A DNA stretch of 37,635 nucleotides. Origin: Acidobacteriaceae bacterium. Its GTDB lineage: Bacteria; Acidobacteriota; Terriglobia; Terriglobales; Acidobacteriaceae. Position 1 is the first letter of the stretch; each line of letters begins with the position of its first letter. Shown in pieces: positions 1-37,635 of this stretch. The position numbers and the translations under genes were made by a program. The stretch is from NCBI GenBank assembly GCA_003166855.1, contig PMUM01000256.1:1934-39568 (forward strand), written 5' to 3'. A model generated the notes under the pieces. It had not been told where the DNA came from, made no database searches, and saw nothing but the letters and a program-made list of their open reading frames with translations.

Positions 1-48
1 AAGGTCGCCAGCATCACCGAGACCGTGACGACCCACGGATTCACATAG
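1..48 (+). CDS. C-terminal tail of an off-window gene (partial)
   Basis: The first plus-strand frame reads 15 codons (ending HGFT) to a TAG at 46-48. The fragment is too short to recognise. A strong plus-strand hairpin terminator at 201-240 fits a gene entering from the left, but 150 bases separate them. It could also be chance; nothing else supports it. Confidence 0.3.
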   Translation, partial: KVASITETVTTHGFT

Positions 49-200
49 CGTTGTGGACGGGCATCCACCCTGAACCTGTCCTGTTGGCGGAAGAGATCCG
101 CGTTTCGAACTTTTCAGTGTGGAGGAATAAGAAAGGCTGTGCCGTGATACGGGTCACATGAAGAAGTGATGGATTTCGAGCTTCCAGGGAACCAACGGGT

Positions 201-240
201 GCCCCATTTCTCGCGTTTTTTGCGAGAAGTGGGGCTTTCT
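201..240 (+). terminator. Rho-independent terminator-like hairpin
   Basis: A 14-bp stem (arms 201-214 and 222-235, one G-U wobble) closes a T-rich 7-base loop and is followed by TTTCT. It is well placed to end transcription of a gene entering from the left edge. The rest of 49-392 shows no convincing gene. Confidence 0.6.
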
Positions 241-343
241 GCGTCAGGCAATGATCAGTTGCTCTAGAACCGCAGCTGCGGGCCAAATGTCACCCGCAGG
301 TTGCGTCCAGCGCGGAGTTTGACGCAGCCCTTCCAAGAGAGAC

Positions 344-365
344 GGCGCGGATCAAGTTCCGCGCC
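344..365 (-). terminator. GC-rich hairpin behind the small secreted protein
   Basis: A perfect 8-bp stem (GGCGCGGA/TCCGCGCC, loop 352-357) lies just past the minus-strand stop at 393. There is no good T-run after it on the minus strand, so it could be a weak or Rho-assisted terminator or an mRNA 3'-end stabiliser. Confidence 0.4.
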
Positions 366-392
366 GCTTCATCTTGCGCTCTTGAAATTGCG

Positions 393-830
393 TTACTGCA
401 GGTGATTCAGATGGGAAGGCGCTGCATCTGCCGACGTGCTGTCGGACCGCGGAGTCATCGATACGACGATGTATTCGCGCTCTCTGCTGTCGAGATCTTC
501 CACGCGCAAAAGCATCTTGTCTTTCTGGAGGCGGAATTGTGCCTGCTCGCCCACGGGCAGCAGCACCGGATGCTTCTCGTCCCGCGGACGGATGCGAAAA
601 ATCACGCGCTCGGCCTGCAGCACATATTCCTGGCACAAGACTTCCTGCGTCTTCTTGTTGCCGGAATCGGTGCCCAGCATTCCGCCGGCGACGCTGGTCG
701 AGTCTTTTTCTGCCGTGCCGCACTGCACCGAATCCATCTGCAGCAACTTGCCCGTTTGATAGGGCTTCGGATCTTTGGCAAAAGCCACGGAGGCCAAGCC
801 CAGAACAACACAAAGCATCTTGAAACGCAT
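393..830 (-). CDS. Small secreted hypothetical protein
   Basis: The 145-residue product begins with a short basic and hydrophobic signal peptide (about residues 1-18, ending AFA). The mature part has two cysteines (in VQCGTA and VLCQEY) that could form a disulfide, followed by a predicted beta-rich stretch with alternating charges. The start is supported by a GGGGGT Shine-Dalgarno-like sequence 8 bases upstream. No family with a known function is recognised; the general look is of the short exported proteins common in acidobacterial genomes. It stands alone, with a hairpin downstream. Confidence 0.7.
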   Translation of the reverse strand: MRFKMLCVVLGLASVAFAKDPKPYQTGKLLQMDSVQCGTAEKDSTSVAGGMLGTDSGNKKTQEVLCQEYVLQAERVIFRIRPRDEKHPVLLPVGEQAQFRLQKDKMLLRVEDLDSREREYIVVSMTPRSDSTSADAAPSHLNHLQ

Positions 831-1039
831 TTCACGTACCCCCAGAAAACAATCGAACCCAATTGGAAATTGAGACCGAGGCGAGAACCCTCTCGGTTAG
901 GAACTATTTTTCAATGAGGGGCGGGAAGAGGACAGGTCACGACGGTAATAGACCTGAGGTTACCGTGAGGAGAACGCTCCTCCCACAACAGCTTCGTGGA
1001 CGCACAGAGCCGAAGCTCCAAAGTGCAAAGACTTGCACC

Positions 1040-1068
1040 TTGACCACGTCGTGCGCATCAAGGACAAT
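1040..1068 (+). promoter_or_regulatory. Sigma-70-like promoter
   Basis: TTGACC at 1040-1045, a 17-base spacer and GACAAT at 1063-1068 match the sigma-70 consensus in 5/6 and 4/6 positions. The predicted start near 1075 gives a leader of about 55 bases before the ATG at 1131. The remainder of the gap 831-1130 holds no gene that I can see. Confidence 0.45.
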
Positions 1069-1130
1069 CTCGCGGACTCGCTGGCCTGGGGAGGCATCCA
1101 TTTTGCTGGCGAAGTCCGAGGAGGACAGTC

Positions 1131-2315
1131 ATGGAAAACTCTCGGGGCCTGAAAAACATCTGCGCGATTATTCTGTTCTGCGCTGCAACGGCAACGGCCG
1201 CGTCTGCGCAAACCTTCACGAGTCTTGCCAGTTTCGACATCACCAACGGTGAAAACCCGTATTTCGGCTCCCTCGTCGTTGGCTCTGACGGCAACCTCTA
1301 TGGAACAACAATCATTGGCGGTGCCTCCGGAACGGGCACGATTTTCGACATTACCACCACGGGCGTGCTCACCACGCTTCACAGCTTCAGCACCGACGGC
1401 GACATTCCCGACTCGGGGCTGGTTCTGGGCAGTGACGGGAACTTCTACGGAACAACCAGTGGCGGCAGTGTCTTTGGCCAAGGGACGGCATTCAAATTCA
1501 CGCCAGGTGGCACGTTGACCACACTCTACAGCTTCTGCTCGCAAACGAACTGCTCCGACGGGGGACGCCCGCAAGGGGGGCTGGTGCAGGGAGCCAGCGG
1601 CGATTTATACGGGACAACAACTATCGGCGGAGCTCACGGCGCAGGCACGGTGTTCAAGATCACCACAACAGGAAAGTTGACCACTCTTTACAGCTTTTGC
1701 GCGCAGACAAACTGCGCCGACGGTTGGACCGTGTATAGCGCGCTAACCCGCGCAAGCAACGGGAAGTTCTATGGCGCGACCGCCAACGGCGGAGCCAATG
1801 GCTGGGGTACTGTGTTTTCCATTACTATCACGGGCACGCTGACCACCCTGCACAGCTTCGCGTCCACCGACGGTGCCAGTCCGTTTGGCGGCCTCGTGCA
1901 GGCGGGCGACGGGAATCTGTACGGGACAACGTCCGACGGCGGGAGAGCGGGCGAAGGCACCGTATTCAAAATGGGCGAAGCAGGCAAACTGGCAACGATC
2001 TACAATTTTTGCGCCAAAGCGTATTGCCCTGACGGTAAGGCACCGTTTGGGACACTGATCCAGGGATCGAACGGCGACCTTTACGGCACGACGGACGGGG
2101 GCGGCACGCTTAATCGCGGCACAATCTTCGAAATCACCACAAAAGGCGTCCTGACGACGCTGCACAGCTTTGGTGGAACGGATGGTTCGTTTCCTTATGC
2201 GGGCCTCGTGCAGGACTCCAACGGAACCCTGTATGGGACAACGTACTCTGGTGGCAACCTTAGCTGCATATTCTACGGGACGGGTTGTGGCACTGTGTTC
2301 AGCCTGGTTCCCTAG
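1131..2315 (+). CDS. Secreted GloVer tandem-repeat protein (probable seven-bladed propeller)
   Basis: The 394-residue protein has a signal peptide (residues about 1-26, ending ASAQ) followed almost entirely by tandem repeats of about 53 residues. Each repeat carries a G-L-V...G-D/N-L-Y-G-T-T...GG...GTVF-I core. I count seven Y-G-T/A-T copies, matching the blade number of a typical beta-propeller. This is the GloVer repeat type (choice-of-anchor tandem repeat proteins), whose function is unknown; a surface or matrix role is inference. Cysteine pairs recur in several repeats (for example CSQTNC, CAQTNC, CAKAYC). No C-terminal sorting anchor is visible. The start has AGGAGG 7 bases upstream. Confidence 0.88.
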   Translation: MENSRGLKNICAIILFCAATATAASAQTFTSLASFDITNGENPYFGSLVVGSDGNLYGTTIIGGASGTGTIFDITTTGVLTTLHSFSTDGDIPDSGLVLGSDGNFYGTTSGGSVFGQGTAFKFTPGGTLTTLYSFCSQTNCSDGGRPQGGLVQGASGDLYGTTTIGGAHGAGTVFKITTTGKLTTLYSFCAQTNCADGWTVYSALTRASNGKFYGATANGGANGWGTVFSITITGTLTTLHSFASTDGASPFGGLVQAGDGNLYGTTSDGGRAGEGTVFKMGEAGKLATIYNFCAKAYCPDGKAPFGTLIQGSNGDLYGTTDGGGTLNRGTIFEITTKGVLTTLHSFGGTDGSFPYAGLVQDSNGTLYGTTYSGGNLSCIFYGTGCGTVFSLVP

Positions 2316-2461
2316 CAGAATCCTTGCCGTCCGAGCGCTCAACCTCAGCCCACAAAAGCCGCAATTGGCCGACTCGCAACGCAGCCGCAGCGAAAGCGAG
2401 TAATGCTGGTGGCGCGATAGGGAAATGCCTGATCGACTGTTTTGAACGAAAAGACAGGTCG

Positions 2462-3772
2462 CTAGCGTTCGATCACTTCTTCGAGCGTTTGAAAGAACGC
2501 GGGATATGAAATCGCGGCGGACTCTGCGCCGCGGATCAGCGTTTCGCCCTCGGCTCGCAGGGCCGCGACGGCGAAGGCCATCGCGATGCGGTGATCGCCG
2601 AAGGAATCGAGTTCGGCGCCGTGGAGCGTCTGCCCGCCGGGAATCTTCAACCCGTCTTCGAGTTCTTCCACCTGCGCGCCCATGAGCCGCAGATTAGTGG
2701 CGACCGCGGCTATGCGGTCCGATTCCTTCACGCGCAATTCTCGTGCGTCGCGGACTTCAATTCCCTGCTCGGTGTAGGGAGCGATCGCCGCCAGCACGGG
2801 AATCTCGTCGATCAGAGCGGCCGAGTCGCCTCCTGCGATCGTAGCTTGCGTGAGGCGTCCGCCTTCGATCTGCAGCGATCCGACCAACTCGCCGTGAATC
2901 TCATCGAGTTGCGTGACCGAAATGCGCAGGCCGATCTGCATCAGGATGTCGAGCAGGCGGGCGCGCGTGGGATTCATCAGCAGGCTCGGGACGGTCAGCT
3001 GCGAACCTGGAAATAAGGCGGCCGCACATAGGAAGAACGCTGCACTCGACAAATCGCCCGGGATGCGGGCTTCGATGCCGCGCAGGCGCTGTCCGCCGCG
3101 AATGCGCACTTCATTTCCTTGACCGATACTTTTGCGATCAAGTTTCGCTCCAAAGGCGCGCAGCGCGACTTCGCCATGATCGCGGGTGCGCAGCGGTTCT
3201 TCGATGCGCGTCTCGCCGTCGGCGAATAATCCGGCAAACAGCAGGCACGATTTCACCTGCGCGCTGGCGACGGGCATGGTGTAGTCGATGGCTTTCAGGG
3301 CCGCGCCGGTGATGCACAGTGGCGGCTTGCCTTCGTGCGACGCGATCTGCGCGCCCATCGCGGATAGCGGCGTAATCACCCGCACCATGGGACGGCGGGA
3401 GAGTGATTCGTCACCGATCATCTCGCTGGTGAACTTCTGTCCGGCAACAATGCCGCTCAACATGCGCATGGTCGAACCGGAGTTGCCGCAGTCGAGCGCG
3501 CTCGCCGGCGCAGCTAGCGAGAGGCCGCTTCCCTTTACTTCTATGGTGTTATCCAGGGCTTCCTTGCGATCCCATGAAACGCCAAGCGAACGCATGCACC
3601 CGAGCGTGCTGGCGCAGTCGGCGCCGGTCGAGTAATTTTCCAGGCGCGACGGTCCTTCGGCGATGCCCGAGAGCATGGCGTAGCGGTGAGAAATGGACTT
3701 GTCTCCGGGCAACTGCACACTGCCGCGCACGTTGCGCGCCGGACGCACAATCACTGAGGAGCCGTTTTTCAT
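2462..3772 (-). CDS. aroA: 3-phosphoshikimate 1-carboxyvinyltransferase (EPSP synthase)
   Basis: The enzyme transfers the enolpyruvyl group of PEP to shikimate-3-phosphate, the sixth step of the chorismate pathway, in the cytoplasm. The 436-residue length is normal. Visible family motifs are LPGDKSISHR near residue 22, the D-C-G-N-S-G-S-T-M-R phosphate and PEP loop near 93, GDESLSRRPM, RVKESDR in the C-terminal half and GDHRIAMAFAVAAL near the end. The upstream sequence shows no clear Shine-Dalgarno. TAATAT lies 10 bases before the ATG, so a very short leader is possible. It is not in an operon with other shikimate genes here. Identity is secure. Confidence 0.96.
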   Translation of the reverse strand: MKNGSSVIVRPARNVRGSVQLPGDKSISHRYAMLSGIAEGPSRLENYSTGADCASTLGCMRSLGVSWDRKEALDNTIEVKGSGLSLAAPASALDCGNSGSTMRMLSGIVAGQKFTSEMIGDESLSRRPMVRVITPLSAMGAQIASHEGKPPLCITGAALKAIDYTMPVASAQVKSCLLFAGLFADGETRIEEPLRTRDHGEVALRAFGAKLDRKSIGQGNEVRIRGGQRLRGIEARIPGDLSSAAFFLCAAALFPGSQLTVPSLLMNPTRARLLDILMQIGLRISVTQLDEIHGELVGSLQIEGGRLTQATIAGGDSAALIDEIPVLAAIAPYTEQGIEVRDARELRVKESDRIAAVATNLRLMGAQVEELEDGLKIPGGQTLHGAELDSFGDHRIAMAFAVAALRAEGETLIRGAESAAISYPAFFQTLEEVIER

Positions 3773-3800
3773 TCTGAGATCAATATTAGTGGAATCAGGT

Positions 3801-3864
3801 CACGTAGCCCCGGACGCATTCGTCTTTGTCGGCGCGGGCGGACGAATGCGTCCGCCGTTACGTG
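3801..3864. repeat. Long palindromic intergenic repeat, family B
   Basis: The outer arms CACGTA...TACGTG enclose inner arms GGACGCATTCGTC and GACGAATGCGTCC around a GC-rich centre. A second copy lies at 6457-6546 and related ends occur at 31376-31498. It sits between aroA and the next gene on the same strand. Confidence 0.7.
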
Positions 3865-3866
3865 TG

Positions 3867-4274
3867 CTAAGCCATCGCTTTCGCTTCCGCCGTGGCTTCT
3901 TTGAGAATGTTGGCTGGGACTTCCTTCAACCTCGCGGCGAACTCGAACATGGGCGTCTCGGTGCCGCGGCCCCAGCGGGCGACTTCCCAGTGGGCGCGCA
4001 CGAACTTCACGTCCGTATGGGCGGTCAGATCGAGCAGCAGCGGTGACTCTCCGCAATAAAACTTCTGGGGCAAGGCCGCGATGGACTTCGCGCTCCACGT
4101 CGTGCCGTCGGCGGATCCGTAGACACTGAGGCCGAGCGACTCCTGCTCGATGATTTTCATAATCGCAAGGGTCACCAGGAACACGCGGCTCGTGGCGCCG
4201 CTGATGTCGATAGCCGGGCCGTCGCCCTTTGCGTTAACAGTTTGCGCAGCGACTAGAGATGTATCAATTGCCAT
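3867..4274 (-). CDS. Hypothetical protein, 135 aa
   Basis: The family is not recognised. The product is soluble, without a signal peptide or membrane segment. It has a predicted beta-rich body with a segment VYGSADGTTW typical of repeated beta-strand proteins, and an Ala/Glu/Lys-rich C-terminal helix. There is no Shine-Dalgarno; instead TAGAAT (minus strand, 4284-4289) ends 9 bases before the ATG, which suggests a very short or absent leader. A family B palindrome follows the stop within a few bases. Confidence 0.65.
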   Translation of the reverse strand: MAIDTSLVAAQTVNAKGDGPAIDISGATSRVFLVTLAIMKIIEQESLGLSVYGSADGTTWSAKSIAALPQKFYCGESPLLLDLTAHTDVKFVRAHWEVARWGRGTETPMFEFAARLKEVPANILKEATAEAKAMA

Positions 4275-4474
4275 AGCGAGAGGATTCTAACAAATTCGGC
4301 ACGGCAACGACGCTTGAAACCGCGTAAGTCGTTGAGTCTTCGTGCAAGTGATTGAAAAGTCGTAAAAGGGCTCTGGCAGGCCGTTAGACGAACAATCGCG
4401 CCCCGGACGACCTCTTCCTTCACCTCCGCAACGATCGCCGCCGTAAGGGCCGTTTCCGGCTCGGGAAATGACAT

Positions 4475-4597
4475 TCTAGCCGACGATCCTGACGTTCAAA
4501 CAATGCTTCAGGTTGTTGAATACATTTTGTACGTACATATATATCTTACAATATTATACATCTTAGACGAGTTGTAGATACAGAACCGTATGCGAAC
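4475..4597. other. AT-rich intergenic segment
   Basis: The segment 4515-4575 is strikingly AT-rich for this window, with alternating TACGTACATATATAT and a minus-strand TATAAT at 4553-4558. It probably serves as a promoter or curved DNA for minus-strand transcription, but no matching -35 box was found. Confidence 0.35.
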
Positions 4598-5494
4598 CTA
4601 CTCCGTCGGGTGCGGCCCGGTGAAATCGCTGCAGCAGGGCTTCTGCACGGGCTTGAATTCCATCAGTTCCACGCGCACCAGATCAGGATCGTACAGGTTC
4701 AGTTGCCATTTCCCATCTTTGCCCATCTGCGCCTTTTCGTCGCCGTGGGGTTTCCAGCCATGGGATTCCAGCGCCGCCTGCGCTTTCTTGATGTCCACGA
4801 CGCCGAGCGAAATGTGGTTCATGACTCCGGTCAGTTGCAGGTCGGCATGCTCCGGCTGGTTCAGCATGTACTCGATCCAGTCCGTGCCGTCAGGAACCTG
4901 TATGGCGAGCCACTCGGTCACGTCGTCCTTCATGCCGCCATGCCAGTAGGGGCGGAAGCCGAGGATGTCGCGATAAAAGTGGTCCGCGGCCTCGCGGTGG
5001 TAGACGAGAAAGCCGGCGTGAATCATGTGGCGGGAAACAGCGGAAGGCGCCGGAGACGCGACGTCGCCCTTGCCACGTTCTACGAACTCGATCTTATGTC
5101 CGTCCGGATCGGTGACGAAGAAGAAAAGACTGTGGTCGGCCCGTCCTTCAATCTGTGGGACCTTGATTCCCTGCGGAGTCAGATATTTTCGCAGCGCTGC
5201 GATGTTGTCCGTTCTCAGGGCCACGTGGTCCATGCGGTCGGTGGACTTGGGATCGGGCGCTGGGCTATAGCCGACCCACTGCGTGCCCACGAGATACCGG
5301 AGCGTTCCGCCGGGTTCGACCGGGTCGGCCGAGGTCAGCCCGAGGACGTCGCCATACAGTTTCTTCACGCCGTCAGGAGCCGTGGTGTAGAACGACACGT
5401 GGTCGATGCCGAGAATCCGTGGGCGCGGCGGCGCGGCGGTCTGAGCGGCGGCAGAAAGCTGGAGGAGAGCGAACACAAGAACGAGCTTCTTCAT
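4598..5494 (-). CDS. Secreted VOC-family (glyoxalase-like) protein, two VOC domains
   Basis: The 298-residue protein has a signal peptide (about residues 1-20, ending AAAQT). Two vicinal-oxygen-chelate modules follow, about 30-140 and 150-280. The first shows HVSFYT, HVALRTDN and IEFVERG; the second shows HAGFLVYHREAADHFYRDIL, WIEYML, HISLGV and RVELMEF. These contain the His and Glu positions that bind metal in glyoxalase or dioxygenase relatives. The substrate cannot be told from sequence. A GAGGA Shine-Dalgarno precedes the ATG. Export is unusual for glyoxalase I proper, so a dioxygenase-like or binding role outside the cytoplasm is as likely. Confidence 0.85.
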   Translation of the reverse strand: MKKLVLVFALLQLSAAAQTAAPPRPRILGIDHVSFYTTAPDGVKKLYGDVLGLTSADPVEPGGTLRYLVGTQWVGYSPAPDPKSTDRMDHVALRTDNIAALRKYLTPQGIKVPQIEGRADHSLFFFVTDPDGHKIEFVERGKGDVASPAPSAVSRHMIHAGFLVYHREAADHFYRDILGFRPYWHGGMKDDVTEWLAIQVPDGTDWIEYMLNQPEHADLQLTGVMNHISLGVVDIKKAQAALESHGWKPHGDEKAQMGKDGKWQLNLYDPDLVRVELMEFKPVQKPCCSDFTGPHPTE

Positions 5495-5613
5495 GGCGTC
5501 CTCGATTCTAGCCCAAGTCGACCTGCGCGCGGCTGCTGATCCGGCGCCGGCGAACAGCAGGTTCCTCGCCCCGCTCGGAATGACAATGATTCATAATGTC
5601 CGCGAGAGATTGC

Positions 5614-6424
5614 TCAGCGCAGGCCGTCCAGAAACACGCGCAGGATCTTGGCTGCGTCGGCCGGCTGTTCCCACGGGGAGTAGTGTCCGGCCTTTGGAAT
5701 CACGAACAACTCGCTATTCGCGATGTGCTGGCGCATCAGCTCGGCCTCGTTCACGCCAGTCATAGTGTCCTCGTCTCCTGTGACCAGCATCGTCGGAACA
5801 TTGATCGTCTTCAAGGTTGCAATGGAGTCGGGACGGGCGGCCATGCCGCGCTGCACTTGCGCCACATCTTCAGGCGACATCTTGCGCATCATGCGCAGCG
5901 CGCCGTTCGGCCAGGTCGGGACGCATCTCGCGGGTGGTCTTCGCCATGAGCTTCGGAACCATCGATTCGAAGAACGGTTCGGTGCCGCGTTCGAGGACGT
6001 CGTTGGCGGCCTGCAGGCGTCCGGCGCGGGCTTCCGGGCCGTCGGCGGGAGCTTTGGTGTTGCACAATCCGAGCGCAGCCACGCGGCCGCGGTGTCTTCG
6101 CCAGAATTCGAAGAGCACATAACCACCGATTGAAACTCCGACGAGCGGAGCGGCCCCTACGTCGGCGTCATCCATCACTCGGGCGATGTCGGTGGCGTGC
6201 TTCTCCATCGTGGCTGGGCCTTCGCCAACGCCAGAGTCGCCGTGTCCGCGAAGATCCGGCAGGATGACGCGATAACGCGTGGCCAGCACCTCGGCTACGG
6301 GCAGCCAGAATTCATGGTTGACGGGGAACGGATGCAGCAGGACAACCGGAGGACCGTCGCCGAGCGACCAATAGACGATTTCGGCGTCGCCGCTCTTGAT
6401 GCGTTGAGAGGGGTTGCGCTCCAT
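5614..6424 (-). pseudogene. Alpha/beta hydrolase with a one-base frameshift
   Basis: The N-terminal part reads from the ATG at 6424 and carries the oxyanion HPFPVNHEFW region and the nucleophile elbow GVSIGG. The C-terminal part is in another frame and carries the acid (VTGDEDTMTG) and His (KAGHYSPWEQP) of the triad, ending at 5614. Removing one C of the pair at 5903-5904 joins the two as ...DLAERALRMMRKMS..., giving about 269 residues, the usual size for this family. The complete triad on both sides means either very recent inactivation or a sequence error. Substrate unknown. Confidence 0.8.
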
Positions 6425-6456
6425 GCAAGAATTAAATCACAAGAGCCCTGCACCGC

Positions 6457-6546
6457 TTACGTAGACCTGGACGCATTCGTCCGGGTTAGGGCAGGAGTGG
6501 GCTGGGCACCCGAGGCGCGGCGAACGAATGCGTCCGCCGCTACGTG
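6457..6546. repeat. Long palindromic intergenic repeat, family B, second copy
   Basis: The ends TTACGTAG and CTACGTG and the arms GGACGCATTCGTCC and GAACGAATGCGTCC repeat those at 3801-3864 around a longer, different centre. It lies between the hydrolase start and the PspC gene stop. Confidence 0.7.
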
Positions 6547-6558
6547 GGCGGATGAGGC

Positions 6559-6873
6559 TCACGGGTTCGTCACTTGTTGCGCGTTCATTGGCGCGGGCAG
6601 CAGCAGCGGCTCCTCCGGCATCACGATCCACGCTATGACATAGGGGATGAAGCCCACGCAGGTCATGATCGCAGTGACCAGCCAGACGATCCGCACCACA
6701 GTGACGTCGATGTCGAAATACTCAGCGAATCCGAGGCAAACGCCGGCGACCTTGCGCCCCAGGCGCGGACGCAACAGCTTAGTCCGGGCCAGCGAGGCAC
6801 CGACGCGAACGCCGCAATAGGCGCAAACGGCAGCATCGTCCTGAATCAGTTTTCCGCAATAGTTGCAGTACAT
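6559..6873 (-). CDS. Zinc-ribbon PspC-domain membrane protein
   Basis: The 104-residue protein starts MYCNYCG, preceded by a GGAGG sequence 8-12 bases upstream. A longer reading from 6975 lacks support and would run through a palindrome. An N-terminal four-cysteine zinc ribbon (CNYCG...CAYCG, residues 3-22) is followed by a PspC domain with the R-K-V-A-G-V-C-G-F-A-E-Y-F signature and two hydrophobic segments ending IAWIVMPEEP. PspC proteins take part in envelope-stress sensing in enterobacteria; no other psp genes are near, so the role here is open. Confidence 0.87.
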   Translation of the reverse strand: MYCNYCGKLIQDDAAVCAYCGVRVGASLARTKLLRPRLGRKVAGVCLGFAEYFDIDVTVVRIVWLVTAIMTCVGFIPYVIAWIVMPEEPLLLPAPMNAQQVTNP

Positions 6874-6943
6874 GGCTCCGCCTCCACTAGAAGGTACGTA
6901 ATTGTAGGACAAAAGTTCCCAGGAGCGCGGCCCGAAAATGCTG

Positions 6944-6977
6944 ATGTGGCGACAGCCGCCTTCGGCTGTCTCCACAT
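6944..6977. repeat. REP-like palindrome, family A
   Basis: ATGTGG, GACAGCCG, a short CCTT loop, CGGCTGTC and CCACAT form a near-perfect 34-base palindrome. Copies recur at 8295-8322, 22739-22847 and 23211-23239. It lies 10 bases past the stop of the TPR gene. Confidence 0.75.
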
Positions 6978-6986
6978 TAAACCGGG

Positions 6987-8228
6987 TTACTCCCGATAGG
7001 CTTCTCTGATGTAGCGGCGGGCCTGGTCGGCGGGGCCGGTGTTGGCGTTGCCGGCGAGCACGGTTTGATATTTCTTCATGGCCAGTTCGCGTTTATCGAG
7101 CAGGTCGTACATTTCTCCAGCGGCGAGGTTGGCCTTTTGCAGTACGTCGGGATCCGGGTTCGGAGCCTCGTTGACCAAGTCGTACGCAGTAGCCGCGGCG
7201 GCAAGATTCTTTTCGCTACGCAACAACTCTCCGAGACCCCAGGCTGCCAGTTCGTAATGCAGGGTGCCGTACTTCCCTTCCCGGCCGTTCTGCCAGACTT
7301 TGCGATAGGTGGCTTCGGCTTCCTGCAGACGGCCCGAGGCGCGCTGCAGGTTGGCGACTTCGGTGAGGAACAGGTGATTCCGGGGATATTTCGCCGACAG
7401 ATCGTTCATGTAGCCGATCGCCTCGTCGTACTGATGCTCGCGGCGCAGGAACAGGGTCAGCACGACTTTGGCATCGACCGAGTTTTCGCCGTCGCTCTTG
7501 GCAACCTCGCGCAGGTAGTCGAGACCTTTTTCCGACGATCCGCTCAGTCCGGCGAGGGCCGCGGCCACCTTCACGCTCCAGGGCAGGCGGCCGATCACGT
7601 AGTTGTGCGTGCCGACTACCATCTTCGCGTCGACGTAGTTGGGATCGAGTTCGAGGACGTGTTCATGATCGTGACGCGCCCCGACGGCGTTGCGCAGGGC
7701 GGAAAACCATGCCCGCTCGACCAGGCCTGTGTAGACAGAGAATTGCGCGCGCGTGACGCCGCGGCAGTAGAGAGCGTTCACGTCCTTCGGATTCGCCTTG
7801 AGTTCCTGCTCTTCGAGAGCTTCGGCGCGTCGGGCCAGTTCTTTGATTCGCTCCTTGATCTTCGTGTCCGTGGGGCGAGGGGTGCGGCCAATGAAGCTAT
7901 CGTTGGCGTAGTCCCCGGTGTTCATGGCTCCGGTGTCGTAGAGGTCGTGGATGAGCACCGAGGTGAGCAGGTGGTTGACCGCGAACGGATCGTTGGGATG
8001 CTTCTCGACGATCTTCTCGAACTCCTGCGTCGCGCGGTCGTAGTCCATGTTGTAGAAACGGTCAAAGGCAGTATCGGTCTGAGGATCGTGCGGAGCCCCG
8101 TGAGCGCCGCTCGCTGCTGCGTTCGACTGGCCTAGCGCCGGAAGAGATGCGGCGAGTAGAAGGCACAGAAGGAGCAATAGATCCTCAGCGTGCCGGGTAA
8201 ACTTCGGGAGATTGGTTTGCGCTGTCAC
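6987..8228 (-). CDS. Secreted tetratricopeptide-repeat protein
   Basis: I place the start at the GTG at 8228: it has AGGAG 11 bases upstream and puts a signal sequence (run of Leu, then ASLPALGQS) at the N-terminus. The reading from 8417 adds 63 low-quality residues that cross a palindrome. The mature 413-residue precursor is helical with TPR-type pairs: an N-terminal motif with FYNMDYDRATQEFEKIVEKHPND, a middle section, and C-terminal repeats with YDEAIGYMNDLSAKYP and LQEAEATYRKVWQNG. Such proteins are scaffolds; no catalytic motif is seen. Partner unknown. Confidence 0.82.
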   Translation of the reverse strand: MTAQTNLPKFTRHAEDLLLLLCLLLAASLPALGQSNAAASGAHGAPHDPQTDTAFDRFYNMDYDRATQEFEKIVEKHPNDPFAVNHLLTSVLIHDLYDTGAMNTGDYANDSFIGRTPRPTDTKIKERIKELARRAEALEEQELKANPKDVNALYCRGVTRAQFSVYTGLVERAWFSALRNAVGARHDHEHVLELDPNYVDAKMVVGTHNYVIGRLPWSVKVAAALAGLSGSSEKGLDYLREVAKSDGENSVDAKVVLTLFLRREHQYDEAIGYMNDLSAKYPRNHLFLTEVANLQRASGRLQEAEATYRKVWQNGREGKYGTLHYELAAWGLGELLRSEKNLAAAATAYDLVNEAPNPDPDVLQKANLAAGEMYDLLDKRELAMKKYQTVLAGNANTGPADQARRYIREAYRE

Positions 8229-8277
8229 AGATCGAATGTCTCCTAGTCTAAACGAAGTCGAGCATCGTCTAGGAAAA

Positions 8278-8322
8278 GTCGAGCTGCGCTCGACGGACAG
8301 CCGAGGGCGGCTGTCCCCACAT
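8278..8322. repeat. REP-like palindromes, family A
   Basis: Two adjacent hairpins: GTCGAG/CTCGAC (8278-8294) and GGACAGCCG/CGGCTGTCC followed by CCACAT (8295-8322). Both modules recur in the composite element at 22739-22847. Confidence 0.7.
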
Positions 8323-8458
8323 AAGGCCCCGAGGGCAGCTGAACCAAGAACGTCATCTACGTGCCGCCTACGCCACCTGTCTTGAGCGGCGGACATCCCT
8401 ATAATCTTCGCAGCCACCAGACCATCCAGGTTGTGGAAAGGCTTGTAAGAGCGGTCTG

Positions 8459-8496
8459 CCCCCCGGTCCGCCGAATGGAGCTCGGCGGACTCAGGG
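8459..8496. other. Two-tier hairpin in an intergenic region
   Basis: A perfect 9-bp stem, GTCCGCCGA/TCGGCGGAC (8466-8474, 8482-8490), is extended outward by GCCCC/GGGGC. It lies about 200 bases before the ATG at 8702, in a 470-base region that otherwise shows no gene. It could be a terminator core without a T-run, or leader RNA structure. Confidence 0.4.
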
Positions 8497-8701
8497 GCGC
8501 AGTCGGGTTCGATGTTTTAAGAGTGCATGGGCTTTCGTAACCGGGGCATCTTTACTCGCTGGCGCGCGTAATTATTGCCTGCGGAGACATTCACCGGATG
8601 TTGGACAGAATTGCAAGTATTTGGCTTTGGGGGACTTAGAGTCAGGCTGGATTTGGCGGTTGGAATGCCAAGGCCTTAAGGGCTTTACTGTAGGACACAC
8701 T

Positions 8702-9238
8702 ATGTCGCAGGTAGTTCAAGAAACGCATCAGGAGTTTTGGCGGCCGCCATCCCCGGTCGCGGCGGACGAGATCGTCGTCCGGGAAGCCCATCCCACGATG
8801 GCCGAGACTTGTCCGCGCTGCGGGACCGAGTTTCTGCTGGGTTCGCGGTTTTGTCACTCCTGTGGTGGCCGGCGGCGGGAAGCGGTCAGCGCGGAAGCAC
8901 GCGCCGACGCTGCCGCGATCGCCGGGATTTGGCAACAAGGCGTATCCCGGGTGCACTCTTTGGTCTCCGGCATTTCGTGGAGCAAGATTACCTTCCCATC
9001 CTGGCTGCGCTACTTGCACTTCCACGAGATTAAAAGCTGGTTGGGACTTCCGACCGCGTCACTGATTGCATTTGTGGTTGGCATTGGATGTGTTGCAGGA
9101 GCACTGCTGGTCGGACTGCTGACGGCAAAGACCTATGTGGACTGGCAGGCGATTCAGTTTTATCGGGCAGAATGGCTGCTGGCGGCAACCGCGTCGTTTG
9201 TGGCGGCAATCCTGCTGAAGAAGCCTTCCCGCGACTAG
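8702..9238 (+). CDS. Zinc-ribbon membrane protein
   Basis: The 178-residue protein is read from the ATG at 8702; an earlier ATG at 8621 has no better support. A four-cysteine zinc ribbon (CPRCG...CHSCGG, about residues 37-57) is followed by an Ala/Arg-rich linker. Two membrane segments follow, about 115-140 (GLPTASLIAFVVGIGCVAGA and on) and 155-172, with a basic C-terminal tail. The layout matches the many zinc-ribbon/TM proteins of unknown function in soil bacteria. The stop lies 31 bases from that of the convergent barrel gene. Confidence 0.72.
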   Translation: MSQVVQETHQEFWRPPSPVAADEIVVREAHPTMAETCPRCGTEFLLGSRFCHSCGGRRREAVSAEARADAAAIAGIWQQGVSRVHSLVSGISWSKITFPSWLRYLHFHEIKSWLGLPTASLIAFVVGIGCVAGALLVGLLTAKTYVDWQAIQFYRAEWLLAATASFVAAILLKKPSRD

Positions 9239-9269
9239 AACATCCTCGCTTTAGAGCCCAACCTCAGTC

Positions 9270-11381
9270 CTACCAGACTCTTCCGAAGAAAACGGTATAC
9301 GAGCTCAGCTTGCCTGACAGGCCGGGGCGAATGTTATCGGTGTAGCTGCCGTAGTTGAAGCGAAGACCGCCATCAAAACCGGAGCTGAGATGGTAGTCGC
9401 CCGTGGCGCCGATCAGGGTCTGCGGCACATTCATCTGCGACACCAATCCCGAGCCAATCCCGAGCGCGTTGGAGAAAGCTGTAGCGAAATCGGCCTGAGA
9501 GGCGTAGCCGGCGACAGAAACGGCTCCCGGGAAGATGGGATAGTCCGCCGGATTGAGGTCGGGGCGCCAGCCGCTGTGGGCCAGCGATCGCGCAAAGTTC
9601 ATATTGAGTCCCAGACGCTTTTTCACTTCATAGGCGGTGCGCATGGAGACGGTCTGACTCAGTTGCTTGTAGGGCACCAGAGGCTGGGTATAGAGACCGA
9701 CCGCGGCGTCGTTGGCCAGTTGCATATCGGTCCGCAGGTTGTCTTGCAGATAGGTGTAGGCCCCGCTGAGGCTCCACTGCGGGACCGGCTTGATGGTCAC
9801 GAAGGTAGTATCGGTGTAAAGGTGGTTGCTGCGCTGCACCACGGGAAACGACTGCTGCAAAATGATGCTGCCGTCGTTGCCGAGGGTGAACCACGGAACC
9901 GGCGTCGCGGTGACTTCCCCGAACAGGCGTTGATTGGTGCCCGGGTCGGTCACGTACCCCGGATCATGAGTGCCGGTCCACTCGTAGCCGGCGCGCGCGT
10001 TCCACACCTGTACGCTGTGGAAGTGCAGGGCCAGTCCCACAGCGTTGCTGGAACTCGCAGGCACCACGTAGAGCGGATCGGTATTGTCGGGCGATGAAAA
10101 CTGCGGCCACAACATGGAATTCGACCGCGTAATGTTCATGTGGGTGTAGTGGGTTTCTACGTCGAACTGTTTTGATACGCGGTACTGCAGCTTCAGGCCT
10201 ACCCAATGCCGGTGCAAGGATGGGTTGCCGAAGGAGTAGAACACGGTGGGGTCCGAGAGCGAATACGACGAGACGAACTCGTTGAGCAGATTCTGCTGAT
10301 GAAAATCCGCCAACACCCGCAGGGGGGAGATTGGGTTCCATATCAGCGAGGCGTCGGCGTTAAAGGCATTTTGGGAATGATTGCCATTGACCAGAAGGCG
10401 AGGGTCGGAGAGGGTGAACAAGTTATTGGTCCGCGCATAGCTGACGTCGCCATTCAGGGCGACGTGGTGAGCCACTGCCATGCTCACCCGCAGCAGGTCG
10501 GACTGGGTTTGATGACGCGGCAACACGCTGTGAGTGTAATAGCCGGCCGCAGTGTAGGGGATATTTTCGGAGGGCGGAATGTCGCCGGCGGTTCCGTACC
10601 AGTCGCTCGGGTTCTGCAGGCGATCGTTGAAGCTGCTGAATTCATGCTGGTAGGTCAGCTTCAGAAGCTTGCCCAGCGTGAGGTCAGCTCCGCCGGCGAT
10701 GTTGCGCGTGGTGTAATTGTAAGAGCGGGATTGCGATGCTGAGTGGCAATTGGCGCATCCCTGTTGCAGGTCCGTAGCTGGGTCGCCGGAGCCGCCCATG
10801 TCAAAGTACTGCATCTGGCCGTTTCCATCGCGCGCCTGCCAGCCGCCCTTCACAAACAACTTGACCGGGATCTTCGGCAACTGCACTTTTACGCTACCGG
10901 CGTTCATCCTCCGCCGGATCCCCAGCAAGGAATCCGGAGGGATCGAATCGACGCGAATGATGTCCGGAGAAATCACAGAGGCGCCGAAATAGGAAGTGTC
11001 ATCGAGGTGACGGACAAAGCTACGGTCGTCGAGGTTAAAGTCAAACCATTTCCCAAACGTAACGCGCCATTTCAGATCGTAGTCGTCGCGGCTCAGGACG
11101 TCCCAGGTGGACTTGACAGTCATGTGCTGGGGAATATCCACATAGTCAAAGGACAAATCGCCGCCCACCGACTGCTGTAAGGAATCGTATTCGCCCACCC
11201 GGCCCCCGTATCCGCTGAGGTCGATAAAGCGGTATTGCGGCAGCATTTCGGTGACATGGTAGGTAACTTCGGGGACATTCTCCGCAGGCTGCGAAGAACT
11301 CGGGGCAGATTGCTGAGCTCGAGCGGGCCTTGCCGCTGCAATCAGGAAAGCAACGATGAGGAGTGCGAAAGCCTTTGTCAT
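9270..11381 (-). CDS. MtrB/PioB-type outer-membrane beta-barrel with an internal heme motif
   Basis: The 703-residue precursor starts at the ATG at 11381 (AGGAG 8 bases upstream). The signal peptide spans about 1-22 (ARAQQ). The rest is a series of amphipathic aromatic-ended beta-strands ending in FFGRVW, a terminal aromatic as in outer-membrane proteins. By sequence style and its place 59 bases behind a decaheme cytochrome gene it is the porin sheath of an MtrAB-like conduit, which carries electrons across the outer membrane. Unusually, a c-type heme motif CANCH occurs at residues 209-213 (10743-10757), whereas MtrB itself has only a CXXC near its N-terminus. Identity as a barrel is solid; the MtrB assignment rests partly on context. 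Confidence 0.85.
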   Translation of the reverse strand: MTKAFALLIVAFLIAAARPARAQQSAPSSSQPAENVPEVTYHVTEMLPQYRFIDLSGYGGRVGEYDSLQQSVGGDLSFDYVDIPQHMTVKSTWDVLSRDDYDLKWRVTFGKWFDFNLDDRSFVRHLDDTSYFGASVISPDIIRVDSIPPDSLLGIRRRMNAGSVKVQLPKIPVKLFVKGGWQARDGNGQMQYFDMGGSGDPATDLQQGCANCHSASQSRSYNYTTRNIAGGADLTLGKLLKLTYQHEFSSFNDRLQNPSDWYGTAGDIPPSENIPYTAAGYYTHSVLPRHQTQSDLLRVSMAVAHHVALNGDVSYARTNNLFTLSDPRLLVNGNHSQNAFNADASLIWNPISPLRVLADFHQQNLLNEFVSSYSLSDPTVFYSFGNPSLHRHWVGLKLQYRVSKQFDVETHYTHMNITRSNSMLWPQFSSPDNTDPLYVVPASSSNAVGLALHFHSVQVWNARAGYEWTGTHDPGYVTDPGTNQRLFGEVTATPVPWFTLGNDGSIILQQSFPVVQRSNHLYTDTTFVTIKPVPQWSLSGAYTYLQDNLRTDMQLANDAAVGLYTQPLVPYKQLSQTVSMRTAYEVKKRLGLNMNFARSLAHSGWRPDLNPADYPIFPGAVSVAGYASQADFATAFSNALGIGSGLVSQMNVPQTLIGATGDYHLSSGFDGGLRFNYGSYTDNIRPGLSGKLSSYTVFFGRVW

Positions 11382-11440
11382 TGCGCGGTCTCCTAAAATC
11401 CGAATCACATACGTTTCTCGGCAGGACTTGTCGCCAAGTC

Positions 11441-12403
11441 CTATTTGTCGATGAACTTGCTTCCGCCCGTGGCGGACGGGATGTCGCTTCCGTGAATTGC
11501 GTTATGGCAATTGGTGCAGCGGTCGACCAGTGGCAGGCTGGCGCCGTTGTGGTGCGCCGAGTGACATTGCAGGCAGAGCGCAGGCTGGCTCACTATCAGC
11601 AGGTTCTGGTTCGGTGAACCATGCGCGGAGTGGCATTTGACGCAACTCTCGTTGACGGGGGCGTGCTGGAAGGTGAAGGGTCCCTGGTATTCGGCATGGC
11701 AAGTGAAACACAGATCGTTAGTGTTGGACGCATTCAGACCGTTACCCGCGCTGCCGCCATGGGGATCGTGACAATCGATGCAGGTCATCTTCGCTTCGCG
11801 AATTGGATGGTGATACGGCAGGTCCGCTTCGGCCATCTGCTTCTGGTGGCAGCGCAAGCATTTGTCATTCACCTGGCGGCGGGACTCGATGGCCTTCCGA
11901 GCACCCTGGGGCTCGCCTTGGAATTCGCTTTCACCCTTGCCGTGAGTGTCGCCATGAATGGTGTGGCAGTCGCTGCACCGGATGCCCTGAGCCTGGTGCG
12001 CGCTCAGAAACCAGTTGCGCACGTGATCTGACTTGGAATGGCAACTCAGGCAGGCGCCGTTGGCCTCTTCCGGTGTGCGGTCTTTGAAGCTGATGATTTT
12101 GTCTTTCGACTCCTTCGAGTAGCCCCCCGCCGCCAAGTGGAGGCTGCCTGCACCGTGACACTGCTCACAGTCGACTTCACGCAATGCATGTGAGCTCCGC
12201 CGGTAGGTCTTGTCGAGGTCGGCGTGACACTGCGCACACTGATCTCCACCGACCTTGGTGGCTCCCGGGATCTCAACGAACTTGCTGAAATCCTGGTTCT
12301 GCTTCTCGGTCGACTTGGGCTTGGTCTTGCCGGGAAGAGCGGGAACTAGAAGAAGTAGTACGACGGCGAGTAGTAGTCCGGCGCGGGGAATCCGCTGAGC
12401 CAT
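11441..12403 (-). CDS. Decaheme c-type cytochrome, MtrA/DmsE type
   Basis: The 320-residue precursor has a signal peptide (residues about 1-25). Ten CXXCH motifs follow in order: CAQCH, CEQCH, CLSCH, CSDCH, CLRCH, CIDCH, CFTCH, CVKCH, CLQCH, CTNCH. Length, number and spacing fit the periplasmic MtrA/DmsE/PioA family, which threads hemes through an MtrB barrel. The ATG at 12403 has GGAGGG 6 bases upstream. It is the first gene of a two-gene operon with the barrel gene. No outer-surface MtrC/OmcA partner, CymA or cytochrome c maturation gene lies in the window. The electron donor and acceptor are unknown. Confidence 0.95.
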   Translation of the reverse strand: MAQRIPRAGLLLAVVLLLLVPALPGKTKPKSTEKQNQDFSKFVEIPGATKVGGDQCAQCHADLDKTYRRSSHALREVDCEQCHGAGSLHLAAGGYSKESKDKIISFKDRTPEEANGACLSCHSKSDHVRNWFLSAHQAQGIRCSDCHTIHGDTHGKGESEFQGEPQGARKAIESRRQVNDKCLRCHQKQMAEADLPYHHPIREAKMTCIDCHDPHGGSAGNGLNASNTNDLCFTCHAEYQGPFTFQHAPVNESCVKCHSAHGSPNQNLLIVSQPALCLQCHSAHHNGASLPLVDRCTNCHNAIHGSDIPSATGGSKFIDK

Positions 12404-12527
12404 AGCGCCCTCCAAAACAACCCCAGACTATGCGAGGGCTTAAGCGGACTATGTGATTCGGCGCACGACGGATGGTGACTAAGGGGAGGGGTACGCCAAA
12501 ATGGGACTCGTGATCCTGCGCACACGC

Positions 12528-13403
12528 CTACGATTCAGTTCCCGATCCGGCGGCCCGTCTCTGTTGGCTCATCCTGTACAGATGGTGAACTGGACCCCTT
12601 CCCCGGCCCAGCGCATGTCCGTTGGAGATCGCGGCGGTGACATAGGTTTTGGCCAGCAGCGCGGCTTCGGCCAGTCCCCGATCCAGAGCCAGGTGGCAGG
12701 CCATCGCGGTGGCGAAGGCACATCCGGTGCCGTGAGTTGAGTTGGAGCGCTGGCGCTCCGCCTTGAAGACTTCCTGCTCGATCCCCCGCTTGGTGGTGAA
12801 GCTCAGCAGGTCGATGGCTTTCTCGAGGTGCCCTCCGGTGATGACCACGGCGGAGGCGCCCATCTCATGCAGTTTGCTGGAGGCAGCCTTCATTTCTTCC
12901 AGATCCTGAACCTTGAGCCCGGTGAGAACTGCGGCTTCGTCGACGTTGGGGGTCACGACGTCAGCCAGGGGAATCAGTCTTTCAACCATGAGTTTGGTCC
13001 CAGAAGCGTCCAGCAGCTCTGCACCGGAGGAAGACTTGAGGATGGGATCGAGCACAATATTGGGCAGGCGGGCCTTTCTGGACTGGCCAGCAGGACGGCT
13101 CCCTGGCTTGCCGGATAGGAAGTCGGCTACGGCTTTGACTACCTTCCCCGATCCGAGCATGCCGATGTGGACGGCGGCGATCTCCAGGTCGGCAGCCAGC
13201 TCTTCGAGAGTTTCGGAAATGAGGGTTGGATCGACAGCCTCGACCCGCTTTACCCCGGCAGTCGACTGCACGGTCATGGCGGTGATGCAGGCCACCCCGT
13301 AGCAGGCATGGGCGGCAATGGTCTTGATGTCGGCGGTGACTCCGGCTCCGGAGGAAGGATCGAACCCCGCAATAGTGAGGATGATAGGCGGTTTTTCGGG
13401 CAT
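12528..13403 (-). CDS. thiD: Hydroxymethylpyrimidine/phosphomethylpyrimidine kinase
   Basis: It phosphorylates HMP and HMP-phosphate to HMP-diphosphate for thiamine synthesis, in the cytoplasm. The 291-residue length is slightly above usual because of a basic C-terminal tail. Motifs seen are IAGFDPSSGAGVTADIKT near the N-terminus (substrate loop), QSTAGV, VLDPILKSSSG, TPNVDEAAVLTG and the ribokinase-fold anion hole HGTGCAFATA. The start MPEKPP with GGAAGG upstream is preferred to the ATG 6 codons earlier. No other thi gene and no TPP riboswitch-like sequence was recognised next to it. Confidence 0.95.
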   Translation of the reverse strand: MPEKPPIILTIAGFDPSSGAGVTADIKTIAAHACYGVACITAMTVQSTAGVKRVEAVDPTLISETLEELAADLEIAAVHIGMLGSGKVVKAVADFLSGKPGSRPAGQSRKARLPNIVLDPILKSSSGAELLDASGTKLMVERLIPLADVVTPNVDEAAVLTGLKVQDLEEMKAASSKLHEMGASAVVITGGHLEKAIDLLSFTTKRGIEQEVFKAERQRSNSTHGTGCAFATAMACHLALDRGLAEAALLAKTYVTAAISNGHALGRGRGPVHHLYRMSQQRRAAGSGTES

Positions 13404-13758
13404 GGCCTTCCGATCTAACAAGTGCGATCGTAGCGCGATTCAGTGCCCCAGCATCTCACATCGTCACCTCTTGGAAGTTACTTTCAGAGCAGGCATCGAG
13501 AAAAAAATCTTTAGGTGCTGTCCTGAGGGACACTCCGTAAATACATGATTCTATGTAAGTTGCTGGACTGAAATCTGTAAGTCATTGATTCCAATGAAGT
13601 TGTAAATTCTACCTTACCCTTGGTCTTTAGTTATTTACCTTTTAGTAAATACGTAACCTTCGCGAAATAAAGGGCCTTACTCGGATGTGCCTAAATTACC
13701 AATGGGTTACGTGTGACATCCATAACTAGGAGGTCACCGCCGTACCCCCCAAATCGCC
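13404..13758. other. AT-rich intergenic region with several inverted repeats
   Basis: No gene is visible between the divergent thiD and rlpA starts. The region is far lower in GC than its surroundings. Inverted repeats: TGTCC/GGACA (13519-13532), TACAT/ATGTA (13542-13557), ATTTAC/GTAAAT (13633-13650), and a long-range pair ACGTAACC (13651-13658) with GGTTACGT (13705-13712). It may hold operators or a structured leader or small RNA; nothing specific is recognised. Confidence 0.5.
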
Positions 13759-13787
13759 TTGACACGAGTTTGGCACGCCGATAGCAT
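13759..13787 (+). promoter_or_regulatory. Promoter of rlpA (sigma-70 with overlapping sigma-54 signature)
   Basis: TTGACA (13759-13764), a 17-base spacer and TAGCAT (13782-13787) make a good sigma-70 promoter with a perfect -35. The stretch 13771-13786 also reads TGGCACG-N4-TAGCA, with the GG and GC dinucleotides exactly 10 bases apart as in sigma-54 promoters. Either would start transcription about 60 bases before the ATG at 13854. Confidence 0.6.
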
Positions 13788-13853
13788 CTACAAACTGCAG
13801 AGAAACACCAGCCTAAAGGCCAAGGGCACTTTTGAGTATGCGAGGAGAACTGA

Positions 13854-14363
13854 ATGCGAAGACGTATAGCTCATGGACTGGCGATCGTTTGCCTGATCGT
13901 CGGCCTGGGAGCGGCTCAGGGACCGAACATCTCGGAGGCGACAGCGGCTCCAGTTAGTTCCGTTCAGAAACAACCCGAAGTCCGCCAACAGGTCGGCAAG
14001 ACCAAACCGTATCAAATTGGGACAGCGTCCTGGTACGGCCAGATTTTCGAGGGGAAACCCACGGCGAGCGGCGAACCGTACGATATGTACGACATGACCG
14101 CCGCCCACCTGAAACTTCCCATGGGAAGCTACGTGAAAGTCACGAACCTGCGCAACGGCCGGGCCGTTGTGGTTCGGGTGAATGACCGCGGTCCCATCGT
14201 TCCAGGCCGGATTATCGACCTGTCGTTCGGTGCCGCCCAAGCGCTGCAGTTCAAGGCGCGTGGTCTGCAACGGGTGCGTCTGGATCTGGTCAACCCCCGC
14301 GACCAGAAGCCCGTTTACCAGACGGTCGCCGTAAACCATCCCCCGGTAGTAAAACTCCCGTAA
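13854..14363 (+). CDS. rlpA: RlpA-like septal ring lytic transglycosylase
   Basis: The 169-residue protein has an N-terminal signal segment (about 1-32) and then one double-psi beta-barrel RlpA domain. Motifs: GTASWYG, FEGKPTASGEPYD, MTAAHLKLPMGSYVKV, NLRNGRAVVVRVNDRGP and GRIIDLSFGAA. They include the His and Asp used by RlpA to cleave denuded (peptide-free) glycan strands at the septum. No SPOR domain follows, so this is a short form that may be targeted differently. A GAGGAG Shine-Dalgarno lies 7 bases before the start. pyrF follows 20 bases later and may be co-transcribed. Confidence 0.9.
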   Translation: MRRRIAHGLAIVCLIVGLGAAQGPNISEATAAPVSSVQKQPEVRQQVGKTKPYQIGTASWYGQIFEGKPTASGEPYDMYDMTAAHLKLPMGSYVKVTNLRNGRAVVVRVNDRGPIVPGRIIDLSFGAAQALQFKARGLQRVRLDLVNPRDQKPVYQTVAVNHPPVVKLP

Positions 14364-14383
14364 AAACCAGTACACTGGCTGGG

Positions 14384-15160
14384 ATGCCGACAACATTACC
14401 CAGCGTCCCGCACGGTAGCTTCAGCCACCGCAGCGAAGATATGCGCGACACTGGTTTGCAGAGCAACGATCCGCGCCAGCGGCTCATCGTTGCACTCGAC
14501 GTTTCCACCGCCGCCGCCGCACAGAAGATTGTGGCGGCGGTGGGAGACTCCGCGCTGACCTACAAAGTCGGCATGCAGCTCTATACGGCCGAAGGTCCGC
14601 AAGTGGTGCGAGATCTGGTGGCCTCGGGGCGGCGCGTGTTTCTCGATCTGAAGTACCACGACATTCCGAACACCGTGGGCGCAGCAGTCAGTGAAGCGGC
14701 GAAGCTCGGCGTGAGCATGCTCACCGTCCACGCGTCGGGCAGCGGCAAGATGCTACGCGCTGCCGTCGAGGCCGCGAAGACACGGCCGGAACTGATGGTG
14801 CTCGCTGTCACGGTGCTCACCAGCATGGACGGAAACGACCTGGAGAAGATCGGGGTTGGCGGCACGGTGGAAGACAGCGTGGTGCGGCTGGCGACGATCG
14901 CACTGGCCAATGGATGCCAGGGCGTGGTGACCTCGGCTCGCGAAGCTTCGACTTTGCGCGCGGAACTTGGGGACAAATTCGCGATCGTAACCCCGGGGGT
15001 GCGCCCGGCCGGGACCAGCGTGGGAGATCAGGTGCGCGTCGTGACTCCGGCCGAAGCCATCGCGTCGGGAGCCAGCCACATCGTGGTCGGCCGGCCCATC
15101 ACGGAGGCTGCGGATCCAGCGGCGGAAGCGAGGGCGATTCTGGGGCAGATCAGCGGGTAG
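14384..15160 (+). CDS. pyrF: Orotidine 5'-phosphate decarboxylase
   Basis: It converts OMP to UMP, the last step of pyrimidine synthesis. The (beta/alpha)8 barrel starts at LIVALDV; the catalytic D-L-K-Y-H-D-I motif is at residues 88-94, followed by VHASGS, TVLTSM, GVVTSAREA, TPGVRP and HIVVGRPIT (phosphate site). The longest form is 258 residues. An in-frame ATG at 14441, 19 codons later, starts closer to the conserved core and may be the true start; neither has a strong Shine-Dalgarno. It lies downstream of rlpA and upstream of the toxin-antitoxin pair, with no other pyr gene. Confidence 0.94.
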   Translation: MPTTLPSVPHGSFSHRSEDMRDTGLQSNDPRQRLIVALDVSTAAAAQKIVAAVGDSALTYKVGMQLYTAEGPQVVRDLVASGRRVFLDLKYHDIPNTVGAAVSEAAKLGVSMLTVHASGSGKMLRAAVEAAKTRPELMVLAVTVLTSMDGNDLEKIGVGGTVEDSVVRLATIALANGCQGVVTSAREASTLRAELGDKFAIVTPGVRPAGTSVGDQVRVVTPAEAIASGASHIVVGRPITEAADPAAEARAILGQISG

Positions 15161-15182
15161 ATGATTCCCCCAAGATATTCCT

Positions 15183-15207
15183 GTAGTATTCCCATTGGTA
15201 GTATAAT
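15183..15207 (+). promoter_or_regulatory. Promoter/operator of the toxin-antitoxin pair
   Basis: A perfect TATAAT at 15202-15207 lies only 6 bases before the antitoxin ATG, implying a leaderless or near-leaderless mRNA. A direct repeat GTAGTAT (15183-15189 and 15198-15204) overlaps it, a plausible operator for autoregulation by the ribbon-helix-helix antitoxin. No good -35 box was found. Confidence 0.5.
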
Positions 15208-15213
15208 AGTAGC

Positions 15214-15450
15214 ATGAAAGAGAAGACATCTGTCACACTCTCGCCGGATGTGCTGACCGGAATCGACCGTCTGGCTGGTTCGAAACGCTCACGCTCCGCC
15301 CTCATCGACGAGGTTCTTCGCCAGTATCTGAGAGAGAAGATCAGAGCGGAACGGAGCGCACGCGACCTCGCCATTCTCAACAAATATGCGAAGGAACTAA
15401 ACGTGGACGCTGAAGATGGCCTTGAAGACCAGGCACCTGAGGAAGATTAG
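15214..15450 (+). CDS. Ribbon-helix-helix antitoxin
   Basis: The 78-residue protein has an N-terminal ribbon-helix-helix DNA-binding domain: KTSVTLSPDVLTGIDRLAG is the strand and first helix, SRSALIDEVLRQYLRE the second. An acidic, probably disordered tail (DAEDGLEDQAPEED) would bind and block the toxin. It is 14 bases upstream of the MazF-type toxin gene, the standard antitoxin-first order. It probably represses its own promoter through the repeats just upstream. Assignment to MazE rests on the partner. Confidence 0.87.
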   Translation: MKEKTSVTLSPDVLTGIDRLAGSKRSRSALIDEVLRQYLREKIRAERSARDLAILNKYAKELNVDAEDGLEDQAPEED

Positions 15451-15464
15451 CGAAGTATCTGCGC

Positions 15465-15788
15465 ATGAGACGAGGAGATATTTATCGCGTTTTCAAGCCT
15501 CACGACGATCCCAAGCGCTATCGCTGTTATGTGCTCGTTAGCCGTCAGGAACTCATCGACTCCGGTTACTCGACTGTAATTTGCGCACCGGTGTTCACAA
15601 AGGGCCGCGGGCTCTCGACTCAGATCGCGGTGGGAGTGGATGAAGGCTTGAAACACGAAAGTTGGATCACTTGCGACAACCTTCGGAGCGTCGCGAAAGA
15701 ACAGCTCACACAGTTCATTGGATCACTCTCCTATGCAAATCTCGTCAAATTGGACGAAGCGCTGAGGATCGCGCTCGCGCTCGAGTAG
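15465..15788 (+). CDS. MazF/PemK-type endoribonuclease toxin
   Basis: The 107-residue protein shows the family opening RRGDIYRV, the central YVLVSRQELIDSG segment, VICAPVFTKGRGLSTQIAV and WITCDNLRSVAKEQL, corresponding to the strands and the conserved Arg/Ser-Thr positions of MazF ribonucleases. It would cleave mRNA at short motifs when freed from the antitoxin encoded just upstream. Length is typical. No obvious Shine-Dalgarno precedes the ATG; translation is probably coupled to the antitoxin. The pair is followed by a broken gene, as is common in accessory stretches. Confidence 0.9.
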   Translation: MRRGDIYRVFKPHDDPKRYRCYVLVSRQELIDSGYSTVICAPVFTKGRGLSTQIAVGVDEGLKHESWITCDNLRSVAKEQLTQFIGSLSYANLVKLDEALRIALALE

Positions 15789-15820
15789 GATTCCACAGTC
15801 CGTCCCAATCACTTCTTCAT

Positions 15821-16325
15821 ATGCAAGTCACCTTTCAACTCACGCCCGACGACTATCGCGACGGCTTAATGGCCTGGCGCAATCTAAAATTCTGGAGGCG
15901 ATGGGCATTCATTGTCTTAGGCGTCTTTGGAGTTTTGTTGTTTGTGCTTTCTGTCTTCCAGTTGTCCTTTGCGTCAGTAAAGTTCGTCAGCGTCCCGCCA
16001 GGAATCGTTCTCTCTGTGGGTGACCTAGTCTTCATATGGGCCGGGCCGTCGCTGTCAGCGGCAGGCAATTCCGCAACACGCCGTCCGCTCACGATCCGAT
16101 GACCATATTGAGGCGTCCGATTCTGGATTACAGATCCACTCCGTTCACGCCGATTCCCAGGTGGCATGGTCCACCTATGTAGCCTGGGGCGAAAATAAGT
16201 CCGTATTCGTAGTACTCCCGCAGCCCAGAATCTCTCTGCCCATCCCCAAACGCGCTTTCACGGCTGAACAGCTCGTGGAGTTTCGAGAGTTGCTCGGACG
16301 CAACATTAAGGCGCGGAGAAAATAG
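15821..16325 (+). pseudogene. YcxB-like membrane protein, broken by two lesions
   Basis: The ATG at 15821 opens a reading frame with a TM hairpin (FIVLGVFGVLLFVLSVF and GIVLSVGDLVFIWAGP). The expected continuation RQFRNTPSAHDPMTI is in the -1 frame, and the rest (EASDSGLQIHS, then AWSTYVAWGENKSVF and IPKRAFTAEQLVEFRELL) is in the third frame, ending TAG at 16323. A missing base near 16060 and a duplicated AT near 16105-16109 (ATATT for ATT) would restore 167 codons. The C-terminal IPKRAF part is the YcxB-type signature. Function of the family unknown. Confidence 0.7.
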
Positions 16326-16329
16326 AGGC

Positions 16330-16376
16330 AAAAATGAAAGCCGAAGCTAGGAGGATGTCTCCTCCCGCTCCGGCTC
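16330..16376 (-). terminator. Rho-independent terminator (minus strand)
   Basis: Arms 16339-16355 and 16360-16375 (AGCCG..AGC..GGAGGA paired with TCCTCC..GCT..CGGCT) form a long stem with a 4-base loop. On the minus strand it is followed by TTCATTTTT. It ends the small zinc-ribbon gene. Confidence 0.65.
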
Positions 16377-16404
16377 TAAGAAACCTGAAACTCGAAACTG
16401 CTGC

Positions 16405-16593
16405 TTACAGCTTCTCGAAGAACTCACACGCCGAGCATGAGATGTAGACCCCGCCCGGGATGCCGCGTTCGCGGTCTTTGACGCGCTTCACGATGCGCGT
16501 GGCTTTGCCGCACTTGGGGCAGTCGGTGCTCTTGGTGGTGTCCATGACCTTCTTACGGTCGGCTGTTTTTGCGATCTTGGCGCCTACTGCCAT
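16405..16593 (-). CDS. Small zinc-ribbon protein
   Basis: The 62-residue protein has a basic N-terminal stretch and one four-cysteine knuckle pair: CPKCG at about residues 25-29 and CSACEFF near the C-terminus. These are separated by a basic KRVKDRERGIPGG segment. This looks like a topoisomerase-type or TFIIS-like zinc ribbon that could bind nucleic acid; no specific function is known to me. AGGAG lies 9 bases before the ATG and a good terminator follows. Confidence 0.72.
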   Translation of the reverse strand: MAVGAKIAKTADRKKVMDTTKSTDCPKCGKATRIVKRVKDRERGIPGGVYISCSACEFFEKL

Positions 16594-16966
16594 GTTGGAT
16601 GTCTCCTGATTTCTTCAATATTTGCGCAGCGCGATCCGCTTCTTCGTCACGGCGGATGTTGTGGATGGAATGTCTCCGAAAACTTAGCCCGGGACTGAAT
16701 CCGGAAGTACGGGGATCCACTCTGGAAGACTCTGAAGCTGCGTCTCGATTCTCTTCCGTCGTTCCTGATTTTACAGTAAGGCGGGGGCGGCTGTCTTGCA
16801 GCTGCTATTTGGAGTAGTGGGTCAGCTTGAAATTCTCAAGCTTGGCGCGTAGTCCTCCAGACCCGGAGGACGGGCAGTTAGATGGTTTGATTTCAATGCG
16901 GTCCCCTTCGGAGGCCCTTCGTTTTTTGCCTTGCCGTTTCACGGCCAGCTGCTTGACACTGGGCGC

Positions 16967-17152
16967 ATGCGATGGAGAAGCGGGCAAATCCGGAAGCAGC
17001 ATGTGCCAGAGCCAGAGAGACTGCGCGACCGAGCTGCGAACCTGAAAGGGAAAGCAGACGCCCTCTTGCGGGAAGCCGATGCATTAATTGCTGAAGCAGA
17101 GGCGTTAGAGGCGGCTGAGGCTGGAGAACAAAAACCGACAGTTTCAAACTGA
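16967..17152 (+). CDS. Possible short coiled-coil protein
   Basis: This 61-codon reading frame ends in a strongly helical, heptad-like Ala/Glu/Leu/Arg stretch (LRDRAANLKGKADALLREAD and on) typical of a coiled coil. No Shine-Dalgarno is clear and the first 15 residues look non-coding. A minus-strand frame at 16805-17002 overlaps it and is no less plausible. Either may be the remnant of a decayed gene. Unrecognised. Confidence 0.25.
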   Translation: MRWRSGQIRKQHVPEPERLRDRAANLKGKADALLREADALIAEAEALEAAEAGEQKPTVSN

Positions 17153-17178
17153 CCCGCTATCCGATTGGGAATCGAGTG

Positions 17179-17667
17179 ATGACCCGCGCCATTGGACCAA
17201 TCCTGAAGACGATTCTGTTCACGATCTTCGTGCCTGGGACGGTGGCTGTTCTGATTCCGTTCTGGCTGATGGATGGATATCCGCGGCTGGCTCCGGGACC
17301 GCTCACGTGGCTTGGCGTTCTCATCACGCTCGTCGGAGCCACGATTTATTTCTGCTGCGCGTGGGAGTTTGCGGTGCGCGGGCTGGGCACGCCGGCGCCG
17401 ATCGCTCCGACGAAGTTTCTTGTGACCAATGCCTTGCACCGCTACGTGCGCAATCCGATGTACATCGGAGTGGCGCTGTCGATCGCGGGACAGGCAGCGC
17501 TATTTCGCAGGCCTCACCTCGCGGAATACGCGGCGGTGATGCTGCTGATTGCCCACGTTTTCGTTATCTTCTATGAAGAGCCTACGCTGCGCCGGCAGTT
17601 CGGTGAATCGTACGAAGAATACCGGCGATCCGTGCCACGCTGGATTCCGAAGTTCAGGGTTGGGTAG
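17179..17667 (+). CDS. Isoprenylcysteine methyltransferase-like membrane protein
   Basis: The 162-residue protein has four or so membrane segments (about 8-28, 38-60, 88-102 and 118-135). It carries the ICMT/PEMT-type signature R-Y-V-R-N-P-M-Y-I-G near residue 90 and the C-terminal E-E-P-x-L-x-x-x-F-G-x-x-Y-x-x-Y motif followed by VPRWIP. These are the SAM-binding elements of membrane methyltransferases that act on lipids or isoprenylated cysteine; bacterial members mostly have unknown substrates. The ATG at 17179 follows a GTG in the same frame. It stands alone. Confidence 0.88.
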   Translation: MTRAIGPILKTILFTIFVPGTVAVLIPFWLMDGYPRLAPGPLTWLGVLITLVGATIYFCCAWEFAVRGLGTPAPIAPTKFLVTNALHRYVRNPMYIGVALSIAGQAALFRRPHLAEYAAVMLLIAHVFVIFYEEPTLRRQFGESYEEYRRSVPRWIPKFRVG

Positions 17668-17785
17668 AACCGCACCAATATGAGGTTCAGAATTTCTTTC
17701 TCAAGCATGGTGCGTTAGAATGCTTTTCCAACTTCATCCGGGACGGACGTTTTGAATCCGGCAGTTTCGTGAATTGCGCTTTTGC

Positions 17786-18583
17786 TCACCCCGAGGGTGG
17801 AGAAATAGGAGCATTCTTCGAGAATATGTAGCTGTATCGGAATGGCGATTCCACTACCGTCCCCGATCGGTCGAGTCGCATATGTTTGAAGTGAGCTTCG
17901 TGCTTTAGCCCGCATTTTTCGGCCATTGCAATAAACCTTTCTGGGGAAGCATGAAAGATTGTGGCTGAGTTTAGGAGTAGCGTTGCTTTCCCCACACTCG
18001 ATAAAGCTACGGTTTTTGCCGCGCCCATGAAGGCACGAGGCCCACTCTGTCGAAGTTGGTGGCGAAGAAAACCAATGACCGAGTCACCCTTGTATTTTCC
18101 AAAGTGCGTTAGTTCGTCCGCCGCGGGGATCTCGCCAATGAAGATTAGGGCTTTCGGCCTCGCAACTCTACCGATTTCCTTCATCGCCGCCAGCACCTCA
18201 TTTTCAGATTCCAAGTACAGAAATACGCTATTACACGAGACTTTGGAAACCGATCCAGATTCCAATGGAAGCGCTTGTGCGAGTCCGACTAGAATGCGCA
18301 CACCCGGTACGGCGGCATGTACGATAGATTGTTCTTCGCCGGTTGGAACAACTCCGATGCATTCCTTTGCTCGGCCTTTCGCCATCTCTAGCAGGCAGCC
18401 ATCGCCGCAACCAACGTCAAGGAGTACGTCATCAGGTGAAGGGTCCAACGCAGCGAGAATTCGGGAATTCACATACTTCGTTGCCGCTACGTCGTCCCCT
18501 CTTCCCGAGATGCTGTGAATATCGGGCGATGTCGCAAGATGGCGATAGTATTCAACGTAATTGGTGATCTTAACTATTGGCAT
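17786..18583 (-). CDS. SAM-dependent methyltransferase, possibly acquired
   Basis: Read from the ATG at 18583 the product has 265 residues; an earlier start at 18730 would add a poorly coding, charged N-terminus. Class I methyltransferase motifs: DVLLDVGCGDGCLLEMA (SAM loop), the acidic end of strand 2 replaced by VVPTGEE, LPLESGSVSKVSCNSVFLYL (motif IV region) and a post-I RVARPKALIFIGEIP. The C-terminal third is variable and may bind the substrate, which I cannot name. GC content is visibly lower than in neighbouring genes, and it abuts a truncated gene, both suggesting transfer into this site. Confidence 0.8.
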   Translation of the reverse strand: MPIVKITNYVEYYRHLATSPDIHSISGRGDDVAATKYVNSRILAALDPSPDDVLLDVGCGDGCLLEMAKGRAKECIGVVPTGEEQSIVHAAVPGVRILVGLAQALPLESGSVSKVSCNSVFLYLESENEVLAAMKEIGRVARPKALIFIGEIPAADELTHFGKYKGDSVIGFLRHQLRQSGPRAFMGAAKTVALSSVGKATLLLNSATIFHASPERFIAMAEKCGLKHEAHFKHMRLDRSGTVVESPFRYSYIFSKNAPISPPSG

Positions 18584-18767
18584 GAGCGACCCTGACGTTT
18601 CTCGCTTTCGGTCATTTTGTTGCGCATGACTGGCGATGTTCCTGTAATTTCTCGTGTCGCGCTCTTGTTCAAAATAATTTGGATCATATTCTAGCCGATA
18701 CGCCGCTTCTTGCTTTCCTCGGCTGACCAAGGAGGAAGGAGCAAGAAGTCGAGGCTGCGATGCAGTC

Positions 18768-19180
18768 TCTTACCGCGCCGTTCACGTGATGCTGCGCCCG
18801 GGCGGCATCTTGCAGCAATGGCTGCCCATGGGTGACGCGGTCATTCAAGATTCGGTGGCACGCGCGCTCCAGCAGTCTTTTCCCTACGTCCGGGTGTTTC
18901 ATTCTCTCGACAACCGGGGATTCCATTTCCTCGCGAGCGAACGCCCTATCGTCCAGCGCGGCCCGCAGGAACTGGCGGACCGCATGCCGGAACGTGCGGC
19001 ACAAGACTTGATCGAGTGGGGACCGGCAGCAAGCCCTGCCCAACAGTTTCCATCATTCTCAGCCGCGAGCTGCGGCTGGACCAGCTAACCGATGGCACAC
19101 CCCAGGCGCCTGCTCTGCAGGATGATCACCCCGAGAACGAGCACTTTTTTCAGCGTCAGTACCTTAACTTGAAACTGTGA
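18768..19180 (+). pseudogene. C-terminal remnant of a spermidine-synthase-like gene
   Basis: The frame from about 18768 reads YRAVHVMLRPGGILQQWLP, then RALQQSFPYVRVFHSLDNRG and FHFLASERP, the C-terminal half of the fused membrane-anchored polyamine aminopropyltransferase-like proteins. The N-terminal half is absent: the sequence upstream belongs to the neighbouring methyltransferase. The frame is also broken near 19046, where one missing G would restore QQVSIILSREL and lead on to the TGA at 19178. Both a truncation and a frameshift mark it as decayed. Confidence 0.7.
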
Positions 19181-19186
19181 GATGCG

Positions 19187-21316
19187 TTATTCATCGATAC
19201 GGCCGCGCAGGACCGTGATCGACGCTTTCGGAATCTGGTAGAGGGCATCCGCGCCGCCATCTACTTTCGATTTCGAGGGCGGACCGTCCGGATCGGCATG
19301 TCCGCCGACGCCCTCGCGGTGCCACTGATATTCGTTGGAGCCGAAGGTGATGCGGTCGACCTGGCCTGAGAAATGGCGATCGTGCTTGCCGCCGGCGAAA
19401 GCGACTTTCACAGCCTGGTCGTTGTACTGGTCGCGGTTAACCAGCATCACGGACCACTGTCCATCAGGCCGCTCGACTGCGTAAGCCGTCACCATCACAT
19501 TTCCGGCAGCATCGTTGACATCGCTCACGGCCTTGTATTGCTTGTGTGGCGCGTCGATCGGCTGCACCCACTCTTTCGTGATCACCTGCGCCGCGAGATA
19601 CTGCGGGGGATAGCCCAGCACTTTATAGTCCTGGTCGATCCACAGGAAATTGCCGAAGCCGCCCATTTCTCTCGGATACGGCATGTAATGGAAGTAGTAA
19701 GTCGCGCCGGCACCTTCGCTCATCATGGTGCCAACGTAGTCCGCGAGCCAGAGGCCACTCTTCACGGTCGATGGAGGCGCGCCGCCTCCGATGTTGCCCT
19801 CGGTCATGAAGAACGGAATATTTGGCAGCAGGCCGTTGTCTTTCCAGACTTGCACGATGTGGCTCACGTAGCCGGGCTCGGGATACAGATCGGCCCAGGA
19901 ATACGTGGGACGATCCTGATACGGGTAATGTTCGAAAGAAAAGAAGGTGAAGTCGTTCAGCCGGCCGTGCGCTTTCAGGTAGTCGAGGAAGCGGCCGATC
20001 CACGAAACTTTTCCGTTGGCATCGGGCCAGACTTCCACGTCGCCGAAAGTTCCTTCGAAGGGCGGACCTCCGAGCTTTGCCTCGGGCACGAGTTTGTGAA
20101 TCGCGGTGGCAAACTGAACGTACAACGCGGCATAGTCTTCCGGAAGCATGTGCTGTCCGTCGGCCTCTTCGCCCATCTCGATCCAGGAGATCGGGTAGTG
20201 GCGTTTATAGAGATAGGCGATCTCGTTGGCAGCGTCTTCGGGCGTGGCGTAGAGCATCGCGATCGGGACCATGGTCGGAAGCCCGCGCGTGACGCCGCAA
20301 TTGAAGAAGAAATCGAATCCGACTTGATCTCCGCGAGATTGGTCGAGGTCGGTAGACGCGGTCCAAGGATCGACAGAGGACGGCCAGGTCACGGTCTGAT
20401 CGCGGCTCGGAAAATGCGTGACGCAGTCGTTGAAGGTGCCGTCGGCTGAGAGCGATCCGACATAGAGTTCGTTAATGGCGTATCCCACGCAGTTGCGCTT
20501 GTCGGCTGAGCCGTGAGTATCGCAGGTGTTGGAGGACTCGGTCATCCAGATGCGGATGTAGCGGACGGGGATCATCCAGGAAACGAGTTTCAGCGTGACT
20601 GTGCCGCCTTTGCCTTCGGTGATGGTTCCCATCGGAAAGGTCTGCCATGTGCCCTTGGTCGTGCCCTCGTAGAAAGGCTCAAGTTCGCCGGTCCAGAATT
20701 GCACGGAGTAGTGCTTCGCGTAGGGATCGGCCCAGGCGATGCGGACGGCGTTCACGTCGATCTTGCTGCCCAGGTCGATCATCACCCACTGCGGATGCAG
20801 CGAGTCATCTTCGCCGGTGAATGCTTTGGTCAGGTAGGGATTACTCTTCCAGTACGACTTGGGATCTCCGTCGGTGAGACGCGACCAGCCGTTGCCGTCG
20901 CCACGGCTGAAGCCGCGATGCGGCAACGGGTACGCCCACGAACTATGAATTTCCGCGCCGGGCTCGGCGCTGCCGACGAAGTAGCCTTCCTGCTTGTCGG
21001 CGTTGCTCCACTTGCCTGCGGGATTCCAGTGCCAGGCCTCGACCATCAGCTCAGTATTCTGACGATAGGTCACGGTCTGCCATCCCGCGCCGAGAATTTC
21101 GTGCAACAGCGGATCTTTCAGCAGGTGGTCGGGAGTGCCGGTGCGCAGGCGGTCGATGGCCGCGCCCAGAGAGCGGACGGGGCTGAAGGTGTTGGCGACG
21201 TGGGCGGGGTCGGCATCGACAACAACCTTCTGCGCCGTTGTCAAGCTTACAGATAGCAGAAGAACGCTCACCACACCTAAAGCTGCAGGAAGACGGTGCC
21301 CGATATGCAACGCCAT
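19187..21316 (-). CDS. Secreted discoidin-domain glycoside hydrolase-like protein
   Basis: The 709-residue precursor starts at the ATG at 21316 (GGAGG upstream) with a signal peptide (about 1-29, ending TTAQK). An F5/8-type C (discoidin) carbohydrate-binding region around residues 130-290 shows SRLTDGDPKSYWKSNPY, WVMIDLGSKIDVNAVRIAW and VRYIRIWM. A TIM-barrel-like part follows with WIEMGEEADG (candidate acid/base Glu), FSFEHYPY and FFMTEGNIGGG (candidate nucleophile Glu), as in clan GH-A enzymes of the GH39/GH79 type. A beta-sandwich tail ends the protein. The polysaccharide substrate is unknown. The stop is 6 bases past the spermidine-synthase remnant. Confidence 0.8.
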   Translation of the reverse strand: MALHIGHRLPAALGVVSVLLLSVSLTTAQKVVVDADPAHVANTFSPVRSLGAAIDRLRTGTPDHLLKDPLLHEILGAGWQTVTYRQNTELMVEAWHWNPAGKWSNADKQEGYFVGSAEPGAEIHSSWAYPLPHRGFSRGDGNGWSRLTDGDPKSYWKSNPYLTKAFTGEDDSLHPQWVMIDLGSKIDVNAVRIAWADPYAKHYSVQFWTGELEPFYEGTTKGTWQTFPMGTITEGKGGTVTLKLVSWMIPVRYIRIWMTESSNTCDTHGSADKRNCVGYAINELYVGSLSADGTFNDCVTHFPSRDQTVTWPSSVDPWTASTDLDQSRGDQVGFDFFFNCGVTRGLPTMVPIAMLYATPEDAANEIAYLYKRHYPISWIEMGEEADGQHMLPEDYAALYVQFATAIHKLVPEAKLGGPPFEGTFGDVEVWPDANGKVSWIGRFLDYLKAHGRLNDFTFFSFEHYPYQDRPTYSWADLYPEPGYVSHIVQVWKDNGLLPNIPFFMTEGNIGGGAPPSTVKSGLWLADYVGTMMSEGAGATYYFHYMPYPREMGGFGNFLWIDQDYKVLGYPPQYLAAQVITKEWVQPIDAPHKQYKAVSDVNDAAGNVMVTAYAVERPDGQWSVMLVNRDQYNDQAVKVAFAGGKHDRHFSGQVDRITFGSNEYQWHREGVGGHADPDGPPSKSKVDGGADALYQIPKASITVLRGRIDE

Positions 21317-21550
21317 GATGCCTCCGTGATTTGAGCCGGTGGCAGCCCGTGAGTTCTGCCACTGCGTAGTGAATCGATTTAAGACTGGGAAAGTCCGCAA
21401 ACAGCATACACCGAACTCTTGCTCCGCCCTGTTGAAAAGGTTGCGTGCGTAGCCCCGTTGACCGCCGTCCTAAGCCCCTGCTACCGTCATATGTTTGCCC
21501 TGCGGTGACCGCCCCGTCCTTGGGGCCCCACTTTTATCAGGAGATTCGTC

Positions 21551-22732
21551 ATGCCTGCCATCAAATTTCGCGGTGTCGATTTCATCCAGTACGATTCCCT
21601 GTTGACCGACGACGAGCGGTTAGTGCGCGACACTACCCGCCAGTTCATCGAAGACAATCTGATTCCCATCATCGAGGAATGCAACCGCGCAGGACGTTTT
21701 CCGCGTGAACTGGTGAAACCGATGGCCGACCTCGGCTTCTTTGGGGCGTCGCTGAAAGGCTACGGCTGCGCCGGGATGGGCAATGTGGAATACGGCCTGA
21801 TGACGCAGGAACTCGAGCGCGGCGACTCGGGGGTGCGCAGCTTTGTGAGCGTGCAGTCGGGCTTGTGCATGTATCCGATTTATGAATTCGGCAGCGAAGA
21901 ACAGAAGCAGACGTGGCTGCCTCCAATGCAGAAGGGCGAAAAGCTCGGATGTTTCGGCCTCACTGAGCCAGACTTCGGGTCGAACCCCGGCGGCATGCGC
22001 ACGCGCGCCAAGAAGGTTGGCAATGAGTACGTGATCAATGGCGAGAAGATGTGGATCACTTCGGGCACGATCGCCGACGTCGCGATCATCTGGGCCAAAG
22101 TCGAGGACGAGAACGACAAGATCCGCGGGTTCCTTGTAGAAACCGATCGGCCCGGATTCAAGGCCGACGACATTCATGGGAAGTGGTCGCTGCGCGCGTC
22201 GGTGACGTCGGGACTGTCGCTGCAGGATGTGCACGTGCCGGAATCGAATCTGCTGCCTAAGTCAGGCGGGCTAAAGTCGCCTCTAATGTGCCTGAACCAG
22301 GCGCGCTACGGCATCGCGTGGGGAGCGCTCGGGGCTGCGATGGCGTGCTACGACTGCGCGCTGCAGTATTCTCTGTTGCGCAAACAATGGCGCAATCAGC
22401 CCATCGCCTCGCACCAACTCGTGCAAGACAAGCTCACGTGGATGATCAGCGAAATCACCAAGGCGCAGTTGCTCGTACTACAGGTAGGCCGGTTGAAAGA
22501 CGCGGGCAAGATCGAGCCGCAACACATTTCAATGGCGAAGCGCAACAACGTCTGGATGGCTCTGGAGTGCGCCCGCCTGTCGCGCGACATTCTGGGCGCG
22601 AACGGAGTAGCCGATGACTATCCTGTCATGCGCCACATGATGAATTTGGAGTCGGTGAAGACCTACGAAGGCACGCACGATGTGCACTCGTTGATCATCG
22701 GGCAGAGCATTACGGGGATCGACGCGTTCTAG
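21551..22732 (+). CDS. gcdH: Acyl-CoA dehydrogenase, glutaryl-CoA dehydrogenase-like
   Basis: The 393-residue flavoprotein has the full acyl-CoA dehydrogenase fold. Visible motifs: GVRSFVSVQSGL near residue 95 (Arg and Ser that bind the glutaryl carboxylate in GCDH), CFGLTEPDFGSNPGGM (FAD contact), WITSGTIADVAIIWA, RYGIAWGALGAAMACYD, and the catalytic base in KTYEGTHDVHSL (Glu373). The YEGTH context and the SVQS segment favour glutaryl-CoA dehydrogenase (oxidative decarboxylation to crotonyl-CoA in lysine/tryptophan catabolism). No ETF or lysine pathway gene is adjacent, so substrate is not proved. AGGAG lies upstream of the ATG. Confidence 0.9.
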   Translation: MPAIKFRGVDFIQYDSLLTDDERLVRDTTRQFIEDNLIPIIEECNRAGRFPRELVKPMADLGFFGASLKGYGCAGMGNVEYGLMTQELERGDSGVRSFVSVQSGLCMYPIYEFGSEEQKQTWLPPMQKGEKLGCFGLTEPDFGSNPGGMRTRAKKVGNEYVINGEKMWITSGTIADVAIIWAKVEDENDKIRGFLVETDRPGFKADDIHGKWSLRASVTSGLSLQDVHVPESNLLPKSGGLKSPLMCLNQARYGIAWGALGAAMACYDCALQYSLLRKQWRNQPIASHQLVQDKLTWMISEITKAQLLVLQVGRLKDAGKIEPQHISMAKRNNVWMALECARLSRDILGANGVADDYPVMRHMMNLESVKTYEGTHDVHSLIIGQSITGIDAF

Positions 22733-22738
22733 CAGAGA

Positions 22739-22847
22739 ATGTGGGGACAGCCGCCATCGGCTGTCAGTCGAGCGAAGCTCGACGGGGATCGCCTCATAGC
22801 ATCGCCGGGTTGCGCCCGCCGGACAGCCGAAGGCGGCTGTCCCACAT
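22739..22847. repeat. Composite REP-like element, family A (four hairpins)
   Basis: Bounded by ATGTGGGGACAGCCG at the left and CGGCTGTCCCACAT at the right. It contains in order GACAGCCG/CGGCTGTC, GTCGAGC/GCTCGAC, a GCCGGG/CCCGCC hairpin and GGACAGCCG/CGGCTGTCC. It starts 7 bases after the gcdH stop. Confidence 0.78.
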
Positions 22848-22871
22848 AAACCACTTGATGGATCAAGCACG

Positions 22872-23096
22872 ATGACTCCAGAGAAAAAACGGCGAGTCGC
22901 GACGGCCGGGATATTCCTCTCGGGTGTGCTGGCCTGCCTTGATGCGGTCAAGGACGCCCGAATCTTCTGGCCTCCGGATGTACTCTGGGAGGGACTGGGG
23001 AATCCGAACCGGCTCAAGCTTGGCGCTGGAATCGCGCTGATCGTGGTCAGTTTCGTGACCTCGGCACTGCGACGGCGGGCCGCGTCGGAGCGGTGA
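22872..23096 (+). CDS. Small membrane protein, hypothetical
   Basis: The 74-residue product has a basic N-terminus (MTPEKKRR), a first hydrophobic segment (about 9-25), a central polar stretch with WPPDVLWEGLG, and a second hydrophobic segment (about 50-65) followed by the basic tail ALRRRAASER. The layout fits a two-TM protein with both ends in the cytoplasm. No family is recognised. It lies between two family A repeats, and its Shine-Dalgarno is weak. Confidence 0.5.
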   Translation: MTPEKKRRVATAGIFLSGVLACLDAVKDARIFWPPDVLWEGLGNPNRLKLGAGIALIVVSFVTSALRRRAASER

Positions 23097-23194
23097 CGAT
23101 GCTCGCGGCGTTTCTGCTGACTGGGGTTGATGTTTGTCGGGATCGGCAGATGGCGAACCGCGACCAAGAACCGGGCCTAATCTCGCTACGACTC

Positions 23195-23239
23195 GCCGGG
23201 CTGTGCCCGGCGGACGGCCGAAGGCAGCCGTCCCCACAT
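23195..23239. repeat. REP-like palindromes, family A
   Basis: GCCGGG/CCCGGC (23195-23211) followed by GGACGGC/GCCGTCC and CCACAT (to 23239) repeats the order of the right half of the element at 22739-22847. The rest of 23097-23274 shows no gene. Confidence 0.7.
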
Positions 23240-23274
23240 ATTCAACACATCTTCAATACACATTCTCCACATCT

Positions 23275-23724
23275 TCAGCCGTACATCTCTTCCAGCAACT
23301 CATACGCGCGGCGCAGGTGCGGGATGACAATACTTCCACCCACCACCAGCGCGACATTCAGCGACTCTTCCTGCTCGGCGCGGGTCACGCCCAGGCGGTA
23401 GCCCTGGATGGCATGGTAGAAGATGCAGTCGTCGCAGCGCAGGCAGGCGGAAGCCACGAGTCCCATCAACTCTTTTGTCTTCGCGGGGAGAGGACCTTCC
23501 AGATATGCGTTGTGGTCGATGTTGTAGAAGCGCTTCACCAGGAAATTGTTGGCCTTGTCGACATTGGCATTGAGGCGCGCGCGGGTTTCAATGAAGCGGC
23601 GCGCGATCTCGCTCTTGTCGGCGACGTATTTCTCGGTGAAAAGATACGTCGACTCCTTGCGGTCCGGGCGGTCTGGAGTGGGGCGCTCCGACGGCGCGGA
23701 ATGGTCGCTGGAGGTTGTGTTCAT
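23275..23724 (-). CDS. AhpD-like carboxymuconolactone decarboxylase-family protein
   Basis: The 149-residue all-helical protein starts at the ATG at 23724. It contains the exact AhpD core motif E-x11-C-x2-C-x3-H: the Glu of KELMGLV, then CDDCIFYH. This motif gives members peroxidase or disulfide reductase activity. The first 25 residues are polar and variable. The length fits single-domain AhpD-like proteins. No AhpC, lipoamide or protocatechuate pathway gene is adjacent, so a general redox role is inferred. The cysteines are ordinary TGC/TGT codons. No clear Shine-Dalgarno. Confidence 0.87.
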   Translation of the reverse strand: MNTTSSDHSAPSERPTPDRPDRKESTYLFTEKYVADKSEIARRFIETRARLNANVDKANNFLVKRFYNIDHNAYLEGPLPAKTKELMGLVASACLRCDDCIFYHAIQGYRLGVTRAEQEESLNVALVVGGSIVIPHLRRAYELLEEMYG

Positions 23725-23783
23725 GGGCAAATGGTAGCAGAGCGACCGCGACGGAGCGTACGGTAGAGGACATTTTCTCAAGG

Positions 23784-23813
23784 TTGACAGGGCGCGGCAC
23801 GGGGCAGCATGAT
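23784..23813 (+). promoter_or_regulatory. Candidate sigma-70 promoter of the Oar-like receptor
   Basis: A perfect TTGACA at 23784-23789 is followed after 18 bases by CATGAT (4/6). It would give a leader of about 200 bases before the ATG at 24022. The interval 23725-24021 shows no supported gene. Confidence 0.4.
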
Positions 23814-24021
23814 GCTTTGATAGTCGAGATCCCAGACTTTACCGCGTCGCGGGTTTCTCTCTGCCGAGGTCCTGCCGGCGCAGAAAGTGCACGATGGAGC
23901 ATCCCCCGGCTTCGATTCTGGCTTTTGTCTTCCTGCTCGTGTTTTCCGCCCACCGTGGCCGCTCCCGCGCCTCTGCTGGCCGTGAATTTCCCTTAAGTCA
24001 AGAGTGGTCCAGGAGAAGAAA

Positions 24022-27000
24022 ATGGCGCGTCACTGGTGGGTAATTCCGCTGCTCGGAGTCCTTCTGGCTGCTGCTTTCGCCAGCGGCCCCACTGGAACGA
24101 TCACAGGCACCGTGACGGACCCTTCCGGGGCGGTGGTTCGGAACGCGCGAATCACCGTGCTCAACGAAGCGACCAATGCCGTTCGCACCGCCGAGACTAA
24201 CGACGATGGCGATTTCACGGCCGCACTGCTGCCCCCGGGCCGCTATCGAGTGACGGCCGAGAGCGCGGGCTTCCGGAAGAGCATTTTTGTCGACGTCACC
24301 GTGGATGTGGACCAGACGGTGCGCGTGGATTTCGCGCTGCAGGTCGGCTCAGCGACGGAGGAAGTACGAGTCAAGGACACGCCTCCGGCCATTCAGACCG
24401 ACACATCGACGCTGGGGCAGGTGGTCAACAATCGTCTGGTGCAGAACTTACCACTGAATGAGCGCAACTTCCTGAATTTTGCGTTGCTGGTTCCGGGAAG
24501 CCAACTGCCCGCCGAAGGTTCGCAGAACTCGACGCAGGGGGGATCCCTAAGCGTGAGTGGCGCGCGCGAGCAGTCGAATAATTTTCTGCTCGACGGAGTG
24601 GACAACAACGATCCTTACATCAACCAGTACGTCGCCCGGCCGTCGGTGGATGCGATTCAGGAGTTCAAGGTGCAGTCCAGCGATTATTCGGCCGAGTACG
24701 GCCGGACCGGAGGCGCACAGATCAATGTCGTCCTGAAGAGTGGGACCAACGCGTTCCACGTATCGCTGTTTGAATACTTCCGCAACCGGAACATGGACGC
24801 CAAGAATTATTTCGACTTCCCCAACTGCACGCCCGCGTCGGTTCCGGGTGAATGCGGAGGGATCCCGGGACTGAACCGCAACCAGTTCGGTGGAACCGTG
24901 GGCGGACCGATCCTCACGAACAAGACCTTTTTCTTCGTCTCGTATGAAGGACTGCGCCTGCGGCAGGCGGCCACGCACGAGGCGACGGTGCCTAACCAGG
25001 TGCAGTGGGCGGAAGCCTCCGGCCTGGCGCAAGCCATCTTCGGCTGCCCGTTGAATCCCTCGTGCCAGGTTGGGCAAAACGTATTCAATCTATATCCGCA
25101 GGCCAATGTGGGCACGGACCTGGCGAGTTCGAATACGTTTCATTCTGCACCGGTGATTCGGGATTCGGAAAATTTCTATACAGCCAAGGTGGACCAGCAT
25201 TTCAGCGCGACCGACACGGTGTCGGCTCATTATTTGCTGTTCGACGAAAACCGTTTTGATCCGTTCGATCCGGTCAATGCTTTCACGGCGTTGCCGGGTT
25301 ACGGCAGCTTCACCCTGAACCACGGCCAGAATGTCGGACTGGAGTGGACCCGCGTATTCCGGTCGAGCGTGCTCAACGAACTGCGCCTGGGATTCATCAA
25401 AATGCGGGCGACCGTGCTGCAACAGAATCACGGGAATGACATTTCCGCGCAGCTCGGTTTTCCTGACGTATTGACCAACACGGTGGACCTGGGCGCTCCG
25501 AACATCAATATTCTGAACTTTGACGGTATTGGAGAGCCCATCAACTATCCGGAAGAGCGGCATGACACTACGCTCCAACTCGCGGACAATCTGGCTTGGA
25601 CCGTGGGACGCCATCAGTTCAAGATCGGAGTGGATCTCCGTCACCTCCGGATCGACAACTACCTCGACTTTCTGTCGCGGGGAGACTGGTTCTTTCTGGG
25701 CAATGCCGTCGCCGGCATACTAGGATCTTTCGGCGATCCCACGCCGTGCACGGGGGCGCCCCCTGATGATCCCTCGACGTGTTCCTTGGCGCAGCTGCTG
25801 GCGGGAGTTCCCGACTATGCGCTGGCGGTGAGCGGCAACACGAATAACAGCCTGCTCAGCCACGGCGTCAGCACCTACATTCAGGATGACATCCACGTGG
25901 TGCCACGCTTGCTGCTCAACGTGGGCTTGCGTTATGAGTACAACAGCCCGCCAGTCGAGTCAGAGAACCGGTTCAGCGTTCCTGACCTGATTCCTTGTGC
26001 GGAGCCCTGCAGCATCCTCCCTACGTTCACCCAGGCGGGCACGAATGGAATTCCGCGAGCGACGTATTCGTCGCAGTACGCGAATTTTGCGCCGCGCATC
26101 GGCATTGCCTGGCGGCCGTTGAAATCGGAGCGCTGGGTTGTGCGTTCGGCGTACGGCATCTTCTACGATTCTTCCATCGCCAACATCAATATTTTCCCGC
26201 GCATCAATCCGCCGTTTTACGACTTGGCGTTGTTTCCGCAAACTTTCAATTGCGTGAGTGGACCGCCGCTGCCGTGTTCAGTGCAAGACCTTCTCAGCCA
26301 AACTGGGCAAACGGCCGGAGTAGTTCAGGGGAACATGATTTCGCCGAAGTTCCGCGACGGATACATGCAGCAGTGGAACACCGACATGCAGTACGAGGTT
26401 CTGCCGAATTGGATGGTGGACGCAGCCTACGTCGGTTCGAAGGGGACGCATCTCAGCGATGTGCTGGATCTCAACCAGCCAGATCCGGTGATGGGTCCGA
26501 CCTACGGGCAGTTTTCCTCCGTTCTATTCGTGGAGTCGAGTGCCAACAGTTCCTACAACTCGCTGCAGCTGCGTACGGAGAAGCGCACGAGCCACGGTCT
26601 GGCGTTGCTACTGGCGTACACCTACTCCAAGTCTTTTGACGATATTTCGTCGGTGTTCGCGGGAAGCGTGGGATCGGGCTTGCCGCAGAACTCGCGGGAT
26701 CTTCCGGCAGACCGGGGACCATCGGATTTCAATGCCGCGAATCGTTTCTCCGGCAGCTTCGTCTACGATCTGCCTCTTCAATGCTTGTGGGCCCATGGCG
26801 AGAGTTGGAGCGGGAGAGTTCTGGACAACTGGCAGGCGAGCGGAATTGTAACCGCGCAGACGGGATCGCCATTCACAGTGGTGCTAGGCGGTGCGCCGGC
26901 GGCGTCGGCGGCGGCGTTTGGAAATCCGGCGCGACCGAACCTGGTCGCCAGTCCTTTTGTTGCCGGACCGGTCACAGCAAACCCGGACCCGGGCTGTCAA

Positions 27001-27375
27001 ACGACAATCTCGCAAGGCGGGCTGGCCGCGGATCAGGTAAGAGTGCCGCAAAGCTGGTTTAATCCGTGCGCCTTCGTCGTTCCTCCGGCCGGGTTATTTC
27101 CGAACACAGTGGAGTTCGGGAATGAGGGCAGAAATGTGCTCACGGGACCCGGATTTACGAATATTGATTTCGGTTTATCGAAGAGCATGAGGCTGCGCCG
27201 CGAGGACCACATCCTGCAGTTTCGGGGGGATTTCTTTAACTTGTTCAACCACCCGAACTTCGATGTTCCCAGCCACGTTCTGGGTTCCTCGAACTTCGCG
27301 AAGGTACTGTCGGCCAATGCTTATGGCACTAAACCGCCGCGGCAGATTCAGTTGAGTTTGCGGTATGCGTTCTGA
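24022..27375 (+). CDS. Oar-like TonB-dependent outer-membrane receptor
   Basis: The 1117-residue precursor starts at the ATG at 24022 (AGGAG 7 bases upstream) with a signal peptide (about 1-22). A carboxypeptidase-regulatory-like domain (about 25-110: GTVTDPSGAVVRNARITV, LLPPGRYRVTAESAGF) is followed by a plug (LVQNLPLNERNFLNFALLVP, NNFLLDGVDNNDPYINQ, SSDYSAEYGRTGGAQINVV). A long barrel ends LSLRYAF, with the terminal Phe of outer-membrane proteins. This is the large Oar-like group abundant in acidobacteria, thought to import oligosaccharides or peptides. No TonB box can be assigned with confidence. The ligand is unknown; no SusD is present. Confidence 0.92.
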   Translation: MARHWWVIPLLGVLLAAAFASGPTGTITGTVTDPSGAVVRNARITVLNEATNAVRTAETNDDGDFTAALLPPGRYRVTAESAGFRKSIFVDVTVDVDQTVRVDFALQVGSATEEVRVKDTPPAIQTDTSTLGQVVNNRLVQNLPLNERNFLNFALLVPGSQLPAEGSQNSTQGGSLSVSGAREQSNNFLLDGVDNNDPYINQYVARPSVDAIQEFKVQSSDYSAEYGRTGGAQINVVLKSGTNAFHVSLFEYFRNRNMDAKNYFDFPNCTPASVPGECGGIPGLNRNQFGGTVGGPILTNKTFFFVSYEGLRLRQAATHEATVPNQVQWAEASGLAQAIFGCPLNPSCQVGQNVFNLYPQANVGTDLASSNTFHSAPVIRDSENFYTAKVDQHFSATDTVSAHYLLFDENRFDPFDPVNAFTALPGYGSFTLNHGQNVGLEWTRVFRSSVLNELRLGFIKMRATVLQQNHGNDISAQLGFPDVLTNTVDLGAPNINILNFDGIGEPINYPEERHDTTLQLADNLAWTVGRHQFKIGVDLRHLRIDNYLDFLSRGDWFFLGNAVAGILGSFGDPTPCTGAPPDDPSTCSLAQLLAGVPDYALAVSGNTNNSLLSHGVSTYIQDDIHVVPRLLLNVGLRYEYNSPPVESENRFSVPDLIPCAEPCSILPTFTQAGTNGIPRATYSSQYANFAPRIGIAWRPLKSERWVVRSAYGIFYDSSIANINIFPRINPPFYDLALFPQTFNCVSGPPLPCSVQDLLSQTGQTAGVVQGNMISPKFRDGYMQQWNTDMQYEVLPNWMVDAAYVGSKGTHLSDVLDLNQPDPVMGPTYGQFSSVLFVESSANSSYNSLQLRTEKRTSHGLALLLAYTYSKSFDDISSVFAGSVGSGLPQNSRDLPADRGPSDFNAANRFSGSFVYDLPLQCLWAHGESWSGRVLDNWQASGIVTAQTGSPFTVVLGGAPAASAAAFGNPARPNLVASPFVAGPVTANPDPGCQTTISQGGLAADQVRVPQSWFNPCAFVVPPAGLFPNTVEFGNEGRNVLTGPGFTNIDFGLSKSMRLRREDHILQFRGDFFNLFNHPNFDVPSHVLGSSNFAKVLSANAYGTKPPRQIQLSLRYAF

Positions 27376-27465
27376 TTGGGCAAGTGTCGCGGTTCTGCAC
27401 GTAGTGCGCGAGGCGGGGGCCCCTTCGACTTGCGCTCAGGGCAGGTCCGCGCCACCTAAGGCTGG

Positions 27466-28677
27466 CTACGCTGTGGGCTTGTCGCGGGGAGGCTCGACCG
27501 CCAGGAATTCTTCTGCGAAGCGGCGCGCGTATCCCTCCAGTAACGTCGGTATCCTGTGCGGGTCTGACGAGCGCATCACCAAGCCTGCGTGGTGATGCCT
27601 CTTGATTCGCAGGCACACTTCCGGATCGTTGTACGACGAGGTGTCGGGATCGTCCTGCCGCGCTAGCGAAAGAATCACGCCAGCATATTCTTCGCGCACT
27701 GGGGGCAATCGATAGCTGCCATCGCCTCCAGCGACTTCGACGCGCGCCCACTCCCGCCAGAGATTGATTCCGGTTGCGGCTTCGACCATTTCGTTGATGT
27801 AGGCTCCGCCAACGCGTGCGGCACATTCGAGAAAATAGAAGTGGCCGTCGGAATGTGCCTGGATAAACTCCGCGTGCGCGACCCCGCGCACCAGGCCTAG
27901 CGCCGCGATCAGGTCGCGGTTGATCGCGCGCAATCCGGAGTCTTCTTCGCTTCCTCTTGGCACCGTGAAAGTGGTGAAAATTCCGCCGCCCTGAGCTACG
28001 TTCATCGGCGGCTTGCCGTATTTGCTGACGTTGGCGAAGACGACTTCGCTCTCCGACACGACGGAGTCGACGTGAAAAACATCACCGGGGAGAAACTTTT
28101 CCAGCAGATACGAAGACTGCTTGTCGCTCAGTTGATCGAGCAGCGGCCACAATTCTTCGGCGGCATGGATTTTCTTGATGCCGATCGCGGAGGCTTCCTG
28201 CCGGGGCTTGAGCACCCATGGGCCGGGCACGTGGTCAAGGTAGTAGCGAATGTCAGCGTGGTTGACGACGGGGACGAAATCCGGCACGCGCACATTACGG
28301 TCAAGCGCGCGCATGCGCATGGCCAGCTTGTCACGGAAATAACGCATGGTTGTGAGGCCCATGCCGGGGATGCGCAGGTGCTCGCGCAGAGTGGCAGCGG
28401 TCTCCATGTCGTATTCGTCGAGCGCCACAATGCGGTCGAGTTTGTGATTGCGCGCCAGATGGGTTACCGCGCCAACGATGTCGGCTAAGGCAATCTCCTC
28501 GGGCAAGTAGAAGGTGTCGTCGAGAATTTCGCGGGGCCACTCGGCATCGCGCAGTTTCTCCGCGGTGAGCAGGATGACACGGCAGCCCTGGCGCTTGCAC
28601 TCGCGCATGAACTCCTGCCCTTTCTCGTAGGTGGTGATGCAGAGGAAAGTCAGCGGGCGGTCAGGCATGGCATTCAT
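27466..28677 (-). CDS. ATP-grasp domain protein
   Basis: Read from the ATG at 28677 the product has 403 residues (a second ATG lies 3 codons on). An N-terminal pre-ATP-grasp fold (about 1-110, FLCITTYEKGQEFM, IVALDEYDMETAA) is followed by the ATP-grasp domain. It shows WVLKPRQEASAIGIKKI (nucleotide-binding Lys), YLLEKFLPGDVFHVDSVV and the metal-binding FYFLECAARVGGAYINEM. Such enzymes join a carboxylate to an amine or thiol through an acyl-phosphate. The substrate is not evident and no biosynthetic cluster surrounds it. The stop converges on the receptor gene 90 bases away. Confidence 0.85.
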   Translation of the reverse strand: MNAMPDRPLTFLCITTYEKGQEFMRECKRQGCRVILLTAEKLRDAEWPREILDDTFYLPEEIALADIVGAVTHLARNHKLDRIVALDEYDMETAATLREHLRIPGMGLTTMRYFRDKLAMRMRALDRNVRVPDFVPVVNHADIRYYLDHVPGPWVLKPRQEASAIGIKKIHAAEELWPLLDQLSDKQSSYLLEKFLPGDVFHVDSVVSESEVVFANVSKYGKPPMNVAQGGGIFTTFTVPRGSEEDSGLRAINRDLIAALGLVRGVAHAEFIQAHSDGHFYFLECAARVGGAYINEMVEAATGINLWREWARVEVAGGDGSYRLPPVREEYAGVILSLARQDDPDTSSYNDPEVCLRIKRHHHAGLVMRSSDPHRIPTLLEGYARRFAEEFLAVEPPRDKPTA

Positions 28678-28824
28678 TTTCGCGGCAGGTCTGCGAGAAT
28701 ACCACGGCGCCCGGCGACCCACGGATCAATTATTCGGATAGACGCCAGCAACCCTTCCGAAGACCTGCGGATTGCAGGAGAGCCAGGCGAGGGGCGTTCG
28801 ACCTCTCTGTTAGACTCTGAGGCC

Positions 28825-29649
28825 ATGCCGGACGCAACGGAACGCCGAAGGAACACCGCGCCCTGGTGGGGACTCTTGTTTGCCCTCGGAGCAATCGGCT
28901 GCAACGTCGCATTCTTTGTGAGTCCTCCCTTGCAGGGAGCACTTCCTTGGCTGAGCGTTTTGTTTGGCGTCCTGGCTTTGGCCTTTCTTGCCACCGGACT
29001 GCGGCGGGCGTTTGGCCGGGCGCATGTCTATCGCGGTAAAGTGCTGAGCGTTGTATTGACCGTGATTGCCCTGTTTCCCCTCGGACTCACCGCGTTCGCC
29101 TTCGTCAAAGCCCGCGAGCTGCCCAGTTCAACGGCGGCGCCACAGGTTGGGCAGAGGGTTCCTGACTTCACTCTTTCCGATACTTCGGGGAAACCGGTAT
29201 CGCTCGACCAACTTCTCGCCGCGGCTCCGTCTGCCTCTACTTCCCAATCCCAGGCTTCGGCTCCCAAGGCGGTATTACTGATTTTCTACCGCGGCTACTG
29301 GTGACCTTTCTGTGACCTCGAGTTACGAGGTGTGGAGAAACGGCTAGCGGAGTTTCAGGTGGCGGGCGTACGTCCGGTCGCGATCAGCGTTGATGCGCCT
29401 GAGGTGTCGCGCGATCTGGCTCACAAAGCGGGATACACTTTCCCGATTCTTTCTGATCCCGATACCGCGGTGACTCGGCGCTATCACTTGCTGCATACGG
29501 GGGGCGGGCCGGATGGGCACGACATCGCACGTCCAGCCGAGTTTCTGGTGGACTCATCCAAGATTGTTCGCTGGAGCAATTTCACTGAAGACGTCCGCGT
29601 CCGAGCCCGCGCGGACGAAATGCTGGCTGCTGCCAAGCAACTGCGCTAG
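28825..29649 (+). CDS. Membrane-anchored peroxiredoxin-like selenoprotein (in-frame TGA)
   Basis: One continuous 274-residue gene interrupted by a single TGA at 29302-29304. Residues 1-100 hold three membrane segments (GLLFALGAIGCNVAFFV, WLSVLFGVLALAFLAT, VLSVVLTVIALFPLGL). The AhpC/TSA redoxin domain follows: VGQRVPDFTLSDTSGKPVSL, VLLIFYRGYW, TGA, PFCDLELRGVEKRL, VAISVDAP and FPILSDPDTAVTRRY. Relatives have Cys at the TGA position (GYWCPFC), the peroxidatic residue, so Sec160 would give a U-x-x-C active site. The frame, spacing and homology are intact on both sides. The ATG has a short GAGG upstream. The alternative, a nonsense mutation, is disfavoured by the hairpin at 29315-29331. selA/B/C/D are not in the window. 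Confidence 0.82.
29315..29331 (+). promoter_or_regulatory. Candidate bacterial SECIS hairpin
   Basis: ACCTCG (29315-29320), loop AGTTA (29321-29325) and CGAGGT (29326-29331) form a perfect 6-bp stem. The apical loop begins 16 nucleotides after the TGA and has G as its second base, followed by U. Both match the general bacterial SECIS pattern recognised by SelB. The hairpin is within the coding sequence, as in bacterial selenoprotein mRNAs. Confidence 0.68.
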
Positions 29650-30137
29650 CGTTCGCGATCGGTTTGCGCCCGGGATGATCGCACCCACTCCGCGACCAGC
29701 GAAGCCAGCACGACAAACACGATCGTCCAGATCATGTAGAGAGCTTCCTGCTCGATGGCATGATGTATTCTCTCGTCGAGCTCAATCCCCATCACAGTGA
29801 ACAAGCTGTCAACAAAACCATGGACGGACTGCATGGCTTTCCACACCATGCTGCCGTCGCTGCGCAGCGCGCTTAGGCTGAGTCCGCCCAGCAATCCGGT
29901 GGCGCCTGCCTGGAGTCGCTCGCTCGCCGTGGCCACCGCAATCACCGACAGGAGCGAGCCATTCATCAGTCCCGCCAGGAACGCGCACAGGATCGGCCAG
30001 TCGATATAGATCCCAAGTGCCGCGAGGCCGACGTTTGCCAGAACCCAAAGTCCACCTACGAGTGGCACCCAAACGCCGTTCGAGGACGGCGCCTCGGGCT
30101 TTGCAATCGCTAGCACACGATCCGCTACAGCTGACAT
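29646..30137 (-). CDS. Hypothetical membrane protein
   Basis: The 163-residue protein has a polar N-terminus (about 1-20), two or three hydrophobic segments (WVPLVGGLWVLANVGLAALG, CAFLAGLMNGSLLSVIAVAT) and a C-terminal segment (LYMIWTIVFVVLASLVAEWV) with a basic tail. No family is recognised. GGAGG precedes the ATG. Its stop overlaps the end of the selenoprotein gene on the other strand by 4 bases, so the two are convergent. Confidence 0.72.
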   Translation of the reverse strand: MSAVADRVLAIAKPEAPSSNGVWVPLVGGLWVLANVGLAALGIYIDWPILCAFLAGLMNGSLLSVIAVATASERLQAGATGLLGGLSLSALRSDGSMVWKAMQSVHGFVDSLFTVMGIELDERIHHAIEQEALYMIWTIVFVVLASLVAEWVRSSRAQTDRER

Positions 30138-30220
30138 AAAACCTCCGAACTGCTCTCACCCATAGTGCGGGAGAACAGGAATTCGTTTCGTGAGCGGAGC
30201 GCCTGCGGTGTTTGCGAATG

Positions 30221-30234
30221 CAAGATCGATCTTG
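30221..30234. promoter_or_regulatory. Perfect 14-base palindrome upstream of glpX
   Basis: CAAGATCGATCTTG is a perfect dyad 113 bases before the glpX ATG and about 60 bases before a TATAGT -10-like box at 30292-30297. It could be an operator; the factor is unknown. No gene lies in 30138-30346. Confidence 0.4.
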
Positions 30235-30346
30235 TAAAGGCGAATTCAGTTTGCCATCCAACGCGTCTTTCAATCCGGCCTGCGGTTGCGATATAGTCTC
30301 AACCCGGCGCGCAACGGCGCATCAAAACGCGCTCGGGAGACAGTAA

Positions 30347-31375
30347 ATGGGTACGCAGACTCGTCCGGAGGGCAAGGCCCGCAGTTTCGGGGAGAACATT
30401 GAGAGCGACCTGGCGTCGCGATTCCTGCGCGTGGTGGAAGTGGCCGCGATCGAGTCGGCCCGCACCATGGGACAGGGCGAGCGCAAGCTCAGCGACCAGG
30501 TGGCCACCGAGGCCATGCGCAAGACGATGGACTCGATCCCCATGCGGGGCACGATCGTGATCGGCGAGGGCGAGCGCGACGAAGCACCCATGCTCTACAT
30601 CGGCGAGAAAGTTGGCGCCGAGTTTCCCGACGGCACGGAAGTTCCCGAGGTCGACATCGCGGTCGATCCGCTGGAAGGCACCAATCTATGCGCCACGGGG
30701 GCGCCGGGGGCGATCACCGTACTCGCCGCATCCGAGCGCGGAGGCCTGCTCAACGCGCCTGATTGCTACATGGACAAGATTGTCGTCGGTCCGTCGTGCA
30801 AAGACGCGGTCTATATCGACGCGCCCGTATCGCACAATCTGAAGAACATCGCCCGGAGGCTGGAGCGCGATGTGCAAGACCTGGTTGTGATTGTGCTCGA
30901 CCGTCCACGGCATGAGAAGCTCATTGGTGATATTCGAGCCTGCGGAGCGCGCATCCGCCTCATCGGCGACGGCGATCTTTCTGCCGGAATTGCGGCAGCC
31001 GTCATTGGAACCGGAGTGCACGCCGTCATGGGATCCGGAGGAGCACCGGAGGGCGTCATCACGGCGGCTGCGGTTCGCTGTCTGAATGGCTACATGCTGG
31101 GGCGCCTGGTCGTGAAGCCCGAGCATGAGGAGCGTCTGGAGCGCATGGGGATCAAAGACAAGAATCGCATCTACGAGGCGGAGGATTTGGCTCCGGGCAA
31201 GCAAATGATCTTCGCTGCCACCGGCGTGACCGACGGTGCGCTGATGAAGGGCGTGCGCTTCTTCGGTGAAGGAACCCGTACTTCTTCCGTGATCATGACG
31301 CTGCGCACGGGTAAAGTACGGTTTGTGGAAAGTATTCACCTGGAGAAGAGTCCGGACGTGAAGGTGAGGTTCTAG
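30347..31375 (+). CDS. glpX: Class II fructose-1,6-bisphosphatase
   Basis: It hydrolyses fructose-1,6-bisphosphate to fructose-6-phosphate in gluconeogenesis. The 342-residue length is normal for GlpX. Motifs: [15 protein letters not shown] (residues 73-87), the metal-binding [11 protein letters not shown] (103-113), [38 protein letters not shown] and [18 protein letters not shown]. All metal and phosphate ligands appear intact. GGGAGAC precedes the ATG. It is monocistronic and followed at once by a long palindromic repeat. Confidence 0.96.
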
Positions 31376-31498
31376 TAGCGCCGGCATCTTGCCGGCTGTC
31401 CCGAGGGCATCTTGCCCTCGGCGGCGCGGGCAAACACACCCGCCCCCGCGGCTTCGCTCAGGGCAGGCCCGCCGCTCCCGGGACGGCGGCGCTACGTG
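31376..31498. repeat. Long palindromic intergenic element, family C
   Basis: Outer ends TAGCGCCG and CGGCGCTA(CGTG) enclose GCCGGC-ATCTT-GCCGGC and CCGAGGGC-ATCTT-GCCCTCGG hairpins. A GC-rich part with GCTTCGCTCAGGGCAGG follows. The GCTACGTG end is shared with the family B copies. It fills the gap between the convergent glpX and asparaginase genes. Confidence 0.7.
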
Positions 31499-31501
31499 GT
31501 G

Positions 31502-32761
31502 CTATTTCAGGTAATACGAATCCTTCTTCAATTCCTCCGGGATGGGTGGAAACGGCGGCCATTCCTGCGAGTATCCCTTAAGCAGCGGAGTCGCGACCTC
31601 GGAACGCAGCGTGCCGTCGTGCACCGTGAATTTATGCGGATTGCCCGGAGAATATCCTTCCCACAAACACACGCCCGCGTACGCGCCGTCTTTGCGCAGG
31701 ACGTAGTACGTCATATCCATGTAGTGGAGTTTCGTCATATCGCCGTTGTAATTGCGGACGATGCGTTTGAGAGCGTCCATGCCGGCTTCCTGCGGAGACA
31801 TGCCGTGGCGCATGTTCTCGACGATGGTGTGCGCACCGGCCACCTTGATGTTCTCTTCCCCGGCACCGGTCGCGCCTGCGGAACCGATGTCCTGATCGGT
31901 GTAGCAACCCGCTCCGATAATTGGCGAATCGCCGCAACGGCCCGGCAGTTTGAACGCCAGTCCGCTGGTGGTGGTGATTCCTGACATTTCTCCCTTGTCG
32001 TTCAAGACCGAGCAGTGGATCGTACCGGTGGGCGGAAACAGCACGCGATGCACGGCCGCGAGTTGGAACTCAGGCTCGATCCCGAGATCGGCGGCGCGCT
32101 GCTGCAATTGCTGAATGCGATCCCGCCACAGATCGGCTTGCGGCTTAGAATCGGGCGCGGGCGGATGCCAGTGCGGATCGGCCATGCCCGGCCCCCACCA
32201 GTCGCGGTCGGAATTGAATTCCTTCCACAGCAGCCAGATTTTGCGGGAGCGGTCGGTCAGCAGGTTCTCGCGCGGAAAGCCCACGGCCACGGCGAATCGT
32301 TCCGCACCTTCCCCGACCAGCATGACGTGGCCGGTGTGCTCCATTACGGCCCGTCCTACCATCGACACGTTCTTGATGTTGCGTACGCCACCGACTGAAC
32401 CCGCGCGCCGGGTGGGTCCATGCATGCAGCAGGAGTCCAGTTCGACGACGCCTTCCTCGTTGGGCAGGCCACCTAGACCGACCGAATCGTCGTTGGGATC
32501 GTCCTCGGGCCCCTTCACCACGCGGATGCCGGCCTCGAGCGTGTCGCCGCCGCTTTTCAGGAAGGCGTAAGCCGCTTCGGTGTAGGCGTAACCGTTGTGG
32601 GCGCAAATGATGACCGGGCGCTTGGGGGAATCTTCTTTCGAAGCGTGGCCCTGCTGGCTATTTTCAGCGAGCGCTTCGGGAAGGGCAGCGTGCGCTCCCA
32701 CTCCGGCGGCAACGGCTCCGAGCACGGACGACTTCACGAAATCACGGCGCGAGAATGTCAC
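31502..32761 (-). CDS. Tat-exported N4-(beta-N-acetylglucosaminyl)-L-asparaginase-like Ntn hydrolase
   Basis: The GTG start at 32761 has GGAGG upstream. A Tat signal (SRRDFVKSSVLGAVAAG) opens the 419-residue precursor, so the folded enzyme is exported. The body is the glycosylasparaginase/isoaspartyl-peptidase fold, with HNGYAYTEAAYAFL, a substrate region, and the C-terminal ITTTSGLAFKLPGRCGDSPI. Aligning the fixed spacing to that segment in aspartylglucosaminidase places the autocatalytic nucleophile at Thr247 in PTGTIHC. It would remove glycans from Asn in glycopeptides or act on isoaspartyl bonds. Monocistronic. Confidence 0.9.
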   Translation of the reverse strand: MTFSRRDFVKSSVLGAVAAGVGAHAALPEALAENSQQGHASKEDSPKRPVIICAHNGYAYTEAAYAFLKSGGDTLEAGIRVVKGPEDDPNDDSVGLGGLPNEEGVVELDSCCMHGPTRRAGSVGGVRNIKNVSMVGRAVMEHTGHVMLVGEGAERFAVAVGFPRENLLTDRSRKIWLLWKEFNSDRDWWGPGMADPHWHPPAPDSKPQADLWRDRIQQLQQRAADLGIEPEFQLAAVHRVLFPPTGTIHCSVLNDKGEMSGITTTSGLAFKLPGRCGDSPIIGAGCYTDQDIGSAGATGAGEENIKVAGAHTIVENMRHGMSPQEAGMDALKRIVRNYNGDMTKLHYMDMTYYVLRKDGAYAGVCLWEGYSPGNPHKFTVHDGTLRSEVATPLLKGYSQEWPPFPPIPEELKKDSYYLK

Positions 32762-32852
32762 GAATCCTCCGAGATCCTATTTACAACGTTAGTCATGCAG
32801 ACGAAGCGGGAAGCATATCACGGGCTGGATCGAAGATTCACGCGCGAGGCAA

Positions 32853-35507
32853 CTACCGCTCCATTTCCAGGGGCCAGTTCAGCAAGACTGATACGGGTGC
32901 GGCGCTGGGCGTTGCGGTTCTTGTGTTGATGAGAAACTTCTGGCCGTCAGACGTCACGTCATAACTGAAGAAGTGCAGGGCTGAGACTGGGGGCTGGGGG
33001 GAAGTAAGAAACAATGGCCCGGGCGAACCCACTTCGAAGTTGGGACTGGTCTTGATGTCGACGGCGATCAATTTGCGGTCCAGGGCCAGATAGAACAGTT
33101 CTTTCCCGTCGCCGCGCCATCGAGGTTCCTCGCCGCCGCCGCGTGAGACCTGCCACTTGCTGTCGAAGGTTGGAAAGGGCGAAACAAAAATCTCCGAATT
33201 TCCGGTCTCGTCTGATGCGTAAGCCACGAACTTGCCGTCGGGAGAGAACTGCGCGTTGCGAATCTGCCACGGTTTCTGCACCAAAGCGTGCGCGCTTCCA
33301 TCTGCAGTCGTCATGTACCACAGCTCGCCATTCTTGCGGGCCAGGAGATATTTGCCGTCGCGGGACCAGTCCCAGGGCGTCTGGTAGGGACTGTCGAGGT
33401 CCAGAATTTTCTCCGCGGTGCCGGAGCCGTCGGCGTTTTGGGCATACAGGCGAAAGACAAGATCATCGTTTGCTGCAAAAACGATCCGCCTCCCATCGGG
33501 ACTCCAGATGGGAACCTCCTCCAGCCCGGTTCCGAAAGTAAGGCGGGAGGTGGCGTTGCTGGATACGTCGTAGATCCAAGGATTGACGTGACGGCCGTCG
33601 CTGTCGGTCTGGTCAACGGCGACGCGATGCTGGTCTGGCGAAAGTTTGGGATTTGCGACGAGAGCCACGGGACCGACGGTGCCAAGCTTCTTGCCGCTGC
33701 GATCAAACCAGGTCAGTTGAGACGGCGCGGCTCCCTTGCCGCCCCCGGTCTGGGCGACTAACGCGTTGCCGGATACGGCGAACGCAGCGAAATTAACCTG
33801 GGGAAAATATTGCACTGCATCATTCAAGATGTGCGGCTCGCCGCTGAGCGAGTAGTTCCTGAGATCGAAGCGCTGGGCCACCAGCGCGTTATCGCGCCAG
33901 AATAGAAGGTAGCCCGGGTCGGAATACATGGCGTTCGTGCTGGCGTTGACCAGGTTGCGTCTCTCGTTGGAGTCAAGCGAGCCGAGCACGATAAAGTTCT
34001 TGTCGAGGTATCCGGAAAAGTTACAGGCCAAATAAATGTAGTGGCGCCCGTCGGGCAGGAAGACGGGCCAGCGGTGACTCACCTGGAACTGGGCGGGATC
34101 GGGGGTGGTGATCTGGACGGGAGTTCCGCCCGAAGATGAGACGCGCGACAATCCGGTCCAAACATTGGCGGCGAATAGGATCACGCCGTCGCGGCTCCAT
34201 GTGCCACCGCGGCCGAAAGCCGCGTCAGCTAGCACGCGAGGGGATCGTCCAGAAGCGACATCGATGGTCTTGAGCTTGGCCTGCGCGAAGAATCCCAGTG
34301 AACGTCCATCCGGCGACCAGAACGGATATGCGGCTCCCTCGGTTCCCGGCAGCACAGTCGCGCTCCGGCCCCCGATCTGGTGGATCCAGATCACATTCTT
34401 GCTGGCTTGGTCGGAATACGCGACGAGCGCGAGCATTTTCCCGTCCGGCGACAGGGCCATTGAGGCCGCCGGGAATGGCGCTGCGATGTTGAAGTACATG
34501 GCCAGTGGCGCCTGGCGAGAGCGCAGCCACCAGGCTACTGTGCCGACGAGCGCGAGTAGCAACAATCCTGCGACAACCCAGCCCGTTCGACCCCAGGTCT
34601 TGCGCGCCGGAGGAAGGGCAACGGCTAGCCGGGGCGACGATCCGCTCTCCTGAATCCACTTCAACTGCAGTTTGACGTCGTGAGCGGTTTGCAGGCGCTC
34701 GTCGGGATCTTTGGCCAGACAGCTCTTCACCGTGCCTTCGAGCGCCATGGGAGACAGCGGCTGCAGGGTAGAGATTGGCGGCGGCTCGGAGGCCAGAATC
34801 GCCGCAATCGTTGACGATGCGGTCTTGCCTTCAAACGCGCGCTTGCCTGTGATCATTTCATAGAGCACGGCGCCGAGTGCGAAGATATCACTGCGGGCGT
34901 CGGCTTCCCTCCCTTCCAATTGTTCAGGCGCCATGTACTGGAACGTGCCCACAACCATTCCGGCCATGGTGAGCGGATGCTGCGGCGTAGGCAAGGTCTG
35001 CGTTAGTCCGGAGCTGGCGGAACTCGCGGGAGTCACGGGCTTCGCCAAGCCAAAATCCATCAGCTTCGCGCCGCTCTTCGTGAGCATGATGTTGCCGGGC
35101 TTCAAGTCGCGATGGATGACACCGCTGCGGTGTGCCTTTTCCAGCCCCTCACAGATTTCGATTCCGCATTTCAGAACCTGGTCGAGCGGTAACGGACCCT
35201 TGCTCAAGCGGTCGGCAAGAGTCTCGCCTTCCAGATACTCCATGACGAGATAGCTGGTTCCGTCCTGCAAACCCACGTCATAAAGCTGACACACGTTGGG
35301 ATGATTGAGGCTGGAAATCGCCCGCGCCTCGCGGTCAAAGCGCTGCAAAGCCTCGGGATTCGAAGAAAGATGAGACGGAAGAATCTTGATGGCAACGGTG
35401 CGGTCCAAGCGTGTATCGCGGGCGCGATACACTTCGCCCATGCCGCCCGCACCGAGCGGCGATTGAATTTCGTACGGCCCCAGCCGCGTACCCGAGGAGA
35501 GTGCCAT
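32853..35507 (-). CDS. Transmembrane Ser/Thr protein kinase with TolB/WD40-like sensor
   Basis: The 884-residue protein has an N-terminal Hanks-type kinase domain (about 11-275): glycine loop GAGGMGEV (19-26), Lys41, HRDLKPGN (132-139) and DFG (151-153), then GTFQYMAPEQL. All catalytic residues are present. A single TM helix (about 310-328, VVAGLLLLALVGTVAWWL) leads to an extracytoplasmic part of PD40/TolB-type beta-propeller repeats (SPDGKMLALVAYS, FWSPDGRSLGFF, FSPDGKFVAYASD). This architecture is very common in acidobacteria; ligand and targets are unknown. The promoter is unusually close to the start, with no Shine-Dalgarno. Confidence 0.94.
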   Translation of the reverse strand: MALSSGTRLGPYEIQSPLGAGGMGEVYRARDTRLDRTVAIKILPSHLSSNPEALQRFDREARAISSLNHPNVCQLYDVGLQDGTSYLVMEYLEGETLADRLSKGPLPLDQVLKCGIEICEGLEKAHRSGVIHRDLKPGNIMLTKSGAKLMDFGLAKPVTPASSASSGLTQTLPTPQHPLTMAGMVVGTFQYMAPEQLEGREADARSDIFALGAVLYEMITGKRAFEGKTASSTIAAILASEPPPISTLQPLSPMALEGTVKSCLAKDPDERLQTAHDVKLQLKWIQESGSSPRLAVALPPARKTWGRTGWVVAGLLLLALVGTVAWWLRSRQAPLAMYFNIAAPFPAASMALSPDGKMLALVAYSDQASKNVIWIHQIGGRSATVLPGTEGAAYPFWSPDGRSLGFFAQAKLKTIDVASGRSPRVLADAAFGRGGTWSRDGVILFAANVWTGLSRVSSSGGTPVQITTPDPAQFQVSHRWPVFLPDGRHYIYLACNFSGYLDKNFIVLGSLDSNERRNLVNASTNAMYSDPGYLLFWRDNALVAQRFDLRNYSLSGEPHILNDAVQYFPQVNFAAFAVSGNALVAQTGGGKGAAPSQLTWFDRSGKKLGTVGPVALVANPKLSPDQHRVAVDQTDSDGRHVNPWIYDVSSNATSRLTFGTGLEEVPIWSPDGRRIVFAANDDLVFRLYAQNADGSGTAEKILDLDSPYQTPWDWSRDGKYLLARKNGELWYMTTADGSAHALVQKPWQIRNAQFSPDGKFVAYASDETGNSEIFVSPFPTFDSKWQVSRGGGEEPRWRGDGKELFYLALDRKLIAVDIKTSPNFEVGSPGPLFLTSPQPPVSALHFFSYDVTSDGQKFLINTRTATPSAAPVSVLLNWPLEMER

Positions 35508-35519
35508 CGTTGGGGCGCA

Positions 35520-35548
35520 ATTATAGTGTCATTCTCCTCCGGCTACAA
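35520..35548 (-). promoter_or_regulatory. Sigma-70 promoter abutting the kinase start
   Basis: On the minus strand TTGTAG (35543-35548), a 17-base spacer and a perfect TATAAT (35520-35525) lie 12 bases before the ATG at 35507. Transcription would start about 5 bases before the ATG, leaving no room for a ribosome-binding site. Confidence 0.6.
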
Positions 35549-35593
35549 TTTCCGGCGGCCACCCTTCCGCGCGGGGGCCAGGAACCTCGCCTT

Positions 35594-36841
35594 TCAGCGG
35601 CTGGCGAATCGACGCAACCGGCCGGGATAGGCCGCGCCTGCTTTCTCTAATCGATCTGCCACAGCCGGGGCGATCGGCTGCACGTTTTCCGAACGGAAAC
35701 GCAGCAGGGCAGCAACATTGCCTACCTTGTCGAACTCCGGATCATCCTTCACGTAGAAGGTTTCAATATCGCGGCGAATCACCCAGGGCAGAATGGCCTC
35801 GCCCACGTCGACCACCTCCTGCGTGGCGAGACCACAGGCCGGACAGAAGGCAACGATGTGGGCATCGATGTGGCCGCATCCCGAACATCCGACAGCGTGC
35901 GCCTGCAAGTTTTCGCCGATCAGAAGAGTCTGCACTTCCCCGAGTTCCAGAGAGCGTAATACGCGACGCAGGCCGGTCACGCCGCGTCCGTTGCTGCGCG
36001 CCTGCCCCACTGCCTGGCTGACCAGTTCGCGGCGGCGCTCGCTTTGCCAGCGTTCTACGATCTGCTGCGCGTGGGTGCGGATCTCGTCGCGGGTGGCATG
36101 AGCCAAATCTGCATGGAAGCGACCGATCAGCGCCTGACTCACGTAGGAGTGCAGTTGGGATTCGAGCAGCGCGCGGTGGGAATCGGGGCAGGCAAGAATC
36201 CATTTCTCGAACACGCCCTTCTCCAGCAGGTCCTTCACCGATTCAGCCACATGCTTGAAATGCTGGCGAGTTTCATCTTCCACGCGGCGCTGAGCGTGGC
36301 CCGCGTCATAGCCGGCATATCCGTCACTGCGGCCTTTGCGAGACAACGGTTGGAACAAGTCTTTGCGCTCGGTCAACTCACCGAGGCGAAGATCGAAGAT
36401 GCGGGCCCGGTGCCGGTCGACGAGCACGACGCCCAACAGCGGAGAGGCGCCCAGCAGATACGCAATCGGTTTGAGATGAAAATGGCGGTCCACGAAAAGT
36501 TGCGTACTCGGAAGGCTGGCCGGCAAATCGTATTCGCGCCAGAGGGTCTGGGAGGCACAGGCGAACACAGCCTTGCCGTGGGTGCCGTTGCTGCGCAGTT
36601 CGCCCGAAAGACGCAGGATGCGGTCCATATCAGCGCGGACGCTGTCTTTCTTGTCTTTATTTTCTACAGTGCGGCTTTCCACAGTCCGGAGAGCTTCGCG
36701 CACCAGGTCCTTGACGAGAATCGTATCTTCCTTGTGCGCCTTGTTGCGCGGCGTGGACGGCTGAAAATAAAAACTGACAGCACAAGATTTTTCATCCTGA
36801 AATTCAGCTAGCTCTCGGATTTGTTCTCGAGTCATGGTCAT
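35594..36841 (-). CDS. Bacterial archaeo-eukaryotic release factor-like protein (baeRF)
   Basis: The 415-residue soluble protein resembles domains 2 and 3 of eRF1/aRF1: an N-terminal SFYFQPSTPRNKAHKEDTIL part, then LLGVVLVDRHRARIFDLRLGE (the strand-rich domain 2 start), a helical middle rich in Gln/Glu/Arg, and TLLIGENLQAHAVGCSGCGH with a four-cysteine zinc ribbon (CSGCG...CPACG), as in archaeal aRF1. No GGQ peptide-release motif is seen. Such baeRF proteins are proposed to act in ribosome rescue or hibernation; that role is not proven. GGAGGTC precedes the ATG. The gene downstream of the sigma-like CDS is separated by 29 bases, so the two probably form an operon. Confidence 0.82.
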   Translation of the reverse strand: MTMTREQIRELAEFQDEKSCAVSFYFQPSTPRNKAHKEDTILVKDLVREALRTVESRTVENKDKKDSVRADMDRILRLSGELRSNGTHGKAVFACASQTLWREYDLPASLPSTQLFVDRHFHLKPIAYLLGASPLLGVVLVDRHRARIFDLRLGELTERKDLFQPLSRKGRSDGYAGYDAGHAQRRVEDETRQHFKHVAESVKDLLEKGVFEKWILACPDSHRALLESQLHSYVSQALIGRFHADLAHATRDEIRTHAQQIVERWQSERRRELVSQAVGQARSNGRGVTGLRRVLRSLELGEVQTLLIGENLQAHAVGCSGCGHIDAHIVAFCPACGLATQEVVDVGEAILPWVIRRDIETFYVKDDPEFDKVGNVAALLRFRSENVQPIAPAVADRLEKAGAAYPGRLRRFASR

Positions 36842-36870
36842 GAATGACCTCCAAAAAATTGAGATTGGAA

Positions 36871-37635
36871 TTAAGCGGCGCCGGTCGGAGCGAAGCGGCC
36901 TTGAAACTGTTTGGCCAGTCCCGGCGCTTTGCGTAAGTGGTCGCGTGCGGCAGAAACGAAGGCAAGCACGCGGTCGGCCGGTACCCCGGTGATCGCCACT
37001 ATTTCATCGACACTGAAGCCTTCGACGGCGTGCAGAATGAAGGCCTCGCGCGGGCCCGAGCCGAGATCGCGCAGAGAGGACGCAATCAGGCGCAAGAGTT
37101 CGTCGGAAGCCATAATCTGCTCCGGCGTGGCCACGCGGGCATCGGCGATGACGGTGGCGCCGGTGATGGATTCGTCGGGCTGATGAAACTGCAACTCCGA
37201 CTCGTCGCTGCCCTTCACGTTGCGCGGGCGCGCAGAGTCTTCCAAGGGCCGGGCGTTACCGTTGCTCTCGTCGGTGCGCGAGAGTTCATCCAACGCTTGT
37301 AGTGCGAGGCGGTAAAGCCAGGGCTCGAGCGCCAGGCGTTCGGGCTTTTCCTGACCGTTGCCCAGGGCGGCGGCGATGGTTTCGTCGATGACTTCTTCTT
37401 TCGAGAGGCTGTCGGGCGCGATCGATTCCTGGGCCTCGCGGAAATAGATTTCCCTTTCGACAAAGCGCTCCAGGCGCGCCAGATTGACGTTCACGTAGGA
37501 GCGAATGTCGTCGGAAGAAATGGTTGGTGGGAAAACGGCGGCCAGCGTCTGCTCGAACGGAACTTCGCGCACGATGGCGCTGGGACGGGCACTATCCCCA
37601 CGCTTGCCACGCTGCCACTTGTGCGACGCTCGCAG
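36871..37635 (-). CDS. Sigma-70 region-4-like protein, open to the right edge (partial)
   Basis: The visible 254 codons end at 36871. The C-terminal part (about the last 75 residues) has the ECF sigma region 4 helix-turn-helix pattern LGSGPREAFILHAVEGFSVDEIVAITGVPADRVLAFVSAARDHL in outline. A region 2-like helical part (VNLARLERFVEREIYFREAQ, LALEPWLYRLALQALDEL) precedes it. A GTG at 37570-37572 could be a start, but the frame stays open to the window edge with a basic KWQRGKRGDSARPS stretch, so more protein probably lies upstream. That basic linker is reminiscent of the tail of HPF/RaiA-type ribosome hibernation factors. It is followed by the baeRF gene in the same direction. Confidence 0.75.
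   Translation of the reverse strand: MRASHKWQRGKRGDSARPSAIVREVPFEQTLAAVFPPTISSDDIRSYVNVNLARLERFVEREIYFREAQESIAPDSLSKEEVIDETIAAALGNGQEKPERLALEPWLYRLALQALDELSRTDESNGNARPLEDSARPRNVKGSDESELQFHQPDESITGATVIADARVATPEQIMASDELLRLIASSLRDLGSGPREAFILHAVEGFSVDEIVAITGVPADRVLAFVSAARDHLRKAPGLAKQFQGRFAPTGAA

What the first reader, a model, noticed from the sequence alone, without database searches (positions are those of the whole stretch)
28825..29649. Peroxiredoxin-like membrane selenoprotein, split by its UGA codon
The reading frame runs unbroken through 274 codons except for one TGA at 29302-29304. That TGA replaces exactly the peroxidatic cysteine of the redoxin domain (FYRGYW-TGA-PFC). Homologous sequence continues in the same frame on both sides, unlike a decayed gene. 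Fusion of three N-terminal membrane helices to the Sec redoxin would place a U-x-x-C peroxidase or oxidoreductase at the membrane. Standard gene callers would give a truncated protein and a spurious GTG-started fragment.
Basis: partly seen in the sequence, partly recalled or inferred. Interest (0 to 1): 0.88.

Follow-up and report, generated by a model that had tools for sequence, protein, structure and literature searches.

The report
Membrane-anchored selenocysteine redoxin in Acidobacteriota
The apparent stop codon in this bacterial gene is very probably read as the rare amino acid selenocysteine, giving a membrane-anchored redox protein; every one of the 33 copies read here has the same codon at that place, and while the kind of protein is known, this membrane-anchored form seems undescribed.

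Summary
Window 28825-29649 (+) is one 274-codon frame with a single TGA at 29302-29304, almost certainly a selenoprotein gene. The genome has selA, selB and selD; a complete selC was not found in this 93%-complete assembly, but 20 of 26 genomes of the genus have it. All 33 long-form copies read (window's included) have TGA at this codon, none Cys. A bSECIS hairpin (29316-29330) follows and covaries in 15 orthologues. dN/dS after the TGA is 0.05-0.12.

The parts
28825..29649 (+). Selenoprotein gene: three-helix membrane anchor plus peroxiredoxin-like UxxC redoxin domain, 274 residues with Sec160, TAG stop
   Evidence: same start in the near relatives L061, L032, L033
28858..29115 (+). Coding part of the three predicted membrane helices (model helices 12-32, 37-64, 72-97)
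   Evidence: AlphaFold2 model, mean pLDDT 87.5; hydropathy maxima
29131..29646 (+). Coding part of the peroxiredoxin-like domain (residues 103-274)
29302..29304 (+). UGA read as selenocysteine 160, first residue of the U-P-F-C motif
   Evidence: TGA at this codon in 33 of 33 long-form copies read
29311..29313 (+). Codon of Cys163, partner of Sec160; aligns with the peroxidatic Cys of peroxiredoxins
   Evidence: Cys in 33 of 33
29316..29330 (+). bSECIS core hairpin: stem CCUCG/CGAGG, loop AGUUA at 29321-29325, loop 16 nt after the UGA
   Evidence: model constraints from the PMC13188914 Fig. 2 legend
29533..29535 (+). Codon of Pro237, at the place of a Pro in the TlpA-like paralogues where the peroxiredoxin paralogues and AhpE have Arg
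   Evidence: Pro in 31 of 33

Best explanation
The gene encodes a selenoprotein. SelB and tRNA-Sec, guided by the hairpin that starts 11 nt after the codon, insert selenocysteine at UGA 160 (inferred from conservation; no protein was seen). The product is anchored in the cytoplasmic membrane by three helices, and its peroxiredoxin-like domain probably faces the periplasm (inferred from charges). Sec160 is the attacking and Cys163 the resolving residue of a UxxC pair, so it most likely works as a selenol/thiol-disulfide oxidoreductase (TlpA/ResA-like chemistry on a peroxiredoxin-like scaffold), reducing disulfides, possibly peroxides, outside the membrane. The electron donor is unknown.
For: Sec reading: selB 373 bits, cut-off 242; selA 423 bits, 533 with its neighbouring match in the frame; selD 339 bits; complete tRNA-Sec (64-72 bits) in 20 of 26 genomes of the genus, anticodon UCA in the 9 of those 20 given to ARAGORN. 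33 of 33 long-form copies have TGA at this codon and UxxC. Hairpin paired in 75 of 75 cells of 15 orthologues with 7 cells changed on both sides; 0 of 500 shuffles reach cells paired, double-changed cells or covariation score; slid versions 33-56% paired. With amino acids fixed, stem plus AGUU loop arises in 0.45-1.2% of random synonymous codings per sequence, yet is seen in 15 of 15. Leu167 is TTA in 11 and TTG in 4 of 15, though TTA is 2.7% of Leu codons in seven window genes. dN/dS after the TGA 0.05-0.12 in seven pairs. 14 of 14 order genomes with the long gene have SelB over cut-off against 73 of the other 186, Fisher 4.6e-6. Chemistry: Sec160 aligns with the first Cys of CxxC in four TlpA-like paralogues, Pro237 with their Pro. 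Anchor: model helices; the loop between helices 2 and 3 has 3-5 Lys+Arg in 15 of 15, the loop between 1 and 2 has 0-2 in the 14 that include it.
Against: No protein or selenium data. A complete selC was not found in this assembly (479 contigs, completeness 93.38, contamination 6.27): the 49.6-bit tRNA-Sec match at C396 is a different, tRNA-Sec-like tRNA read UUC by ARAGORN, and only the last 21 bases of a selC lie at C289:523-543. The genomes are related, so Fisher and shuffle values overstate independence. In one search two of the five measures do not exceed shuffles (259 of 500 as high), and three of the five pairs never vary. The lowest-energy fold of a longer stretch lacks the core hairpin in 2 of 15 (L034, L044) and 2 of 10 further copies (L068, L071). 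Several dS values exceed 1, so those ratios are rough. Topology rests on hydropathy and charge only; the segment after helix 3 also has 2-5 Lys+Arg. The fold is closest to true peroxiredoxins. L042 has an extra in-frame TAA 13 codons after its ATG; L073 is split between frames.
Confidence: 0.6

Rival explanations
1. Same Sec-containing membrane protein, but a true peroxidase: it reduces H2O2 or organic hydroperoxides outside the membrane, with Sec160 or Cys163 attacking and the other residue resolving.
Against: The Prx Pro, Thr and Arg positions hold Arg156, Sec160 and Pro237. The same genome has two redoxins with an in-frame TGA on the peroxidatic position (L002 TPGU, L003 TGGU).
Confidence: 0.33
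2. A decayed gene: the TGA is an ordinary premature stop and the two fragments are relics.
For: Standard translation stops there. Damaged copies occur elsewhere (L042, L073). No complete selC in this assembly.
Against: 33 of 33 share the TGA; dN/dS after the TGA 0.05-0.12; conserved, covarying hairpin; selA, selB and selD present.
Confidence: 0.02
3. UGA is suppressed with another amino acid, or two separate proteins are made from the fragments.
For: The GTG-started 105-aa frame exists. The genus has odd tRNA-Sec-like tRNAs, though none of the odd ones given to ARAGORN reads UGA.
Against: A bSECIS sits where SelB needs it. The seven other window genes used for codon counts are open under table 11. 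The downstream fragment starts at residue 170 and lacks the motif and the strand before it.
Confidence: 0.02

Closest known systems
Prx-like thiol:disulfide oxidoreductase selenoproteins (PF00578, UxxC/UxxU; 'Prx-like 1' of the ocean survey)
   Same: Pfam family and UxxC motif (passages of PMC1088965, PMC2398784, PMC13188914); bSECIS after the codon
   Different: Three membrane helices in front. No Cys form among the 33 long-form copies read, whereas Prx-like 1 of the ocean survey counts 225 Sec and 2,740 Cys members (PMC2398784 table passage)
SelL-related redox protein (NF040769)
   Same: Similar domain around the motif, 1.7e-10 over residues 141-224
   Different: 40.9 bits against a cut-off of 120; single Sec (UxxC). 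That SelL itself is UxxU is recalled, not seen in a call
ResA/TlpA membrane-tethered thiol-disulfide oxidoreductases (NF002854)
   Same: CxxC position and the later Pro, by alignment to TlpA-like paralogues (their label is mine, from the WCPPC/WCGPC motif); 41.4 bits
   Different: Below the cut-off of 170; Sec instead of Cys; three helices here (one in ResA is recalled); best fold matches are peroxiredoxins
AhpE (1-Cys peroxiredoxin, M. tuberculosis)
   Different: Thr where Sec160 stands and Arg116 where Pro237 stands; no membrane helices in the solved chain; no UxxC

Membership tests
Bacterial selenoprotein gene | selA, selB and selD in the genome | tested here: met
   all over their cut-offs
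Bacterial selenoprotein gene | selC (tRNA-Sec, UCA) in the genome | tested here: inconclusive
   Only the last 21 bases found in the incomplete own assembly; complete in 20 of 26 genomes of the genus, among them G087, G070 and G135, which hold the gene
Bacterial selenoprotein gene | bSECIS: 3-9 nt loop, 4-16 bp upper stem, G in the first two loop positions, 16-37 nt from UGA to loop, MFE <= -7.5 kcal/mol (PMC13188914 legend) | tested here: met
   Loop 5 nt AGUUA, stem 5-6 bp, G second, 16 nt; -8.5 kcal/mol for the 21-nt core (0 of 200 shuffles as good), -11.8 for 39 nt (7 of 200)
Bacterial selenoprotein gene | Sec in the product | not testable with these tools
   Needs 75Se labelling or mass spectrometry
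Bacterial selenoprotein gene | Cys homologues aligned at the Sec position | tested here: met
   Met only by distant homologues without the three-helix part (L053 aligned; L054, L089, L090 read); none among 33 long-form copies
Prx-like UxxC thiol:disulfide oxidoreductase | PF00578 match with UxxC | tested here: met
   Window protein 94.4 bits, cut-off 26; UxxC in 33 of 33
Prx-like UxxC thiol:disulfide oxidoreductase | Thiol-disulfide oxidoreductase activity | not testable with these tools
   Needs purified protein
Peroxiredoxin (catalytic) | PxxxTxxC/U motif and active-site Arg | tested here: not met
   Arg156, Sec160 and Pro237 at these places by sequence alignment
Peroxiredoxin (catalytic) | Peroxiredoxin fold | tested here: met
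SelL-related redox protein NF040769 | Score over the curated cut-off (120) | tested here: not met
   40.9 bits for the window protein

The most novel reading that the evidence does not exclude
A distinct group of periplasm-facing, three-helix membrane-anchored UxxC redoxins in Acidobacteriota that exists only in the selenocysteine form, with the SECIS hairpin re-sited within the gene in one branch (CUGCAA-GGU-UUGCAG, loop 24 nt after the UGA, in six of the seven members L074-L080 and a variant in L079), pointing to a membrane redox task for which Cys does not suffice.
Probability: 0.45. Interest if true: 0.58.

Novelty: new variant of a known kind. Interest (0 to 1): 0.45.

Why it matters
Standard translation splits this gene into two false ones, and the window protein passes no NCBIfam cut-off, so a probable membrane selenoenzyme of this phylum is likely to be missed by annotation. 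If the always-Sec pattern holds, it is a natural case for asking why selenium cannot be replaced by sulfur.

Tried and rejected
Pseudogene: rejected on the shared TGA, dN/dS and hairpin covariation. Peroxidatic-Cys replacement: rejected by alignment. My own first reading of the C396 match as this genome's tRNA-Sec(UCA) was wrong and is withdrawn: both the Rfam alignment and ARAGORN put UUC at the anticodon, and sister genomes have a different, complete tRNA-Sec. Partner gene: of seven neighbours used as queries against the flanks of 28 loci (1.5 kb as a rule, 4 kb for L061), hits came only in L061, L032, L033 and L034, plus one 32%-identical TonB-type hit beside L075, so no donor protein was found. 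Redox residues in the membrane part: the only columns of residues 1-111 alike in at least 28 of 33 are Phe31, Gly58 and Pro100, so no Cys or His. The tree puts the long forms in two clusters (26 rows, 92/93; 7 rows, 98/91), but the branch between them is weak (26/90), so one origin is neither shown nor excluded. Rfam on the window: 0 matches at gathering score.

Limits and results against. The 33 include the window copy; L036 is cut by a contig end, and the membrane part of L073 lies in another frame. 25 of 33 show three hydropathy peaks, 7 two, L073 none. Not read as loci: G498 (11-265, one TGA) and short pieces in G109. Just outside my long-form limits are G410 (30-248, two TGA) and G362 (45-263, no stop; L089, a Cys protein of 228 residues without the three-helix part). 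Only the best 6 or 12 candidates of a genome were scored, so Cys forms ranking lower could be missed. Of the 44 order genomes whose best match holds one TGA, 42 have SelB over cut-off; G023 (73% complete) and G118 do not. Of 27 genomes whose best match has no stop, 9 have SelB. Distribution outside the phylum was not tested; the one genome-contig scan returned only L061. dN/dS before the TGA is 0.12-0.28 in five pairs.

Full report
Observation. The frame 28825-29649 (+) is as described: ATG, 159 sense codons in all before TGA at 29302-29304, 114 sense codons after it, TAG. Read through it gives 274 residues with Sec160 in FYRGYW-U-PFC. Pfam AhpC-TSA matches residues 108-250 at 6.4e-27, across the TGA.

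Sec machinery. The window's genome (6.94 Mb, 479 contigs, completeness 93.38, contamination 6.27) holds selB at 373 bits (cut-off 242), selA at 423 bits, 533 with its neighbouring match in the frame, and selD at 339 bits, each on another contig than the window. selC is the gap. The best RF01852 match (C396:8474-8562, 49.6 bits, gathering 47) is not it: the model alignment and ARAGORN both give UUC as anticodon. Of 26 genomes of the genus, 20 have a complete tRNA-Sec of 64-72 bits; nine of these 20 were given to ARAGORN and all nine are tRNA-SeC (tca). The copy of G087 finds in the window's genome only its last 21 bases, exact, at C289:523-543; the match runs on for 7-10 bases into the flank shared with sisters, and the sequence before it is unrelated to the tRNA. 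This looks like the site left by an element inserted at the 3' end of selC, with the complete gene in an unassembled part (inference). G087, G070 and G135, which hold the redoxin gene, all have the complete tRNA-Sec.

Conservation. A search of 200 genomes of the order and the named contig PLBY01000079.1 (L061, title 'Acidobacteriaceae bacterium isolate palsa_252', 95% identical) gave 15 long-form copies, the window's included, the other 14 being 40-95% identical to it, all with one TGA at the same codon. A profile search of 396 genomes of the phylum gave 20 matches spanning nearly the whole profile, two of them already known, all with one TGA and no other stop; none had Cys. In all 33 different copies were read (L031-L044, L061, L064-L080, L083): UxxC in 33, Cys163 in 33, Trp159 in 33. 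L036 is cut by a contig end, L073 is split between frames and L042 has an extra TAA 13 codons after its ATG. Of the 200 order genomes, 14 hold the long gene and all 14 have SelB over the cut-off, against 73 of the other 186 (Fisher 4.6e-6; relatedness not corrected).

Selection. dN/dS after the TGA is 0.05-0.11 between the window copy and six relatives (L061, L032-L035, L038) and 0.12 between L032 and L033; before the TGA it is 0.12-0.28 in the five pairs where it could be computed. Several dS exceed 1, so only the nearer pairs (L061, L033, L032-L033) are sound. A dead 3' part would not look like that.

bSECIS. The hairpin CCUCG-AGUUA-CGAGG (29316-29330) starts 11 nt after the UGA, its loop 16 nt after it. 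It satisfies the published constraints (PMC13188914, Fig. 2 legend, passage seen): loop 5 nt, G second, stem 5-6 bp, -8.5 kcal/mol for the core and -11.8 for 39 nt. In 15 orthologues 75 of 75 cells pair, and seven cells in two pairs are changed on both sides. No shuffle of 500 reaches cells paired, double-changed cells or covariation score, but the two measures that count pairs or types are reached by 259 of 500; sliding the partners leaves 33-56% paired. Because this is coding sequence I also held the proteins fixed and drew synonymous codons: stem plus AGUU loop appears in 0.45-1.2% of draws per sequence, but in 15 of 15 real genes. Leu167 is TTA in 11 and TTG in 4 of 15, although TTA is 2.7% of Leu codons in seven genes of the window. 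The lowest-energy fold of 63 nt contains the core hairpin in 13 of 15, and that of 51 nt in 8 of 10 further copies with the same loop (L064-L073). In a second branch (L074-L080) another hairpin, CUGCAA-GGU-UUGCAG with its loop 24 nt after the UGA, can be read by eye in six members and as a variant in L079; it is in the lowest-energy fold of four of the seven (L075, L077, L078, L080).

Topology. Hydropathy gives three peaks. The loop between helices 2 and 3 carries 3-5 Lys+Arg in all 15 orthologues and the loop between 1 and 2 carries 0-2 in the 14 that include it, which favours N-terminus in and redoxin domain out. This is an inference from charges, weakened by 2-5 Lys+Arg after helix 3.

What is known. 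The 2005 Sargasso Sea paper (PMC1088965, passages) describes a Prx-like family with UXXC in place of TXXU. The ocean survey (PMC2398784, passages) counts 225 Sec and 2,740 Cys members of 'Prx-like 1' and reports fusions of Prx-like 2 and 3 to unknown domains. The 2026 review (PMC13188914, passages) lists 'Prx-like thiol:disulfide oxidoreductase' (PF00578, UxxC/UxxU) and 'Redoxin family protein' (PF08534, UxxC). Selenoproteins were counted in Acidobacteria in 2006 (4 in 3 families, PMC1794560, table passage), and deep-Sep lists the acidobacterial Occallatibacter riparius with 3 known selenoprotein genes (PMC12013277, passage). A membrane-fused acidobacterial form did not come up in searches of the held library (listings only, besides the passages named), which lacks most subscription papers; no supplements were read, and the fusions of PMC2398784 were not compared. 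The window protein passes no NCBIfam cut-off; for the 14 other members of A4 one search gives only E-values (best 1.2e-14), not bits against cut-offs.

Verdict. Membrane-anchored UxxC oxidoreductase as stated in full, side and chemistry included: 0.6. It is a new variant of a known kind; the point worth following is the absence of a Cys form.

Noticed in passing
L002 (G000:C51:6545-6934 +): A second redoxin of the genome with an in-frame TGA: TPGU motif at the peroxidatic position, with a hairpin CGCGG-GUU-CCGCG after the UGA.
   Followed up: partly
L003 (G000:C28:1299-1673 -): A third redoxin with an in-frame TGA (TGGU, peroxidatic position); no clear hairpin near the UGA.
   Followed up: partly
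L015 (G000:C396:8474-8562 -); L114-L117, L119 in sister genomes: tRNA-Sec-like tRNAs with sense anticodons (ttc, gcg, gcc, gaa by ARAGORN) that exceed the Rfam tRNA-Sec threshold. They resemble the allo-tRNAs that PMC7609411 (passages) reports from Acidobacteria; arm lengths were not measured.
   Followed up: partly
L120 (G000:C289:523-543 +): The last 21 bases of a tRNA-Sec gene plus a little shared flank, preceded by unrelated sequence: possibly the attachment site of an element inserted in selC.
   Followed up: partly
L074-L080: In this branch the SECIS-like hairpin has another sequence and its loop lies 8 nt further downstream although the protein motif is the same (by eye).
   Followed up: partly
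L050 (G095:C38:74610-75098 +): A 487-residue frame joins a part resembling a metallo-hydrolase (HYHLDH motif, recalled) to a UxxC redoxin part.
   Followed up: no
L042 (G081:C17) and L073 (G267:C292): One copy with an extra in-frame TAA near its start and one copy split between frames.
   Followed up: partly
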